A stretch of DNA of 64,000 nucleotides from positions 1 to 64,000 of the forward strand of contig JACQDV010000035.1 in NCBI GenBank assembly GCA_016200915.1, in the 5' to 3' direction. Every line of letters starts with the position of its first letter. Within the stretch, counting starts at the first letter, position 1. The notes under the pieces were generated by a model, which searched no databases, was not told where the DNA came from, and saw only the letters and a program-made list of their open reading frames with translations. Both the position numbers and the translations under genes were made by a program. The DNA comes from Sphingobacteriales bacterium. GTDB taxonomy: Bacteria > Bacteroidota > Bacteroidia > Chitinophagales > Chitinophagaceae. This document shows positions 1 to 64,000 of this stretch, in pieces.

Positions 1-1
1 C

Positions 2-2551
2 AGTGATAATTGTGATGGTGATATTAGTTCAGCAATTGTGGTAACAACAACCGGTCCAACCGGCCCTGCCTGTGCCCGTACGCAAACATGGACTGCCAAT
101 GTAAGTGACGGTTGCAGTAATGCAGCAACAACTGTAAGCATTACTTATACATGGAAAGAAGATTCACAGGCACCAACCGTGACTAAGGGTATTATATCGG
201 GTTGTTATACAAGCAAGGCAGCGGCAGAAGCAGCGGTATTGGCGGCTACAACGTATAGTGACAACTGCACAGCAAATGCAAACTTAAATGTTGATATAGC
301 ATCAAATATTGACGATCCATGTAATGCAAAAATTATAGTAACTGTTATTGATGGTTGTAATAATGTAGGATTTGTTGATTATACAGTAAGTATAGATGCT
401 ACAATCCCCGTGATAACTGCTACCGGAACTACATTGTCGATCCCTGGTTATAACCCTTCAGCAGCAACTATAGATGCCGCCCTGGGTAGTGCAACGGCTA
501 CTGATAATTGTTCAGTTGGTACACCAACTTATACAGATAGTCCGGTAACAGTGGATGGATGTGAACATTCACAAACAAGAACATGGAATGTTACTGATGG
601 TTGTGGTAACCCGGCTACACCAGTTAGCCGTACGGTAACATGGTTAGTAGATGTAACACCACCATCTATTACTTGTCCGCCAATGCAAACAGTAACATTA
701 AACGTTGCATGTGGAGCAGTATTGGCTGATTATACATCTTTAGCTGTTAAGAGCGATAATTGCGGCGGACCAGTTTCAATTACACAAAGTCCTTTACCGG
801 GAACTGTAATTGGCGGAACCGGTACTACACCTGTTACATTAACTGTTACAGACGAAGCTGGCAATACCAATTCCTGTACATTCAGTGTAATTAAATCAAG
901 CAGCCTGGGCCCTGTAATAAATTTAACTGATCCGTCATTGGCAAATGGGTCAACATCTTTATTTGCAACAGACCCGGGAGCATGCAGTACTATAGTACTA
1001 TTTGATTATTTTGTGACTATGCCTTGTGGTGGAGAATTAGGTTCAGTTAGTGCAACAGGAATACCTTCAGGTCATGTATTCCCCAAAGGATCTACGTTAG
1101 TAACTATAACTGCTACAGATCTGTCTGGAAATACATCCACCTATTCATTTACAATTAAAGTATATGATGGTGCGCCACCAACTATTAGTTGCCCGGCACC
1201 GGTAACAGTTTATACTTCAGGTGCAGCCCCTGTTAACATACCTGCAGCCACCATTGGTACAGCAACAGGTAGTGATAACTGTGGCGCAGCAACTATAACT
1301 GCCATACGCAGCGATGCTTTAGCACTCTCATCGCCATATCCTGTTGGTACTACCACTATTACCTGGATGGCAACAGATGGATCGGGCAATACGGCAACCT
1401 GTACGCAAACAGTAACAGTAATAGATATTGTATCAATCAGTGTAACGTTAACGCAGGGTCCTGCAATAACTTGTAATGGTGGTAATACCACACTCACTGT
1501 GTCAGCAACCGGTGGTACAGGAAGTTACAAGTATAAGTTAGATGCGGGCAGTAATATTCCGGCTTCGTCGTACACGTCAGCTCCTTACACCTTCCCCGGT
1601 GTAACGGCAGGATTGCATACCGTAACAGTAACGGATAACGCAGGCAATACCAAAACGGCAACTATTACAATTTCACAACCTGCTGCAATCACTCCAAATT
1701 GTAATAACAACAACCCGGTATTGTACTTTGGTTATACAGCAGACCAGTCGGCAACTATTACCGTAACACCAACTGGTGGTACTGCTCCATACACAGTGAG
1801 CTTTACCATGAACCGCCCTATAGCCTGCAACGTTACCAACAGTGCAGGCGATGAAGTATGGACTGCAGTAACAGGTGGTTCAACAACTAATGCAACCTGT
1901 CCGTCAAGCGGATCTTTAACATTGGCCCCTGTTTCAACGAAATCAGGTATTGCGGCTGGTGGTTCTTATGGAGTAAATATAATCCTTCTTAGCAATGCTA
2001 CTATTACTGCAACGGTAACAGATGCCTGTAGAAATACAAGTACCTGTACAAGCCAGGTAATTGCTGAGGATGTAAGATGCTATCCCGGCAACAACAGTAA
2101 TAATATCAACAACACCAAGGTTACAATATGTCATAAAACAGGAAACACCTGTACCACCCTTTGTGTATCTCCGGATGCGGTAGCCGCACACTTAGCGCAT
2201 GGCGACTTCCTTGGTCAGTGCCAGCCTAACAGCTGTACAAATCCTAACGCCGGCAATAATGGAAATGGAAAAATTGCAGCTACCAGCAGCACAGGTAACT
2301 TTAGTATTGCATTGTTTGAAGCGAAAGCTTATCCAAATCCAACAACCAATACCTTTAACTTGCAGGTAATAAGTTCCGGTAAGGAGGTGATTGATGTGGT
2401 AATTACAGATATCCTTGGCAGACAAGTACAGCAACTGAGAATAAGACCATACCAAACGGTAGAGCTGGGCAGAGCAATGAAGAAAGGTATTTATATGGTA
2501 CATATTTTACAGGGAGATCGTCACGAAACACTTAAACTGCAGAAATTATAA
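2..2551 (+). CDS. Secreted HYR/SprB-repeat protein with T9SS sorting domain (5' truncated)
   Basis: The reading frame is open to the left edge, so the N-terminus and any signal peptide lie outside the window; 849 residues are visible. The visible part is a string of Cys-containing immunoglobulin-like modules with recurrent ATDNC, DGCGN and VTDEAGN motifs. Two resemble hyalin (HYR) repeats (about residues 217-297 and 390-477), and one resembles a SprB-type repeat (about 485-560, ITCNGGN). A Cys/His segment at about 707-743 (CHKTGN then CVSPDAVAAHLAHG) precedes the C-terminal domain. That domain (about 772-849, YPNPTTNTFNL, DILGRQV, KGIYMVHI) is a type A T9SS sorting signal. From the family this is a cell-surface or secreted adhesin-like protein processed by PorU; its ligand is unknown. 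A strong terminator follows. Confidence 0.88.
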   Translation, partial: SDNCDGDISSAIVVTTTGPTGPACARTQTWTANVSDGCSNAATTVSITYTWKEDSQAPTVTKGIISGCYTSKAAAEAAVLAATTYSDNCTANANLNVDIASNIDDPCNAKIIVTVIDGCNNVGFVDYTVSIDATIPVITATGTTLSIPGYNPSAATIDAALGSATATDNCSVGTPTYTDSPVTVDGCEHSQTRTWNVTDGCGNPATPVSRTVTWLVDVTPPSITCPPMQTVTLNVACGAVLADYTSLAVKSDNCGGPVSITQSPLPGTVIGGTGTTPVTLTVTDEAGNTNSCTFSVIKSSSLGPVINLTDPSLANGSTSLFATDPGACSTIVLFDYFVTMPCGGELGSVSATGIPSGHVFPKGSTLVTITATDLSGNTSTYSFTIKVYDGAPPTISCPAPVTVYTSGAAPVNIPAATIGTATGSDNCGAATITAIRSDALALSSPYPVGTTTITWMATDGSGNTATCTQTVTVIDIVSISVTLTQGPAITCNGGNTTLTVSATGGTGSYKYKLDAGSNIPASSYTSAPYTFPGVTAGLHTVTVTDNAGNTKTATITISQPAAITPNCNNNNPVLYFGYTADQSATITVTPTGGTAPYTVSFTMNRPIACNVTNSAGDEVWTAVTGGSTTNATCPSSGSLTLAPVSTKSGIAAGGSYGVNIILLSNATITATVTDACRNTSTCTSQVIAEDVRCYPGNNSNNINNTKVTICHKTGNTCTTLCVSPDAVAAHLAHGDFLGQCQPNSCTNPNAGNNGNGKIAATSSTGNFSIALFEAKAYPNPTTNTFNLQVISSGKEVIDVVITDILGRQVQQLRIRPYQTVELGRAMKKGIYMVHILQGDRHETLKLQKL

Positions 2552-2585
2552 TTGCTCTATAAGTATTTCTGATAAACAAATTAAG

Positions 2586-2607
2586 ACCCCGCAGCTGCGG
2601 GGTTTTA
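2586..2607 (+). terminator. Intrinsic terminator after the HYR/SprB-repeat gene
   Basis: A perfect self-complementary CCCCGCAGCTGCGGGG core, flanked by A on the left and a short T run on the right, lies about 35 nt past the stop codon. Confidence 0.8.
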
Positions 2608-2656
2608 ATTTAAATGTGATAGCCGGTCAGTATCTATGCCTTACATTTACTGCACC

Positions 2657-3508
2657 ATGATGCTGGAAAGAAAGATAGCTTTGATAGTTAATCCGCTTGC
2701 CGGTAAGGGTAAGGCAACACAAATAGCCGGTTTGCTTGCCGGCAAACTTTATCATCATGCTGTAGAATATACTTTGTTTAATGGGGAATGGCCTGAGCAT
2801 TTTAATTCATATACTGATGCCTGGATCATTGGTGGCGATGGCACTATTAATTATTTTATCAATAAATATCCTGATATAACTATTCCGTTAGCTTTATTTA
2901 AAGGAGGAACGGGTGATGATTTTGCCTGTGCATTGTATGGTGAGGTTGACTGGAAACAACAACTGGATTTAATAGTTGCTGCAAGTGCAAAACCAGTTGA
3001 TGCAGGTATATGTAATGGTAAATTGTTTTTGGTGGGAGCAGGGCTTGGTTTTGAAGGTGAGATATTGAAGTCAATGAACGCAATCCGGTTAATTGGCGGG
3101 CACTTTGGGTATTACCTCGCAGTGCTGAGAAAAATATTCGGCTTTAAAGAAAAAAGATTTAAAATCAGCAGTGATGATTTTAATTGCGATGAAAAATTAT
3201 TGCTGGTAGAAATAAATAATACCCGGCAGACAGGAGGAGGATTTTTAATTTCTCCAAAAGCAGTGATAAATGATGGATTATTGGATTTGGTTATCAGCAA
3301 ACCTCTTTCCCTTTTGCAGCGATTGAAATATTTGCCCATTATTGAAAAGGGGAATCATCTTTCTCTCCCTTTTATCAAACATGTTACCGGAACAAAATTT
3401 AGTATCGAGTGTGAACAAATCATTTCGGGTCATATGGATGGAGAAATGATTACAGGAATAAGATTTGAACTTGAAGTGCTGAAAGGGAAATTTCAATTTT
3501 TGTACTAA
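2657..3508 (+). CDS. Diacylglycerol kinase-family lipid kinase (YegS/DagK-like)
   Basis: This encodes about 283 residues of a soluble lipid kinase that would phosphorylate diacylglycerol or a related lipid at the membrane face using ATP. The diagnostic motifs are present: NPLAGKGKA near the N-terminus, GGDGTIN in the nucleotide-binding loop and the following GGTGDDFA. Length fits the YegS/DagK family. An upstream ATG at 2636 would add seven residues (MPYIYCT) with no family support, so I prefer the double ATG at 2657/2660; no Shine-Dalgarno helps decide. The gene stands alone behind a terminator and converges on a broken lipoprotein gene. The exact lipid substrate cannot be read from sequence. 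Confidence 0.85.
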   Translation: MMLERKIALIVNPLAGKGKATQIAGLLAGKLYHHAVEYTLFNGEWPEHFNSYTDAWIIGGDGTINYFINKYPDITIPLALFKGGTGDDFACALYGEVDWKQQLDLIVAASAKPVDAGICNGKLFLVGAGLGFEGEILKSMNAIRLIGGHFGYYLAVLRKIFGFKEKRFKISSDDFNCDEKLLLVEINNTRQTGGGFLISPKAVINDGLLDLVISKPLSLLQRLKYLPIIEKGNHLSLPFIKHVTGTKFSIECEQIISGHMDGEMITGIRFELEVLKGKFQFLY

Positions 3509-3544
3509 GAAGTTTAAGCCGCAGATTCGCAAATTGAGACAGAT

Positions 3545-4102
3545 TTATTTTAATTCGTCTTTTAATACGGGATAGAGACTGATAAATTGAATTTTCCAGT
3601 CGCTGCCTTCTTTTTGCAGAAACGCATTCAGATAAACAGCACCGTAATGTTCCATGTTCATTACCATCTTTTGTTTGCTGATATTGAGAAAACTTACTGA
3701 GTCCTGTGCGGCAGCAGACAGACCCGTATAAGCCACAGTTATTTTTCTTGGACCCGGTAAATAGTTAAAAGGAGATTTTAAATCAATAAGTGTAGTGTCT
3801 TTACTGTCCTTAATAAATTGAAGAAATTCCTGTCTTGTAAAAAACTATGTTCAGCTATGCCAGTGATCATTAAAAAATCATCCGACAATAAGTTACTCAA
3901 ACCAATAGTGTCTGAAACGTTATACGCTTTACTGAATTTATTCATCACTTCACTAACTGCAAAAGAAACACCATTCGTGTCAAATACAACTTGTCCTCCA
4001 CCGCTTCTATATACTAATGGTTCGTTGGAATTAGTTTTTTTGTCTACAGGTAACCAATACCATACTCATTACCATGAGCAGGAATATCAACCGTTTCATC
4101 AT
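3545..4102 (-). pseudogene. Lipoprotein gene broken by two compensating frameshifts
   Basis: On the minus strand an ATG at 4102 starts MMKRLIFLLMVMSMVLVTC, a lipoprotein signal with the lipobox Cys, but the frame stops after four more residues. Removing one base from the 7-base homopolymer at 4035-4041 keeps the frame open for about 65 codons (EPLVYRSGGGQVVFDTNG onward). Adding one base to the 6-base homopolymer at 3839-3844 then joins it to the frame that runs to the stop at 3545 (ending SDWKIQFISLYPVLKDELK). The repaired product is about 185 residues. The Trp-Lys-Ile tail and size vaguely recall SnoaL/NTF2-like DUF4440 lipoproteins, but that is only a guess. Either a pseudogene or two homopolymer sequencing errors in an intact gene. 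Confidence 0.7.
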
Positions 4103-4183
4103 CTTCTTTTGGCTGAAAGTTATGATGATGATATGCCTGTTTCAATGACGGCACTCAATTAAAACACCAATTGTGATTATGGT

Positions 4184-4627
4184 TTAGTAAGGTGACTTGT
4201 AACCCTGTTTCTCCTTAACAGGCCATATAACAATGGCGGCGCAAATGATGATGATATTCTTCATAATGTACTGACCAACCAATGTAAATCCATATGGTGC
4301 ATACTTAAATGAAACCGAAGGGAAGAACAATAGCGGCGTAAATGTACAAACCATGTGTACGAATAATAAGATCAATGCTGTGCGAATACCTTTGCCAATA
4401 ATTAACGCAATACCTACCGCACATTCCCATGCTGCCAGTAATATGATATTAACGGGTTGAGGTATCAGGTCAAAGGTGAGTTTATTGATAGTGTTGATAG
4501 CTAAATCTTCAGCAGGACTATAGCCATGAAAAAATTTTAAAGCACCAAACCAGAGGTAAATAATACCGATACTGATGCGGAGTAAGTTGATGGAACGTTT
4601 GCTAACGTTTACAGATGCAGCAATCAT
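4184..4627 (-). CDS. DoxX-like integral membrane protein
   Basis: A 147-residue protein with four hydrophobic segments: LLRISIGIIYLWFGALKFF near the start, IILLAAWECAVGIALIIG in the middle, ALILLFVHMVCTFTPLLFF, and IIIICAAIVIWP before the basic C-terminus. The G-A-L-K-F motif after the first helix and the four-helix plan fit the DoxX/DoxD-like (YkgB-type) membrane family, whose members are linked to quinone or thiol redox chemistry in some bacteria. No catalytic residue can be named. It is transcribed alone; the upstream carboxylase operon ends in its own terminator. Confidence 0.75.
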   Translation of the reverse strand: MIAASVNVSKRSINLLRISIGIIYLWFGALKFFHGYSPAEDLAINTINKLTFDLIPQPVNIILLAAWECAVGIALIIGKGIRTALILLFVHMVCTFTPLLFFPSVSFKYAPYGFTLVGQYIMKNIIIICAAIVIWPVKEKQGYKSPY

Positions 4628-4694
4628 TTTTGTAAATGTTGGTTGAGGCGAAAAATTAAAAGGATTGCCAGTTTTAGCGACTGATAAAAATCAA

Positions 4695-4724
4695 CCGGCC
4701 TTTTGAGATTAGTCAAAAGGCCGG
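4695..4724 (-). terminator. Terminator of the acyl-CoA carboxylase operon
   Basis: A perfect 12-bp stem (CCGGCCTTTTGA / TCAAAAGGCCGG) with a 6-nt loop lies 27 nt beyond the carboxyltransferase stop codon. Read on the minus strand it is followed by the T-rich stretch TTGATTTTTATC. Confidence 0.8.
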
Positions 4725-4751
4725 AATCAGAATTCAAATGGGTGTTATAAT

Positions 4752-6293
4752 CTACAAAGGAATGTTACCATGTTTTTTACGGGGTCGTTTAACCACTTTA
4801 TTTTCGAGCATAGCAAATGCTTTAATTAGTTTTCTTCTTGTTTCTTTTGGTTCTATTACTTCATCTATAAAACCACGTTCAGCTGCCTGGTAAGGAGTGG
4901 CAAATTTTTCAGCATACTCCAGTTCTTTTTCGTGGTGTTTTTTTGCAGGATCGGCAGATTCAGATATTTCTTTTTTGAAAATGATTTCGCTGGCTCCTTT
5001 AGCTCCCATTACGGCAATCTCTGCTGATGGCCATGCATAGTTCATATCCGCACCAATATGTTTGGAGTTCATCACATCATAAGCGCCGCCATACGCTTTA
5101 CGGGTAATTACTGTGCAGCGTGGTACTGTAGCTTCACTCAATGCATATAACAATTTTGCTCCATTAGTGATGATGCCATTCCATTCCTGGTCAGTGCCGG
5201 GTAAGAAACCCGGAACATCTACCAATACTAATAATGGAATATTGAAACAATCGCAGAAACGGGTAAATCTTGCACCTTTCTTTGAACTGTCAATATCCAA
5301 TACACCGGCAAGGCTCATGGGTTGATTAGCTACAATGCCCACACTTCTTCCGGCTAATCTTGCAAAGCCAACTACAATGTTAGTAGCATAATCTTTATGT
5401 ATCTCAAAAAAACTATCTGTATCACAAATACCTTCAATCACTGCTCTCATATCATAAGGCTGGTTTGGGTTATCCGGAACAATCGTTTCTAATGCTGCTC
5501 TTGTTTCATCTCCCGGAGTAAAAGGTAACTTGGGTAATACATCTTCACAGTTCTGCGGCATATAACTCAGTAATTTTTTTACCTGGTTAATGCAGTCCAT
5601 ATCATTCATGGCTGTTAAATGTGTAACGCCTGATTTAGTGGAATGAGTAGAAGCTCCACCTAATTCTTCTGAACTTACTTCTTCATTGGTTACTGTTTTT
5701 ACAACGTTAGGCCCTGTTACAAACATATAACTCGTATTCTCCACCATAATAGTAAAGTCAGTCATAGCCGGAGAATAAACAGCGCCACCGGCACAGGGCC
5801 CCATAATAGCGGATATTTGAGGAATAACACCAGATGATTGAACATTACGATAAAAAATATCTGCATAACCACCCAATGAACGAACACCTTCCTGTATCCT
5901 GGCACCACCGGAATCATTTAAACCAACCATCGGTGCGCCACCCTTCATTGCTAAATCCATGATGCGGCATATTTTCTCTGCATGTGTTTCTGATAAGGCT
6001 CCACCGAATACCGTGAAGTCCTGGGCAAATACATATACTAATCTTCCGTTCACTGTTCCATAACCGGTGATAACACCATCACCGTAGTATTGCTGATCTT
6101 CCATTCCAAAATCTTTGGTGCGGTGTGTTACCAATGCACCTATTTCTTCAAAAGAACCGGGATCCAATAACAACCGGATGCGTTCTCTTGCAGTAAGTTT
6201 TCCTTTTTGATGTTGTTTTTTGTTTCTGTCATGGCCACCACCCAGTTTTCCTTCCTCAATTTTTTCCCGTAGTATATCAATCTTAGCTTTCAT
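4752..6293 (-). CDS. pccB: Acyl-CoA carboxylase carboxyltransferase subunit (propionyl-CoA carboxylase beta type)
   Basis: This 513-residue subunit transfers CO2 from carboxybiotin to an acyl-CoA, most likely propionyl-CoA giving methylmalonyl-CoA. It shows the family start ([20 protein letters not shown]), the crotonase-fold acyl-CoA segments [10 protein letters not shown] and [16 protein letters not shown], and the second half with GFLPGTDQE and [15 protein letters not shown]. The first ATG matching the family N-terminus is at 6293 ([11 protein letters not shown]); reading further upstream would run into the biotin carboxylase gene. It is the last gene of a three-gene operon (biotin carrier, biotin carboxylase, carboxyltransferase), 32 nt behind accC. 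Methylmalonyl-CoA decarboxylase is an alternative, but the adjacent biotin carboxylase argues for a carboxylase. Confidence 0.93.
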
Positions 6294-6325
6294 ATTCAAT
6301 GTTTGTTTCAATAAATGAATAATGA

Positions 6326-7798
6326 TCAGGCCAGCCTGCGTTTCCAACTGGTTGTTTTATGTTCAACCGGTTTTAAAATATTTTGCTGATCGAGCCAGTA
6401 TTTAACTGCCACAATAGCAGCTATCTCAGCATTGGCTTTTTGTTTTTCTTTGATGCTTTCCGGGGTGTAATATTTTTTTACAAAGTGTGTATCAAAATGA
6501 CCGGAGAAGAAAGCATCATGTTCAAATACAAATGTTCCGAATGGAAGGGTAGTTGATACACCTTCTATTTTATAATCTTTAATGGCCTGCAACATTTTTT
6601 GAATGGCTTCTGTTCTTGTTTTGCCATGCACCACCAGTTTGGCGATCATCGGATCGTAATAGATTGGAATAGCCATTCCTTCTTCATACCCATCATCCAC
6701 TCTTATACCTTCACCAACAGGTTTTTGATATTTAGTTAATGTACCGATAGATGGTAAGAAGTTATTGAGCGGATCTTCTGCATATACTCTCAATTCAATG
6801 GCATGTCCATCGGGTTTGATATCATCCTGTGTTAATGATAATACTTCACCTCTTGCTATTCTTATTTGCTGTTCTACTAAATCTATTCCCAATATCATTT
6901 CAGAAACGGGATGCTCCACCTGTAACCTTGTATTCATTTCAAGGAAATAGAAATTCAGTTTATCATCTACTAAAAACTCCACTGTTCCTGTGCTAACATA
7001 ATTACAGGACTTAGCAACCATTACTGCAGCATCACCAATCTTTTCTCTCATCTCAGGTGTTACAACAGAGGATGGTGTTTCTTCCACTACTTTCTGATGA
7101 CGACGCTGAATACTGCATTCTCTTTCCAGTCCGTGAATTACATTACCATGTTTATCAGCCACCACCTGTACTTCAATATGTCTTGGAGAAGTAACATATT
7201 TCTCAATGAAAACTGAACCATCGCCAAATGAGGAAGTGGCTTCGCTGATGGCTCTTTCCATTTGCTCTTTCATATCTTCCGGTCTGTCAACTATACGCAT
7301 TCCTTTACCACCACCACCTGCAGATGCTTTAATTAAAATAGGATAACCAATTTTATCAGCAACAGCAATGGCTTCTTTTACATCATCAATGGCATGATCC
7401 ACACCAGGAACCATCGGAATATTATATTTCTTTACGCTGTCTTTAGCTGCCAGTTTTGATCCCATGATGCGCATGGCTTCAGGAGTTGGTCCAATAAACT
7501 CAATACCCGCATCAGTTACTTTTTGTGCAAAATCAGCATTCTCGCTCAAAAATCCATAACCGGGATGTATTCCATCCACTCCTAATTCTTTACAAATAGC
7601 TATGATCTTATCGCCATTCAAATAAGACTGATTAGAAGGCCCGGCGCCAATACAAACTGCTTCATCAGCAAACAACACATGTGGGGAATGACGATCCGGC
7701 TCAGAAAAAACAGCGACTGATTTAATTCCCATTTTGCGGATGGTACGCATAATGCGTAAAGCAATTTCTCCACGGTTGGCCACTAATATTTTTTGCAT
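6326..7798 (-). CDS. accC: Acetyl/propionyl-CoA carboxylase biotin carboxylase subunit
   Basis: A 490-residue ATP-grasp enzyme that carboxylates biotin on the carrier protein using ATP and bicarbonate. The N-terminal [14 protein letters not shown], the glycine-rich ATP loop [14 protein letters not shown], the RHIEVQV strand, the active-site segment [14 protein letters not shown] and the C-terminal RVYAEDP are all present. About 40 residues beyond the core may contact its partner subunits. It sits between the biotin-carrier gene upstream (107-nt gap holding an 83-bp quasi-palindrome) and the carboxyltransferase downstream. With a separate short carrier protein and a PccB-type partner, a propionyl-CoA carboxylase role is likelier than fatty-acid AccC, although the sequence alone does not exclude the latter. 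Confidence 0.94.
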
Positions 7799-7817
7799 AA
7801 ACTAAAATTTAAATTAT

Positions 7818-7900
7818 GAGTGGTGAATTGTGAGTGGTCAGTATCAGCTATCGTGAATTAGCAAATAAATAAATAATCGATCATTCACTATTCACCATTC
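7818..7900. repeat. Intergenic quasi-palindrome, 22-bp arms
   Basis: The arms at 7818-7839 and 7879-7900 are reverse complements at 18 of 22 positions. They are built of short near-repeats (GTGGTGAA, TTGTGAGTGG), the left arm containing a single C. The element fills the gap between the biotin-carrier and biotin-carboxylase genes. Two elements of like size and plan, but different sequence, occur at 47384-47470 and 52566-52648. Confidence 0.75.
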
Positions 7901-7905
7901 ACTTC

Positions 7906-8397
7906 TTACTCCAATTCAACAAGCAATTGTCCTTTTTCAACAGCCTGCCCCGATTTAACTGCAATGCGTTTGATAACCGCATTCGTTTGTATCATGATGC
8001 TGTTTTCCATTTTCATAGCTTCGAGGATCAATATTTTATCACCTTCATTTAAAGCCTGGCCTTCCGTTACATCAATCTCTAATACCAAACCTGGCATAGG
8101 TGCTTTGATCTCTTTAACATGTTTGGTTGTTGCGGTACTGAACCCCATCTGGTCAACCAATATATCCAGCTCATCTTTTATCTCCATGTCAAAAGTTTCT
8201 CCTTCCACCTCTACTGTTACTTTTTTACCTGAACTATCTGTGCTAATTAATCTGGCTGTTACAGAACGATTGTCTTTAATGAGGTTGAATTCGTTTGGAG
8301 AAATTTTTACCAGGTCGGCCGATTCTATTTCTTCTTTAGAGAAGGAAAACTCAAAGGCATTTGATTTTACCTTGTATGCAGTTTTACTGTCAGGCAT
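7906..8397 (-). CDS. Biotin/lipoyl-attachment carrier protein of acyl-CoA carboxylase
   Basis: A 163-residue carrier protein. The C-terminal half (about residues 92-163) is a biotinyl domain: APMPGLVLEIDVTEGQ, then EAMKMENSI with the biotin-accepting Lys, and a final QAVEKGQLLVELE strand. The N-terminal half, rich in charged residues, probably docks the carrier onto the other subunits. It is the first gene of the carboxylase operon, so the stand-alone carrier, AccC and PccB-type subunits form one multi-protein enzyme. The ATG at 8397 gives MPDSKTAYKVK with no better alternative. The next gene upstream is divergent. Confidence 0.9.
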   Translation of the reverse strand: MPDSKTAYKVKSNAFEFSFSKEEIESADLVKISPNEFNLIKDNRSVTARLISTDSSGKKVTVEVEGETFDMEIKDELDILVDQMGFSTATTKHVKEIKAPMPGLVLEIDVTEGQALNEGDKILILEAMKMENSIMIQTNAVIKRIAVKSGQAVEKGQLLVELE

Positions 8398-8633
8398 AGC
8401 AGCAATTTTTCAGTAATTTAATTGATTTCGCTTAAAACATGTTAAGCCTTTTAAATCAATCCGCAAGTTGGTGGGTATTCGGTGAGTAATTTATGATGTT
8501 ACTCAATGCACGGGAAAACAATAATCAGTTTAAAAAGAAGACGATAGGGATTTGCTTTTCTTTAACGAAACATGGCCTGATACTTTTATAAGGATATGGG
8601 AAAATCAATTTGTAAACATCAAAATTGTATAGC

Positions 8634-9110
8634 ATGAAAAAGATAATATTTACATTAGGTAGCGCTGTTTTATTGTTATCGGCCTGTAATACCACTTCCA
8701 AAGTACAGGAGCCCGAATTCAGGGACGTAAAGGATGTACGGTTGGTAAATGTAGGTGTGTTGAACACCACTGCAGGTGTTGACCTTATTTATTATAACCC
8801 GAATAATTTTGGAGTAGAACTCGCAGACGCCAGGGGTGATGTGTATGTAGATGGACAATATCTTGGAAGATTTAACCTTAATGACAAGGTTAGCATCGGA
8901 AAAAGAAAAGAGTTTGTTATACCTGCGCTGGTTAGCGTAGATAATTTAGGATTAGTAAAAAATCAACGGGATATATACAAGAAGAAAGAAGTGACGATAA
9001 GAATTGATGGTTTTGCCAGATTGAAAAAAGCAGGATTTTCAAAAGAAATTCCGGTGAAATATGAAGGAGTGCAAAGCGTTGATAAATTCAGAAGTATAGT
9101 TTCGCACTAA
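8634..9110 (+). CDS. LEA14-like (LEA type 2) lipoprotein
   Basis: A 158-residue outer-envelope lipoprotein. ATG at 8634 starts MKKIIFTLGSAVLLLSAC, a lipoprotein signal peptide with lipobox LSAC; a TTG nine bases upstream gives no better start. The mature part shows the late-embryogenesis-abundant type 2 pattern: VNVGVLNTTAGVDLIYYNPN followed by VYVDGQYLGRF and a GKRKEFVIPA strand, a beta-sandwich found in bacterial water-stress-like proteins. The molecular role is unknown. It stands alone, with an intrinsic terminator shared with the convergent A2M gene. No clear -33/-7 promoter is visible in the 236-nt upstream gap. Confidence 0.8.
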   Translation: MKKIIFTLGSAVLLLSACNTTSKVQEPEFRDVKDVRLVNVGVLNTTAGVDLIYYNPNNFGVELADARGDVYVDGQYLGRFNLNDKVSIGKRKEFVIPALVSVDNLGLVKNQRDIYKKKEVTIRIDGFARLKKAGFSKEIPVKYEGVQSVDKFRSIVSH

Positions 9111-9120
9111 TTGAATAATA

Positions 9121-9153
9121 AAAAAACATCCGCCAGCTGGCGGATGTTTTTTT
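9121..9153. terminator. Bidirectional terminator between LEA14-like and A2M genes
   Basis: The stem CATCCGCC-AGCT-GGCGGATG, with A run on the left and T run on the right, is symmetrical and can end transcription of both convergent genes. Confidence 0.85.
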
Positions 9154-9162
9154 ATTGGATAA

Positions 9163-12100
9163 CTACTGTATCACTTTTATTGTTCCTGCTCCATTATAAC
9201 TGTGATATTCTCCGTTGTACATTGCATCTGCACTAACTGGTCCCATTTTAAATACACCTGGTGATACGGCACGAACAGCATAATAATATTTCTGCTTTTG
9301 ATAATACAAATCAGTAAACATATTAATGCGGTCGTCTCTTACATCCAGGATAGGATTGGAAGCATCTTTAATCCATTCCATACCCGGTAAATCTTTTGTT
9401 CGTGGATTTTCAATTTCAAAACCGGCAGGTAATAAATCTGTAATCACAATATTGTTCACAGAAGTATTATAAGAGCCTTCCAGACTAATCGCCACAATAA
9501 TCAAATCATTTTGTTTGAAAGTATTGTTGGTAATTAATCTTCCGTAACGGTCGTAAAATTCTTTGCGTACTTTAATAAAATTATCTTCCTGTTTGTAGCT
9601 GCCGCTGGCACTAATACCTTCTGCCTGCCAGAAATAACAAATGGCTCCACTTCCTTTAGTTGATATTTCAATATTGGTACCGCCGAGTTCTTTCGAACTG
9701 ATAGCAATATCACTGCCTTTTGTTTCTTTTATTACTTTGCCATTTGCCTTAACAGCAGCGGTAACATCACTCTTATTAGCGGCTCTTGCCATTTTACCCA
9801 ATGCCAGGAAAGAAAAAGCTCTTTCCTGTGTGCTGAGCCAGTAACGTTGTTTGAGTTTATCCGTTAAATGTTTTGCCATGATGCCGGTTTGATTGTTGGT
9901 TGGGTCAACATCCAATAAACAATTTAACGCAATGGCTTCATCTCTTACATCACTGTAAAAACTGCCACCGGTTTGTGCTACACTTTCTTCACCGGTGAAA
10001 TTAGTTGGCAATAACTCACGGAATTTATTTTTATCACCAGCTAATGCAAAAGCTACACTCAGCATATACTTACTGTCTAAACTCAGTAAATCAGGATTGC
10101 TCTTATAATAGTTCATTGCACTTACCTGTGGCTGACCTGCCAATGCCAGTACATATAAACTATACGCTACTTCTTTTGGTGCAATCTTCTTTTGTTGGTT
10201 ACGATTATAATAATAGCTGATGGTTTCTTTATTCTTCAACTTGCTGGTTAAATAATTAAGCATGGTGCTGAATAAACTATTGTCCACATCAAAACCTGCT
10301 TTCTTTGCTTCGAGTAAGAAATGTGCTGAATAAACCGTAGCCCACCAGTCTGCTTCACCTTCATCCCACAGTGTAACTGCACCGTTGTACAACTGCCGCA
10401 TCTTTATTTTACGGATGGCTTCAATAATATTATAATTAGCACTGGCTTTACTGCCTTTAAACTTCTGAATCAAATCAGCAATATCAGAGAAGTATAATTG
10501 CGGGAAAGCTGCACTCACTGTTTGCTCTGTACACCCGTAAGGATATTGCACTAAATAACTCATCTGGTCAGCTACTTTTAACACAGGCGATTTGCTTATC
10601 ACTAATTGATAATTGACAGAAGAAGGAATAAAATCATTCACAGCAAAGTTGATGTTTTGTGAACTACCACCATTGATGCTTCCATATCCTGTTACTTTTT
10701 GTAAAGAAGAAGCAGGACGAACAGTGATATCAGTTTCATCAGTGAATTTTTCACCGAGGCCATTTACTTCTACTTTTACTTTGCCGGCATTAACGGATGG
10801 CAAAGCAAGCACTTTAAACACAACACGGTTCTCAGCATTAGCTGCTAAACTTACTGATTGTTTATTGCCACCTACAACCTGCATGGGACCTTCTACTTTT
10901 AATTCGGCATTGGCAGTAGTTGCTTTTGCCGTGGTGTTGGTGATAGTAACAGGAACAGTTACTGTGTCACCCGGACTTAAAAATCTTGGTAAGGTGGTGC
11001 TCAGTACAATTGGGTCAGCCACCGTCATTGCTGCTTCGGTTGAACCAAAACTTTCATCTTTGTATGCCACAGCCATCAATCTTACTTCACCGCTGAACTG
11101 TGGAATATCAAATTCAAAACTTGCATCACCACTTCCGTTGGCAGTTTGAATACCGCTCCAGTAGCTTACTAATTTTATCCGGTCGTTACGAATGGGGTTT
11201 ACTCTTTTTTCCAAATCATAACCATCACCACCGGTGCTGCTTAGTTTTGCTTTTATCTCCGGTAATAACAATGGATAAATATCATAACCATCTACTTCCA
11301 GCGCTTTCTTTTGATAATAATAATCATAAGGAGCCGGTGTTTTAAAATCTGAAACCTGCAATACGCCATTATCAACTGCAGCCAATGTTACTTTACAGTT
11401 TGGTGCTGCTTTTACTGTTACTCTCTGATTTGTTTTGGAACGAACAGATTTTGCTGCCACAATCTGCACATCAATCTTACGGTTCTTGTTATCTACTTTC
11501 AAACTCTTATAACCATGTGCAACAGTCAATGGAATATCACTCACTCCATGCGATTTAAAAAGAGTAGCAGTAACATACACATTGGGTAAATAATCATCAG
11601 AAAGTTTAATGTCTAATGAGGCATCTCTCTTTTCCACATTTATATACTGGTAAGAAACGATTTTATCTGTTTCAAATGTTACCAGCATTTTTCCGTCAAA
11701 AGGAGTTTTAAAGTGAATTTTTGCAGATTCGCCGGAATTATATTTTTCTTTATCTACATCAATATCAATATTACCCTCATTGTTTACTTCAAAGGAATTA
11801 TTATCGCCACCCCACCAGCCATAGCTGTAGAATGATTTACTTACATAAGTTGCTACGCCGGGTTTCATGATGCGTACTTCATAATCGCCGGGAGTTCTTG
11901 GAGTAAAGGAGAAATTATTTTTGTCTCCATTCAATATCATATAAGAGTTGTGGACGACTTTATCTTCTTTCTGTGATTCATACCGGAAATAAGAACCGCT
12001 TTTGCTGAGCACAGTTCTGTATTCATGTTTAATAACCTGTATTTCTGCTTTTACATTGCTTGCAATCTTTTCATCTTTGGTTACAGCTAGTAGCGGGAAT

Positions 12101-14535
12101 TCTATTGCCTGGTTCAAAGGATAGTAACCATAGCCATCATCTCTTACGCCATAAAAAATATCCTGTGTGTAAATATCAGAATAGGACATACGGTTTACCG
12201 GTCTTCCTATTTCATCAAATACAGTAGTATAAAAACTTGCCTGTAATAAACCCATGTTTACATAAGCTGTTGGCACAGGATAATTTTCAGTAGCATTACC
12301 CGCTGCATCTGTTTTTCCTTCATTGGTTTTATCATCAAAGAATGTTTTTTGATTGGCCAAAGAGAAATCAAATTTGTCATAACCTTTTGGACTGAACATT
12401 TTTTGCCTAACCTGTATCTGGCATTCATAATTTCTATTGGCAGCAGGCGGACCAAAAAAGTTTTGTGCGTTGATGGCAACGCTGATATTATCTCCCGGAA
12501 CACTGGTTGGCTTACTTACTTTCGTAGCTACTTTAATTCTGTCGGGAACAAATTCTTCAATCATAAAATTCTTGGAAGAAAGTAACACATCATTACTGGT
12601 ATAAACCTGCAATGCATAACTACCGGTGATGGCTGCTTTGTTGATGTCAACAGAACCTTCACAGCTTCCCTGTTCATTTAATGTTTTACGGAGCTGTGTT
12701 AATTCTTTTCCATTTGGGAAAAGGAATTTCAGTTTCAGTAACATTTCGCCTGGACTCTTCCATTGTTTATCACGAACGATAACAGAAAAATGAACTCTTT
12801 CACCGGGGCGATAAATATCTCTTTCCGGATAAATGTATGCGTCTAAACCTGATGGATTACTTCTTTTGCCACCTACATCAAAACGACTTGTTTCAACTTT
12901 AGTACTGCTGAATGGCATGTAATTAAAATCATCAGCAGTTTTTGCAATCACCATGGCCGGTTTAAAACCACTGAACTCTTTTTTAGTGTATTCAATCTCT
13001 GCCACACCATCACCATTGGTATTACCTACACCTATCACCTGGTTATTGTAACCATACACCGTTACTGATGCTGAAGAAATGGGCAGAGTAGTTTTAATGC
13101 TGTTGGCAAATACCAACACTTTGTCTTTTCCTTCTTTTGCAATCAATCCTATATCACTTACACTAAGGAAACGACTGTCACGAACCCAGTAATCATCCAC
13201 ACTGCGTATCATTACATGGTAAATGCCTTTAAAGTCCTGCAGTTTGTCACTGGCATCAAAATGCAGCACACGGCTGTTGTTGTATTTGGGTAAATCTTTT
13301 GTGTCTATCTCTTTACTATAAATAACATCGCCATCTTTTACTTCACGGTATTCATATTCGTAATCATCGCCGCTGTTATCATTAGGATAATAACCGCTTT
13401 GCTGTGAATGAAGGATATTGTTCTCGTATATTTTAGAGATGATGATTTTTACTTTCGGCACATTCACCATCTTTACTTCAATATTCTTTAAACCAAGACT
13501 GCTTAAATAAATGCCTTTGCTGTTTACAAAACTTATTTGTGGTTCCAATTCACCAAAAGCAATGTTGTTGGTATAATCATCTTTCAGCGTTCCGCCTATC
13601 CGCCCTTTCATTCCTTTTAATAAACGCAGATCATAAGTTTTGCTGGCGTCAAACTTATCGCTGGTAATAAGGAAACCATCTTCCAATACTTCTGCAGTAA
13701 ACTTAACGGCTGGGCTGATACTGATGAACTTTTCCAAATCTTCCTGTTTCACCTGCTGACTGGTTAATATCTTAACTGTTCCGCTAACACCATCGTGTTC
13801 GGTTTCTATGTTTTGAATATTTAAAGCGAAAGGAGATGGCAAACCAACATTCTCGGTAATATCTTCTTTGGTTTCGTTTTTACCATTGATGGGAATAACA
13901 CCCTTGCTAACCGTAACAGTAGCACTATAATCTTTGTCTTCGTTCTTTACATTTAATATATGCAGTAAAATTTTGTTGTCACCAGAAACTGTTTTGAGCA
14001 TATAATCTTTATTCTCACCATCCACTTTTACACTCAAATGGTCTTTCAATGTGTTGGGGTCAACAGGGAAGTTGAAGTCAAGCGTTACCTGAGGCATAGC
14101 CTGGCTTTTAGTTTCATCCTGCACCACCCACATTACATTGGCCTGGTCTAATTGCAGCGATGGTGTGTAGAAACTGAGTTCACCGCCATCTAAGCTTTGG
14201 TACTTTGTTCCTTCCAGCAATTTTTTGCTGATGGTTGCTTTGAAAGAAGTAGCAGGTGGTAAAGCTTTCGTTGGTGAAAAGACCAGTTCGTTGTTTTGTT
14301 CCCAGCGAAAATGTCCTTCAATCTTTGGTTCAAATTCAACCAGGTCATCGGCCTGCCAGTTGTTGAGCATACTGTCGGCAGCGATAGAGTGATTAAACTG
14401 AAAACGGAAATTGCCAAGCACGGGCACTTCATTTTTGCAATTAGTGTCCACGAGTTTAACAGTGTTCCTGTTGCAGGCGGCCAACAGGAGCACAGCTGCT
14501 AACATTGCCAGCAGCGGCTTCGGGTGATAATCCAT
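9163..14535 (-). CDS. Alpha-2-macroglobulin family lipoprotein
   Basis: A 1790-residue periplasm-facing lipoprotein. The ATG at 14535 starts MDYHPKPLLAMLAAVLLLAAC, a signal peptide with lipobox; an ATG further upstream would add 26 residues before it. The length, MG-type beta domains in the first two thirds (YIYPERDIYRPGERVHFSV is the bacterial MG2/bait-region signature; ANGSGDASFEFDIPQFSGEV precedes the thioester domain) and PYGCTEQTVS at Cys1335-Gln1338 identify a bacterial A2M with the CxEQ thioester. By analogy with E. coli YfhM it would trap periplasm-invading proteases. In E. coli it neighbours pbpC; here pbpC lies divergently, with a nuclease gene between. Confidence 0.93.
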   Translation of the reverse strand: MDYHPKPLLAMLAAVLLLAACNRNTVKLVDTNCKNEVPVLGNFRFQFNHSIAADSMLNNWQADDLVEFEPKIEGHFRWEQNNELVFSPTKALPPATSFKATISKKLLEGTKYQSLDGGELSFYTPSLQLDQANVMWVVQDETKSQAMPQVTLDFNFPVDPNTLKDHLSVKVDGENKDYMLKTVSGDNKILLHILNVKNEDKDYSATVTVSKGVIPINGKNETKEDITENVGLPSPFALNIQNIETEHDGVSGTVKILTSQQVKQEDLEKFISISPAVKFTAEVLEDGFLITSDKFDASKTYDLRLLKGMKGRIGGTLKDDYTNNIAFGELEPQISFVNSKGIYLSSLGLKNIEVKMVNVPKVKIIISKIYENNILHSQQSGYYPNDNSGDDYEYEYREVKDGDVIYSKEIDTKDLPKYNNSRVLHFDASDKLQDFKGIYHVMIRSVDDYWVRDSRFLSVSDIGLIAKEGKDKVLVFANSIKTTLPISSASVTVYGYNNQVIGVGNTNGDGVAEIEYTKKEFSGFKPAMVIAKTADDFNYMPFSSTKVETSRFDVGGKRSNPSGLDAYIYPERDIYRPGERVHFSVIVRDKQWKSPGEMLLKLKFLFPNGKELTQLRKTLNEQGSCEGSVDINKAAITGSYALQVYTSNDVLLSSKNFMIEEFVPDRIKVATKVSKPTSVPGDNISVAINAQNFFGPPAANRNYECQIQVRQKMFSPKGYDKFDFSLANQKTFFDDKTNEGKTDAAGNATENYPVPTAYVNMGLLQASFYTTVFDEIGRPVNRMSYSDIYTQDIFYGVRDDGYGYYPLNQAIEFPLLAVTKDEKIASNVKAEIQVIKHEYRTVLSKSGSYFRYESQKEDKVVHNSYMILNGDKNNFSFTPRTPGDYEVRIMKPGVATYVSKSFYSYGWWGGDNNSFEVNNEGNIDIDVDKEKYNSGESAKIHFKTPFDGKMLVTFETDKIVSYQYINVEKRDASLDIKLSDDYLPNVYVTATLFKSHGVSDIPLTVAHGYKSLKVDNKNRKIDVQIVAAKSVRSKTNQRVTVKAAPNCKVTLAAVDNGVLQVSDFKTPAPYDYYYQKKALEVDGYDIYPLLLPEIKAKLSSTGGDGYDLEKRVNPIRNDRIKLVSYWSGIQTANGSGDASFEFDIPQFSGEVRLMAVAYKDESFGSTEAAMTVADPIVLSTTLPRFLSPGDTVTVPVTITNTTAKATTANAELKVEGPMQVVGGNKQSVSLAANAENRVVFKVLALPSVNAGKVKVEVNGLGEKFTDETDITVRPASSLQKVTGYGSINGGSSQNINFAVNDFIPSSVNYQLVISKSPVLKVADQMSYLVQYPYGCTEQTVSAAFPQLYFSDIADLIQKFKGSKASANYNIIEAIRKIKMRQLYNGAVTLWDEGEADWWATVYSAHFLLEAKKAGFDVDNSLFSTMLNYLTSKLKNKETISYYYNRNQQKKIAPKEVAYSLYVLALAGQPQVSAMNYYKSNPDLLSLDSKYMLSVAFALAGDKNKFRELLPTNFTGEESVAQTGGSFYSDVRDEAIALNCLLDVDPTNNQTGIMAKHLTDKLKQRYWLSTQERAFSFLALGKMARAANKSDVTAAVKANGKVIKETKGSDIAISSKELGGTNIEISTKGSGAICYFWQAEGISASGSYKQEDNFIKVRKEFYDRYGRLITNNTFKQNDLIIVAISLEGSYNTSVNNIVITDLLPAGFEIENPRTKDLPGMEWIKDASNPILDVRDDRINMFTDLYYQKQKYYYAVRAVSPGVFKMGPVSADAMYNGEYHSYNGAGTIKVIQ

Positions 14536-14819
14536 AAAGGGGAGTTTGAGCTTCGGTTTTTGAAGAGAAGAAATTTGTACACCAAGATAGAGCATGTGTT
14601 TTTCAATTTCCAAATAAACTTCATTAAAACTTTCTTAAATCAAAAATTCTTTTTTCAACAAGTTATTAATTCAACTAATTTCAAACTGTATTTATAAATG
14701 TTATGACATCAACCGGAGACAGATACTCCCACCTCATTTTTTTAATTCAATCATCTGCTACCAGGATTTTTGCTATTTTTAAAAAGCATTGACCATAATT
14801 ACTCTTTTAATTTTAGTGT

Positions 14820-15824
14820 ATGCGCTTACAGAAAAACAATTACAAAAAATTGCTTGAAAATATTGGAACAGCAATTGAATCGGCGAGGAAGAATGCAGTG
14901 GTGGTGGTGAACTCGCAATTAGTAAAAGCCAATTGGGAAATTGGCAGACACATAGTGGAATTTGAACAACAGGGTAATGAAAGGGCAGAGTACGGAAGTG
15001 CCCTGCTGGTGAGGCTTTCAAAGGATTTGGCACACCGGTATGGGAAAGGATTTGGCAGACGGAATATATTAGATATGCGAAGGTTTTACCTGAGTTATCA
15101 AAAATGGCAGACAGTGTCTGCCAAATTAAGCTGGAGCCATTACATCTCATTAATAAGTATTAGCAATAATACAGCCCGCAAGTTTTATGAGAAGCAGGCA
15201 TTGAATGAAAACCTTTCGGTAAGAGAGTTAGAAAGACAAATTGATTCTTCTCTGTTTGAACGCTTAGCATTAAGCAAGGATAAGAAAGGTGTTTTAAAAC
15301 TTTCTAATAAGGGACATATAATTACTGATTATACCGAAGCGGTAAAAGACCCTTATGTACTGGATTTTTTAAAAATACCACAAAGCCATAAGATGACAGA
15401 GAAAGACCTTGAGCAAAAGATTATTGATAACCTGCAAATGTTTATACTTGAATTGGGCAAAGGGTTTGCTTTTGTGGCAAGGCAATACCGTATCACTATC
15501 AGGAACAAACATTACTCGATTGACCTTGTTTTTTACCATCGTATTTTAAAATGTTTTGTTTTAATTGACCTGAAGATAAGAGGCGTGGCCCATTCGGATA
15601 TTGGACAGATGAACCTTTATCTTAATTATTTTAAATCGGAAGAAAATGTTGAAAATGATAATGAACCCATAGGTATCATTCTTTCAACTGAAAAAGATGA
15701 GGTGTTGGTTGAATATGCCACCGGCGGTATATCCAATAAAATATTTGTTTCAAAGTACCAGTTATACCTTCCTGATAAAAAACAATTGCAAAGAAAAGTA
15801 AAAGCGATTATGGAAAGCAGATGA
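14820..15824 (+). CDS. YhcG-like PDDEXK nuclease (DUF1016)
   Basis: A 334-residue protein with the two-part plan of the YhcG/DUF1016 family: an N-terminal helical domain (residues 1-165; KANWEIGRHIVEFEQQG, GFGRRNILDMRRFYL, LSWSHYISLI) and a C-terminal PDDEXK nuclease domain. Candidate catalytic residues are D235 (YSIDLVFYHR) and D250/K252 (VLIDLKIR), followed by the QMNLYLNYF motif. The D-x-K in place of the usual E-x-K is tolerated in this family as far as I know. Members occur next to restriction-modification genes and on mobile DNA; no such partner is visible. It lies between divergent A2M and pbpC genes, which suggests insertion. Activity in vivo is unknown. Confidence 0.88.
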   Translation: MRLQKNNYKKLLENIGTAIESARKNAVVVVNSQLVKANWEIGRHIVEFEQQGNERAEYGSALLVRLSKDLAHRYGKGFGRRNILDMRRFYLSYQKWQTVSAKLSWSHYISLISISNNTARKFYEKQALNENLSVRELERQIDSSLFERLALSKDKKGVLKLSNKGHIITDYTEAVKDPYVLDFLKIPQSHKMTEKDLEQKIIDNLQMFILELGKGFAFVARQYRITIRNKHYSIDLVFYHRILKCFVLIDLKIRGVAHSDIGQMNLYLNYFKSEENVENDNEPIGIILSTEKDEVLVEYATGGISNKIFVSKYQLYLPDKKQLQRKVKAIMESR

Positions 15825-15875
15825 TAATAAGTAGTAACATGCTAACCTTTCTGTGGTTGATAAATTTTTAAAAGT

Positions 15876-18230
15876 ATGACAGCTATTGAGGACAATCATT
15901 CCCACCCTTCATTCTTTCAAAAGACCAAACAAAGATTGTGGAAATGGACTAAGCGGTTGTTTGTTGGTTTATTGGGTTTACCGGTGCTCTTTCTTGTACT
16001 GAATCTTTTATTTCCCCTGCCGGATAAAATTGAATACTCCACTATCATTACCGATAATAAAGGTGAAGTGATACATGCTTTTTTAACCAAAGATGAAAAA
16101 TGGCGGATGAAAACGGAGCTGGATGAAATTTCACCTTTACTGAAGAAGACGATTGTAGAAAAGGAAGACCGTTATTTTTATTATCATCCCGGAGTAAACC
16201 TGGTAGCGGTAATAAGAGCATTGGGTAAAAATATTTTCCGGATGAAAAGAACTTCCGGTGCCAGTACCATTACCATGCAGGTGGCCAAATTGCTGGAGCC
16301 AAGCAAACGGACTTATGGCGCCAAACTGGTAGAAATGTTCCGGGCTTTTCAATTAGAATGGAAGTACAGTAAAGATGAAATCCTTCAACTCTATTTAAAC
16401 CTTGTTCCCTATGGTGGAAACATTGAAGGAGTGAAAAGTGCTTCTGTTTTGTATTTTAAAAAATCACCAGACCATTTGAGTCTGGCAGAGATAACCGCTT
16501 TAAGCATCATACCAAACCGTCCTTCATCTTTAGTGATGGGCAGAAATAATGATTCGATTGTAAAAGAAAGAAACCGATGGCTGCAATACTTCGCCCATGA
16601 AAAAGTGTTTACACAAAAAGAAATTACCGATGCATTGAATGAACCGCCAACTGCTTCAAGAACAGAAGTGCCCAAGCTGATGCCGCAGTTCAGTTATAAA
16701 ATGAAGAAGCAGGGCGGTGATATAATAAAGAGCAATATTGATTTGAATACACAGTTGAAGACAGAGAAGCTGGTGGAAGATTATATTAAAGCGTTGTATA
16801 GTCAGAACATCCGCAATGCTTCGGTGATGATTGTTGACAACCGGACGCATAAAGTAATTAGCTATGTTGGCTCCGCTGATTTTAAAGACACGGTTGATTA
16901 CGGACAAGTAAACGGAGTGAAAGCGGTAAGAGAACCGGGCAGCACTTTAAAACCCTTGCTCTATGGTTTATGCGTAGATGCAGGATTACTAACACCCAAA
17001 ACCATTATCACCGATGTGGCGGTAAATTATAATGGCTATGCACCGGAAAACTATGATAAAAAGTTTAATGGTAATGTAACGATGGAATATGCGCTGGAAC
17101 ATTCATTGAATATTCCGGCGGTAAAAGCATTGCAGCAGTTGGGAACGGAGAAGATGATTGAAACATTAACGGAGTGTAATTTCAAAAGCATACAAAAGAA
17201 AAAGAAAGGATTGGGCTTGTCATTGATATTGGGTGGATGTGGCACCAGCTTAGAAGAACTCACCAGTTTGTTTGCGGCCTTTGCCAATGATGGTGTGTAT
17301 TATAAACCGGTGTTTATGCAGGGCGATACGGTGTATAATAAAACGAGGATACTTTCTTCCGCTGCTGATTTTATGATTACCGATATATTGAGCCATGTGA
17401 ACCGGCCAGACTTCCCCGTTAGCTGGCAAAGCACTTCACACTTACCAAAGATTGCGTGGAAGACAGGGACGAGTTATGGCAGGAGAGATGCCTGGAGTAT
17501 TGGTTACAATAAAAATTATACGGTGGGAGTGTGGGTAGGAAATTTCAGCGGACAGGGAATACCGGAGCTGAGTGGTGCCAGCATTGCCACACCATTATTA
17601 TTTAAAATTTTTAATACGATTGATTATAACAGCGATGCTGAATGGTTTACTCAACCAAAGACCTGCGAAACAAGAATGGTATGTTCAGAAACAGGAATGG
17701 TGCCCGGTGAGTTTTGTACGGGTACAGTAACAGATTATTTTATTCCGCTGATTAGTTCTTCCATTGTTTGTAACAATACACAGGAAGTAATGGTGAGTCC
17801 GGATGAAAAAATAAGTTACTGCCGCTACTGTGCACCCGAAGTTGGATATAAAAAGAAACTCTATAAAATCATTGCTCCTGATTTGCAGAATTATTTTAAA
17901 GAAAATGGAATTGCTTTTGAAATGATTCCACTGCATAATCCCAATTGCGAAAAGATATTTAAAGAAGGGGCACCGGTGATTACCAGTCCAACTAATGGAA
18001 CGGAATATTATATCAGCACCAAAGACCCGGAGCCGATTGCTCTAACCTGTGAGACGGCTATTGATGTAAACAAAGTCTATTGGTACATCAACAATAAATT
18101 TTACAAAGCAGCTGATGCTAAAAGCAAACAGTTTTTTATTCCTGATGAAGGCCCGGTAAAAATTTCCTGTACGGATGATAAAGGGAGGAACAGGGATATA
18201 AGGATTAATGTGAAGAAGGTGGATTTGTGA
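15876..18230 (+). CDS. pbpC: Penicillin-binding protein 1C
   Basis: A 784-residue bifunctional peptidoglycan synthase anchored by one N-terminal helix (LFVGLLGLPVLFLVLNLLF). The GT51 glycosyltransferase domain carries EKEDRYFYYHPGVN, SGASTITMQVAKLL and LYLNLVPYGGNIEG. The transpeptidase domain has S356-T-L-K, S410-L-N and K529-T-G. A C-terminal BiPBP_C-like domain follows (GAPVITSPTNGTEY, DPEPIALTC), with several Cys around residues 590-650. These features and the neighbouring A2M gene identify PBP1C; the A2M/PBP1C pair is thought to link protease trapping to wall repair. The 3' end overlaps the convergent gene at 18205 by 26 bp. Confidence 0.94.
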   Translation: MTAIEDNHSHPSFFQKTKQRLWKWTKRLFVGLLGLPVLFLVLNLLFPLPDKIEYSTIITDNKGEVIHAFLTKDEKWRMKTELDEISPLLKKTIVEKEDRYFYYHPGVNLVAVIRALGKNIFRMKRTSGASTITMQVAKLLEPSKRTYGAKLVEMFRAFQLEWKYSKDEILQLYLNLVPYGGNIEGVKSASVLYFKKSPDHLSLAEITALSIIPNRPSSLVMGRNNDSIVKERNRWLQYFAHEKVFTQKEITDALNEPPTASRTEVPKLMPQFSYKMKKQGGDIIKSNIDLNTQLKTEKLVEDYIKALYSQNIRNASVMIVDNRTHKVISYVGSADFKDTVDYGQVNGVKAVREPGSTLKPLLYGLCVDAGLLTPKTIITDVAVNYNGYAPENYDKKFNGNVTMEYALEHSLNIPAVKALQQLGTEKMIETLTECNFKSIQKKKKGLGLSLILGGCGTSLEELTSLFAAFANDGVYYKPVFMQGDTVYNKTRILSSAADFMITDILSHVNRPDFPVSWQSTSHLPKIAWKTGTSYGRRDAWSIGYNKNYTVGVWVGNFSGQGIPELSGASIATPLLFKIFNTIDYNSDAEWFTQPKTCETRMVCSETGMVPGEFCTGTVTDYFIPLISSSIVCNNTQEVMVSPDEKISYCRYCAPEVGYKKKLYKIIAPDLQNYFKENGIAFEMIPLHNPNCEKIFKEGAPVITSPTNGTEYYISTKDPEPIALTCETAIDVNKVYWYINNKFYKAADAKSKQFFIPDEGPVKISCTDDKGRNRDIRINVKKVDL

Positions 18231-18753
18231 GGAATCTTTTTTTGAGCAATCCAAGATACTTGTCAGCTGATTCAACTAACGTTTGCTCCAATATTTTTGA
18301 GTCTTCCCATTTTCCAATTCCTTTCGTTTCAGAACTTATGATTTTCCCATTGTTGAAATAAAACCTCCCTTCATGTACTTTCTCAGGTTTGCTGTAATCT
18401 AATTCCTGAGAGGAATCATTAAACTTAAAGTGCTGTTCTTCTGCATAAACAAAAACGAGGCCCTCTTTATTAAAGTAATATTCAAATTGTTTGTTGCTCG
18501 AAGAAAGGCCAATCCACTCCGTTATTTTAACTAAAGTGTCGCTTTTGAAATACCCAATCAAGGAACCTCCACGGTCAGTTGCATGTTCAAGGAAGTCTTC
18601 GCCTTCTAATTGATAGGATTTTAAAGCACTATTCTTATTGATTTGTTGAAATATTTTACGAATTGCTTTTTTCTTTTCTTCAATGGGTTGACTAAAAGAG
18701 GTAATTGAGAAATAATTTGCGATAAGCAAGAAAATGAAAGTTGGTTTAATCAT
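18205..18753 (-). CDS. Hypothetical secreted protein
   Basis: A 182-residue protein that I do not recognise. It begins with a short signal peptide (FIFLLIANYFSITSFSQ), so it is probably exported. The mature part is rich in charged and aromatic residues, with the strand-like pieces GGSLIGYFKSDTLVKITEW, FEYYFNKEGLVFVYAEE and GRFYFNNGKII. These resemble the strand-turn repeats of small periplasmic beta proteins. It begins 12 nt after the toxin gene on the same strand and may be cotranscribed with the toxin-antitoxin pair. Its 3' end overlaps pbpC by 26 bp in the convergent orientation. Confidence 0.65.
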   Translation of the reverse strand: MIKPTFIFLLIANYFSITSFSQPIEEKKKAIRKIFQQINKNSALKSYQLEGEDFLEHATDRGGSLIGYFKSDTLVKITEWIGLSSSNKQFEYYFNKEGLVFVYAEEQHFKFNDSSQELDYSKPEKVHEGRFYFNNGKIISSETKGIGKWEDSKILEQTLVESADKYLGLLKKRFLTNPPSSH

Positions 18754-18765
18754 TTTTTTCTCTTA

Positions 18766-19065
18766 TTATTTTTTAAACTTCTTCTTCGGGTTTCTTCTGT
18801 GATGGAATATAGAAGATATAATAACTGCCTTTATATTTTCATCAATAAAGTACACAATATTAAATGGAAACTTTTTTAATGATGTTTCTTTAAAGAAACT
18901 GTAAGTGGTTTTATAGCGATAGGCGTCTTTGCAAATTTCTTTTACTTTTTCATTAATGGCTGCGGCAAATTTTTCTGCTGCAACATCACTTCTTTCAAGG
19001 TACCAGGAAACAGCATCTTTATATTCATCTAAGGCTTCAGGATTATAAATGGCTTTGTAGCTCAT
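18766..19065 (-). CDS. RelE/ParE-family toxin
   Basis: A 99-residue basic protein of the RelE/ParE superfamily. It shows the family order: helix with ALDEYKDAVSWYLERSDVAAEKF, a central strand pair (FPFNIVYFIDENIKAVIIS) and the basic C-terminal strand SIFHHRRNPKKKFKK. Its ATG overlaps the stop of the upstream antitoxin gene by 4 bp (ATGA), typical of translational coupling in toxin-antitoxin operons. Whether it cleaves mRNA (RelE) or poisons gyrase (ParE) cannot be decided; the HHRRNP tail is more common in ParE-like members. Confidence 0.87.
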   Translation of the reverse strand: MSYKAIYNPEALDEYKDAVSWYLERSDVAAEKFAAAINEKVKEICKDAYRYKTTYSFFKETSLKKFPFNIVYFIDENIKAVIISSIFHHRRNPKKKFKK

Positions 19066-19304
19066 TTATTTTTCTTTTTTAAAATGGAGTTTATTTCTTT
19101 ATTCACTGCTGAGGAGCTTATCATTTTGCCGCCATTTTTATAATATTCATAGCGGCGGTTTAATTCCTTTTTAAAAGCATCAGAATATTCAGGGCTTTCC
19201 TGCTCAATTTCATCTTCTAATAAGAGGTACATGCCTTTAATTTTTTTGTCATCAGCTTCAGCTATATAGGTCATTAATTTTTTCCGAATGGCTGTTGTAG
19301 TCAT
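19062..19304 (-). CDS. Antitoxin of the RelE/ParE-type module
   Basis: An 80-residue, highly charged protein directly upstream of the toxin and overlapping it by 4 bp. The preferred ATG at 19304 gives MTTTAIRKKLMTYIAEADD; an upstream alternative at 19322 adds six residues. Helical segments with KKIKGMYLLLEDEIEQE and ELNRRYEYYKNGGKMISS match small Bacteroidota addiction-module antitoxins, in which the N-terminus dimerises or binds DNA and the C-terminus wraps the toxin. No operator can be assigned; the gap to the amidohydrolase gene upstream is short. Confidence 0.8.
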   Translation of the reverse strand: MTTTAIRKKLMTYIAEADDKKIKGMYLLLEDEIEQESPEYSDAFKKELNRRYEYYKNGGKMISSSAVNKEINSILKKKNK

Positions 19305-19345
19305 GTAAATTGCTTTAAACAAATTTACTTAAAAGATGAGAATTT

Positions 19346-21001
19346 TTATTTACTAATAAATACTTCTTTTCCATCTACCACAGTCCTCAAAACTTTCACA
19401 TCCCAAATTTTATCCGGCTGAATAGAAAACAAATCATCACTCAGCACCACAAAATCTGCCAGCATACCTGCTTTTAGTTTCCCCGTTTTATTTTCAAAGA
19501 AACCAGCATAAGCATTATTTACTGTGTAACATTTTAAAGCCTGTTCAACCGTAAGCTTTTGTTCAGGATACCAGCCATTGGGGTTTTTATCATCCAATGT
19601 TCTCCTGGTTACGGCTGCATAAATTCCTTCAATGGGTTTTAATGGAGCTACTGTCCAGTCTGAACCAAAGGTTAAAGTGGCGCCTGCATCTAACATACTT
19701 TTAAAAGCATAAGTTCCTTTCAGTCTTGCATCATCCAAACGTTTTGCCGCCCATCTTCCATCATCAATGGCGTGGTAAGGTTGCATGGAAGGAATAACAT
19801 GTAATGATGCAAACCTGGCGAATGCAGATTGTGTTACATGCTGTGCATGCTCTACTCTGAATCGTCTGTCCCTGTTTCCATTTTTCTTTTCAGCTTCTTC
19901 AAAAACATTCAGTATAAAATCATTTGCATGGTCACCAATCGCATGAACAGTTACATGCAAACCTGCTGAGTCTGCACTTAAAACCCATTTTCGCAAATCA
20001 TTGGTATCAGTGACAGTAAAACCATTGCTGGTTGGTGCATCCAAATAAGGTTGATAAAACCACGCAGTAGTGGAACCAAGTGAACCATCCACAAAACCTT
20101 TTAATCCTCCCCAGCGGAGCAAATCATCCCCTCTGCCATTTTTCTTTACAAACGAATCTAATTTTTGCCAGGTGTTTAACGCAACAAAAGAATAAATGCG
20201 TAAATCTAATTGTTTGTTTTGTTGTGCCCGGCGATAGGTTGCCATGTCAATCCATCCGCCATAACTTCCTACATCGTTAATTTGTGTTACACCATTTTCA
20301 AAAGCATGTTGCTGTGCTCTTTGAAAATATTCGTCTAATTCTTTTTCTGTTGCTACAGGAATAATGTTAAACATCAAATTCATCGCTTCATCTTTAATCA
20401 CACCAGTTGGTTCATCATTTTTATCTTTTACAATTACACCACCCGCAGGAGCTATTGTATTCTTATCAATTTTTGCAATAGCCAATGCTTTTGAATTAGC
20501 AAATGCCATATGTCCATCATAGCGACTAACAAACAATGGATGGTCACCTGTGACAGAATCAATCCAGTTTTTATTGGGTAATTCGCCGCCCCATGCTTCA
20601 TGGTCCCAGTCACCACCCTGTATCCAGCTATCACCGGGATGTTGCTGACAATAAGTTTTTAAAGTAGAAATGAATTCCTCTTTTGTTTTAGCTGTTCTTA
20701 AATTAACACTGGCGAGGTTGTATCCACCCGTTAAGAAGTGAGTATGATTATCAATAAAACCGGGAACAATCATTTTGCCGCCCACATCAATCATTTCCGT
20801 TTTATCTCCTTTTAATGCAGCATAATCTTTCCCGACAAAAATGATTTGATTGTCTTTGATGGCCATAGCTTCTGCTGATGGTTGTGCAGAATCTCCCGTC
20901 CATATTTTAGCATTGAAATAAATTGTATCTGCTGTTTCTTTTTGTGAACAGGCAACCAGGATAATATTGATAAATACAATCAGTCTGAATAATTTTCTCA
21001 T
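19346..21001 (-). CDS. YtcJ-like amidohydrolase, lipoprotein
   Basis: A 551-residue metal-dependent hydrolase of the amidohydrolase_3/YtcJ type. It begins with a lipoprotein signal (LIVFINIILVACSQK), so it is membrane-anchored in the envelope. Metal-binding and family motifs include VPGFIDNHTHFLTGG near residue 80, SRYDGHMAFANSKAL, LHVTVHAIGDHAN, RFRVEHAQHV, a GSDWTVAPLKP segment with the metal Asp, and the C-terminal GKLKAGMLADFVVLSDDLF. The substrate is unknown; related enzymes hydrolyse amides or formamides. It lies upstream of the toxin-antitoxin genes and after the aldo/keto reductase, all on the minus strand. Confidence 0.88.
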   Translation of the reverse strand: MRKLFRLIVFINIILVACSQKETADTIYFNAKIWTGDSAQPSAEAMAIKDNQIIFVGKDYAALKGDKTEMIDVGGKMIVPGFIDNHTHFLTGGYNLASVNLRTAKTKEEFISTLKTYCQQHPGDSWIQGGDWDHEAWGGELPNKNWIDSVTGDHPLFVSRYDGHMAFANSKALAIAKIDKNTIAPAGGVIVKDKNDEPTGVIKDEAMNLMFNIIPVATEKELDEYFQRAQQHAFENGVTQINDVGSYGGWIDMATYRRAQQNKQLDLRIYSFVALNTWQKLDSFVKKNGRGDDLLRWGGLKGFVDGSLGSTTAWFYQPYLDAPTSNGFTVTDTNDLRKWVLSADSAGLHVTVHAIGDHANDFILNVFEEAEKKNGNRDRRFRVEHAQHVTQSAFARFASLHVIPSMQPYHAIDDGRWAAKRLDDARLKGTYAFKSMLDAGATLTFGSDWTVAPLKPIEGIYAAVTRRTLDDKNPNGWYPEQKLTVEQALKCYTVNNAYAGFFENKTGKLKAGMLADFVVLSDDLFSIQPDKIWDVKVLRTVVDGKEVFISK

Positions 21002-21015
21002 ATAATATAATTAAG

Positions 21016-21037
21016 CCCCTTTAGGGGTTTGGGGTTT
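21016..21037. repeat. CCCCTTTAGGGG intergenic repeat, copy 1
   Basis: The short palindrome CCCCTTTAGGGG is followed by TTTGGGGTTT between the amidohydrolase and aldo/keto reductase genes. A near-identical unit occurs at 23271-23291. On the minus strand it could also serve as a weak terminator behind the reductase. Confidence 0.5.
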
Positions 21038-21923
21038 AAGCAACTTCATGACCAGTGGATGCTCTCCATAACATAAACCATTCCTGTCTTTCCATTTTTA
21101 TTTTTACTGCTTCCAGAGCTTTCTTTATTCTTTCTGTTTTGGATGTTCCCAATACAGGTATAATGCCGGAAGGATGTTGCAGTAACCAGCTCAATAAAAT
21201 CTGGTCAGGAGCTACACTATATTTTTCTGCCAGTAAATTTGCAACTGCAATAATGCGTTTAGCTCTTTCATCTTCTTCTGCCTGTGCAAATAAATTACCT
21301 CCACCTAAAGGACTCCAGGCAGCAGGGATAATATTTTTGGTGATGCACTGATCTAATGTTCCATCAATAAATGGTTTTAGATAAAGAATGGATATTTCAA
21401 TTTGATTGGTAATGATGGGAAATCTTGAAGCAATCATTTCCACTTGTGATGGAGTGAAATTGGAAACACCAAAGTGTAAAACTTTTCCCTGCTCTTTTAA
21501 ATGCGTAAAGGCTGCTGCTATTTCATCGGGATGCATTAAGGGATCGGGACGATGAATCAATAGCAGATCAATATAATCAGTATGTAAATGTTTTAAGGAT
21601 AGATTGGCTGAATGAATGATATGCTCTTTTGATGTATCATAATGCTTAATGGTGTGATGCGGACGGTTAGGTGTAACCATTTTAATTCCGCACTTGGTTA
21701 TTAATTGCATTTGTGAACGCAATTCTTTTCTTTCAGCCAATGCTTTACCAAATTCTTCTTCTGTTGTGTAATGCCCATAAATATCTGCATGGTCAAAACT
21801 GGTAATACCCATCTGCATGCAATCATCAATCAGTTGCAGGTACTGGTTGGTATCGAACTTACTTCCCCATATACCCCACTTCATTGTTCCGGCAATTACA
21901 GGAGAGAATTTTATTTGATTCAT
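21036..21923 (-). CDS. Aldo/keto reductase (YdhF-like)
   Basis: A 295-residue NAD(P)H-dependent oxidoreductase with a TIM-barrel fold. The catalytic tetrad is visible: Asp in FDHADIYGHY, Tyr four residues on, Lys in LITKCGIK and His in LLLIHRPDPLMHPDE. The last motif and HYDTSKEHI are typical of the YdhF subgroup. The cofactor-binding end (WSPLGGGNLF, IIPVLGTSKTERI) is intact. The physiological carbonyl substrate is unknown. It is a single gene with the start at 21923 (MNQIKFSPV). Confidence 0.92.
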   Translation of the reverse strand: MNQIKFSPVIAGTMKWGIWGSKFDTNQYLQLIDDCMQMGITSFDHADIYGHYTTEEEFGKALAERKELRSQMQLITKCGIKMVTPNRPHHTIKHYDTSKEHIIHSANLSLKHLHTDYIDLLLIHRPDPLMHPDEIAAAFTHLKEQGKVLHFGVSNFTPSQVEMIASRFPIITNQIEISILYLKPFIDGTLDQCITKNIIPAAWSPLGGGNLFAQAEEDERAKRIIAVANLLAEKYSVAPDQILLSWLLQHPSGIIPVLGTSKTERIKKALEAVKIKMERQEWFMLWRASTGHEVA

Positions 21924-22011
21924 TAGTAAGAATAAATTGTAATGAAAGTTAGTTCAATAAAATTGAAATGAGTTTTTGAACGTATTTTCAAAGCGTTCAT
22001 GATAATAAAAA

Positions 22012-22034
22012 AATCCTCCCGTACAGAGAGGATT
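22012..22034 (-). terminator. Terminator of the RRM-protein gene
   Basis: A 9-bp stem (AATCCTCTC / GGGAGGATT on the minus strand, one G-U pair) and 5-nt loop, followed by a T run, lies 27 nt past the stop codon. Confidence 0.75.
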
Positions 22035-22060
22035 CAATATTTTTTGAACTGCTGACTTAA

Positions 22061-22510
22061 TTAATAGTCGTTACCACCACGGTCACGGTTATAACCACCG
22101 CCATTACCACGGTCACGGTTGTAGCCGCCACCACCTTTGTAACCGCCGCCACCGCCGCGGCCACCGCCACCACCTTTGAAGCCGCCACCGCCGCCACGAC
22201 CACCGCCGCCGCCGCGGAAACCGCCGCCACCACCGCCGCGAAAACCACCACCACCGCCGCTGCGTTCTGGTTTGGCTTCTGCTTCGTTTAGTTTAAGGTT
22301 GCGACCCATAATTTCTTTGTCGTACAAACTGCTGAGTGCATTTTGTGCTTCGCTGGCTTCTGGCATTTCAACAAATCCAAAACCTTTGCTGCGACCGGTA
22401 AATTTGTCCATGATAATTTTTACACTGGCTACAGTACCGTACTGTTCAAAAAGAGTTCTTAAGTCATCCTCACTCATTTCCCAGGAGAGGTTGCCTACAT
22501 AAATGTTCAT
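22061..22510 (-). CDS. Glycine-rich RRM RNA-binding protein
   Basis: A 149-residue cytoplasmic protein. The first 80 residues form one RNA-recognition motif: RNP2 is IYVGNL at residues 3-8 and RNP1 is KGFGFVEM at about residues 43-50. The rest is a glycine/arginine/phenylalanine-rich tail (GGGGGFRGG, GGGYNRDRG repeats), which usually adds low-specificity RNA binding. Bacteroidota, like cyanobacteria, often encode such proteins with a post-transcriptional or cold-shock role. The start ATG at 22508-22510 is inside a 13-bp perfect inverted repeat in the mRNA (22505-22577), so translation may be structure-controlled. A terminator follows. Confidence 0.93.
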   Translation of the reverse strand: MNIYVGNLSWEMSEDDLRTLFEQYGTVASVKIIMDKFTGRSKGFGFVEMPEASEAQNALSSLYDKEIMGRNLKLNEAEAKPERSGGGGGFRGGGGGGFRGGGGGRGGGGGFKGGGGGRGGGGGYKGGGGYNRDRGNGGGYNRDRGGNDY

Positions 22511-22577
22511 TGTAACAATTGATTTAATGAAAAAAAACTTTTAAAAAACCCAAATGCAATAAGCTGTTACAATGAAC
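22505..22577 (-). promoter_or_regulatory. 5' leader hairpin sequestering the RRM-gene start codon
   Basis: Positions 22505-22517 (GTTCATTGTAACA on the plus strand) and 22565-22577 (TGTTACAATGAAC) are perfect reverse complements over 13 bp. In the mRNA the 3' arm contains the AUG and second codon. The 47-nt loop holds a U-rich run and four more possible base pairs (AUUG/CAAU) beyond a bulge. This is a candidate thermosensor or autoregulatory site; function is inferred. Confidence 0.6.
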
Positions 22578-22680
22578 TGAAGAAACCGGACAAGGTTAGC
22601 TTAATGTCAGCCATTGAAAAAACTATGCATAAAGAGCATAGTAAAGATAGTATTTTTTGATAAAGTGCCTAAAAATTAAA

Positions 22681-22702
22681 AGTCCCCAACTTGTTGGGGA
22701 CT
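22681..22702 (-). terminator. Terminator of rpsF-rpsR-rplI, also a repeat unit
   Basis: The perfect hairpin AGTCCCCAAC-TT-GTTGGGGACT is followed on the minus strand by TTTAATTTTTA, 25 nt past the rplI stop. A degenerate copy (19 of 22 positions) lies at 23193-23214 on the other side of rplI. Confidence 0.75.
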
Positions 22703-22727
22703 AACAATTGTTGTTATGGGGTAAGAA

Positions 22728-23174
22728 TTATTCAGCTACCACCTCAAATTGTACTTCAGTTTCGTTACCGTTACCAAAGTCAATTTTGGCTTTGTAAGTG
22801 CCCAATTCTTTAACATCGTCAATGATGTGGATACGGCGACGGTCAATTTCATAACCTTTCTGATCACGGATAGCACGGCCAATTTGTACAGAGGTTACGC
22901 TACCAAAAATCTTTCCGCTGGTACCAGTTTTAGCACCAATTTTTACCGGGCCTTCCTGTAATTTGGCAATTACGCTATTGATTTCAGCTAACATTTTAGC
23001 TTCTTTCTTTTGTAATTGCTTCATTCTTTCTTCCAGTTGAGCCAGGTTAGAAGGAGAAGCTTCTACCGCCATTTTTTGAGGAATTAAATAATTACGGGCA
23101 TAACCATTACGAACTTTTACCACTTCGTTGGCACCGCCAAGGTTATTTACATCCTGAATTAATATTACCTGCAT
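22728..23174 (-). CDS. rplI: 50S ribosomal protein L9
   Basis: A 148-residue protein with the L9 N-terminal signature (QVILIQDVNNLGGANEVVKV, then GYARNYLIPQKMAV) and a long connecting helix (LEERMKQLQKKEAKMLAEI). The C-terminal domain carries GKIFGSVTS and IGRAI. It is the last gene of the rpsF-rpsR-rplI operon, 116 nt behind rpsR. That gap is unusually long and holds two intergenic repeat elements. An intrinsic terminator follows. L9 bridges the L1 stalk base and influences frame maintenance. Confidence 0.97.
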   Translation of the reverse strand: MQVILIQDVNNLGGANEVVKVRNGYARNYLIPQKMAVEASPSNLAQLEERMKQLQKKEAKMLAEINSVIAKLQEGPVKIGAKTGTSGKIFGSVTSVQIGRAIRDQKGYEIDRRRIHIIDDVKELGTYKAKIDFGNGNETEVQFEVVAE

Positions 23175-23192
23175 TGTTTTGCATTTTTACCC

Positions 23193-23214
23193 AATCCCAA
23201 ACTTGTTCGGGACT
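23193..23214. repeat. Degenerate copy of the rplI terminator hairpin
   Basis: Matches the hairpin at 22681-22702 at 19 of 22 positions, keeping the ACTTGTT centre and the GGGACT end. It lies in the rpsR-rplI gap and can still form an imperfect stem. Confidence 0.5.
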
Positions 23215-23270
23215 TTCATCCGTTTTACCGGAATTAGGGTGGTTAAAAAATTTGTTTAAACTTATCCTTA

Positions 23271-23291
23271 CCCCTTCAGGGGCAGGGGTTT
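23271..23291. repeat. CCCCTTCAGGGG intergenic repeat, copy 2
   Basis: CCCCTTCAGGGG followed by CAGGGGTTT closely matches the unit at 21016-21037. It sits directly at the 3' end of rpsR and could form a small hairpin between rpsR and rplI. Confidence 0.5.
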
Positions 23292-23554
23292 TATTTCATT
23301 AAATCTGTTACGTAAGGTAACAATGCCATTTGACGGGCTTTCTTAATAGCATCGCCTACTTTACGCTGATACTTTAAAGAGTTACCGGTGATACGGCGGG
23401 GTAACATTTTACCCTGTTCGTTCAGGAATTTCTTTAAAAATTCAGCATCCTTGTAATCGATATAACGGATGCCCATCTTTTTGAAACGGCAATATTTTTT
23501 GCGGGGCTGTTCAGCCTTCATCGCCGTTAAATACTTGATTTCGTTTTTTGCCAT
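23291..23554 (-). CDS. rpsR: 30S ribosomal protein S18
   Basis: An 87-residue basic protein with the S18 core: [38 protein letters not shown] and the C-terminal [20 protein letters not shown]. It pairs with S6 on the 30S platform. The gene begins 4 nt after rpsF, as is usual for this operon, and is followed by a repeat-containing spacer before rplI. No single-strand-binding protein gene lies between rpsF and rpsR, in contrast to Proteobacteria and Firmicutes. Confidence 0.97.
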
Positions 23555-23558
23555 GGTA

Positions 23559-23915
23559 TTAAGCCTCCACTGCTGTTTCTGTTTTTGCGGCTACACCACT
23601 TCTCTTTTTGGCATTGTACTCGACGGCGTATTTATCGAGTGCAGTGAACATGTGACGCATCACTGATTCGTCACGCAGGAGCTGAATTTTCAGCTTCTCA
23701 TTGAAGTCGGATGGCGCCTTGTATTCCATTACCCAGTATAAACCTGTGGTTTTTTTGGCAATGGGGTACGCCAGTGATTTTAATCCCCAGGGATTTTCGT
23801 GCAATACTTCTCCGCCGTTTGTTTTAACGAGAGAAGCAATTTTTTTCTGCCCGGCTTTAAAATCCTCGTCAGAAAGCACAGGGGTAAAAATCACCATCAA
23901 TTCGTAATTGTTCAT
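23559..23915 (-). CDS. rpsF: 30S ribosomal protein S6
   Basis: A 118-residue protein with the S6 pattern: [18 protein letters not shown] at the N-terminus, [25 protein letters not shown] in the middle and [20 protein letters not shown] short Ala/Glu-rich tail closes it. First gene of the rpsF-rpsR-rplI operon, behind a consensus Bacteroidota promoter at 23959-23989. The 43-nt leader between promoter and start is A/T-rich; I could not make out a canonical S6:S18 leader motif in it. Confidence 0.97.
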
Positions 23916-23958
23916 TTCCCTGATTTTTGGTTAAAAAATAATTTTTTAAAATGGACGG

Positions 23959-23989
23959 CAAAGGTAGGGCTTTACACTGTAAGGGCAAA
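23959..23989 (-). promoter_or_regulatory. Promoter of rpsF operon (Bacteroidota -33/-7)
   Basis: On the minus strand TTTG (23986-23989), a 19-nt spacer and TACCTTTG (23959-23966) match the Bacteroidota consensus for the primary sigma factor exactly. Confidence 0.85.
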
Positions 23990-24191
23990 GGGCCTGAGCG
24001 AAAAAATTTAAAGGAATTTCATGGTCATTGATTAACCCCGGAATGCATTATCAGCCTGATTTTTATATGCTGGTTACCAGCAGCTAAGTCCTGAAATAGC
24101 TCTGACGGCGATTCTACCACCGTAAGAATCGAAGGCTCCGTTCAGTGCCGGTAAATCTATTTGACTTTTTACCTGAACAAATCGAATCTTC

Positions 24192-25424
24192 CTATCGCTG
24201 AATAAACAACTTTTGTGTTACCGAACCTTTAGCGTTGCTAACCCTCAAAAGATATATTCCATTTGCAAGGTTGGCAGTATTCATACTGGAAGTGGTGGTG
24301 CCGTTGAAAATTTTTGTTTGTGTTTGTTTCAGTATTCTCCCATTCAAATCTATTAACTGCAGGTTGCATTCAGCAGCAAAGGTTGATGTAATCTGAACAT
24401 TGAGATTTCCGCCTGTACCAAATGCTTTAACTGACAGACCAGAACTACTGATTAAATCATTGACGCCTGTAACAGTTGAGTTAAAGAAATATTTTGTTTG
24501 AACCGGATAGTGATCTGATGTAGTGGTTCCATAGTTAGTGATCCAGCTTTCGGCTTCAGTCTTTAATATTTTGGCCGAATTGGCTACATAGTAACTGTTC
24601 ATTTCATTACTGAGTGTTACATGATCAATCACATCAGGATAGTTAACTGTTGAGTTTTGTCCGGCCAAACTTAATGGTAATGTTACCGGAATATATTTGT
24701 CAGGCTGATTTAATACCGGATTATAGGAAGAGGCTGTAATGGGTGTCATTTCTGTGGTGATGGTTTGATCAAGGTCATCGTTATAATCACCCAATAAAAT
24801 AAAATTGGAAGATGAATATTGAAGATTTAAAGAATCTCTTACTTCCGCAATTCCATCCTGCCGGCGATAATAGGAATTGATTTTTTCATTGGTGCTACCG
24901 GTGTTAGCTTTTGCATGAACAGCGATAAATACAATTCTTTTGGTGGTATTGTTGATGGTTACATCAGCCTCCATTAAATACGGGAACCGTCCGCTTGCCC
25001 AATTGGTATAGGCTCCGGAACTTCCACCGGCTCTAAGAACACCGTACACTTTTATTTTATTAACTCTTGATGTTCTGTAAACAAAAGCAAGTTTTTGGGC
25101 GGTAGCGCAACTGCTTACAGAATTTCCTCCCGAACAAAAATCAGACACCACAAAATCATATCCCGGCAAGGAGGAAACAATATTTTGAAGTCTGTTAATA
25201 CTGACAATTTCAACCAATGCATACACATCTGCATTTAAATTCTGAATGATCGTTTGGACATTCGCTTCCTGTAAATTATCATCAGACGGGCCATTGGAAC
25301 TGCTGCCAAACCAATTCAAATTCCAATTCACCACTTTCAATGTGTCAGTAGTTATCTGGGCATCGGTATCAATTATGAGCAATAAAAAAAATGCCCATAC
25401 TAAGAGTCGTTTGGCAATATTCAT
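24192..25424 (-). CDS. Secreted endonuclease/exonuclease/phosphatase with T9SS sorting domain
   Basis: A 410-residue exported protein. After a signal peptide (LLVWAFFLLLIIDTDAQ) comes an EEP-fold phosphodiesterase domain. It carries VVNWNLNWFG (Asn), VYALVEIV (Glu), VFIAVHAKANTG (His), ILLGDYNDDLDQ (Asp/Asn) and TTSDHYPVQTKY (Asp-His), so the metal-dependent active site is complete. A CTD (about 335-410; VKAFGTGGNLNVQI, DLNGRILKQTQ, ANGIYLLRV, TQKLFIQR) directs it through T9SS. It is likely an extracellular nuclease or phosphodiesterase. It is monocistronic; the 276-nt gap to rpsF has no clear terminator. Confidence 0.88.
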   Translation of the reverse strand: MNIAKRLLVWAFFLLLIIDTDAQITTDTLKVVNWNLNWFGSSSNGPSDDNLQEANVQTIIQNLNADVYALVEIVSINRLQNIVSSLPGYDFVVSDFCSGGNSVSSCATAQKLAFVYRTSRVNKIKVYGVLRAGGSSGAYTNWASGRFPYLMEADVTINNTTKRIVFIAVHAKANTGSTNEKINSYYRRQDGIAEVRDSLNLQYSSSNFILLGDYNDDLDQTITTEMTPITASSYNPVLNQPDKYIPVTLPLSLAGQNSTVNYPDVIDHVTLSNEMNSYYVANSAKILKTEAESWITNYGTTTSDHYPVQTKYFFNSTVTGVNDLISSSGLSVKAFGTGGNLNVQITSTFAAECNLQLIDLNGRILKQTQTKIFNGTTTSSMNTANLANGIYLLRVSNAKGSVTQKLFIQR

Positions 25425-25550
25425 CTTTAAAAATGCTGAGGCGTTAAAAATTAAGATGAGGCTGAATGGATTTGCCGCTTACCGGCTTCAAAAGAATATC
25501 AGGCAGCTAATATCGCTTTTTATTTCTGAAAAAATTGCCTCCGCCCTCCC

Positions 25551-25558
25551 TAATTTTG
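25551..25558 (+). promoter_or_regulatory. Candidate -7 box upstream of htpG
   Basis: TAATTTTG matches the TAnnTTTG element 72 nt before htpG. No TTTG is found at the expected -33 distance, so the call is tentative. Confidence 0.4.
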
Positions 25559-25630
25559 CCAACCTGTCATTCGGCATGTGAATGGCATTTTATTTGAAAA
25601 GAGCAGCTTAGTTTTAAAACGATTTCTATT

Positions 25631-27481
25631 ATGCAAAAAGGAAGTATCAGAGTACAAACGGAAAATATTTTTCCCATCATTAAAAAATTTTTGTACAGCG
25701 ACCATGAAATTTTTCTCCGTGAATTGATCAGTAATGCTGTAGATGCTACGCAAAAATTAAAAACATTATCCTCCATTGGTGAAGCAAAAGGTGATTTAGG
25801 TGAATTAAGAATTGACGTGAAGCTGGATGCTGCCAATAAAACCATCACTATTTCCGATAAAGGTTTAGGTATGACTGCTGAGGAAGTAGAAAAATACATT
25901 AACCAGGTAGCATTTAGCGGAGCAGAAGAGTTTGTAAAAAAATACCAGGGGCAGAATGAAAACAGCATCATTGGCAAATTTGGTTTAGGTTTTTATTCTG
26001 CTTTTATGGTGAGTGATAAAGTGGAAGTGATTACCAAAAGTTATAAAGATGATGCTAAAGCAGTACGATGGGAATGTGATGGAAGTCCTGAATATAGTTT
26101 GGACGAAACGGAAAAAGAAACGAGAGGGACTGAAATTGTTTTGCATATTAATGAGGACAGTAAAGAATTTTTAGAGGCTCATCGTATCAGTGATATGCTG
26201 AATAAATTCTGCCGCTTTTTGCCGGTGCCAATTTTCTTTGATGAAAAACAAGTTAACAACACCAATCCTGCCTGGACAAAGAAGCCTTCTGAATTAACAA
26301 CAGAAGATTATCAGAATTTTTATAAAGAATTATATCCCTATAATGAAACGCCTTTGTTCTGGATTCATCTCAATGTAGATTATCCCTTTAATCTTACCGG
26401 TATTTTATATTTCCCTAAGATTAAACAGAGTTATGAAATACAAAAAGACAAAATACAGTTGTACTGCAACCAGGTATTTGTTACAGATGAAGTAAAAGAT
26501 ATTGTTCCTGAATTTTTAATGTTGTTGCAGGGTGTTATTGATAGCCCGGATATTCCATTGAATGTAAGCCGCAGTTATTTGCAGGGTGACCCGAATGTAA
26601 AAAAGATAAATGCACACATTACAAAGAAGGTTGCAGATAAACTTGAGGAGATATTCAATAAAGAAAGAAGTTCTTTTGAAGAGAAATGGGAAAGTCTTGG
26701 CTTGTTTGTAAAGTATGGAATGATGACGGATGATAAGTTTCTTGATAAAGCGAATAAGTTTCATATTATGGAAGATGCTGTTGGCGGTAAATTCTATACT
26801 TTGGAAGAGTACAGAGCTGCTACTGAAGCATTGCAGAAAAATAAAGAAGGTAAGTTGGTTATTCTTTATACTACCAACCCGGTACAGCAGGATGGCTACA
26901 TCAAAGCCTGTAAAGAAAAAGGTTATGTGGTGGTGAAATTAGAAACGATTGTAGATGCTTCCTTCATCAATCATATGGAGATGAAATGGGAGAATGTTCA
27001 CTTTACAAGAGTAGATGCAGATGTGGTAGATAATTTAATTGACAAACAGGAATTGAATGAGAGTGTTTTGGGAAAAGATGAAGAAACGAAATTAAAAGAG
27101 TTGTTTACCAAAGAAACACCCGAACTGCAGGTTACTGTTGAAATAAAAGGCCTGAGCAAAGAAGCCCCACCAGTAGTAGCTACAAGACCTGAGTTTATGC
27201 GTCGCATGAAAGACATGGCTGCATTAAGTGGACCAATGGGAAGTTTTTATGCCAACATGCCCGATGAAGTTACGTTGACAGTAAATGGTAATCATCCCAT
27301 CTATCAAAATGTACTGGCGGAAACGGATGCACAAAAACAAGAAAAGGTGGTACACAACTTAGCTGATTTGGCTTTACTGTCACAAGGGCTGCTGAAGGGA
27401 AATCAATTGACAGAATTTATTAACCGGAGTGTGGAGTTATTGAAAGGAGAGGAGAGGCCGAAGATAATTATGAATGAATAA
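25631..27481 (+). CDS. htpG: Hsp90 chaperone HtpG
   Basis: A 616-residue cytosolic ATP-dependent chaperone, matching HtpG length. The N-terminal GHKL ATPase is complete: FLRELISNAVDATQKL, ITISDKGLGMTAEEV, GKFGLGFYSAFMVSD and TRGTEIVLHI. The middle domain carries the catalytic-loop region around NVSRSYLQGDPNVKKI. The C-terminal dimerisation domain ends without the eukaryotic MEEVD, as expected. It is monocistronic, with a convergent terminator shared with the methyltransferase gene. A possible -7 box lies at 25551-25558; no CIRCE element is visible. Confidence 0.97.
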   Translation: MQKGSIRVQTENIFPIIKKFLYSDHEIFLRELISNAVDATQKLKTLSSIGEAKGDLGELRIDVKLDAANKTITISDKGLGMTAEEVEKYINQVAFSGAEEFVKKYQGQNENSIIGKFGLGFYSAFMVSDKVEVITKSYKDDAKAVRWECDGSPEYSLDETEKETRGTEIVLHINEDSKEFLEAHRISDMLNKFCRFLPVPIFFDEKQVNNTNPAWTKKPSELTTEDYQNFYKELYPYNETPLFWIHLNVDYPFNLTGILYFPKIKQSYEIQKDKIQLYCNQVFVTDEVKDIVPEFLMLLQGVIDSPDIPLNVSRSYLQGDPNVKKINAHITKKVADKLEEIFNKERSSFEEKWESLGLFVKYGMMTDDKFLDKANKFHIMEDAVGGKFYTLEEYRAATEALQKNKEGKLVILYTTNPVQQDGYIKACKEKGYVVVKLETIVDASFINHMEMKWENVHFTRVDADVVDNLIDKQELNESVLGKDEETKLKELFTKETPELQVTVEIKGLSKEAPPVVATRPEFMRRMKDMAALSGPMGSFYANMPDEVTLTVNGNHPIYQNVLAETDAQKQEKVVHNLADLALLSQGLLKGNQLTEFINRSVELLKGEERPKIIMNE

Positions 27482-27493
27482 TATATAGTAAAC

Positions 27494-27526
27494 AAAAGGC
27501 TTTACTTTTTTTATGTAGTGCCTTTT
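27494..27526. terminator. Convergent terminator between htpG and methyltransferase
   Basis: AAAAGGC at 27494-27500 pairs with GCCTTTT at 27520-27526. The loop is long and T-rich. The right arm touches the stop codon of the minus-strand gene. Confidence 0.5.
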
Positions 27527-28202
27527 AGTTATGTGTTTTCTGTAAAATGGTGCCTTCTAATAAATTCATCGTTTTTAAATGAAATATTTCATTGAATCCT
27601 GATAACAGAAATAATTCTTTTTCCTCTGGATTCATATAAGCGATATACAAATCTCTTGGGTTTCTTTCCAGGCTGTCATTAATATGTTCGAGTACATGCT
27701 GCATGACAACAGCGTCAAATGGATTGTATAAAAAAAAAGTAGTTACTTCATCCGGAATCAAAAAATCCGAAGCATTGGCATGATAAATATCAAAAAAGGT
27801 TTCGGTAAAATTATCTTTATGTGCTGCAATATTTTCATTGGCATCATTGCAAAACTTGTCTGATAGCTCTGCTCCAATCAATTTTTTGAAACCATAATGT
27901 GCTGCAACAATCAACACTCTTCCCTTGCCGCAACCAATATCAAGCAAACAAGTATTGCCCGGAATTTCTTTCAGTTTTTCCATCAACTTTTCAAGGATAT
28001 AATAATTGGCCGGCATGTACATGGTGGAGTGGGCAATATCAACACCTTGTTTCTTTAAATTGTTTAGTTCATCATAGCCAGTAGTATGCAGTTTGTATTT
28101 TCTTTCGCCTTTTATTTCGTGATAAATAATAAAAATGGCCAGTACCGGGTTCCAATACCAGGCGAGGTAGAAGAAATAACGTATGTATTGAAATACTTTC
28201 AT
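27525..28202 (-). CDS. Class I SAM-dependent methyltransferase, membrane-anchored
   Basis: A 225-residue protein with an N-terminal hydrophobic stretch (FFYLAWYWNPVLAIFIIY) that probably anchors it to the inner membrane. The Rossmann-type methyltransferase core has motif I LLDIGCGKGRVL, followed by GAELSDKFC and the post-III segment FFLYNPFD. The ATG at 28202 is preferred over a TTG six bases upstream. The Asn-Pro-Phe motif resembles DOT1-like or N-methyltransferases, but the substrate cannot be named. It is downstream of recJ on the same strand, separated by 23 nt. Confidence 0.85.
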   Translation of the reverse strand: MKVFQYIRYFFYLAWYWNPVLAIFIIYHEIKGERKYKLHTTGYDELNNLKKQGVDIAHSTMYMPANYYILEKLMEKLKEIPGNTCLLDIGCGKGRVLIVAAHYGFKKLIGAELSDKFCNDANENIAAHKDNFTETFFDIYHANASDFLIPDEVTTFFLYNPFDAVVMQHVLEHINDSLERNPRDLYIAYMNPEEKELFLLSGFNEIFHLKTMNLLEGTILQKTHN

Positions 28203-28225
28203 GTGCAACGGATGCTTTATCCGTT

Positions 28226-29929
28226 TTATTCGCTCAGCTTCAGATCAATCATTTTAATTTGGATAGATTTTTCACCATTCCATTCATTTTCATCCAGTGT
28301 ATAAACGATGTCGATAGGTTTTTTCATTTGTAACAATGGAAATTTATCTGCCATATTAAAACCAATTCCATTTACAGTGTAATTGCCTTGCCTTAATACA
28401 AATTTGATGTGTTGTTCTTTTACAATACGGCTCCAGCCTGTATCTATTACTTTGCGGGTAATAAAAACCGGCCGCATATTTTCAGGACCATAAGGTTCCA
28501 TTTGCGAAATGATATTGAAGAAAGATTGTTTGATGTCTTTTAGTTCAATCTCAGCATCAATAATTATTTCAGGAATCAGTAATTGCGGATCAATAGTAGT
28601 GGCTACTACTTCTTCAAATTTATTGCTGAATGCTTCAAGTTGTTCAGGCAACAAAGTCATTCCCGCTGCCGCAAAGTGGCCGCCGTATCCCAATAAATGT
28701 TCACGGCAGGCATGAATAGCTTCATATAAATTAAAACCCGGAACACTGCGGGCACTGCCTCCCAATATTTCACCACTTTTTGTAAGCACAATAGTCGGTC
28801 GGTAAAAATTTTCAATCAACCTCGATGCAACAATCCCAACCACTCCTTTATGCCAATGTGGTTGGTAAACGACAGTCGATTTTCGGTTGATGAGTTTTTC
28901 ATTTCCGTTGATCATTGCTAAGGCTTCTTCAGTTATACTGGCATCAGCTTCTTTTCTATCTGTATTGTCGCTGTGTAATTGTTCTGCAAAATCTAATGCT
29001 TCCTCATCTGTTTTGGCTACAAACATTTCAACTGCTTTGGTAGCATCATCCATTCGTCCGGCAGCATTCACCCTTGGAGCAATCATGAACACAAGATTGG
29101 TGATATGCATTTCCTTTTGCAATCCGCTCAACTGTTTTAATGCTTTAATACCACGGTTAGGGTTTTCATTGGCTTTCCTTAATCCATGATAAGCAAGGAT
29201 GCGGTTTTCACCGGTCATCGGAACGATATCAGCAGCAATGGCGGTTGCAACTAAATCGAGGTATTCAAAAATATATTCATCAGCAAAACCAAAATTGTTG
29301 GCTAATGCTGTGATCAACTTAAAACCAACGCCACAACCGCATAATTCTTTGTAAGGATAATTGCAGTCCGTTTGTTTAGGATTCAATATTGCCACTGCCG
29401 GAGGTAATATTGCATCGGGAAGATGGTGATCGCATACGATAAATTCAATACCAATATCTTTCGCATATTTAATAAGGTCAACTGATTTAATGCCGCAATC
29501 AAGTGAAATGATTAATGTGAAGTTATTTTCCGCGGCAAAGTCAATCCCGGCTTTAGAAACGCCATAACCTTCCCGGTAACGATGTGGTATATAAAATTCC
29601 AGCAATGATGGTTCATAAATGCGGTTGAGAAACTGAAACATGCAGGCTACAGAAGTGGTACCATCCACATCATAATCGCCAAACACCAGTATTTTTTCTT
29701 TTTGCTGAAATGCCTGCAAAATTCTATCAATGGCTTTTTGCATATCCTTCATCAGCATCGGATCATGTAAATCGTTTAATTGAGGACGATAATAATGTTT
29801 CGATTTTTCAAAATCATCGATGTCTCTTTGGACTAAAATTTTACAGATAGCCGGATGTACTTTCAGTTTTTGGTAAAGTGTATTTACTTTTTCACGGTCA
29901 GCAGAAAGTATATTCCATCTTTTCTCCAT
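28226..29929 (-). CDS. recJ: Single-stranded-DNA-specific exonuclease RecJ
   Basis: A 567-residue 5'-3' ssDNA exonuclease for recombination and mismatch repair. The DHH phosphoesterase motifs are complete: KILVFGDYDVDGTTS, LIISLDCGIKS, IEFIVCDHHLP, the DHHA1-type VGIVASRLIENF and the GLY-rich SARSVPGFNLYEAI, GYGGHFAAAGMTL. Length is typical. It lies 20 nt downstream of the polyprenyl synthase gene and may be cotranscribed with it and with the methyltransferase gene. Confidence 0.96.
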   Translation of the reverse strand: MEKRWNILSADREKVNTLYQKLKVHPAICKILVQRDIDDFEKSKHYYRPQLNDLHDPMLMKDMQKAIDRILQAFQQKEKILVFGDYDVDGTTSVACMFQFLNRIYEPSLLEFYIPHRYREGYGVSKAGIDFAAENNFTLIISLDCGIKSVDLIKYAKDIGIEFIVCDHHLPDAILPPAVAILNPKQTDCNYPYKELCGCGVGFKLITALANNFGFADEYIFEYLDLVATAIAADIVPMTGENRILAYHGLRKANENPNRGIKALKQLSGLQKEMHITNLVFMIAPRVNAAGRMDDATKAVEMFVAKTDEEALDFAEQLHSDNTDRKEADASITEEALAMINGNEKLINRKSTVVYQPHWHKGVVGIVASRLIENFYRPTIVLTKSGEILGGSARSVPGFNLYEAIHACREHLLGYGGHFAAAGMTLLPEQLEAFSNKFEEVVATTIDPQLLIPEIIIDAEIELKDIKQSFFNIISQMEPYGPENMRPVFITRKVIDTGWSRIVKEQHIKFVLRQGNYTVNGIGFNMADKFPLLQMKKPIDIVYTLDENEWNGEKSIQIKMIDLKLSE

Positions 29930-29949
29930 AAAACCACTAAGGCTGAGGT

Positions 29950-30912
29950 TTAATATTTTCGGTCAGTAGTATATTCTACCAGTTGTTTTAGTCCTTCACG
30001 AACAGGATTATCCGGGAAACTGTAAAGTAAGTTGAGTGCTTCATTTTTTATTTGCAGCATTTTTTTCTCTGCATAGTCAATGCCACCGGTTTTTACCACC
30101 GCATCAATCACCCATTTTACTTTCTCTTTATTCTTATTTTGATTTTTTATAATGTAAATTATTTTTCTGCGGGTGGCTTCATCACATTTATTCAGTGTAT
30201 AGATGAGTGGCAGCGTGAGTTTTTTTTCTTTTATATCGTTGCCGGTTGGTTTGCCCACTGCCTCGTTACCATAGTCAAACAAATCATCTTTAATTTGAAA
30301 AGCCAGTCCAACTTTTTCGCCAAACAAACCCATCCTTTCGGTAATTGTATCGTCTTTACAGGTACTCCATGCGCCTGCCGCACAGGCTGATGACAGGAGT
30401 GAGGCTGTTTTGGTACGGATGATTTCAAAGTAAATATCTTCTTTAAGATTCAGGTTCCTTGATTTTTCAATTTGAAGCAATTCACCTTCACTCATCTGTT
30501 TTACTGCTGTTGAGAGAATCTGCAGAATCTTGTGGTCGTTATTTTCCAGCGAGAGAAGGAGTCCTTTCGATAAGAGATAGTCTCCCACCAAAACGGCTAC
30601 TTTATTTTTCCACAGTGCATTGATCGAAAAAAAGCCTCTCCGTTCAAAAGATTCATCTACCACATCATCATGAACAAGGGTAGCAGTGTGCAGAATTTCT
30701 ACAAGTGAGGCTGCCCTGTACGTAACATCATTTACCTCTCCATGAAGTTTGGCACTTAAAAAAACAAACATTGGACGTAATTGCTTCCCTTTTCTTTTAA
30801 TAATGAACTTCATTATGCGGTCAAGCAACGGTACCCTGCTGGCCACAGCATCATTAAACTTCCCCTCAAATAGCCGCAGTTCCTGTTGTATTAAGTCTTT
30901 TGCCTCTTTCAT
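29950..30912 (-). CDS. Polyprenyl (octaprenyl-type) diphosphate synthase
   Basis: A 320-residue trans-isoprenyl diphosphate synthase making the polyprenyl chain, probably for the menaquinone side chain. The first Asp-rich motif is VHDDVVDES, the second IKDDLFDYGN, preceded by LAFQIKD. LRPMFVFLSAKL matches the conserved FARM region start, and GKPTGNDIKEKKLTLPLIY follows the second motif. The ATG at 30912 (MKEAKDLIQQEL) matches family starts; a more distal ATG would add 42 unrelated residues. It is followed closely by recJ. Chain length cannot be read confidently. Confidence 0.93.
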   Translation of the reverse strand: MKEAKDLIQQELRLFEGKFNDAVASRVPLLDRIMKFIIKRKGKQLRPMFVFLSAKLHGEVNDVTYRAASLVEILHTATLVHDDVVDESFERRGFFSINALWKNKVAVLVGDYLLSKGLLLSLENNDHKILQILSTAVKQMSEGELLQIEKSRNLNLKEDIYFEIIRTKTASLLSSACAAGAWSTCKDDTITERMGLFGEKVGLAFQIKDDLFDYGNEAVGKPTGNDIKEKKLTLPLIYTLNKCDEATRRKIIYIIKNQNKNKEKVKWVIDAVVKTGGIDYAEKKMLQIKNEALNLLYSFPDNPVREGLKQLVEYTTDRKY

Positions 30913-31043
30913 GTTAAGCCAGCAATTTACTTCATACAAATTGGATGGAGACAGAATTTTATAAAAAGAGGCAACTTTTTGATATAGAATGTGGTCTAAC
31001 TTACCTGAAAGGCTGATAAATAAAGATGATGTATGCAAAAAAA

Positions 31044-31074
31044 TTTGGTTTTTAACACACTATATCTATTTTTG
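31044..31074 (+). promoter_or_regulatory. Promoter of the OmpA-family gene
   Basis: TTTG (31044-31047), a 19-nt spacer and TATTTTTG (31067-31074) give an exact Bacteroidota -33/-7 match, about 50 nt before the start codon. Confidence 0.8.
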
Positions 31075-31123
31075 CACCATCACTTAGCGTAATTTTTTTC
31101 AACGAAATACTTAAAACTACATT

Positions 31124-32797
31124 ATGGCAAGCAAAAAGTACACCTTATTGATAGGACTTGTATGTCTTATCTCTACTGCATTTGGACAAGTAGGCTCAGG
31201 TGGTTATAACTGGAAAGACTCCTCTCTTATCCCTACCAAAAGAATGCCTCAGCACCAGGAATTCCTTAACAACAATTATTCGTTTCCTGCTAAACCACGT
31301 AACCAATGGGAAATTGGTATCAGCGTTGGTGCTGTAACAGTTAGCAGCGACGTTTCCGCTGTATTCCCAACACTTGGTGCCGGTCTCTCTGTTAGAAAGG
31401 GGTTGGGCTATGTGTTTTCTTTAAGAGGTGAATATTTCTATGGAACTGCAAAAGGTCAAAACTGGGTTGCTTCCTATAACTATGGATATAACCCGGCATG
31501 GAATAAGAAATATAATGCTCCAGTTCAAGTTTATGGTGCCCCTGGTAATCCCACCGGCGTTGTTTCTTTAGCTGGGTCAGTAACAAACGAGCCAATGAAT
31601 GGTCCAGGTCAGGGCATATTCTACAATTACCGTACAACTATTAATGAAGCAGCACTGGAAGGTGTATTTACGTTAAATAATATTCGTTTTCATAAAAACA
31701 AAACTGGTTTAGTTATATACGGTCTTGCAGGTATTGTGGGAATGACCTTTGATACTAAAGTGGATGCTTTAGATGGCAATGGTAATCCATACGATTATTC
31801 CAGTATTTTAGGCAATGCTAATATTTATAAGAAAAGAAAAGAAGTTCGTAAGGCATTGAAAAAATTACAGGATGGGAAATATGAAACAAGGGCTGAATCT
31901 GAAGGGAACAGAAGACCTAAATTGTTTGGTAATACTTTTAAGCCAGGTGCCACAGTAGGGGCTGGTATAGCATATAAAATATCTAAGCGGGTAAATATTG
32001 GTCTGGAAAGTAAATTCACAGCAGTTAAGACGGATTTGTTAGATGGTCAGCAATGGCAGGAATCTCCACTTGGTGCTCCGGCTCAAACAAGAGATTATGA
32101 TTCCTACCATTATACAACTGTTCGATTTAATTATAACCTTGGTGCTAAGTCTGTAGAGCCGTTGTGGTGGGTTAACCCATTGGATTATGCTTATAACGAG
32201 TTAAATCGTCCGCAGCACATCCTCTTCCCTAAACCAGTGTTACCTGATGCTGATGGTGATGGTGTAACAGATCAGTTTGATAATGAACCAAACACTCCAC
32301 AAGGTTGCCCTGTTGATTCACATGGTGTTTCTTTAGATACAGATGGTGATGGCGTTCCTGATTGTAAGGATAAAGAAAAAGTTACACCTACCTATTGTCA
32401 GCCAGTTGATGCGGATGGTGTAGGTAAATGTCCATGTCCTGATTCATCTTGTTTTGCAGGATTTGCAAAACCAGATAAATCATGTCATTTAGGTTATGTA
32501 CCACCTGTAGTATTTAAGAAAGGTGCAGATAAGTTAACTGATGATGCTAAATCAATTTTAACCAGTTTAGGCGGTATGCTTAAAGCAAGTGAAAACTGTA
32601 AGGTTAAGATCGTGGGTCATCCTTTAGCTGATAAGCGTAGCCAAAAACGTAATCAGGCAAGAATTGATGCGGTAGTTAAATACTTAGTGGAAACACAAGG
32701 TATTACTGCTGATAGAGTTGAGGCGGTTTATGATGGTGGCGCTGGTGATGAAAACACAGTTGATATTATTTCCGAAACCATTGGTGGCGGAAACTAA
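31124..32797 (+). CDS. OmpA-family outer membrane protein with type 3 thrombospondin-like repeats
   Basis: A 557-residue protein with a signal peptide (LLIGLVCLISTAFGQ). Residues about 60-360 form an outer-membrane beta-barrel region. Two Ca-binding thrombospondin-like repeats (DADGDGVTDQFDNEP, DTDGDGVPDCKDKE) lie near residues 382-425. The C-terminal OmpA-like peptidoglycan-binding domain starts around VVFKKGADKLTDDAKSIL; the RSQKRNQARIDAVVKYL segment binds peptidoglycan in homologues. It likely links outer membrane and wall. A consensus promoter and a strong terminator bracket it, so it is a single abundant transcript unit. Confidence 0.9.
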   Translation: MASKKYTLLIGLVCLISTAFGQVGSGGYNWKDSSLIPTKRMPQHQEFLNNNYSFPAKPRNQWEIGISVGAVTVSSDVSAVFPTLGAGLSVRKGLGYVFSLRGEYFYGTAKGQNWVASYNYGYNPAWNKKYNAPVQVYGAPGNPTGVVSLAGSVTNEPMNGPGQGIFYNYRTTINEAALEGVFTLNNIRFHKNKTGLVIYGLAGIVGMTFDTKVDALDGNGNPYDYSSILGNANIYKKRKEVRKALKKLQDGKYETRAESEGNRRPKLFGNTFKPGATVGAGIAYKISKRVNIGLESKFTAVKTDLLDGQQWQESPLGAPAQTRDYDSYHYTTVRFNYNLGAKSVEPLWWVNPLDYAYNELNRPQHILFPKPVLPDADGDGVTDQFDNEPNTPQGCPVDSHGVSLDTDGDGVPDCKDKEKVTPTYCQPVDADGVGKCPCPDSSCFAGFAKPDKSCHLGYVPPVVFKKGADKLTDDAKSILTSLGGMLKASENCKVKIVGHPLADKRSQKRNQARIDAVVKYLVETQGITADRVEAVYDGGAGDENTVDIISETIGGGN

Positions 32798-32817
32798 GTA
32801 AATAGATTTTTGCTTGC

Positions 32818-32847
32818 AGAAACCCTCCTTAAAATGGGAGGGTTTCT
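32818..32847 (+). terminator. Terminator of the OmpA-family gene
   Basis: An 11-bp stem formed by AGAAACCCTCC and GGAGGGTTTCT, with an 8-nt loop, is followed by CTTTTATT about 20 nt past the stop codon. Confidence 0.85.
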
Positions 32848-32928
32848 CTTTTATTACAGCTTTAGTAAAAGATTAACCTCTTCGTTTTGGCTATAAAAAT
32901 GAATAAGGCAAAATTTGCCTGAAACCCT

Positions 32929-32936
32929 TAACTTTG
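32929..32936 (+). promoter_or_regulatory. -7 box of bamD, 8 nt before the start codon
   Basis: TAACTTTG matches TAnnTTTG. No TTTG lies at -33. Its closeness to the ATG at 32945 excludes more upstream starts and implies an almost leaderless mRNA. Confidence 0.6.
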
Positions 32937-32944
32937 CGCACTTT

Positions 32945-33739
32945 ATGAATAGGAGCTGGCTAATTTTGTTTTTTACTGTTTTGCTGGTTGGTTGTTCCAG
33001 GTATAACAAAATTTATAAGAGTAAAGACCCGGAATATAAATTGAGAATGGCCGAGCAGTATTATGCTAATAAAAAGTATAATGTAGCCCAGCAGTTATAC
33101 GAAGATCTTTTTACATATTACAAAGGTGATCCGAGGTACGAGGATATGATTTATAAATATGCCTATTGCTTTTATTACCAGAGAGACTACCTGAGTGCTG
33201 AAAATTATTTCAAGAATTTTCTGGAGATATTTCCTAAAAGCCCTAAGGCTGAGGAAATGGATTACATGCGCTATTATTGCTATTACAAACAATCTCCAAA
33301 AGCAGATCTTGATCAAAGCAGTACGGTTAAAGCAATTGGAGCTATGCAAACCTTCATTGCAAATCATCCCGGATCTTCAAGAATTGCAGATGCTAATAAA
33401 GTAATTGATGAGTGCAGGGCTAAGCTTGAAGTAAAGGCATTTAAAGCGGCAACATTGTATTATAATATAGGTCAGTATAAAGCAGCGGCGTTAACATTCA
33501 CCAATCTTATTAATGATTACCCGGATTCTAATAAGGGGGATGAATATAAGCTGATGGTTGTTAGGTCATATTACCAATATGCGTTGCTGAGTGTTGAGGA
33601 CAAACAAAGAGAAAGGTACGAACAGGTGGTAACTGAGTACCATGATTTTGCAGATCGTTACCCTGACAGTAAACTATTAAAAGAAGCGGAACACTATTTT
33701 AATTTATCTCAAAATAATTTAAAAGCCCTCACAAAATGA
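32945..33739 (+). CDS. bamD: Outer membrane assembly lipoprotein BamD
   Basis: A 264-residue lipoprotein: MNRSWLILFFTVLLVGCSRY has a lipobox (VGC). The mature part is a TPR array (AEQYYANKKYNVAQQLYEDL, YKYAYCFYYQRDYLSAENYF, FLEIFPKSPKAEE, ATLYYNIGQYKAAALTF), the YfiO/BamD pattern. It is a component of the BAM complex that inserts beta-barrel proteins in the outer membrane. The start at 32945 is fixed by the lipobox and by the -7 box just upstream. Its end overlaps rpoZ by 4 bp (ATGA), as in many Bacteroidota. Confidence 0.92.
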   Translation: MNRSWLILFFTVLLVGCSRYNKIYKSKDPEYKLRMAEQYYANKKYNVAQQLYEDLFTYYKGDPRYEDMIYKYAYCFYYQRDYLSAENYFKNFLEIFPKSPKAEEMDYMRYYCYYKQSPKADLDQSSTVKAIGAMQTFIANHPGSSRIADANKVIDECRAKLEVKAFKAATLYYNIGQYKAAALTFTNLINDYPDSNKGDEYKLMVVRSYYQYALLSVEDKQRERYEQVVTEYHDFADRYPDSKLLKEAEHYFNLSQNNLKALTK

Positions 33740-34077
33740 GTAAACTTAGAAAACAATGGGGTGTTAACACCAGTAATGTTGTTGAAACTAAAAATGTAAA
33801 CGACATTAAGGCTAAAACCGGTAATGTATATGAGTCAATAGCCATTATCGCTAAAAGAGCCAATCAAATCAACATTTCTTTAAAAGAAGAGTTGCATAAC
33901 AAACTCGAAGAATTTGCCAGCCACACGGATAGCCTGGAAGAAATTCATGAGAATAAAGAGCAAATTGAAATATCCCGTGCATACGAAAGAATGCCTAACC
34001 CGGCATTACTGGCTACACAGGAATTTATGGAAGAGAAAGTATATTACCGTAAGCCGCAGGACGAACTCTTCAGCTAA
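33736..34077 (+). CDS. rpoZ: DNA-directed RNA polymerase subunit omega (Bacteroidota form)
   Basis: A 113-residue protein of the Bacteroidota omega type: GNVYESIAIIAKRANQINISLKEELHNKLEEFA is the conserved helix-rich core, with ISRAYERMPNPALLATQEFMEEKVYYRKPQDELFS at the end. Omega helps assemble RNA polymerase around the beta' subunit. The start overlaps the bamD stop by 4 bp, implying translational coupling. A terminator and then the coaBC promoter follow. Confidence 0.9.
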   Translation: MSKLRKQWGVNTSNVVETKNVNDIKAKTGNVYESIAIIAKRANQINISLKEELHNKLEEFASHTDSLEEIHENKEQIEISRAYERMPNPALLATQEFMEEKVYYRKPQDELFS

Positions 34078-34107
34078 TTGCTGGTGTGCAACTTATTAAT
34101 TAATTTC

Positions 34108-34132
34108 ACAGGCGATGGAACTCATCGCCTGT
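34108..34132 (+). terminator. Terminator of bamD-rpoZ
   Basis: A perfect 10-bp stem ACAGGCGATG / CATCGCCTGT with a 5-nt loop, followed by TTGCATTTAA, lies 30 nt after rpoZ. Confidence 0.75.
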
Positions 34133-34178
34133 TTGCATTTAATGCCATAGGGCTGACATTTAATTTTTTTTGCTGTTA

Positions 34179-34186
34179 TAGCTTTG
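34179..34186 (+). promoter_or_regulatory. -7 box of coaBC, 7 nt before the start codon
   Basis: TAGCTTTG matches TAnnTTTG and follows the bamD-rpoZ terminator, so coaBC has its own promoter. No clean TTTG at -33. The mRNA would be nearly leaderless. Confidence 0.6.
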
Positions 34187-34193
34187 CTTCATC

Positions 34194-35390
34194 ATGTTAA
34201 AGGGTAAAAAAATAATTATCGGAATTACCGGGAGTATTGCGGCATATAAAGCCATTTTACTGGTTCGCTTATTAATTAAGGCAGGGGCAGAAGTAAGAGT
34301 GCTATTGACCCCTGCAGCAAAAGACTTTGTTTCTCCACTAACTCTTTCTACTCTTTCTAAAAATAAAGTACTTATTGAACTGTTTGATGAAGACTCATGG
34401 GCCAACCATGTAATGCTTGGACGCTGGGCAGATGTGATGGTGATTGCACCATTAAGCTGTAATACGCTGGCAAAAATGGCCGGTGGATTTTGTGATAATC
34501 TTTTATTGGCAGTATATCTTTCCGCAACTTGTCCTGTGGTAGTGGCTCCTGCTATGGATGAAGATATGTGGAAGCATCCCTCTGCAAAAAGCAATTTGGA
34601 AAAGATAGTTTCCTATGGTAATAAAATAATTCCTGTTGAAAGCGGTGAATTAGCCAGTGGATTAGTTGGCGAAGGAAGAATGGCAGAGCCGGAAGCGATT
34701 GTAAAATACCTCGAATCAAATTTTTTTTTGCCTAAAACATTAGCTGGTAAAAAAGTATTAGTAACGGCCGGGCCTACATACGAAGCGATAGACCCTGTTC
34801 GCTTTGTTGGCAATCATTCATCTGGTAAAATGGGTATCGCTATTGCGAAAGAACTATTTGCCAGGGGTGCTGAAGTAACATTAGTGTTGGGCCCATCATC
34901 TCAATCAATAACAGAAAATGGAATAAAAGTAAAACGGGTAAGATCAGCAGAAGAAATGTATAATGCCTGCACCGAAGTATATGCCTCAACCGATATAGCT
35001 GTTATGTCTGCAGCAGTGGCTGATTATACTCCCATTAATACGGCCACAGAAAAAATCAAGAAAAATGGGGAAACCTGGCATCTCGAATTTAAAAAGACAA
35101 GGGATATATTGAAATCATTGGGTGAAAAGAAAACAGCCCAACAATTTTTAGTTGGTTTTGCGCTTGAAACCAATAATGAGAGGGAATATGCGTTAAACAA
35201 ACTGAAAAGCAAAAACGCTGACATGATTGTTATGAATTCATTAAGAGATGCCGGAGCAGGGTTTGGACATGACACTAACAAAATCACTATTTTTGACAAG
35301 TCTGGCAGGGAATATAATTTTGACACTAAATCAAAATCAGCGGTTGCAAAAGATATAGTTGACACTATAATCCATTTGATAAATGTATAA
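34194..35390 (+). CDS. coaBC: Bifunctional phosphopantothenoylcysteine decarboxylase/synthetase
   Basis: A 398-residue fusion enzyme of coenzyme A synthesis. The N-terminal CoaC flavoprotein half has GITGSIAAYKA, the His in WANHVMLGRWAD, the APLSCNTLAKMAGGFCDNLL segment and PAMDEDMW. The C-terminal CoaB half has VTAGPTYEAIDPVRFVGNHSSGKMG, MSAAVADYTP and KTRDIL. It joins 4'-phosphopantothenate to cysteine with CTP and decarboxylates the product. Starts an operon with the overlapping DUF4835 gene (8-bp overlap). Confidence 0.96.
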   Translation: MLKGKKIIIGITGSIAAYKAILLVRLLIKAGAEVRVLLTPAAKDFVSPLTLSTLSKNKVLIELFDEDSWANHVMLGRWADVMVIAPLSCNTLAKMAGGFCDNLLLAVYLSATCPVVVAPAMDEDMWKHPSAKSNLEKIVSYGNKIIPVESGELASGLVGEGRMAEPEAIVKYLESNFFLPKTLAGKKVLVTAGPTYEAIDPVRFVGNHSSGKMGIAIAKELFARGAEVTLVLGPSSQSITENGIKVKRVRSAEEMYNACTEVYASTDIAVMSAAVADYTPINTATEKIKKNGETWHLEFKKTRDILKSLGEKKTAQQFLVGFALETNNEREYALNKLKSKNADMIVMNSLRDAGAGFGHDTNKITIFDKSGREYNFDTKSKSAVAKDIVDTIIHLINV

Positions 35391-36306
35391 TTTCAAATTA
35401 TTTCTTTTATCGTTAACTCTATTACTGGTGCAATCATTAAATGCCCAGGAATTAAAAGCTAAAGTTTCTGTAAATGCATCCCGAATTCCATCTACAATTG
35501 ATAAAAAAGTTTTTCAAACTTTACAAACCGCCCTTACTAATTTTATTAATACCCGTAAATGGACAAGTGATGTGTTTCAACCAACTGAAAAAATAGAATG
35601 TAATTTTAGCTTAACACTTACACAATTGATTGAGACGGGAGTATATCAGGCCTCATTAACCATACAGGCGGCAAGACCAGTGTATAATTCAAGTTATGTT
35701 TCGCCATTGGTGAATTACCAGGACAATGACATTACTTTCAAATACACCGAATATCAGCCTGTTGAATTTAACGAAAGCAATGTACAGGGTAACGATCCAA
35801 CCGCCTCTAACCTTACTGCTGTTTTTGCTTATTACGTGTATATGATATTGGGGTTTGATTACGATTCATTTTCTGCAAGAGGCGGAGATCCATATTTTCA
35901 AAAAGCACAGAACATTGTAAACAGTGCACCGGAAGCAAGAGGAATTACCGGGTGGAAACCATTTGATGGAACAAGAAATCGTTATTGGCTCATGGAAAAT
36001 GTAACCAATAGCCGGTATTCCCTTTTTCATGATGCCATGTATAATTATTACCGTAATGGAATGGATAAAATGTATGATGATGTAAATGCTGCAAGAAGAG
36101 GCGTATTAGAATCGTTACAAAATATAGATAATATTAATGCTGAAGTACCTAACACCATGATTGTTCAGTTTTTCTTTCAGGGAAAGGCTAATGAATTGGT
36201 AAAGGTGTTCAGTAAAGCTAATGGTTCAGATAAATCAAGAGCTTTGGAACTGCTTCAAAAATTAGATGTTTCCAACACAGCTTTGTATAAACAGGAATTG
36301 AAATGA
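35383..36306 (+). CDS. DUF4835 family protein (PorD-like)
   Basis: A 307-residue exported protein with a signal peptide (LFLLSLTLLLVQSLNAQ). The conserved DUF4835 features are visible: AKVSVNASRIPSTIDKKVFQTLQ, FNFIN-like ALTNFINTRKW, FKYTEYQPVEFNES, LTAVFAYYVYMILGFDYDSF, RGITGWKPFDGTRNRYWL. The family sits directly after coaBC throughout Bacteroidota and has been annotated in some genomes as a T9SS-associated PorD protein; I recall this only from annotation. It overlaps coaBC by 8 bp and the next gene by 4 bp. The molecular function is not established. Confidence 0.85.
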   Translation: MYNFKLFLLSLTLLLVQSLNAQELKAKVSVNASRIPSTIDKKVFQTLQTALTNFINTRKWTSDVFQPTEKIECNFSLTLTQLIETGVYQASLTIQAARPVYNSSYVSPLVNYQDNDITFKYTEYQPVEFNESNVQGNDPTASNLTAVFAYYVYMILGFDYDSFSARGGDPYFQKAQNIVNSAPEARGITGWKPFDGTRNRYWLMENVTNSRYSLFHDAMYNYYRNGMDKMYDDVNAARRGVLESLQNIDNINAEVPNTMIVQFFFQGKANELVKVFSKANGSDKSRALELLQKLDVSNTALYKQELK

Positions 36307-36722
36307 GGTTTTTGTTTTTTATTGTTATTATAATTGCTGCAATTGCCTGTGCAGACAAACGGCAGGAGAAACCTAAAAATCTTTTGAATAAAACTTCTAT
36401 GACAGCCATCCTGTCTGATGTGCTGGTTGCGGATGCGGTTGCTACTGAAATAAAAACCAGGGATTCTTTAATAAATTTGAATGCACTTTCGGCAGCATAT
36501 TACCAGCAGATTTTTAAAATACATAATATTTCAAAGGAGCAGTTTACGTCCAGTTATAATTACTATGTAAGCCATCCGGATGAATTTAAAGAAGTACTTG
36601 ATTCTGCTACAAATGTGCTGAATAAAAAAATGGCTTCAGACAGAAAACCAATCAGCGTTCCGGCCAAAACGGCCCCCCCCAAAGTTCCTCACATAAATCC
36701 TAAACTAAAAAATAAAAAATGA
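36303..36722 (+). CDS. DUF4296 lipoprotein
   Basis: A 139-residue lipoprotein (MRFLFFIVIIIAAIACADK, lipobox IAC). The mature part has the DUF4296 pattern: MTAILSDVLVADAVATEI, AYYQQIFKIHNISKEQF and SYNYYVSHPDEFKEVLDSA. The C-terminal 25 residues are low-complexity, Lys/Pro-rich, encoded across an 8-C homopolymer at 36673-36680. It overlaps the DUF4835 gene and scoA by 4 bp each (ATGA), so all are translationally coupled. Function unknown; probably an envelope protein. Confidence 0.8.
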   Translation: MRFLFFIVIIIAAIACADKRQEKPKNLLNKTSMTAILSDVLVADAVATEIKTRDSLINLNALSAAYYQQIFKIHNISKEQFTSSYNYYVSHPDEFKEVLDSATNVLNKKMASDRKPISVPAKTAPPKVPHINPKLKNKK

Positions 36723-37420
36723 ACAAAGTAGTAGCAGGCCCTGCTGAGGCCATTGCGGATATTCATGATGGAACTTCATTAATGTTGGGTGGTTTTGGAT
36801 TATGCGGCATCCCGGAAAATTGTATTGAAGCTTTGGTTGAAAAGAGGATTAAAAATCTCTATTGCATCTCTAATAATGCAGGTGTGGATGATTTTGGATT
36901 AGGCTTGTTGCTGCACCAGAAGCAAATAAGAAAAATGACAAGCTCCTATGTTGGTGAGAATGCAGAGTTTGAAAGACAGTTATTGAGTGGCGAGTTGGAA
37001 GTTGAATTAATACCCCAGGGCACATTAGCTACACGTATTCAAATGGCTGCAATGGGTATTCCTGCTTTTTTTACGCCTGCTGGTTATGGGACAGAAATAG
37101 CAGAAGGAAAGGAAACAAGAAAGTTTAATGGTAAAATGTATTTAATGGAAAAAGCATTGCATGCAGACTTTGCCATAGTAAAAGCATGGAAGGGCGATAC
37201 AATGGGAAACCTGGTATTCAGAAAAACTACACGGAATTTTTCAACCAGTATGGCAAAAGCCGGCACCATTACAATTGCCGAAGTGGAACATTTGGTTCAG
37301 CCGGGAGAATTAGATCCGGATCAAATTCATGTTGCAGGAATATATGTACATCGCATTTTCCAGGGTAGCAATTATGAAAAGCGTATTGAGAGAAAAACGG
37401 TTCGTATTGCCAATAATTAA
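36719..37420 (+). CDS. scoA: Succinyl-CoA:3-ketoacid CoA transferase subunit A
   Basis: A 233-residue CoA transferase alpha subunit that, with ScoB, moves CoA between succinyl-CoA and acetoacetate-type acids. Motifs: DGTSLMLGGFGLCGIPENC near the N-terminus, YCISNNAGVDDFGLGLLL, GELEVELIPQGTLATRI and a C-terminal IYVHRIFQG. The start overlaps DUF4296 by 4 bp. scoB follows after 10 nt. Length and order match typical two-subunit SCOT enzymes. The role is ketone-body or short-chain acid metabolism. Confidence 0.94.
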   Translation: MNKVVAGPAEAIADIHDGTSLMLGGFGLCGIPENCIEALVEKRIKNLYCISNNAGVDDFGLGLLLHQKQIRKMTSSYVGENAEFERQLLSGELEVELIPQGTLATRIQMAAMGIPAFFTPAGYGTEIAEGKETRKFNGKMYLMEKALHADFAIVKAWKGDTMGNLVFRKTTRNFSTSMAKAGTITIAEVEHLVQPGELDPDQIHVAGIYVHRIFQGSNYEKRIERKTVRIANN

Positions 37421-37430
37421 TTGTTGAATC

Positions 37431-38090
37431 ATGGCTTTAGATAAATATGGTATTGCCAAAAGAATTGCCCGGGAGTTACAAGACGGTATGTATGTCAATT
37501 TGGGCATTGGTATTCCCACATTAGTATCAAATTATATTCCTGCAGGTATTTCAATAATGCTTCAATCAGAAAACGGAATGCTGGGGATGGGGCCATATCC
37601 GGAAGAAAAAGATATTGATCCCGATTTGATCAATGCAGGTAAAGAAACAGTAACTGTTTTACCTGGCGGAGTTTTTTTTGATAGCGCTGAAAGTTTTGGA
37701 ATGATACGGGCAGGTAAAGTTGATTTAACAGTGTTAGGCGCAATGGAGGTTTCTGAGAACGGTGATATCGCCAACTGGAAAATTCCGGGTAAGATGGTGA
37801 AGGGAATGGGTGGGGCAATGGACCTGGTTGCTTCCGCTAAGAATATCATTGTGGCCATGATGCACACTAACCCCAAAGGGGAATCAAAATTATTACCCAA
37901 TTGTACTTTACCGTTAACAGGAGTTAGATGTGTGAAAAAAGTAGTTACCGAATTGGCAGTGCTGGATATATTACCTGAAGGGGCATTTAAATTATTAGAA
38001 AGGGCTCCTGGAGTTTCTGTTGAAGAAATAGTTTCAAAAACAGCCGGTAAATTAATTGTTGAAGGAGAAATTCCTGAAATGAACCTTTAA
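37431..38090 (+). CDS. scoB: Succinyl-CoA:3-ketoacid CoA transferase subunit B
   Basis: A 219-residue beta subunit. It shows [20 protein letters not shown], the catalytic-Glu motif [33 protein letters not shown] and the C-terminal [16 protein letters not shown]. The Glu in SENGMLG forms the covalent CoA thioester. It is the last gene of the coaBC operon; its TAA overlaps the stop codon of the convergent response regulator gene by 3 bp, so no terminator is possible between them. Confidence 0.95.
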
Positions 38091-38737
38091 TCTATCAGTG
38101 AATTCTTCATGGCATAGAAAACTAAACCAACAGAATTCTTAACGCCAAATCTCTCCATCAATCTATCCTTTATTGCTTCCACTGTTCGTGGGCTAATGTT
38201 CATTTCTGTAGCAATTTCCTGGGCTGTATATTCCATGCATAACAAACGAATAACTTGTTTTTCTTTGTCATTGATAACAATTTCGCTGTTAAGGTTAGGA
38301 ATGGTCTTGGTACGGTTATGCGATTTCTTTAATAAAATTCTGTTTACAAAATTGTTGAGATAATAACCTCTTGCCATTACTTCCATAATAGCTTTTTTAA
38401 TTTCTCCCGGATCAGAACTTTTTAATAAATAGCCATTGGCGCCATTTTCCATCAGGTGAGTAACAAACCGCTCATCTTCAAACATAGTTAGCACTATTAT
38501 GTGAATGTGGGGATAAGTTTTACTGATGATCTTGGTGGTTTCAATGCCATCTTTGTTAGGCATCCTAAGATCCATTAAAATAACATCGGGCTGGGCTTCA
38601 GCAAGCCCTTCGAGTAACTGGTCGCCATTTTCAGCTTCCAGTACAAACTTGATATTCGCAAAAGGCCTTAGTGAAAGGATTACGCCTTTGCGAAAAATCT
38701 GGTGGTCATCGGCAATAGCTACTTTGATTATGCTCAT
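38087..38737 (-). CDS. NarL/FixJ-family response regulator
   Basis: A 216-residue DNA-binding regulator. The receiver domain has the acidic pair DD at 10-11, the phospho-acceptor D56 (ILMDLRMP), the Thr of IIVLTM and the Lys of LLKSSD. The C-terminal LuxR-type helix-turn-helix is [27 protein letters not shown] with [12 protein letters not shown]. It lies 37 nt behind the histidine kinase gene in one operon and is probably its partner. The target genes are unknown. The C-terminal end is closely similar to the two plus-strand regulators at 41123 and 41932. Confidence 0.92.
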
Positions 38738-38774
38738 AAGGATAATGAAAAATCTAAATTACTAAATTTCTTCT

Positions 38775-39602
38775 TTATTGCATGGCATCTGCCGGTAACT
38801 CCAGAGAAATTTTATAATAAGTCTGTGAGGGGTCTTTTTCAAAAAACAACCTGCCATTCAGCAAACTTACCCGGCTTTGTATGTTTTTTAAGCCTAATCC
38901 CTGTGTTTTATTCTTCAATTTTTCAAATTCCGTTTGCGTTAAGCCAGATCCATCATGATGAATACGGATAAAGAATTGCTCATCATTTCTGTTTTGAGTT
39001 AAATGAATAAAACTGGCGTGACTGTGTTTAAGAATATTATTGATCATTTCCTGAATCACACGATATACAGAAAGTTCATGTTCGGGTTTCAGTCTTCTGC
39101 GGTAATCATGAAAACGGCAACTGGCATTAATGCTTCCTGAACCACTTAGTTTTTGGAATACGTCGTTCACTGCTGATTCCAATCCAAAGTTTTTCAGCGT
39201 AGGGGGCATCAGGCTGTGAGAAATATTACGGATGAGTTGTATGGTATCGTCAATAATTTGCTTGGCGTTATAAATTGACTGGAGTTGGGTGGCATGGTCC
39301 AGGTTGATCATATTTTCATTAAGGTATAAGCGTACCGTTGCTAATAACGGGCCGGCATCATCATGCAGGTCTGCAGCAATACGCTGCCTTTCTTCCTCCT
39401 GTAATTGAATGGAGGCCTCCAGCAGCATCTTTTGCTGATCTTCTTCCATTTTCTGCAGTTGGTGCTGAAAACGGATGATACGGCGCTGATGGAACACAAT
39501 AAAAACAACCAGGCCCACTGCTAAAGCAAGCATGCCAAGTGTTCCGAAAAAAAGTACGCTGGGTATTGATGAGGAGTTTCCAGCGGCTTGTAATAAAATC
39601 AT
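38775..39602 (-). CDS. NarX-type (HisKA_3) sensor histidine kinase
   Basis: A 275-residue membrane kinase with a short periplasmic tail and one transmembrane helix (VLFFGTLGMLALAVGLVVFIVF), then a coiled-coil and dimerisation domain containing the phospho-acceptor H80 (RIAADLHDDAGPLL). The ATPase domain has QEMINNILKHSHAS (N box), HHDGSGLT (G1-like) and QGLGLKNIQSRV. The extracellular part is too small to bind a ligand, so sensing may occur through the neighbouring seven-helix protein. It is the middle gene of a 7TM-kinase-regulator operon. Confidence 0.92.
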   Translation of the reverse strand: MILLQAAGNSSSIPSVLFFGTLGMLALAVGLVVFIVFHQRRIIRFQHQLQKMEEDQQKMLLEASIQLQEEERQRIAADLHDDAGPLLATVRLYLNENMINLDHATQLQSIYNAKQIIDDTIQLIRNISHSLMPPTLKNFGLESAVNDVFQKLSGSGSINASCRFHDYRRRLKPEHELSVYRVIQEMINNILKHSHASFIHLTQNRNDEQFFIRIHHDGSGLTQTEFEKLKNKTQGLGLKNIQSRVSLLNGRLFFEKDPSQTYYKISLELPADAMQ

Positions 39603-39642
39603 TTTATGGGTTCTGGTTTTGGATTAAATGGGTGTTCTTTCA

Positions 39643-40362
39643 TTAGGTTATTTTTCGATATCTTGAAGGCATTGAATTTTCAACGGGACCTTTCGTGAAC
39701 ATTGCCACAGACAACAAAATATTTTTTATCAATACAAAAACGCCATTTATCAGGTTATATTGGATATATGCATCAGATCCCTTTGCAAGATCCTTATTTT
39801 GAGAATAAATAAATAAAAAGAAAGTGCCGGCAAAATAAATAAGATAAGCAGCCACCACCCAAAAGGCGGGGGAACTATACAAGAATAGTTGACTATTATC
39901 TGCAGGTTTTGTCAACTGTTCATAAAAGAAAACAATGGACCATGTAATTACTAATATCGCCAGAACAGCCACATTCATTGAATTAAAATTACCGCTATTG
40001 TGGCCAATAAATATTTGGGAAATAAAATAAACTGTTATTCCAATGCTGGAAAAGATGACCAGTTTGCGGGACTTTTCTCCGCTAATAATTGAAAAATATA
40101 ATAGAAATAAAAGAATAAGGGCAACAATGGTAAATAAATTCAGGCTCACCCCAAAATAGGGACTGTTTGATTTTTTAAGAACACCATTAAAAATATCTGA
40201 AATAATACTGGTTAATTGACATATAAAAACAAACCTTAATTCTTTTATTTTCCTAAGTCTCCGAAAAAAAAAGAGAATCAAGATGATCAACTCAGAAAGT
40301 ATCGCTATAGAAATGAAAAACCTTATATCTGGATGTTTTAATAACCAAATATAAGGTAACAA
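39643..40362 (-). CDS. Seven-helix membrane protein, possible sensor partner of the kinase
   Basis: A 239-residue protein with seven hydrophobic segments, from FFISIAILSELIILILFFF near the N-terminus to LINGVFVLIKNILLSVAMFT at the C-terminus. I do not recognise the family. The start is a TTG at 40362 (no ATG before the second transmembrane region; the frame is closed by TAG 15 nt upstream). An inverted repeat TAACAA-AC-TTGTTA (40357-40370) overlaps this start codon. It is followed after 40 nt by the kinase gene, so a receptor role for the short-sensor kinase is plausible but inferred. Confidence 0.7.
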   Translation of the reverse strand: MLPYIWLLKHPDIRFFISIAILSELIILILFFFRRLRKIKELRFVFICQLTSIISDIFNGVLKKSNSPYFGVSLNLFTIVALILLFLLYFSIISGEKSRKLVIFSSIGITVYFISQIFIGHNSGNFNSMNVAVLAILVITWSIVFFYEQLTKPADNSQLFLYSSPAFWVVAAYLIYFAGTFFLFIYSQNKDLAKGSDAYIQYNLINGVFVLIKNILLSVAMFTKGPVENSMPSRYRKIT

Positions 40363-41122
40363 ACTTGTTAAAGCCTAAAAAAGAATAGATTAGTTGATTA
40401 GAACCAATCAAACAACCACCAATTTAATTTTACGCTTTTTGTCTTTCCAGCAGTAAGTTTACTATTCATCATAGTAGTAGAATTTAAAACGTTTTTAATG
40501 TAATTACACCTCTAATTTTCCTAAAAACCCCTCTTTGTGCAATAGGGGTATTTTCATATGTGAATCTAAATATTGAATAAAACCCAATGTGGTACAATGT
40601 TTCAGTTAATAGGCAAATAGAATCAAATGTGTAATTTTGGGTAAATGTACTGATAAAAAACAGTAAAATTACCATAGTTAAATCTCGTAAATCAACCTTT
40701 TTTGGAGGGATTAATTCGATTTTTAAATAGTAGGCTTACGCTGTTGGTAACTTGTTGGTAACAATTTAGAAGAGATTTGTCTAATTTTTTCTTTCATGTA
40801 CCGGTAATTAATTAAAACGAAAGAGGGCTGCCATTATTTTATTATGCTTATTTAACCATTGGATTCGGGTAATTTATGTAATACCGGGCAGGCAAATGTT
40901 TTGGGCAATTTTGACCATCCGATTATTTTATATTGAGGTGAATTGAATATAATTTACATTGACAAATTATTATCATTATTTATAACTGCTTCAAAATTCT
41001 ACTTAAAACCCTTGGATAACAAAAATGGATTAGTAATTTTACGAAAAGGGAATTGCCCGTTTGCATATTCCATAATAGTAAGTTAACTTGCAACGAACCC
41101 GTTTAAAACCAATAAAATCCAA
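40363..41122. other. 760-bp A/T-rich intergenic region with small repeats
   Basis: No convincing gene on either strand. It holds two direct GTTGGTAAC repeats 11 bp apart (40743-40751, 40754-40762; the second is embedded in TTGTT-GGT-AACAA), the inverted repeat TAACAA-AC-TTGTTA at 40357-40370 on its left edge, a weak ACCCCT/AGGGGT hairpin (40527-40549) and a promoter-like pair at 41060-41090. It is probably the divergent regulatory region of the two-component genes. Confidence 0.5.
41060..41090 (+). promoter_or_regulatory. Candidate promoter of the first orphan response regulator
   Basis: TTTG (41060-41063), 20 nt, then TAACTTG (41084-41090), which lacks one T of the TAnnTTTG consensus. It lies 32 nt before the ATG. 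Confidence 0.4.
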
Positions 41123-41794
41123 ATGTCTACAACTGCCACTGCCACTAATCACATCAAAGTCGCTATAGCCGACGATCACAAAATCTTTAGAGATGGTATT
41201 AAAATGGCTCTCAGCAGCCGTCCCCACATTAAAATGTTATGGGAAGCCGAAGATGGAAAAGATCTGATGCACAAGATCGCTATTAAGAAACCCGATTTAT
41301 TATTAATGGATATAAGAATGCCGGAAATTGATGGCATTAATGCGTTACAGCTAATCCGTAAAGAATATGAGGATATCCGGATCATTGTTTTAACCATGTA
41401 TGATGATTCGCAAATGATCGGAAAAATGATGGAAATGGGAGCCAATGCCTATCTCACCAAAACATCCGACCCCGATGAGATTTATGATGCCATCCTTACC
41501 TGTATGAACGAAGATTTTTATTTTAACGACCTGGTTAATCAGGCTGTTCTATTAAAACTTCAGCATAAGAAAACCGTAAAACAATTCTATCCTAACCCAA
41601 TTAAGTTTTCGGAAAAAGAACTACAGATTCTGAAACATTTAGCCGATGATAAAACAACGGAAGAAATTTCAAAACTAATATTTCTTAGTCCCCGTACTAT
41701 TGAAACAATCCGCCAGAATATGAAATCAAAAGTGGGGGCAAAAACAATTGCCGGTTTAATTATGTACGGCATGCGCAACAAATTAATTGAATAA
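41123..41794 (+). CDS. NarL/FixJ-family response regulator (orphan 1)
   Basis: A 223-residue two-domain regulator. Receiver: DD at 17-18 in VAIADDHKIF, phospho-acceptor D63 (LLLMDIRMPEIDG), IIVLTM and the Lys of YLTKTSD. LuxR-type DNA-binding domain: FSEKELQILKHLADDKTTEEIS and LSPRTIETIRQNMKSK. No kinase gene is adjacent on this strand. It shares the MYGMRN/MYAMKN-type C-terminus with the regulators at 38087 and 41932, so the three are recent paralogues. Confidence 0.9.
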   Translation: MSTTATATNHIKVAIADDHKIFRDGIKMALSSRPHIKMLWEAEDGKDLMHKIAIKKPDLLLMDIRMPEIDGINALQLIRKEYEDIRIIVLTMYDDSQMIGKMMEMGANAYLTKTSDPDEIYDAILTCMNEDFYFNDLVNQAVLLKLQHKKTVKQFYPNPIKFSEKELQILKHLADDKTTEEISKLIFLSPRTIETIRQNMKSKVGAKTIAGLIMYGMRNKLIE

Positions 41795-41931
41795 CAGGCT
41801 GGTTTTCAGAAAAAGGGTACCGTAATTTCCGTAAGAAAAAACTTGGGTACTTATGCTGTTTAAAATCTGCGTAATTATTCCAAATTTGCAATCGTAAACT
41901 ATCTTATGTAATTACTGAAAAGTCCGATTTT

Positions 41932-42603
41932 ATGAAGACCGACCGTAACGAAACTGCAAACATGATCAATATTGCAATAGCCGATGACCACGTCCTTTAC
42001 CGTGCCGGCGTTAAAACAGCACTTTCGCAAAAGAAAGATATTAAAGTAATAGCAGAAGCTGATAATGGTATGCAGCTGCTTAATATGCTTAAGCATATCC
42101 AGCCCGATGTGATTTTGCTGGATATTGAGATGCCAATAATGAACGGTATTGCAACACTACCTGAAATAAAGCAGTTATATCCCCAAATTAAAGTGATTAT
42201 GCTTACTATGCACGATGATCACTCGATGATTGCAAAGTTAATGGAGCTGGGAGCCAATTCATACCTCACTAAAAATTCTGATTCAGAAGTTATTTACGAA
42301 GCGATTAAAACCTGCTATGAGCAAGAATACTTCTTCAATGCACTTACCAATAAAGCGTTGATAGACGGATTACGTAACAAACGCAGTGATGATGGACCAA
42401 GTGATGTTAAGCTGAATGAAAAAGAAATAACTATTCTGCGATTAATGTGCGAAGAAAAGAGCACCAAAGAAATTGCAGATATAGTTGATCTGAGTCCAAG
42501 AACAGTAGAAGCTATCCGTGACAAACTTAAATCAAAAGTAGGAGCAAAATCCACTGCCGGGTTAATTATGTATGCAGTGAAACATAATATTGCCGAGCAA
42601 TAA
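41932..42603 (+). CDS. NarL/FixJ-family response regulator (orphan 2)
   Basis: A 223-residue paralogue of the preceding gene. Receiver: DD at 18-19 in IAIADDHVLY, phospho-acceptor D64 (ILLDIEMPIMNG), IMLTMHDD and the Lys of YLTKNSD. DNA-binding domain: LNEKEITILRLMCEEKSTKEIAD and [16 protein letters not shown]. An internal ATG 30 nt downstream (MINIAIADD) is an alternative start, but the longer form matches the N-terminal extension of orphan 1. It sits 137 nt behind orphan 1; a terminator follows. Confidence 0.9.
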   Translation: MKTDRNETANMINIAIADDHVLYRAGVKTALSQKKDIKVIAEADNGMQLLNMLKHIQPDVILLDIEMPIMNGIATLPEIKQLYPQIKVIMLTMHDDHSMIAKLMELGANSYLTKNSDSEVIYEAIKTCYEQEYFFNALTNKALIDGLRNKRSDDGPSDVKLNEKEITILRLMCEEKSTKEIADIVDLSPRTVEAIRDKLKSKVGAKSTAGLIMYAVKHNIAEQ

Positions 42604-42624
42604 AAATTTTTAATTGATATTTGA

Positions 42625-42656
42625 AGTCCTGCTTTCATAGCGGGACTTTTTATTTT
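42625..42656 (+). terminator. Terminator of the second orphan regulator
   Basis: A 9-bp stem (AGTCCTGCT / AGCGGGACT, one G-U pair), a 5-nt loop and a T-rich tail start 21 nt after the stop codon. The tail runs to within a few bases of the next gene. Confidence 0.8.
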
Positions 42657-42660
42657 GTCT

Positions 42661-43503
42661 ATGCCTGAGTTTTATAACTATAATGGAAAGATTTGCGAAG
42701 CTGGAGATTTTTTTATTTCTCCTGATAATCGTGGTTTTCGTTATGGGGATGGTTTATTTGAGACAATGGTTGTTACGGATGGTAAAATAAGATTGGCTGA
42801 TCTCCATTTTGACAGATTATTTTCCGGAATGAATTTGATGAGGTTTGAAATTCCTAAACTATTTACGTCTGATTATTTTAAAGATGAAATACTTTCTCTG
42901 TGTAAGAAAAATAAATTAGTTAATGCAAGAGTGAGGCTGGCTGTTTTTCGGGGTGATGGTGGTTTGTATGATGCACAAAGTATGCTGCCCAATTTTGTCA
43001 TCCAGGTATGGCCATTGCCTGATCATGTATTTCAGCTAAATGAAAATGGATTAGTGATTGATGTATATCAGCAGACAAGAAAGCAACAGGATATTTTTTC
43101 TAATATTAAATCTGCTAATTACCTGCCTTATGTAATGGCAGCTTTGCATGCAAAAGAAAATAGACTGAACGATTGTCTGGTTCTCAATTCCAGTGGAAAT
43201 GTTGCTGATGCTTCTATTGCCAATGTGTTTTTACTAAAAGACAAAATATTGTACACGCCATCTTTGACTGAAGGCTGTGTTGCAGGCATAATGCGGCGTT
43301 TCCTCATAGAGAATGTGAACGCTATAGGATTAAGAGTTCATGAGAAAACAATAACAGTTGAAGAGGTGGAACAGGCTGACGAGGTTTTTCTCACCAATAC
43401 TACCTCTGTTCTTCGCTGGGTTAAACAGTTCAAGAATAAAGTTTATGATAATGCCCAGGCATCAAATATTTATAAAAGACTGATGGATTTACTCAACAAT
43501 TAA
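42661..43503 (+). CDS. Aminotransferase class IV (aminodeoxychorismate lyase/D-amino acid transaminase type)
   Basis: A 280-residue fold-type IV PLP enzyme. Typical elements are GFRYGDGLFETMVV near the start, the PLP Lys in NIKSANYLPYVMAALHAKE, and GNVADASIANVFLLKDKILYTP followed by LTEGCVAGIMRRFLIE. The family contains branched-chain and D-amino-acid transaminases and aminodeoxychorismate lyase (PabC). Without a nearby pabAB the choice is open; proximity to folE slightly favours PabC. The ATG at 42661 is preferred to a TTG six bases earlier. Confidence 0.85.
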   Translation: MPEFYNYNGKICEAGDFFISPDNRGFRYGDGLFETMVVTDGKIRLADLHFDRLFSGMNLMRFEIPKLFTSDYFKDEILSLCKKNKLVNARVRLAVFRGDGGLYDAQSMLPNFVIQVWPLPDHVFQLNENGLVIDVYQQTRKQQDIFSNIKSANYLPYVMAALHAKENRLNDCLVLNSSGNVADASIANVFLLKDKILYTPSLTEGCVAGIMRRFLIENVNAIGLRVHEKTITVEEVEQADEVFLTNTTSVLRWVKQFKNKVYDNAQASNIYKRLMDLLNN

Positions 43504-43535
43504 CCAGATTCGTTGTTGTTTCTCAAAATTATTTC

Positions 43536-44852
43536 TTGAAACAATCAGTAAATATTTTTTGGTTTCGCCGAGATTTAAGACTGGATGATAATGCGGGACT
43601 TTATCATGCATTAAAATCCGGACTACCAGTGATTCCTGTTTTTATTTTTGATAAAAATATATTAAATAAACTGGAAGATAAAGCTGACAGAAGAGTCCAG
43701 TTTATTTATGAAGCATTGAACGAAATGCAGAAGAAGTTGATGAAGTTGGGTAGTTCAATGGAAATATATTATGGATTTCCTGAAGAAGTATATAAATCTT
43801 TACTGGAAAAGTATAATGTAAAAAAAGTAATTACCAATCATGATTATGAACTGTATGCAGCAGTGAGAGATGATTCCATAAATAAAATTTTAAATAAAGC
43901 TGGTGCAAGCTTGCATACTTACAAGGATCAGGTAATATTTGAAAAAAAAGAAGTAGTAAAAGATGATGGCAATCCTTATACTGTTTTTACTCCATACAGC
44001 CGCAAATGGAAAGCAACACTGAATAATTTTTATTTGAGCAGTTATCCGACTGAAAAATATTTTTCTAACTTCCATAAGCAACCGTCGGTTGAAATTCCAT
44101 CGTTATCAGAAATGGGTTTTATTGAAACGGATAAGCACTTCCCCGCTAAATCACTCAATGAAGAAATAGTAAAAAAATATTCTCAGCAGAGAGATTATCC
44201 ATCTGTTAACGGAACTTCTAAAATGGGAGTGCATCTCCGCTTTGGTACAGTTAGCATTCGTAAACTGGCACAAAAGGCAATGCAGCTAAATGAAACTTAT
44301 TTAAATGAACTCATCTGGCGGGATTTTTATCATATGATCCTGTGGAACTTTCCTCCTATTGCAAAGGATAAAGCTTTTAAACCTGAATATGATTTTATTC
44401 AATGGCGCAATAATGAAAAAGAGTTTGATGCCTGGTGCAATGGACAAACAGGATACCCCATTGTTGACGCAGGAATGAGAGAGTTAAATACAACTGGTTA
44501 CATGCATAACCGGGTGAGAATGATTGTCGCTTCCTTTCTTACGAAACATTTATTAATTGACTGGAGATGGGGCGAAGCTTATTTTGCCAAGAAACTATTA
44601 GACTTTGATTTTGCTGCTAACAACGGTGGCTGGCAGTGGGCGGCCGGCAGTGGATGTGATGCAGCTCCATATTTCCGCATCTTTAATCCTTACCTGCAAA
44701 CACAGAAGTTTGATCAAAAGTTAGAATATATTAATAAATGGGTTCCGGAGTTAAATGAGCTAACCTATCCTCAACCAATCGTTGATCATGAATTTGCGAG
44801 GAAAAGATGTTTGGAAGTGTATGGGAAAGCGTTAGGAAAAATTAAGGTGTAA
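43536..44852 (+). CDS. phr: Deoxyribodipyrimidine photolyase
   Basis: A 438-residue cryptochrome/photolyase-family flavoprotein that repairs cyclobutane pyrimidine dimers with light. The N-terminal IFWFRRDLRLDDN begins right after the start; the C-terminal FAD domain has the signature WRDFYHMILW, GYPIVDAGMRELNTTGYMHNRVRMI, the DWRWGEAYFAKKLLDFDFAANNGGWQWAAG stretch and PYFRIFNP. No ATG precedes the conserved start; the TTG at 43536 (then KQSVNIFWF) is the likely initiator. The 3' end overlaps the convergent mqnD gene by 11 bp. The antenna chromophore is not evident. Confidence 0.94.
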   Translation: MKQSVNIFWFRRDLRLDDNAGLYHALKSGLPVIPVFIFDKNILNKLEDKADRRVQFIYEALNEMQKKLMKLGSSMEIYYGFPEEVYKSLLEKYNVKKVITNHDYELYAAVRDDSINKILNKAGASLHTYKDQVIFEKKEVVKDDGNPYTVFTPYSRKWKATLNNFYLSSYPTEKYFSNFHKQPSVEIPSLSEMGFIETDKHFPAKSLNEEIVKKYSQQRDYPSVNGTSKMGVHLRFGTVSIRKLAQKAMQLNETYLNELIWRDFYHMILWNFPPIAKDKAFKPEYDFIQWRNNEKEFDAWCNGQTGYPIVDAGMRELNTTGYMHNRVRMIVASFLTKHLLIDWRWGEAYFAKKLLDFDFAANNGGWQWAAGSGCDAAPYFRIFNPYLQTQKFDQKLEYINKWVPELNELTYPQPIVDHEFARKRCLEVYGKALGKIKV

Positions 44853-45681
44853 GAAAAACTTCTTCTGTATTGATCGTAATATTATTCATCTCCGAATAAA
44901 TTGATAGCAGTTGTTCAATCGCCACTCTTCCTTTTTCACCCTGGTCAATCGAAAAATCATTTACATATAATTCAATGTGTTTACGCATCACGTATTCTTC
45001 CATTTCCTGTGAATGAATTTTTACATAATCAGTCAGCGCAGGGTAGTGCTGAAATGCATATTCAATACTTTGTCTTATTAATTTATCAATTTGTAAAGCG
45101 GTTTCTTTGTCTATGAATTTCTTAATAACAATTCCACCCAATGGAATGGGACAGCCGGTTTGTTCTTCCCAGTATTCACCCAAATCAAGAATTTTTTTCA
45201 ATCCTCTTTTCTGGTAAGTAAAGCGATTTTCATGAATGATCACTCCACAATCTACTTTTTCAGAAAGAATAGCATCTTCAATTTTATTAAACACTATAAA
45301 CTGTTTCTTCTTTGCATGAGGAAAAGCTAAAGAAAAAAGCAAATATGCGGTGGTGTTCTCCCCGGGAACAGCAACAGTACATTCATCAATATGAAGAGCA
45401 GCAATATTTTTCTTTGAGATTAATAACGGCCCCACACCGTTTCCCAAAGCTCCTCCTGAATTCAGCAGCGAATAATTTTTAGTAAGTAAAGGCAATACAC
45501 CATAACTGATTTTGGAAATATCCAATTTGCCTTCTAATGCCCATTGATTGAGAGTTTGTACATCTTCCAGCACTACTTCAAAATCCAATCCTTCAGCATC
45601 AATTTTTTTATTTACGAGTGCATCAAAAATAAAAGTGTCGTTGGGGCAGGGGGAAAAACCTAATGTAAATTTCTTGCTCAA
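44842..45681 (-). CDS. mqnD: 1,4-dihydroxy-6-naphthoate synthase
   Basis: A 279-residue enzyme of the futalosine menaquinone pathway; it converts cyclic dehypoxanthinyl futalosine to 1,4-dihydroxy-6-naphthoate. The family start FTLGFSPCPNDTFIFDAL is clear, followed by DISKISYGVLPLL and SGGALGNGVGPLL, and the mid-segment VAVPGENTTAYLL. No ATG fits; the TTG at 45681 gives MSKKFTLGF, the best family match, with another TTG at 45702 possible. It lies downstream of mqnB on the same strand, and ends in an 11-bp convergent overlap with the photolyase gene. Confidence 0.92.
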   Translation of the reverse strand: MSKKFTLGFSPCPNDTFIFDALVNKKIDAEGLDFEVVLEDVQTLNQWALEGKLDISKISYGVLPLLTKNYSLLNSGGALGNGVGPLLISKKNIAALHIDECTVAVPGENTTAYLLFSLAFPHAKKKQFIVFNKIEDAILSEKVDCGVIIHENRFTYQKRGLKKILDLGEYWEEQTGCPIPLGGIVIKKFIDKETALQIDKLIRQSIEYAFQHYPALTDYVKIHSQEMEEYVMRKHIELYVNDFSIDQGEKGRVAIEQLLSIYSEMNNITINTEEVFLTP

Positions 45682-45736
45682 AATATTTAATTCAGGATAC
45701 AAATGTAAGCAAGCCGTAACAATCTGTTGTGCATTC

Positions 45737-46396
45737 TTAAAGTCCTTCCAGTAATCGTATCAGTTCTTTATTGAGGTTGACAATAGAATCTTTCAGCAAC
45801 CATTTCTTTTTATTTCGTTCTCCTATGTAATTACAAACACTGCGAATCTGCAGAAAAGGAATATCTTCCATCAGGCATACATAATGCAAAGCCGCACCTT
45901 CCATTGATTCCACTAGCGGATCAAATGTTTTTCTGTAATAATCAACCTTCTTTTTCCCGGTGGTAATTTCATTTACTGATATGCCGGCTACTTGTTTAAG
46001 CTTTGAACGCTTTAGCAAAGTTTTATTAGTATTAACCAACCATCCTTTTGTATAGGGAAGTTCATTGGCATTTGCCAGTTTTAAATCAAAAAGATTTTTA
46101 TATGCACTTTGTTCAAACACCACCTGGTCTGCAATTATATCTTTTTGTATACTGAATACTGAGCCAAGTTCGATTGATTTATCAAAACACCCGGCCACAC
46201 CGGCTTGAATTACTAATTGTGGTATGCTGATATTAACTTGTTTGGAAAGAGCGTAGGTAGCAGCAGTGAGTCCCACGCCGGTTATCAGTACATCCAGCTT
46301 AAAATCAATATAGTTAAGCTTTTCAGTATTGCGGTAATGGTTTACAAACGGAGTTATTTCTGCTGCGGTGGAAGCTATTAACAAACAATTCATCAT
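45737..46396 (-). CDS. mqnB: Futalosine hydrolase
   Basis: A 219-residue nucleoside hydrolase related to MTA/SAH nucleosidase. It cleaves futalosine to dehypoxanthinyl futalosine and hypoxanthine. The sequence shows NCLLIASTAAEI at the start, LITGVGLTAATYAL, QAGVAGCF and the catalytic SMEGAALHYVC segment. The ATG pair at 46396/46393 is preferred; an ATG at 46426 adds ten residues not seen in homologues. It begins the mqnB-mqnD pair and is divergent from the first pterin gene. Confidence 0.92.
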   Translation of the reverse strand: MMNCLLIASTAAEITPFVNHYRNTEKLNYIDFKLDVLITGVGLTAATYALSKQVNISIPQLVIQAGVAGCFDKSIELGSVFSIQKDIIADQVVFEQSAYKNLFDLKLANANELPYTKGWLVNTNKTLLKRSKLKQVAGISVNEITTGKKKVDYYRKTFDPLVESMEGAALHYVCLMEDIPFLQIRSVCNYIGERNKKKWLLKDSIVNLNKELIRLLEGL

Positions 46397-46443
46397 TAAA
46401 AATAAAGAACCAATAGCATTCTGCATGAATTAAATTGAAATGT

Positions 46444-46451
46444 TACCTTTG
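46444..46451 (+). promoter_or_regulatory. -7 box of the first PTPS-like gene, 8 nt before the start codon
   Basis: TACCTTTG matches the TAnnTTTG element exactly. No TTTG at -33. The transcript should be nearly leaderless. Confidence 0.6.
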
Positions 46452-46459
46452 CGGCCGCT

Positions 46460-46870
46460 ATGGTTTACTTAACAAGGATAGAACATTTTAATGCCGCTCA
46501 TAAACTCTACAATCCTAACTGGAGTCCTGAGCAGAATGAAACAGTGTTTGGCAAATGTGCCAATCAAAACTGGCATGGCCATAACTATGAATTGTATGTA
46601 ACAGTTAAGGGTTCACCCAATCCTGATACCGGTTTTTTATATGATGTAAAGAAGCTGAGTGTGATCATCCGTGAAAGAGTAATTGAAAAAATTGATCATC
46701 GTAATTTAAATATGGATGTTGATTTTATGCAGGGTAAAATGTGCTCCACAGAAAATCTTGCTGTCGGCATATGGAATGAATTAGCTCCACATTTACCATC
46801 GGAAATAAAACTGCACTGCATCAAGTTATACGAAACAGCCAGTATTTATGTAGAATATTACGGCGAATAA
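46460..46870 (+). CDS. 6-pyruvoyl-tetrahydropterin synthase-family protein, copy 1
   Basis: A 136-residue zinc enzyme of the T-fold superfamily. The zinc His residues are in HFNAAH and WHGHNYEL, and the catalytic Cys is in FGKCANQNWHGH. Five residues separate Cys from HGH, the spacing of eukaryote-like PTPS; the QueD family has three (C-x3-HGH). FDHRNLN-type KIDHRNLNMDVDF and the C-terminal Glu in LYETASIYVEY are also present. It probably acts on dihydroneopterin triphosphate to make 6-pyruvoyl-tetrahydropterin. A second copy and folE follow on the same strand. Confidence 0.85.
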   Translation: MVYLTRIEHFNAAHKLYNPNWSPEQNETVFGKCANQNWHGHNYELYVTVKGSPNPDTGFLYDVKKLSVIIRERVIEKIDHRNLNMDVDFMQGKMCSTENLAVGIWNELAPHLPSEIKLHCIKLYETASIYVEYYGE

Positions 46871-46972
46871 ACCGAACCTTTTTGTTTTAGCACTGTTATA
46901 AATCCATCATCTTAACGCTGTTGTAAGTATGACATTGGCTTCCGGTTGAATTTTTGTAATTTGTATATTGAT

Positions 46973-47386
46973 ATGAGTAAAAAAGTGGCCGTTTACAGGA
47001 AGGAACATTTTAATGCAGCACATCGTCTGCATAATCCTGACTGGAGTGATGAAAAGAATAAAGAAGTGTTTGGTAAATGCAACCTGCCGCATTATCACGG
47101 TCATAATTATGAGCTGGAAGTAAAAGTTGCAGGTAAGCCAGATAAGAAAACCGGGTATGTAATGGATATGAAACTGCTTTCCGATCTCATTCAAAGAGAA
47201 ATTCATTCACGGTTTGATCATAAAAATTTAAATCTCGATACAGAAGAGTTTAAGAACTTAAACCCAACAGCAGAGAATATTGTGATAGTGATTTACGATT
47301 TACTGCGGCCACATATTGATAAGAAAAAGGATTTGCAAATCCGTTTATATGAAACACCAAGGAATTTTGTAGAATACCCGGTGTAA
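46973..47386 (+). CDS. 6-pyruvoyl-tetrahydropterin synthase-family protein, copy 2
   Basis: A 137-residue paralogue of the preceding gene, with HFNAAH, FGKCNLPHYHGHNYEL (again five residues between Cys and HGH), FDHKNLNLDTEEF and the C-terminal Glu in LYETPRNFVEY. All zinc and catalytic positions are intact, so it is not a decayed copy. The ATG at 46973 is preferred to a TTG nine codons upstream. The two copies differ enough to suggest different substrates or partners. The stop codon is inside a quasi-palindrome that fills the gap to folE. Confidence 0.85.
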   Translation: MSKKVAVYRKEHFNAAHRLHNPDWSDEKNKEVFGKCNLPHYHGHNYELEVKVAGKPDKKTGYVMDMKLLSDLIQREIHSRFDHKNLNLDTEEFKNLNPTAENIVIVIYDLLRPHIDKKKDLQIRLYETPRNFVEYPV

Positions 47387-47470
47387 TGTGATGATGAGAT
47401 AATGTGCTGATGTGCTAATGAACACTAAGAATACATTATCAAATTATCATATTATCACATCATCAAATTA
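47384..47470. repeat. Intergenic quasi-palindrome, 37-bp arms
   Basis: The arms 47384-47420 and 47434-47470 are reverse complements at 30 of 37 positions. The left arm is built of GATGATGAGAT, GTGCTGATGTGCTAATG near-repeats. It runs from the stop codon of the second PTPS-like gene to just before folE. Related architecture at 7818-7900 and 52566-52648. Confidence 0.75.
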
Positions 47471-47475
47471 GAGTT

Positions 47476-48081
47476 ATGGCTTATAAAAAAACAGAACAGT
47501 ACGAAGATAAAATTACATCGGGGCTGATTGATGCTTACCGAAAAAGTTTGGAATTGCTGGGAGAAAATCCTGACAGGGAAGGATTATTAAAAACTCCTGA
47601 AAGAGTGGCAAAGGCAATGCAATACATGACGCAGGGTTACCAGATGGATGCACTGGCAATTTTAAACTCCGCCAAGTTTCATGAAGATGTAAGTGAAATG
47701 GTGATTGTAAAAGATATTGAATTGTACAGCATGTGTGAACATCATATGTTGCCCTTCTTTGGTAAGGCACATGTTGCTTATATTCCCAACGGATACATTA
47801 CGGGGCTGAGTAAAGTGGCAAGAGTGGTGGATGTGTATTCAAGAAGACTACAGGTACAGGAAAGATTAACTACACAAATTTTAGGTGCTATTAAAGAAGC
47901 GTTGAATCCGCTGGGTGTGGCAGTGGTTATTGAAGCGCAACACTTGTGTATGATGATGCGTGGTGTACAAAAACAAAATTCTGTTACAACCACTTCTGCC
48001 TTTTACGGAGAATTTCAAAAAAACTCTACCCGCAGTGAATTTATGAAGCTGATTACGGCAGATTTGATGGGGAGACGATAG
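47476..48081 (+). CDS. folE: GTP cyclohydrolase I
   Basis: A 201-residue enzyme that opens GTP to 7,8-dihydroneopterin triphosphate, the first step of folate and tetrahydropterin synthesis. Signatures: [18 protein letters not shown], the zinc Cys/His in [31 protein letters not shown] and the zinc Cys in HLCMMMRGV, then TTSAFYGEF. Length is typical. It follows the two PTPS-like genes, which use its product. The gap holds the 87-bp quasi-palindrome; a terminator follows. Confidence 0.96.
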
Positions 48082-48102
48082 AAAAATTGTTAGTGGAAAA
48101 AG

Positions 48103-48131
48103 AATCCCGGCATTTACCGGGATTTTCCTTT
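48103..48131 (+). terminator. Terminator of folE
   Basis: The stem AATCCCGG / CCGGGATT with a 6-nt loop is followed by TTCCTTTTTTT, 21 nt past the stop codon. Confidence 0.8.
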
Positions 48132-48156
48132 TTTTGCACAATATAAATCGATTGAT

Positions 48157-49047
48157 ATGGCACATGCGTATGTATTTCCGGGTCAGGGTTCCCAGTTTAA
48201 AGGGATGGGTAAAAATTTGTACGATAATAATGCTTCTGCCAAAAGATTATTTGAGCAGGCAAATGATATATTAGGCTTTCGTATTTCTGATATTATGTTT
48301 GAAGGCAGCGATGAAGATTTGAAGCAAACAAAAGTTACTCAGCCTGCTGTTTTCCTTCATTCAGTCATTGCTTATAAAGCAATTGATGGTGCAAAGCCGG
48401 ATATGGTGGCGGGACATTCGTTAGGTGAGTTCTCTGCATTAGTAGCGAACGGTGCTTTAAGTTTTGAAGATGCTTTGAAGTTGGTTTCTATCCGGGCACA
48501 GTCAATGCAAAAAGCTTGTGAGTTAAATCCGTCAACTATGGCTGCTGTATTAGCTTTAGCGGATGACAAAGTAGAAGAAATATGTGCAGCAGTAACTCAA
48601 GAAACAGGAGAAGTAGTAGTAGCTGCCAATTATAATTGTCCCGGACAATTAGTTATTAGTGGTTCATTAAAAGGAATTGACATTGCCTGCGAAAGAATGA
48701 AAACAGCAGGAGCGAAGAGAGCATTAGTATTACCTGTTGGTGGTGCTTTTCATTCCCCATTAATGGAGCCAGCAAAAGAAGAATTACAGAAGGCAATTGA
48801 ATCCACTTCCTTCTATGCACCTACTTGTGCAGTATATCAAAATGTAGCGGCCAAAGCTGTGTTAGACAGAGATGAGATAAAGAATAACCTCATTGCTCAA
48901 TTAACAGGTGCTGTTCGCTGGACTCAAAGTGTACAGTCAATGATAGCCAATGGTGCTGATAAGTTTACCGAAGTTGGTCCTGGAAAAGTTTTGCAGGGAT
49001 TGGTACAAAAAATTGACAAAGCAATGGTAGTGGATGGAGTGAGTTAA
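48157..49047 (+). CDS. fabD: Malonyl-CoA-ACP transacylase
   Basis: A 296-residue acyltransferase of fatty-acid synthesis, moving malonyl from CoA to acyl carrier protein. The FabD signatures are present: FPGQGSQFKGMGKNLY, the active-site Ser in VAGHSLGEFSAL, the Arg in SIRAQSMQKAC, the active-site His in GGAFHSPLMEPA and the C-terminal EVGPGKVLQGL. It stands alone between two terminators. The start ATG at 48157 fits the family N-terminus. No Bacteroidota -7 box is evident in the short leader. Confidence 0.96.
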   Translation: MAHAYVFPGQGSQFKGMGKNLYDNNASAKRLFEQANDILGFRISDIMFEGSDEDLKQTKVTQPAVFLHSVIAYKAIDGAKPDMVAGHSLGEFSALVANGALSFEDALKLVSIRAQSMQKACELNPSTMAAVLALADDKVEEICAAVTQETGEVVVAANYNCPGQLVISGSLKGIDIACERMKTAGAKRALVLPVGGAFHSPLMEPAKEELQKAIESTSFYAPTCAVYQNVAAKAVLDRDEIKNNLIAQLTGAVRWTQSVQSMIANGADKFTEVGPGKVLQGLVQKIDKAMVVDGVS

Positions 49048-49125
49048 ATATTCAATGGAATTTAATGATAACATGAGGTTCATATTATATGAGCCTTTTT
49101 CTTTTGGGATCGATTGAAATGAAAA

Positions 49126-49143
49126 CCCCCGCATAAGCGGGGG
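49126..49143. terminator. Convergent terminator between fabD and the small Lys-rich gene
   Basis: CCCCCGC-ATAA-GCGGGGG forms a perfect 7-bp GC-rich stem with a tetraloop, with A/T on both sides. Confidence 0.75.
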
Positions 49144-49168
49144 AATTATTAACCAAAAAATAGAAGTA

Positions 49169-49459
49169 CTATCCTTTTGCTTTTTTGTTTTCTTTAAAAC
49201 GCTTGTCGGGTGTACCATCTTTCTTCATATGCTTCTCATGCTTTGCTTTATCCTTATTTTCTTTATACCTCATATCAGGTGTACCATCTTTTTTAGTGGA
49301 GGTACCTGATTTAGTTTCTTTCTTTTCTTCTTTTTTCTCTTCTTTCTTGGCGACTTTTGTTTCTTTTTTAGCTTCTTTTTTCTCAGCAGGTTTTCCCTGT
49401 CCAAAAGTAAATGCGGTAAAGGCAAACAATGTTAGCGCCGATAGAATTAACTTTTTCAT
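49169..49459 (-). CDS. Small secreted Lys/Glu-rich protein with internal repeat
   Basis: A 96-residue protein with a signal peptide (LILSALTLFAFTAFTFGQ). The mature part is nearly all Lys, Glu, Asp and Ala, followed by two copies of a 14-residue unit, KKDGTPDMRYKENK and KKDGTPDKRFKENK. Similar small proteins are common in Bacteroidota, but I know of no assigned role. Low complexity means it is probably unstructured and highly basic. It is monocistronic; the upstream region is A/T-rich without a clean promoter. Confidence 0.75.
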   Translation of the reverse strand: MKKLILSALTLFAFTAFTFGQGKPAEKKEAKKETKVAKKEEKKEEKKETKSGTSTKKDGTPDMRYKENKDKAKHEKHMKKDGTPDKRFKENKKAKG

Positions 49460-49587
49460 GTTGTGTGAATTTTTGTTATAAAAAATATTTACAGGAAAGC
49501 TAATTCAAATCAAATGCCTGTAATAGAGTTTGGTACCTGTTTAACCGTGGATTAACGATGGTTAAATGATTGTTAGTGGAAAAAAAG

Positions 49588-49617
49588 AAAAGCGTCCGGC
49601 AATTTGCGGACGCTTTT
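49588..49617 (-). terminator. Terminator of the tRNA-Gln gene
   Basis: An 11-bp stem (AAAAGCGTCCG-type arms flanked by A and T runs) with an 8-nt loop begins 5 nt after the tRNA 3' end on the minus strand, and a T run follows. Confidence 0.8.
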
Positions 49618-49621
49618 TCGG

Positions 49622-49692
49622 TTGGCCTACCTGGATTCGAACCAAGACAAACAGAACCAAAATCTGTCGTACTACCATTATACTATAGGCCA
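49622..49692 (-). tRNA. tRNA-Gln (anticodon TTG)
   Basis: A 71-nt gene. The acceptor arms TGGCCTA / TAGGCCA pair perfectly, the anticodon stem ACAGA / TCTGT encloses loop TTTTGGT with anticodon TTG, and the T arm CTTGG-TTCGAAT-CCAGG is canonical. The discriminator is A; the CCA end is not encoded. It is followed by its own terminator. Confidence 0.95.
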
Positions 49693-49793
49693 ATCCTGTT
49701 TCCCGTTTGGGAGCGCAAAAATAAGGCTAGATTCTTTCTCTCCCAAATCGTTTTTCAAGCTTTTTGGTTGTTTTTATAGCCAGATAAATAATG

Positions 49794-52445
49794 TTACTGA
49801 TGCAATAAAACTGTTTTATTTAAGTGAACATCCTCTCTTTCTTTCAGCTCCCTTATTTTGTCCAGTGCACCGGCCACCACATCACACATAATGGTGTATA
49901 AAGCTCCCTTTTTGGGATTTGCATAAATATGTTCCAACGCTTCGTTCTCATTAGCAATTTTTATTATTGGCACTGTTGGGTTCACTTTTCTTATGCCTTC
50001 TTCCAGCAGTCCCATTATTTCTTCAGCAGTACGGCCACGCAGATTTTTATCGCAACGCATAATGATTTCATCAAAATACTGACCAGATATTTCTCCTAGT
50101 TCCCGTATATCATCATCTCTTCTGTCACCAGTTCCGCTAATAACCCCTACTTTTAGCGGATAGTCAAGCTTGCTTACAAAATCACACAACAGTTTTAACC
50201 CATGCGGATTGTGAGCAAAGTCGGCGAGGAAAGTAAAGTTTTTAAAATGGAAGAAATTTAATCGTCCCGGTGTTAAACTTTCACTTGGTATAAAAGTTTG
50301 CAATCCTGTTCTTATATCTTCAATTGATATATCACGGAAAAGATAAGCTGCTAATACAGCAGGCAAACAGTTATTGATGTTATGGATTGCCTTGCCTTCA
50401 TACGTTAAAGGAATATTCTTCACATTCAATACCCTGATCTTCCAGTTGCCTTTCATAATGGTAACAAATCCATTTTCAAATACACAACTCAATCCATTCT
50501 CCGCAGCATGTTCTTTTATGCGTGGATTATTTTCATCCATGCTGAATAAAGCGATATTACATTTTAAATCATCCTTCATCTTATACACCAAATCATCATC
50601 AGCATTTAATACGGCGTATCCATGTGAGAAAACAGTTTCCGGTACTACTGCTTTTACTTTTGCCATTGCTTCTACAGTGTTGATACCACCTAATCCAATA
50701 TGGTCTGCAGCAACATTAGTTACAACAGCTACTTCACAATTTTGAAATGCCAATCCGCTTTTTAAAATACCACCACGGGCACATTCTAATACAGCAAAAT
50801 CTACTGTTGGGTCTTTCAATACAAATTGTGAAGAGATGGGACCGGTACAATCACCTTTCATCATCAGTTGATTTTGTATATACACACCATCGCTTGTTGT
50901 GTAGCCAACTTTTTTGCCGGCACTTTTTGCAATATGAGCTGTTAATCTGGTAGTAGTTGTTTTGCCATTTGTTCCGGTAACAGCAATGATAGGAATACGA
51001 CCTACACTTCCTTTGGGAAATAACATATCCACCACAGGCTCGGCTACGTTGCGGGGCAAACCTTCTGCCGGTTCAATATGCATTCGGAAACCGGGAGCGG
51101 CATTTACTTCTAATATGGCGCCACCATTTTCTGATACAGGTGTACGTAAATCAGTTGCCATTACATCAATACCACAAATGTCGAGTCCGATGATTTTGGC
51201 GATGCGTTCAAACATAAATACATTGGCAGGATGTACTTCATCTGTTACATCGGTGGATGTACCACCTGTTGAAAGATTGGCGGTTGGTTTTAATAAAACT
51301 CTTTCCCCTTTTGGCGGAACATGTTCTAATGTAATAGCTGCATCATCCAGCATCTTTTGCGTAAACTGGTCAATAGTAATTTGCGTCAACACTTTTTCAT
51401 GCCCATAACCACGACGAGGGTCTTTATTGGTTTCTTCAATCAGCCATTTAATATCATGCACACCATCACCTACTACAGAAGCCGGGGTACGCAATGCTGC
51501 ACAAATAAATTTATAGTTAATTACCAAACAACGGAAATCATAACCGGTGATAAATTTTTCTACAATCACATTTCTTCCATATACTTTAGCTGCTTCTAAC
51601 GCCTTTGTTGCCTGTTCCCAGGTAGTGATATTTGTTGTGTTGCCTTTACCATGATTACCATCAATAGGTTTTATCACCAAAGGATAACCATATTTTTCAA
51701 TCGCATCTTTTAATCCTTCTTCTGTTCTTATTACAGTTCCTCTTGGCACAGGAATTTCTGCTGCTTCCAGTAACAGTTTTGTTTCTTCTTTATCGCAGGC
51801 AATGTCAACTGCAATGTTTCCGGTTGTAGAAGCAATAGTTGCACGAATACGTTTTTGATTTACACCATAACCTAACTGCACCAAACTTTGTTTATTCAAT
51901 CTTATATAAGGTATTCCTCTTTTCGCCGCTTCATCAACTATACAACCGGTTGAAGGTCCTAATCTGGTATCTTCTCTTATCTCTCTTAACCGTTGTATAT
52001 CCTCACTTAAATCATAAGGTGCACCATCAACCAATGCCTGTGCAATTCTTACTGACGCTTTTGCTGCATACACACCGGCATCTTCTTCCATATAACTAAA
52101 CACTACATAGTAAACACCTTCTTTTTCTCCATCGGGTGTACGGGTGCGGCCAAAACCAACTTCCATACCGGCAAGGGTTTGGAGTTCGAGAGCAATATGC
52201 TCAATTACATGACCCATCCAGGTGCCTTCATCCACCCGCTTAAAAAATCCGCCACGCATTGCCTCGCTGCAACGATGTTCAATCATGGTAGGAAACAATT
52301 TTTCTAATCGTTCACGAAAGCCGGGAATTTTATTGGTTGGACTTTGTTCGAGTTCTTCCAAATCTAATTTCATTTGAATGAGCTTGTTCCGGCGAACACT
52401 CCAGTAGTTGGGTCCTTTAAGCACTTTAATTTCAAGAATCTTCAT
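49794..52445 (-). CDS. cphA: Cyanophycin synthetase
   Basis: An 883-residue, non-ribosomal polymerase of multi-L-arginyl-poly-L-aspartate. It has the three-part plan of CphA. An N-terminal domain covers about residues 1-160. A central ATP-grasp domain has YPLVIKPIDGNHGKGNTTNI and VNAAPGFRMH. A Mur-ligase-like domain carries P-loop GTNGKTTTTRL near residue 491, then ECARGGILKSGLAF, NVAADHIGLGGI and the C-terminal DFAHNPHGL. The ATG at 52445 is preferred. The divergent cyanophycinase gene shows the storage-polymer system is complete for making and degrading. Confidence 0.95.
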   Translation of the reverse strand: MKILEIKVLKGPNYWSVRRNKLIQMKLDLEELEQSPTNKIPGFRERLEKLFPTMIEHRCSEAMRGGFFKRVDEGTWMGHVIEHIALELQTLAGMEVGFGRTRTPDGEKEGVYYVVFSYMEEDAGVYAAKASVRIAQALVDGAPYDLSEDIQRLREIREDTRLGPSTGCIVDEAAKRGIPYIRLNKQSLVQLGYGVNQKRIRATIASTTGNIAVDIACDKEETKLLLEAAEIPVPRGTVIRTEEGLKDAIEKYGYPLVIKPIDGNHGKGNTTNITTWEQATKALEAAKVYGRNVIVEKFITGYDFRCLVINYKFICAALRTPASVVGDGVHDIKWLIEETNKDPRRGYGHEKVLTQITIDQFTQKMLDDAAITLEHVPPKGERVLLKPTANLSTGGTSTDVTDEVHPANVFMFERIAKIIGLDICGIDVMATDLRTPVSENGGAILEVNAAPGFRMHIEPAEGLPRNVAEPVVDMLFPKGSVGRIPIIAVTGTNGKTTTTRLTAHIAKSAGKKVGYTTSDGVYIQNQLMMKGDCTGPISSQFVLKDPTVDFAVLECARGGILKSGLAFQNCEVAVVTNVAADHIGLGGINTVEAMAKVKAVVPETVFSHGYAVLNADDDLVYKMKDDLKCNIALFSMDENNPRIKEHAAENGLSCVFENGFVTIMKGNWKIRVLNVKNIPLTYEGKAIHNINNCLPAVLAAYLFRDISIEDIRTGLQTFIPSESLTPGRLNFFHFKNFTFLADFAHNPHGLKLLCDFVSKLDYPLKVGVISGTGDRRDDDIRELGEISGQYFDEIIMRCDKNLRGRTAEEIMGLLEEGIRKVNPTVPIIKIANENEALEHIYANPKKGALYTIMCDVVAGALDKIRELKEREDVHLNKTVLLHQ

Positions 52446-52565
52446 AAGCAAAAAGTTAGATTTTCAATATAGGATTTTTTGGCTATGTGACCAACTGTTT
52501 AATCCTTGCTTATCGTTCCTTGTGTCACTCACTTCAGGGTCAGGTATTTCTGTTCAGCTATAATT

Positions 52566-52648
52566 GATAATGGATAGTTGATAGTGGATAATGAAATGCA
52601 ATAAATACGAGATAATTATTCACTCTCCACTATCAACTATCCATTATC
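52566..52648. repeat. Intergenic quasi-palindrome, 30-bp arms, between cphA and cphB
   Basis: The arms 52566-52595 and 52619-52648 are reverse complements at 28 of 30 positions, separated by 23 nt. The left arm has no C and consists of GATAATGGATAGTTGATAGT-type near-repeats. Similar plan to 7818-7900 and 47384-47470. Confidence 0.8.
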
Positions 52649-52657
52649 CACTCACCA

Positions 52658-52688
52658 TTGTCCATTCCCACCATTTCCCTTATTTTTG
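52658..52688 (+). promoter_or_regulatory. Promoter of cphB
   Basis: TTG (52658-52660), a 20-nt spacer and TATTTTTG (52681-52688) fit the Bacteroidota consensus, 21 nt before the start codon and just downstream of the quasi-palindrome. Confidence 0.65.
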
Positions 52689-52709
52689 TTTTAACCCAAA
52701 AAATTATTG

Positions 52710-53606
52710 ATGCAATACCCCAAGGGAAAACTTATCGCTATAGGTGGAGCAGAAGATAAAGGAACCGACCTGGAGAAAGGAGAAATCTACCGCAGTAACC
52801 TCAACTTTTTTGAACTTGGTATTCTTCGCCGTGTGGTGGAAGAAGCCGGTGGCATTTCAGCCCGGATAGAAATTATTACTACAGCGTCAACGATTCCTTA
52901 CGAAGTAGGAGAAAATTATATGGATGCATTTGGCCGCATTGGTTGTACCAATATCGGCGTTATGCATATCCGTAACCGCCAGGATACCATGGATGCAGAT
53001 TTTATGAAACGCATTAAAACCTGTGATGCGGTAATGTTTAGTGGAGGCAATCAATTGCGGTTAAGTGTAACAGATGGCGGTACAGAATTTTTAGCCATCA
53101 TGAAAAAAAGATACCAGGAAGAAGAAGGGTTCTTAATTGCCGGTACCAGCGCCGGTGCAATGGCAATGAGCAGTACAATGATTTATGAAGGCAATGCTAC
53201 AAGAGCTCATTTGAAAGGTGAAGTTAAAATGACTACTGGTTTAGGTTTTATTGATGGTGTAATTATCGATAGTCACTTTGAAAAACGTGGAAGATTTGGA
53301 AGACTGGCACAAGCAATTGCTACTAATCCACAATGTATTGGTATTGGATTGGGTGAAGATACCGGTATGCTGATTACAGAAGGAAATAAAATGGAAGCGA
53401 TTGGCAGTGGATTAGTAATTATTGTTGATGGATTTGATATTATGCACTGCAATATTGCTGATATACCCGATGGTAATCCTATCAGCATTGAAAATTTAAA
53501 AGTTCATTTCTGCGAAAAAGGAAATGGATATATACTTTCTGACAGAAAATTTTTAATGGAGGCAAGTGAAGGTTCTGTAATTCCTAAACAGGTGGATGTA
53601 GAATAA
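52710..53606 (+). CDS. cphB: Cyanophycinase
   Basis: A 298-residue serine peptidase of the S51 type that hydrolyses cyanophycin to beta-Asp-Arg dipeptides. The nucleophile motif is IAGTSAGAMAMSS, preceded by MFSGGNQLRL; the conserved IDSHFEKRGRFGRL follows. No signal peptide, so it is cytoplasmic, in contrast to extracellular CphE. The ATG at 52710 (MQYPKGKLIAIGG) is used. Next to and divergent from cphA, with its own promoter. Confidence 0.95.
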   Translation: MQYPKGKLIAIGGAEDKGTDLEKGEIYRSNLNFFELGILRRVVEEAGGISARIEIITTASTIPYEVGENYMDAFGRIGCTNIGVMHIRNRQDTMDADFMKRIKTCDAVMFSGGNQLRLSVTDGGTEFLAIMKKRYQEEEGFLIAGTSAGAMAMSSTMIYEGNATRAHLKGEVKMTTGLGFIDGVIIDSHFEKRGRFGRLAQAIATNPQCIGIGLGEDTGMLITEGNKMEAIGSGLVIIVDGFDIMHCNIADIPDGNPISIENLKVHFCEKGNGYILSDRKFLMEASEGSVIPKQVDVE

Positions 53607-53617
53607 AAGGCTGTACC

Positions 53618-53635
53618 CCGAAGCTCCGGCTTCGG
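53618..53635. repeat. REP-like hairpin upstream of the transposase
   Basis: CCGAAGC-TCCG-GCTTCGG forms a perfect 7-bp stem. Its GAAGC-n4-GCTTC core is shared with the hairpin at 54331-54362 on the other side of the transposase gene. Confidence 0.6.
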
Positions 53636-53645
53636 TAAACCAATG

Positions 53646-53687
53646 TTTACTAAGGGAAATAAAGTAACTTAGTAAAATATTTCCCTT
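53646..53687 (+). promoter_or_regulatory. Mutually exclusive leader hairpins before the transposase start
   Basis: Stem 1 pairs TTTACTAAG (53646-53654) with CTTAGTAAA (53668-53676). Stem 2 pairs AAGGGAAATA (53652-53661) with TATTTCCCTT (53678-53687). They share bases 53652-53654, so only one can form at a time. Stem 2 ends 3 nt before the ATG. Confidence 0.5.
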
Positions 53688-53690
53688 GTC

Positions 53691-54314
53691 ATGCCCAAAA
53701 TATTTTATCGAAAAAAATTACCCCACTATCAGCCGCCGGAAGCATTGTTTTTTATAACCTACCGGTTAGCAGGATCTATACCTGTAGAGGTAATAAGAAA
53801 ATTGCAAGACGATTATCAACGTTTAGAGTTAGAATTGTTTGCGTCTTCAGCAGAGGGTGATAAATTACAGACAGCTATAGCAGATATTCGGGAGGGCTAT
53901 TTTATCGAAACAGATAATTTCCTTGATAGAAATCTTAACGAACCTTATTGGTTAAAAGAAGAACCGGTTGCAAAAATAGTTGCTGATTCACTTCATTTTC
54001 TTGAAAGAAATAAAATTAAACTTTATTGCTATTGCATTATGCCAAACCATGTTCATGTTTTATTTAGTCTTAAAAATGCTGACGATGATCTATTCAGAAT
54101 AATGCAGCGGCACAAAAGTTATACAGCGGGGGTATCCAACAGGATTTTGAAACATAGCGGACAGTTTTGGGAAAGAGAAAGTTATGACCATGTAGTAAGA
54201 GATGGAGAGTTTGAGCGGATAGTTAATTACATTTTAAACAATCCTGTTAAAGCGGGATTTGTAAATAATTGGCTAAAATGGAAATGGAGTTACTTAAACC
54301 CCGAATTATTATAA
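53691..54314 (+). CDS. REP-associated tyrosine transposase (RAYT, IS200-like Y1 family)
   Basis: A 207-residue transposase-like protein with a single-strand-nicking Y1/HUH plan. The metal-binding HUH is in CIMPNHVHVLFSLK. The C-terminal motif HSGQFWERESYDHVVRD then IVNYILNNPVKAGF contains the likely nucleophilic Tyr (NYI). N-terminal YFITYRL-type FFITYRLAGSIPV is also typical. Such proteins act on REP palindromes; REP-like hairpins flank it at 53618-53635 and 54331-54362. It is a lone gene with no terminal repeats or target duplication, so it is a RAYT rather than a classical IS. Confidence 0.87.
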   Translation: MPKIFYRKKLPHYQPPEALFFITYRLAGSIPVEVIRKLQDDYQRLELELFASSAEGDKLQTAIADIREGYFIETDNFLDRNLNEPYWLKEEPVAKIVADSLHFLERNKIKLYCYCIMPNHVHVLFSLKNADDDLFRIMQRHKSYTAGVSNRILKHSGQFWERESYDHVVRDGEFERIVNYILNNPVKAGFVNNWLKWKWSYLNPELL

Positions 54315-54330
54315 GCCCAAGTGCTGATCG

Positions 54331-54362
54331 GTAGCTTTCCTGAAGCAGGAGCTTCAGGCTAC
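54331..54362. repeat. REP-like hairpin downstream of the transposase
   Basis: CCTGAAGC-AGGA-GCTTCAGG forms an 8-bp perfect stem, preceded by GTAG and followed by CTAC. A 5' GTAG tetranucleotide is the typical mark of RAYT-associated REPs. On the minus strand it lies beside the tyrS stop codon. Confidence 0.65.
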
Positions 54363-55636
54363 ACCGCTTTTACTAAATAATAATTTCTTTTTCCTTTTTG
54401 TACGAGCAAGTATTTACCGTGTAAAAGCATAGAACTGTCAACAGTCAACTGCACATTCTCAACTTTTTTACGGTTGATACTTACACCACCACCCTGAACT
54501 GTTTTTCTTGCTTCGCCTTTGCTGGGGAAAATATTTGTTTCAGCTAAAAAGCTTACTACATCAATACCAGCATTTATTTTTTCAGCAGGAAAATCAGATT
54601 TAACCACACCTTCCATTCCTTCCAAATCTTCCACACTCAAACTTTCAGCAGGAGCTGTTTGATTAGCGAATAATTTTTCTGTGGTGCTGATGGCTTCTTG
54701 CAAAGCGACTTCGCCATGAACAAGCTTAGTTATTTCTTCTGCCAATCTTTTTTGAAGCAATCTTTTACCAGCATCTTGTTTATGTTCTTCTAATAAAGAA
54801 TTTACTTCACCCTGTTTAAGGAAAGTAAAAATCTTAATCCATTTTTCTGCATCGGCATCGGTAGCATTTAACCAGAATTGATAGAACTGGTAAGGAGAAG
54901 TTTTATTGGCATCTAACCATACGTTTCCTTTTTCTGTTTTTCCAAACTTGCCACCATCTGCTTTTGTAATTAACGGACAAGTAAAAGCAAATGCTTCGCC
55001 ACCAGCTTTTCTTCTTATTAATTCAGTTCCTGTAACAATATTTCCCCACTGGTCACTACCGCCCATTTGCAGTTTGGCATTCATGTTTTCATAAAGCCAG
55101 TAAAAATCATAACCCTGTACTAACTGGTAAGTAAACTCTGTAAAACTCATACCTGTTTCGCCTTCTAATCTTTTCTTCACACTATCCTTGCTCATCATGT
55201 AGTTAATAGTAATGTGTTTACCCACATCACGAATAAAGTTTAAGAAAGTTATTCCTTTAAACCAGTCGTAATTATTAACCATCACTGCACTATTGGGTTT
55301 GGATTCATCAAAATCCAAAAACTGCATCAATTGTTTTTTTACACCGGCTTCATTAAAACGAAGCACTTCTTCACTCAATAGATTTCTTTCTTCGGTTTTA
55401 CCACTGGGATCTCCCACCATGCCGGTGGCACCACCTACCAGGGCAATAGGTTTATGACCGGCTTTTTGCAAATGAACCAGTAAAAGAATAGGAACTAAGC
55501 TGCCGATATGCAGGCTATCGGCTGTGGGGTCAAAGCCAATATAGGCAGAAGTCATTTCTTTTTGAAGTTGTTCTTCTGTACCTGGCATAATATCCTGAAT
55601 CATGCCTCTCCAGCGTAATTCTTCTATCAAGTTCAT
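54359..55636 (-). CDS. tyrS: Tyrosyl-tRNA synthetase
   Basis: A 425-residue class I synthetase. It shows the HIGH-type motif in [47 protein letters not shown], the KMSKS-like [13 protein letters not shown] and a C-terminal S4-like domain ([22 protein letters not shown]). The ATG at 55636 ([11 protein letters not shown]) is preferred to a TTG further upstream. A -7 box lies 19 nt before it. The 3' end touches a REP-like hairpin. Confidence 0.96.
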
Positions 55637-55655
55637 TTCCAACAAAAAATTTTCG

Positions 55656-55663
55656 CAAAAGTA
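55656..55663 (-). promoter_or_regulatory. -7 box of tyrS
   Basis: On the minus strand TACTTTTG matches TAnnTTTG, 19 nt before the start codon. No clear TTTG at -33. Confidence 0.5.
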
Positions 55664-55830
55664 GGGAAAATGCTTTGTGAATCAGTACAATAAAACCAGC
55701 CGAATAACGTTTTCCTCAGTTTGAGACCAACACTGGCTGTGAATGCTTTATTAGCTGATTGTAAGTGACTTGAAACCCAAAGCAGCATCGCTTGTTAATA
55801 CGGCCTCTTTATTAATTGCTTATCCAGAAA

Positions 55831-56952
55831 ATGGCTGTAATGAAAAAATACACCCTCGCACTATCCGTCCTTTTACTTTTTGCCATCACTGAAACCGATG
55901 CGCAGTTCCGCAAGTATTCCAACGAATTTTTGAACATAGGTGCCGGCGCCCGTGCTATGGGTATGGGTGGTGCACAGGTAGCTACGGTTGATGATGCTAC
56001 TGCAGGATATTGGAATCCTGCCGGCTTAACCCATGTAAAAGACAATCCCATTGTTACTGCCATGCATGCTGAATATTTTGCTGGCATTGGTAAGTATGAT
56101 TATGCTGCACTGGCCATCCCTTCTTCCAACAAGAAAAGAACAATTGGCGTTTCCTTTTTGCGTTTTGCAGTTGATGATATTATGAACACTTTGTATCTGG
56201 TGGAACCCGATGGATCCATCAACTATAATAACATCAAATCTTTTTCATCTGCTGATTATGCTTTTCTTCTTTCCTACGCTCAGCAATTAAAACAAACAGA
56301 TAAGAAGAGTGTAAGTTTTGGTTTTAATGCCAAAGTTATTCATCGTAAAGTGGGACAGTTTGCCACCGCCTGGGGATTTGGAATAGATGCGGGTTTGCAA
56401 ATTCAGACGAAGAAAGCAAGATTTGGTATTGTTGGCCGTGATTTGACCACCACTTTTAATGCATGGTCATTTACTTTCAGTGAAAGAGATAAAGAAAAAT
56501 TATACCTCACTAAAAACGATATTCCGGTAAAATCAACCGAATTAACTGCGCCAAGATTAATACTTGGAGCTGCCTATGATTTTAACCTGAATAAATCTTT
56601 AGTACTTACTGGGGAAGTTAATTTCAATCTCACTTTCGATGGAAGGAGAAATACCTTATTGTCTGCTGATCCGGTGAGTGTTGATCCAAATCTTGGGTTT
56701 GAGTTAGCTGTTAAAAATGTATTCTTCCTCCGCACCGGTATTTATAATTTCCAAAGAGCATTGAAAGATGGGGATACTTTAAACCAAAAGAGAGTATGGA
56801 TTTATCAACCAGGGGTAGGGGCAGGTTTTAAATTAGGTGATGTGAAAATTGATTATGCCTATAACAACTTAGCCAATCAATCGAATCCTTTATATACCCA
56901 TGTTTTTTCCTTGAGTCTTAATTTAAAGAACAAGAAAAAGAAAACTAATTAA
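55831..56952 (+). CDS. porV: PorV/PorQ-family outer membrane protein of the T9SS
   Basis: A 373-residue outer-membrane beta-barrel protein with a signal peptide (MKKYTLALSVLLLFAITETDAQ). The conserved start of the mature part is EFLNIGAGARAMGMGGAQVATVDDATAGYWNPAGL, the hallmark of the PorV/UPF0164 family. In the T9SS, PorV shuttles cargo to the PorU attachment complex. The next gene, a C25-type peptidase 14 nt downstream, supports the role. Start is 55831 or the ATG at 55840. The call PorQ is possible, but the porU neighbour favours PorV. Confidence 0.88.
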   Translation: MAVMKKYTLALSVLLLFAITETDAQFRKYSNEFLNIGAGARAMGMGGAQVATVDDATAGYWNPAGLTHVKDNPIVTAMHAEYFAGIGKYDYAALAIPSSNKKRTIGVSFLRFAVDDIMNTLYLVEPDGSINYNNIKSFSSADYAFLLSYAQQLKQTDKKSVSFGFNAKVIHRKVGQFATAWGFGIDAGLQIQTKKARFGIVGRDLTTTFNAWSFTFSERDKEKLYLTKNDIPVKSTELTAPRLILGAAYDFNLNKSLVLTGEVNFNLTFDGRRNTLLSADPVSVDPNLGFELAVKNVFFLRTGIYNFQRALKDGDTLNQKRVWIYQPGVGAGFKLGDVKIDYAYNNLANQSNPLYTHVFSLSLNLKNKKKKTN

Positions 56953-56966
56953 TTCACACTAACGTT

Positions 56967-59900
56967 ATGAAAAGAATTATACTATCCGCCTTATTTTCAT
57001 TATTAATGCTGGGTGCATTTGCACAGGCTTACAATAATGAATGGATTGACTACAGCAGAACTTATTATAAGTTCAAAGTAAGTACAACAGGTTTATGGCG
57101 TATTAATCAGTCCACACTGGCAACTGCAGGTTTGGCAAATGCTAATGCTGAGGATTTTGTTTTATGGAGAAACGGGGAAGTGGTTCCTGTATATACCTCT
57201 GTGGCATCAGGTCCTATTCCAGTGAATGGGTTCATAGAATTTTACGGACAGCAAAACGATGGGAAACCTGATAAACCACTATATCGTCTGCCCGAATATC
57301 AATTACATGACAAATACAGTTTAGAAACAGATACATCAACTTATTACCTCACTGTTCAACCTGGCGTTGCCAACAGCCACTGTTCCACCGATGCTAATAA
57401 TGTAGCCGGTACCAGTTTAGCCCCTGAGCCGTACTTTATATATACACAGGGTATCTATTATAATTTTAAGATAAACACAGGTAATGCAGCTGTGGTAGGA
57501 AGCGATTATGTTAGTTCCTCTGCTTATGATAAAGGCGAGGGTTGGACTTCGGGAGATATTGGAACAGGTGCACAAATAAACTTTACAATTGGAAGCTTAA
57601 ATGCCGATCCCTCAGGGCCAGATGTCAGTTTTAGTTATGGTGCTTTTGGTAATGCCAATAATACAAGAACACTTCGTATAAGTCTTAACGGATCCCCCGT
57701 TGCGGCAAAAGTGATTAATTATTTTGAAGATGCACAGGAAACAATTAATAATATTCCTGCCTCGCTGTTTAGTAGTAACTCGGTTACATATAATATCTTA
57801 AACGATGCCAGTGTTGCCAGTGACAGGGTGGTAATGTCCTATTCCCGGTTAACATATCCCAGGAAATATAATTTTGATTTCAAAACAGTTTTTGATTTTA
57901 AATTGCCTGCCAGACCCGATTCATCATTTATCCAAATTAGTAATTTCAATGTAGGCAGCTCGTTGCCTGTTCTTTATGATCTTACAAACAAAAAGATAAT
58001 GATTGGTGACTTGAGTGACCCCGCATATATAAAATTTGTATTACCTCCAACCGCAACTGAAAGACAAATGGTATTGTTAAGCAGGGATGCCGGGGCTGTT
58101 CGTTCAGTAACTAATTTAACACCCAGAAACTTTATAGATTATTCCAATACAGCAAATCAGGGAGACTATCTTATTATCAGTAACCCGGTATTGTATAACG
58201 ATGGCAGCGGAAATAATTATGTTGATCAGTACAAACAATACCGGGCATCAGCTGCGGGTGGTAGTTTTAATGCGAAGATTTATGATATAGGTGAATTAAT
58301 TGATCAGTTTGCCTTTGGTATCAAAAATCATCCTTCCTCAATAAAAAACTTTTTAAGATTTGCCAGAGATAAGTTTAGCCAGCAGCCTCAATTTTGTCTT
58401 ATTATTGGTAAAGGCGTAACCTATCCCGAGTTGCGGAAATTTGAAAATCTCGCTGTGACTTCAAGAATAAACCTTGTGCCAACCTTTGGATGGCCTGCCA
58501 GTGATAATTACCTGGCATCAGAAACTCCTAAAAACCCTACTCCGGCTACTCCCATTGGACGAATAAGTGTGGTTTATCCTAATGAAATAAAAAATTATTT
58601 GGACAAAGTAAAAACATATGAGTCAAATATCGCTATCAACTCCTGTACAATAGCTGATAAATCCTGGATGAAACAGGTAATGCATATAATTGGTGCAGAA
58701 GATGCGGTTGGAAACCAGATTGATTATTACATGAGTAACCCATATACAGATACTATTCAAACGGCTCAGTATAGCGGATTCGTAAATAGGTTTAGAAAGA
58801 CTTCCGACATAACTATTCAACAGGTGCATAATGACGAGGTGCCGAAATTGTTTCAGAATGGTTTGGGACTTGTTACTTATTTTGGGCACTCTTCTCCTAA
58901 TACATTGCAGTTTAGTTTAGATGAACCGGCCGATTTAAAAAATGTTGGTAAGTATCCATTCTTTATTGCCAATGGCTGCCAGGCCGGTAACAATTATCTT
59001 TTTGACACACTTCGGTTGGCTCAAAACTTAACACTTTCTGAAAAGAACATTGTAACTCCTAATGCAGGAAGCATCGGCTTTTTAGCAAGTACACATTTGG
59101 GAATAGTAAACTTTCTGCATTTCTATACAAATGAATTTTATACTGAGCTTTCAAAAAAATCATATGGTAAATCATTTGGAGAAATTACAAAAAACACGAT
59201 AAACTATATAATGCAAACTTTTACTGACGAGGATTATTTTAATCGTCAGAACTCCGAACAGGTGAGTTTAAATGGTGATCCTGCCGTACATGCATATTCA
59301 TTTCCTAAACCGGATTATGTAATTGAACCGCAACTGGTAGGGATATCACCGCAAATTATTTCTATAGCCGAGCCCAGTTTCAACGTTTCTTTAAAAATGA
59401 TGAACATTGGAAAAGGTACTACTGATTCAATAAGAGTGATTGTAAAAAGAAAATATCCATCTGACGGGCATGAAGAAAATATTTTTGATCAGAAAATTCC
59501 GGCCATTCAATTTGAGGATTCAATACAATTAGTGGTTCCTGTTCAACCTTTGCGGGATAAAGGATTGAATAAGCTGACATTTATTGTAGATGCAGATAAT
59601 ACAACCGATGAGTCCTGTGAAACGAATAACACCATATCAAAAGATGTTTTCATTTATGAAAACGAACTACGGCCGGTTTATCCTGCAAACTATTCAATCA
59701 TCAACAAACAAAACATAACATTCAGCGCTTCTACCGCCAATGCCCTGCAGCCAAGCCAGCAATATTTAATGGAGATAGATACTACTACGGCATTCAACTC
59801 TCCATTAAAAGCAACTGCTTCCTCCGTTAGTTCCGGCGGTATATTAACGTTTACGCCAACAGTAACATTTAGTGACAGTACTGTTTATTACTGGCGTACC

Positions 59901-61994
59901 GGTGTGGGGGATGCAAGTACAGGTAATGTTATATGGAATGTGGCATCCTTTGTTTATTTACCAAACTCAACCGAAGGATTTAATCAATCTCATTATTATC
60001 AGTTTAAAAACGATCTTTATTATAATATCAGTCTTGATTCTGCAGACAGGAAGTTTAAATACAAAGTTTCTGACCGGAATTTAAAAGTAAGAACCGGTAT
60101 CTATCCATATTTCAGCTTTGATCGTATAGATGTTAACCTCGATTTTGAAGGTATTGATAACTATGGTTGCCGCTACCTTTCCTTCCAGTTTTATGTACTG
60201 GATGGCAAAACATTAAAGCCATGGCATAATACAGGAAGCTTATATGGCAGTCAAGCTATTTGTCAACGTACACCACGTAATTTCTTTGAGTTCTCTTATC
60301 AGGATTCTTCGAGCAGAAGGAAAGCTATGGATTTCATGAACTTTGTTCCGGATAGTAATTATATCTTAATTACAAACCTTGGAAGGGATTTTGTCAGCTC
60401 CGTTAATGCCTCTACTTTAATGTCTGATACATCTTACCTGGGAAGCGGAGTTTCGTTATATCATACTTTCAAAAAATATGGATTTGATTTGATTGATTCG
60501 TTCAGGGCTAATAAGCCTATGATTTTCATCTTTAAGAAAAATGATCTCTCATTCCCGGCTCAACAGTTTATAGGAAATACAACAGACTGGTTAGTGAAAG
60601 ATTTTAATTTAAGAGGATTAATTAATATTGGGACAATTGAATCGCCATGGTTTGGCCCTGCTAAAAAGTGGAATGACTTGCATTGGGATGGAAAAGACCT
60701 GGAGCCTCAGCCTGATCAAACCAGTATTGAGATATTAGGACAAACGGTTGCAGGCGATGTTGTTTCATTGGCTACGCTAAGCCCGGCAAAAGATACATCT
60801 GTCAGCTTTATTGATGCGGCTACTTATCCTCACCTGAAGTTGAGAATGACTAATGCCGATACAGTTAACTCATCACCCAACCAGCTTAGATACTGGAGGT
60901 TGAATGGAGAAACATTGCCAGAAGGGGCAATTGCACCAAATATTTTGTACCAGTTTAAGGATGTAGTTGCACAGGGAGAATTTATTACAGCAAAAGTTGC
61001 ATTTAAAAATATCAGCGGTAAAACATTTGATGATAGTTTATCTGTAAAATGTGTGATTACCGACAGGAATAATGTGCCCAATGCTATTAATATTCCAAAA
61101 ATAAAACCACCGGCCCCCGGAGATACAACAACTGTTACGTTTACGGTAGATACCAAAAATTTATCAGGCGTTAATTCAATGTACCTGATGTTTAATCCGG
61201 ATGGAATTGTAGCGGAACAATACCTGTTTAACAACTTCCTGTATAAAGATTTTACAGTGAATGAAGATAAGTACAACCCAACCATGGATGTAACTTTTGA
61301 TGGAATACATATCCTCAGCAAGGATATTATTTCACCAAAACCACATATACAGGTTAAACTGAAAGATGATAACACAACATTATTGCTGAACGATACATCA
61401 CTTTTCAGAATACAGGTGCGTTATCCCGATGGAATACTCAGAGATGTGGTATTTAACAGTGCACAGGTTCAGTTTACCAAAGCAACATCCGGATCAGATA
61501 ACACTGCGTTGATAGACTACTTCCCAACCTTTACACAGGATGGACAGTATGAGTTGATCGTTACCGGTAAAGATGTAAACGGAAATAAATCGGGAGCTGT
61601 TCCTTACCGGGTATTGTTTACCATCATCAATAAGCCGATGATATCAAACATGCTCAACTATCCCAATCCATTTACAACATCCACAGCATTTGTATTTACT
61701 ATTACAGGTAGTGAAGTACCACAGAATATCCGCATTCAAATTTTAACGATTACGGGTAAAGTGGTTAGGGAAATAACAAAAGAAGAACTGGGTCCAATTC
61801 ATATTGGCAGAAATATCACTGAGTTTAAGTGGGATGGAACGGATCAGTATGGTCAAAAACTGGCGAATGGTGTTTATTTGTACAGGGTTATTACCAATCT
61901 CAACGGTAAGTCGCTGGATAAATACAAATCAGCCGATGATAATACCGATAAGTTCTTCAACAATGGCTACGGTAAAATGTACTTAATGCGTTAA
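56967..61994 (+). CDS. porU: Long-form T9SS C-terminal signal peptidase PorU (C25 family)
   Basis: A 1675-residue exported protein (signal peptide LSALFSLLMLGAFAQ), longer than most PorU proteins. A C25 cysteine-peptidase domain lies around residues 420-780: the catalytic His in LVTYFGHSSPNTLQF and the catalytic Cys in FFIANGCQAGNNYLF. A long series of beta-sandwich domains follows, then a FlgD-like/T9SS C-terminal part (NYPNPFTTSTAFVF, TGKVVREI, KWDGTDQYGQKLANGVYLYRV). It would cleave cargo sorting domains and attach them to lipopolysaccharide. It lies 14 nt behind porV. A long PorU2-type variant is an equally good label. Confidence 0.88.
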   Translation: MKRIILSALFSLLMLGAFAQAYNNEWIDYSRTYYKFKVSTTGLWRINQSTLATAGLANANAEDFVLWRNGEVVPVYTSVASGPIPVNGFIEFYGQQNDGKPDKPLYRLPEYQLHDKYSLETDTSTYYLTVQPGVANSHCSTDANNVAGTSLAPEPYFIYTQGIYYNFKINTGNAAVVGSDYVSSSAYDKGEGWTSGDIGTGAQINFTIGSLNADPSGPDVSFSYGAFGNANNTRTLRISLNGSPVAAKVINYFEDAQETINNIPASLFSSNSVTYNILNDASVASDRVVMSYSRLTYPRKYNFDFKTVFDFKLPARPDSSFIQISNFNVGSSLPVLYDLTNKKIMIGDLSDPAYIKFVLPPTATERQMVLLSRDAGAVRSVTNLTPRNFIDYSNTANQGDYLIISNPVLYNDGSGNNYVDQYKQYRASAAGGSFNAKIYDIGELIDQFAFGIKNHPSSIKNFLRFARDKFSQQPQFCLIIGKGVTYPELRKFENLAVTSRINLVPTFGWPASDNYLASETPKNPTPATPIGRISVVYPNEIKNYLDKVKTYESNIAINSCTIADKSWMKQVMHIIGAEDAVGNQIDYYMSNPYTDTIQTAQYSGFVNRFRKTSDITIQQVHNDEVPKLFQNGLGLVTYFGHSSPNTLQFSLDEPADLKNVGKYPFFIANGCQAGNNYLFDTLRLAQNLTLSEKNIVTPNAGSIGFLASTHLGIVNFLHFYTNEFYTELSKKSYGKSFGEITKNTINYIMQTFTDEDYFNRQNSEQVSLNGDPAVHAYSFPKPDYVIEPQLVGISPQIISIAEPSFNVSLKMMNIGKGTTDSIRVIVKRKYPSDGHEENIFDQKIPAIQFEDSIQLVVPVQPLRDKGLNKLTFIVDADNTTDESCETNNTISKDVFIYENELRPVYPANYSIINKQNITFSASTANALQPSQQYLMEIDTTTAFNSPLKATASSVSSGGILTFTPTVTFSDSTVYYWRTGVGDASTGNVIWNVASFVYLPNSTEGFNQSHYYQFKNDLYYNISLDSADRKFKYKVSDRNLKVRTGIYPYFSFDRIDVNLDFEGIDNYGCRYLSFQFYVLDGKTLKPWHNTGSLYGSQAICQRTPRNFFEFSYQDSSSRRKAMDFMNFVPDSNYILITNLGRDFVSSVNASTLMSDTSYLGSGVSLYHTFKKYGFDLIDSFRANKPMIFIFKKNDLSFPAQQFIGNTTDWLVKDFNLRGLINIGTIESPWFGPAKKWNDLHWDGKDLEPQPDQTSIEILGQTVAGDVVSLATLSPAKDTSVSFIDAATYPHLKLRMTNADTVNSSPNQLRYWRLNGETLPEGAIAPNILYQFKDVVAQGEFITAKVAFKNISGKTFDDSLSVKCVITDRNNVPNAINIPKIKPPAPGDTTTVTFTVDTKNLSGVNSMYLMFNPDGIVAEQYLFNNFLYKDFTVNEDKYNPTMDVTFDGIHILSKDIISPKPHIQVKLKDDNTTLLLNDTSLFRIQVRYPDGILRDVVFNSAQVQFTKATSGSDNTALIDYFPTFTQDGQYELIVTGKDVNGNKSGAVPYRVLFTIINKPMISNMLNYPNPFTTSTAFVFTITGSEVPQNIRIQILTITGKVVREITKEELGPIHIGRNITEFKWDGTDQYGQKLANGVYLYRVITNLNGKSLDKYKSADDNTDKFFNNGYGKMYLMR

Positions 61995-62016
61995 AACTGA
62001 ATTCTGAATAAAATAA

Positions 62017-62047
62017 GAAGCCGGGAAATCAACTTCCCGGCTTTCTT
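62017..62047 (+). terminator. Terminator of porV-porU
   Basis: The 9-bp stem AGCCGGGAA / TTCCCGGCT and T-rich tail lie about 25 nt past the porU stop codon. Confidence 0.85.
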
Positions 62048-62087
62048 TTTGTTACTAATAACGGAAATGAAAAAGGTGTAAACCTAT

Positions 62088-62095
62088 TACCTTTG
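62088..62095 (+). promoter_or_regulatory. -7 box of hscA
   Basis: TACCTTTG matches TAnnTTTG exactly, 17 nt before the start codon. No TTTG at the expected -33. Confidence 0.6.
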
Positions 62096-62112
62096 CACCC
62101 TTTATAATACAC

Positions 62113-63969
62113 ATGGCAAAAATTGGAATTAATATAGCAACCGGCGGCCTGCAGCAGGAAGAAATAATTATTGGAATTGACCTTGGCACTACCAATAGTT
62201 TGGTAGCCATCATTCATCCCGAAGAAAAAAAACCGGTGGTAATAAAGGAATTTGATAACAGTGCATTAGTTCCGTCGGTTGTTTATTTCGATGCTTTTGG
62301 GAATGCTGTGGTAGGGAGTGAAGCTAAAAAACATCTTATCACCGAACCTCAAAATACTATTTTCTCTGCCAAGAGATTAATGGGCAAATCGTATAATGAT
62401 ATCAAACAAAATGCTTCGTTCTTTACTTATAAAGTAATCGATGATGATACAGAGCGTTTGGTGAAAGTGCAGGTAGGGAATAGATTTTATTCACCGATAG
62501 AATTATCTTCTTTCATATTAAAAGAATTAAAGCAAAGAGCTGAGCATATTTTAAAAACTCCGGTTAATAAAGCAGTGATCACTGTGCCGGCTTATTTTAA
62601 TGATGCACAACGGCAGGCTACAAGAGATGGAGGTAAACTCGCCGGCTTAGATGTGTTACGCATCGTTAATGAACCTACTGCTGCCAGTCTTGCCTACGGA
62701 TTGGGAATGAAAAGTGATGAAGAGAAAACAGTAGCGGTATATGATTTGGGTGGAGGAACATTTGATATTTCTATTTTACGAATTGCCAATGGAATATTTG
62801 AAGTATTATCTACTAATGGTGATACTTATTTAGGAGGTGATGATTTTGATGCAGCTATTGTTAAACGCTGGATGAAGGAACATAATATTGCTGAACAACA
62901 AATAGTAGCTGATAAAGCTCTGGCACAGGCACTGCGTATAAGAGCAGAAGAAGCAAAAGTGCATTTGAGTTCAAAAGATGTTTACATCGGAAAGGTAAAT
63001 GAGTTACCTTTGCAAATTACACGGCAGGAATTTATTAAGATTATTACTCCATTAGTCGATAAAACTATTCAGTGCTGTAAAAATGCATTGCAGGATGCCG
63101 GATTGTCTGTTGGTGATATTGATGAGATTGTAATGGTGGGCGGATCAACCCGTGTTCCTTTTGTAAAAGCTACAGTAAGCAAGTTATTTGGTAAACCCGT
63201 GCATGATGAAATCAATCCTGATGAAGCCGTTGCTTTAGGTGCAGCGGTGCAGGCCGATATTCTTGCAGGCAACAATAAAGATTTTTTATTGCTGGATATT
63301 ACTCCGTTATCACTCGGTATTGAAACAATGGGTGGATTGATGGATGTGCTGATGCCCCGCAATTCAAAAATTCCCACTAAAACCGGAAGACAATACACTA
63401 CTCAGAAAGACGGACAAAGCAATATGCGTATTTCAGTTTACCAGGGTGAGAGAGATTTGGTAAAAGATAATCGGAAACTGGCTGAGTTTAACTTAACGGG
63501 CATTCCCGGCATGCCAGCAGGATTACCAAAAGTGGAAGTGAGTTTTTTAATTAATGCTGATGGAATACTGGTAGTAAAAGCAAAAGAGTTGCGAAGCGGA
63601 ATAGAGCAATCATTAGAAGTAAAACCGCAATATGGTTTAACAGATGAGGAAGTGGAAAAAATGTTGCTCGATTCCATAACACATGCAAAAGAAGATATTG
63701 CTACCCGTGCATTAGTAGAAGCAAAAACTGAAGCTGAGCAGTTGATCGATACAACGCAGAACTTTATTAATAAAAATAAAGCGCATCTGACAGACGAAGA
63801 GATTAATGCCACTAACGAAGCGATTGCTGTTTTACAAAAAACAATAGAAGCAGGAGATAAAGATGCTATACAAACTAAGATTGAAGCATTGAATGAGTTA
63901 TCCCGTCCTTATGCAGAAAGACTGATGGATAAAGCTATTGCTATGGCTATGAAAGGGAAGGCTGTTTAA
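62113..63969 (+). CDS. hscA: Fe-S protein assembly chaperone HscA
   Basis: A 618-residue Hsp70. The ATPase domain has [59 protein letters not shown] and [11 protein letters not shown]. The substrate-binding domain has [16 protein letters not shown], and [12 protein letters not shown]. The extended N-terminus before the ATPase start ([17 protein letters not shown]) and the short C-terminal tail (MAMKGKAV) fit HscA rather than DnaK. HscA works with HscB on IscU, but no isc genes are visible here; they may lie to the right. It has its own -7 box. Confidence 0.88.
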
Positions 63970-64000
63970 TTGGTTTTCCTTTTAAGGGATGTACTGATAT

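Follow-up and report, generated by a model that had tools for sequence, protein, structure and literature searches.

A conserved leader that can pair with the start codon of an RRM protein gene in the Chitinophagaceae, a probable translational switch

Why should the start codon of a gene for an RNA-binding protein lie inside one arm of a long and perfect inverted repeat? The gene that raises this question, in the 64,000-nucleotide stretch of DNA analysed here (the window), encodes a 149-amino-acid protein with an RRM at residues 3-73 and a Gly-rich tail (Pfam RRM_1, 6.4e-23), which belongs to NCBIfam NF058537 (Rbp_regulator) with 115.1 bits against a curated cut-off of 100. The original prediction placed the AUG and the second codon in the 3' arm of a perfect 13-bp stem with a spacing of 47 nucleotides and a U-rich loop, and re-reading the sequence found this description exact. 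The elements concerned are the following.

22510-22061, minus strand: gene of the 149-aa RRM RNA-binding protein, ATGAAC start (ORF list)
22577-22565, minus strand: 5' arm of the repeat, the 'anti-start' GTTCATTGTAACA, perfect complement of 22505-22517 (sequence)
22517-22505, minus strand: 3' arm of the repeat, the start region TGTTACAATGAAC (TGTTACA-ATG-AAC; sequence)
22518-22564, minus strand: U-rich linker with T at 25 of 47 positions, the loop when the start-trapping hairpin forms (sequence)

All 13 of the 13 pairs between the arms are Watson-Crick pairs across a 47-nucleotide spacer, and the AUG (22510-22508) and codon 2 (22507-22505) lie entirely inside the 3' arm. The start-trapping hairpin is the minimum fold of 22480-22585 at -20.2 kcal/mol, compared with a mean of -13.85 for shuffled sequences (z -2.35), 3 of 200 of which were as good. 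The 64-kb window holds four perfect inverted repeats of 13 bp or more with a spacer of 3-60 nucleotides, compared with an average of 0.13 for 30 simulated windows, and 2000 simulations put the probability of one such repeat within the local 280 bp at about 0.001. The start-codon repeat is not due to chance. The U-richness between the arms also proved general in leaders of the same family, with a mean T content at -45..-12 of 0.51 for the 88 leaders of the family, 0.38 for 39 RRM leaders from other families and 0.33 for 36 ORFs of the window.

For the repeat to act in RNA, both arms have to be transcribed. The bL9 gene (Pfam) lies upstream of the RRM gene on the same minus strand, and is itself preceded by two minus-strand ORFs that we take, by eye, to be bS18 and bS6. 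Because a terminator-like hairpin follows bL9, the sequence suggests that the RRM gene has a promoter of its own.

22702-22681, minus strand: terminator-like hairpin 3' of bL9 (terminator scan)
22642-22649, minus strand: -7-like promoter box TATCTTTA, upstream of both repeat arms (sequence)

The promoter consensus of Bacteroidota comprises a TAnnTTT-like -7 box and a -33 box. A TAnnTTT-like box is present at -150..-105 in 50 of the 88 family leaders, and no clear -33 box accompanied the -7 boxes in the window or in these leaders; a sigma-70 promoter scan of 21900-23400 is uninformative for promoters of this phylum. From the box, transcription is predicted to start near 22638, giving a leader of about 128 nucleotides. 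At the 5' end of this predicted transcript we also noted a terminator-like hairpin that has a 7-bp stem and a T run (22622-22642, minus strand) and shares its ATGCA with an outer helix, P1, of the alternative fold described below.

The original prediction had named loss of the pairing in related genomes as the outcome that would speak against it, and this check came out otherwise. A search with the protein across 244 genomes of its family, the Chitinophagaceae to judge by named relatives, gave a match at 1e-20 in 193; the leaders analysed are those of the 88 best-scoring orthologues among the 193 matching genomes, not of all (G144 is not included), and represent 97 family loci minus seven paralogues of the window's genus and minus L037 and L091 (contig edge, shifted start). 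Each leader was matched for an exact complement to its start region, -9..+14, with expected counts taken from shuffles. A complement of at least 8 nucleotides was present in 66 of the 88 leaders where 2.8 were expected, in all 66 beginning at -72..-48, and one of at least 9 nucleotides in 53 (0.7 expected); 11 of the 22 leaders without an 8-nucleotide match have 7. Matching the same 88 leaders to coding sequence at +20..+43 gave 5 matches (1.1 expected) and at +43..+66 a single one, and the region above the leader gave 6 of 88 (2.2 expected). The complement was found in none of seven RRM paralogues of the window's genus, in 2 of 42 other ORFs of the window, and in 3 of 39 other-family RRM leaders (40 minus L120, on a short contig), where 2.2 were expected and the position was different, -92..-86. 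Moreover, in 44 non-redundant leaders the excess of duplex strength over shuffled sequences had its peak at the start codon, reaching -3.5 kcal for a 14-nucleotide target starting at -4.

Leaders of the window's type were present in Terrimonas (L138), Niastella vici (L139) and Ferruginibacter (L145); of two other named Chitinophagaceae genomes, the element was absent from one (L174) and the other (L213) had a 9-nucleotide match reached by 45 of 200 shuffles. Within the window's genus, one of the two other species (L005) carries a mismatch in the 5' arm. Five of 80 named RRM loci passed a threshold of 3 in 200 shuffles, which is about the chance level, three of these five being in other phyla and at other positions, and no Flavobacterium locus among the named loci passed. 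Taken together, these sequence comparisons support the view that the pairing is conserved and is specific to the start codon of this RRM gene.

The pairing comes in three registers, the leader types being assigned by pattern and by eye. In type I, which includes the window, Niastella and Terrimonas, an anti-start CAGTTCATTGTAGCAAC or similar pairs with TTGTTACA-ATGAAC; in type II GTAAATGTTCAT or similar pairs with ATGAACATTTAC; and in type III ACGTAAATG-C-TTCA or similar pairs with TGAACATTTACGT, with one bulge. As read from these sequences, the anti-start is variable in both sequence and register among clades and the start codon remains its target; the register shift amounts to a natural compensatory experiment. 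We carried out a swap test with 42 leaders (the 44 minus L061 and L035), in which each leader combined with its own start gave a mean of -17.18 kcal/mol against -14.20 for swapped combinations, a difference reached by 0 of 2000 permutations; the own start was better than the mean of the swaps in 32 of the 42. In the controls, 710 and 311 of 2000 permutations did as well for coding sequence and 1724 of 2000 for the upstream region. Synonymous codons gave a similar picture. In types II and III, where codons 3-4 lie within the pairing, ATT and TAC are each used in 40 of 40 genes, against 24 and 15 of 34 in type I, where these codons lie outside it; the 14 unclassified leaders have ATT in 12 and TAC in 10, and codon 2, paired in all three types, is AAC in 74 of 74. 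On these counts, which are not independent because the genes are related, synonymous codon choice tracks the pairing register.

Within each type, 84-93% of the cells of the start helix are paired, compared with 25-59% when the helix is slid. Since the 3' side is fixed by coding, conservation of this helix alone is weak evidence, and compensatory changes in it were absent from types II and III and numbered one cell in type I, with no excess over shuffles. The alignments cover 24 of 29 type I leaders (A4), 17 of 18 (A3) and 15 of 16 (A2, L091 being among the 16), the remaining leaders being unaligned by type. Before the leaders were split by type, an alignment of type I gave a six-pair start helix and one of all other leaders pooled gave no structure.

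The anti-start was found to have a second potential partner, of which the original prediction makes no mention. When pairing with the start was forbidden, the best predicted fold of the window leader used the following strands.

22616-22607, minus strand: 'decoy' CAATGGCTGA, 5' strand of helix P3 and competing partner of the anti-start (predicted)
22570-22580, minus strand: 3' strand of P3, TCAGTTCATTG, overlapping the anti-start (predicted)
22626-22630, minus strand: 5' strand of the alternative outer helix P1, ATGCA (predicted; other type I leaders support a P1 at this position)
22554-22558, minus strand: 3' strand of P1, TGCAT (predicted)

In this alternative fold the anti-start is enclosed by the outer helix P1 and a helix P2, and the decoy is a weaker partner than the start; in type II the decoy GAACGTTT is similar to the start region ATGAACATTT. 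Automatic folding with RNAalifold (ribosum scoring, altered weights) on local-pair alignments recovered the fold for types II and III, and consensus folds on other alignments gave the start-trapping helix alone in types I and II, and P2 with the inner helices alone in type III. Counted on structures chosen from the automatic fold and by eye, a choice that favours them over slid versions, paired cells made up 92.7% in type III (30-52% when slid), 93.5% in type II (31-51%) and 91.4% for P1 and P2 of type I on alignment A8, without the window's genus (26-48%); on alignment A4 the outer helices of type I were paired in 78.7%, with covariation below that of shuffles. Two-sided changes in type III involved 7 cells at 5 pairs, values reached by 1 and 17 of 500 shuffles, and a control slid by -2 columns matched them with 6 pairs and 8 cells at 35% paired; in types I and II there was no excess of such changes. 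A swap test of the outer alternative helices was discounted, its upstream control being nearly equal (16/2000).

Folding predictions were made with the start region left out, and the anti-start was then paired upstream with a mean probability of 0.56, 0.89 and 0.84 in types I, II and III (21, 17 and 19 leaders), compared with 0.31, 0.30 and 0.34 when the upstream part was shuffled; for the window leader the value was 0.86. In the full window leader the start-trapped state (OFF) is predicted to be favoured by about 4 kcal/mol. Over the 57 leaders the mean preference for OFF at 25 C was 3.8, 1.2 and 2.9 kcal/mol for types I, II and III, and OFF exceeded 0.9 at this temperature in 18 of 21, 4 of 17 and 9 of 19 leaders. 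In the relatives, sequence comparison supports a helix that competes for the anti-start segment; for the window we infer from the models the decoy fold, the fold that would dominate and an initial ON state of the nascent RNA.

Covariance models built on these folds tied the element to RRM genes. The model of the type III fold (R1) matched 58 of the 244 family genomes, 15 of which had been used for training; all 30 of the 30 loci inspected directly precede an RRM gene, and among the remaining 29 matches 19 lay 12-30 nucleotides above a listed RRM match, 6 had no listed match to set them against and four weak ones were away from an RRM gene (G120, G085, G189 and the second of G060; E 4.5e-4 to 0.0056). 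The type I model (R2), built without the window's genus, matched 28 of 244 genomes, 21 of them training genomes, and all 28 matches lay 22-34 nucleotides upstream of an RRM match. A stricter whole-genome search with R2 at E 0.01 did not list the window's genus, and within the window the best match was the leader itself.

22546-22635, minus strand: leader segment recognised by R2 (30.2 bits, E 0.001; next match in the window 20.9 bits)

This match is driven mostly by sequence, several of its P1 and P2 pairs being non-standard.

Because the pairing is conserved and specific to this gene's start codon, the best reading of the locus is a translational switch in the leader; this much of the original prediction gained support, and the RNA thermometer that it offered as one form of the switch did not, as set out below. 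We propose that the 5' leader is a strand-exchange switch controlling translation of the RRM gene, probably an autoregulatory one, and consider this the likelier account of the data. The anti-start at 22577-22565 would be a single segment with two mutually exclusive partners: pairing with the upstream decoy (22616-22607) would leave the start region free of it (ON), and pairing with the downstream start region (22517-22505) would hide the AUG and codon 2 (OFF). Since the decoy is transcribed before the start region, a new transcript would be expected to begin in the ON state, and would later refold to the more stable OFF state unless held open by ribosomes or protein. The most likely user of such a switch would be the RRM protein itself, lowering its own synthesis by favouring OFF, and such autoregulation is plausible in view of the distant homologue RbpB, described below. 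The leader would then offer a simple, testable handle on RRM-protein feedback. A bolder version, which we regard as rather improbable, sees decoy, anti-start and start as a three-strand relay: new, decoy-folded transcripts would be translated, and the RRM/Gly-rich protein would serve as annealing chaperone on its own mRNA and speed the exchange to the start-trapped fold. If so, the leader would gauge the RNA-chaperone activity of the cell instead of a ligand or temperature, and the family would have seen at least one shift of the start-codon register with the logic kept.

Temperature enters two competing explanations. In a cold-responsive leader of the cspA kind, temperature and not the RRM protein would set the balance between the folds, with more translation in the cold; two exclusive folds supported in relatives and predicted in the window are what it calls for, and a small cyanobacterial RRM/Gly-rich protein is required for cold adaptability, according to the accessible text of that report (PMC9333190). 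The folding predictions for it diverge. On a long construct, pairing of the window anti-start with the start region fell to 0.09 at 10 C compared with 0.86 at 37 C, and the AUG of L005, a leader in which the start-trap is predicted to form at no temperature, was more open at 10 C (0.87) than at 37 C (0.54). However, on the same long construct the window AUG was mostly paired elsewhere at 10 C (unpaired 0.37, 0.04 and 0.05), the sister leader L004 kept its trap at 10 C (0.95), a shorter construct of the window gave a probability of OFF of 1.0 at 10, 25 and 37 C, and in each of the three types cold slightly increased the mean preference for OFF. We therefore hold a cold-set balance to be an outside candidate. 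Much further down stands the simple thermometer of the original prediction, a 13-bp hairpin that melts on warming and frees the start codon. An AUG within a hairpin with a U-rich loop would suit it, but the trap in the window is predicted to stay closed at 10, 25, 37 and 45 C, and to our knowledge long helices without internal mismatches are unlike the known melting thermometers; we think this reading very unlikely.

The same stability could instead mean that nothing is switched, the hairpin acting as a static brake that keeps translation at a low, constant level or protects the mRNA from decay. Such a brake would fit the preference for OFF by about 4 kcal/mol in the window and the 18 of 21 type I leaders in which OFF exceeds 0.9 at 25 C; a constant brake, however, needs neither a competing helix that buries the same segment nor a near-balanced equilibrium such as that of type II (mean 1.2 kcal at 25 C), and we judge it unlikely, a little more so than a cold-set balance. 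Transcription attenuation, with the alternative hairpin and a U-rich stretch forming a terminator in the leader, has in its favour the T-rich tracts seen by eye after this hairpin in many leaders. Yet the terminator scan of the minus strand above the start returned only 22702-22681 and 22642-22622 and not the alternative hairpin, and attenuation leaves the match between anti-start and start codon unexplained, because the start would be made only after such a terminator; we give it slightly less credence than melting. Least probable of all, in our view, is action in trans, in which the leader or a processed fragment would pair with other mRNAs that begin AUGAAC, for instance those of the RRM paralogues: six of the seven genus paralogues do start ATGAAC, but in the swap test the match followed the own start region of each gene and not a shared target.

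None of the leaders tested (the window, 12 family loci and 4 named family loci) matched an Rfam family at its gathering score, and a literature search of titles and abstract openings, with few subscription papers covered, found no account of this leader. The conserved start-hiding leader of an RRM gene in one large family would be a structured RNA for which Rfam 15 has no match. We disregarded weak Rfam matches, which in the window stayed below the gathering score and in L011 (Leu_leader, 33.3 bits, cut-off 50) and L040 lay above the leader. A similar genomic setting is that of the Chlorobi-RRM RNA (RF01697), a structured leader just upstream of a homologous bacterial RRM gene, as the available part of its description has it (Weinberg et al. 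2010, PMC2864571). Its model (cut-off 45 bits) found no match in the window, the 12 family loci or the 4 named family loci and, as a positive control, recognised three Chlorobi RRM leaders at 74.6-82.5 bits. In contrast to the family leaders, these three have no start-codon complement above shuffles, and Chlorobi-RRM is a distinct leader of homologous genes.

In function, the closest two-state leader is the cspA mRNA thermosensor of E. coli, which likewise precedes the gene of a small nucleic-acid chaperone, has conformers that differ in ribosome access and is acted on by its own protein, so far as the accessible text goes (PMC9947658). CspA, however, is a cold-shock-domain protein and not an RRM protein, and it stimulates where we propose repression; the predicted cold response of the RRM leader, moreover, differs between constructs and relatives. 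Nearer to the protein itself is RbpB of Bacteroides thetaiotaomicron, an RRM protein and distant homologue of the 149-aa protein, for which the accessible part of the report records a CLIP site on its own rbpB mRNA, mentions potential autoregulation and describes no start-trapping leader (PMC11697453). Our counts for RRM leaders of other families were at chance level.

Control by leader structure is familiar from autoregulatory ribosomal-protein leaders such as rpsO, where an RNA-binding protein lowers initiation from the mRNA that encodes it. The logic proposed here is alike, and the RRM leader differs in that its start codon pairs with an upstream segment having a competing decoy. Some RNA thermometers also hide the initiation region inside a helix; the RRM leader differs from these in its long perfect helix, its lack of predicted melting and its second competing fold.

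Several further observations were made along the way. Both the Chlorobi-RRM loci (L157, L189 and L204) and type II and III leaders carry the motif UUGGUUAC 3' in their main stem; it is present in 14 of the 88 family leaders, and is on sequence a candidate recognition site for the RRM, to be taken as a lead only. TTGGTTAC is also found in 14 of the 88 family leaders and, among 40 other-family leaders, in L134 alone, which by eye resembles Chlorobi-RRM. Another Bacteroidota family (f22) has two further conserved kinds of RRM leader, one pair (L117/L129 or L119/L125) carrying GACCTATAGCTCTG and the other pair a GGCTATGTTTCTGA-like sequence.

The RRM paralogues of the window's genus have leaders of their own. 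In a second RRM gene (L002, L006 and L007) a nearly invariant leader with no start complement begins sharply, about 130 nucleotides upstream of the start, at a -7 box (TATCTTTG in L002 and L006, TATATTTG in L007). A third paralogue (L003, L008 and L010) has leader blocks in common (TTACG, AGTAACAATT and neighbours), a conserved core that is perhaps related to type I leaders. Elsewhere in the window, a perfect 23-bp inverted repeat with arm GATAATGGATAGTTGATAGTGGA and a 37-nucleotide spacer (52566-52648, between two genes) looks like a dispersed repeat, CCATTGACCATTCAC-like units being found ahead of the gene in L009, and an 18-bp perfect stem with a 4-nucleotide loop between two convergent ORFs (9117-9156) is a probable bidirectional terminator.
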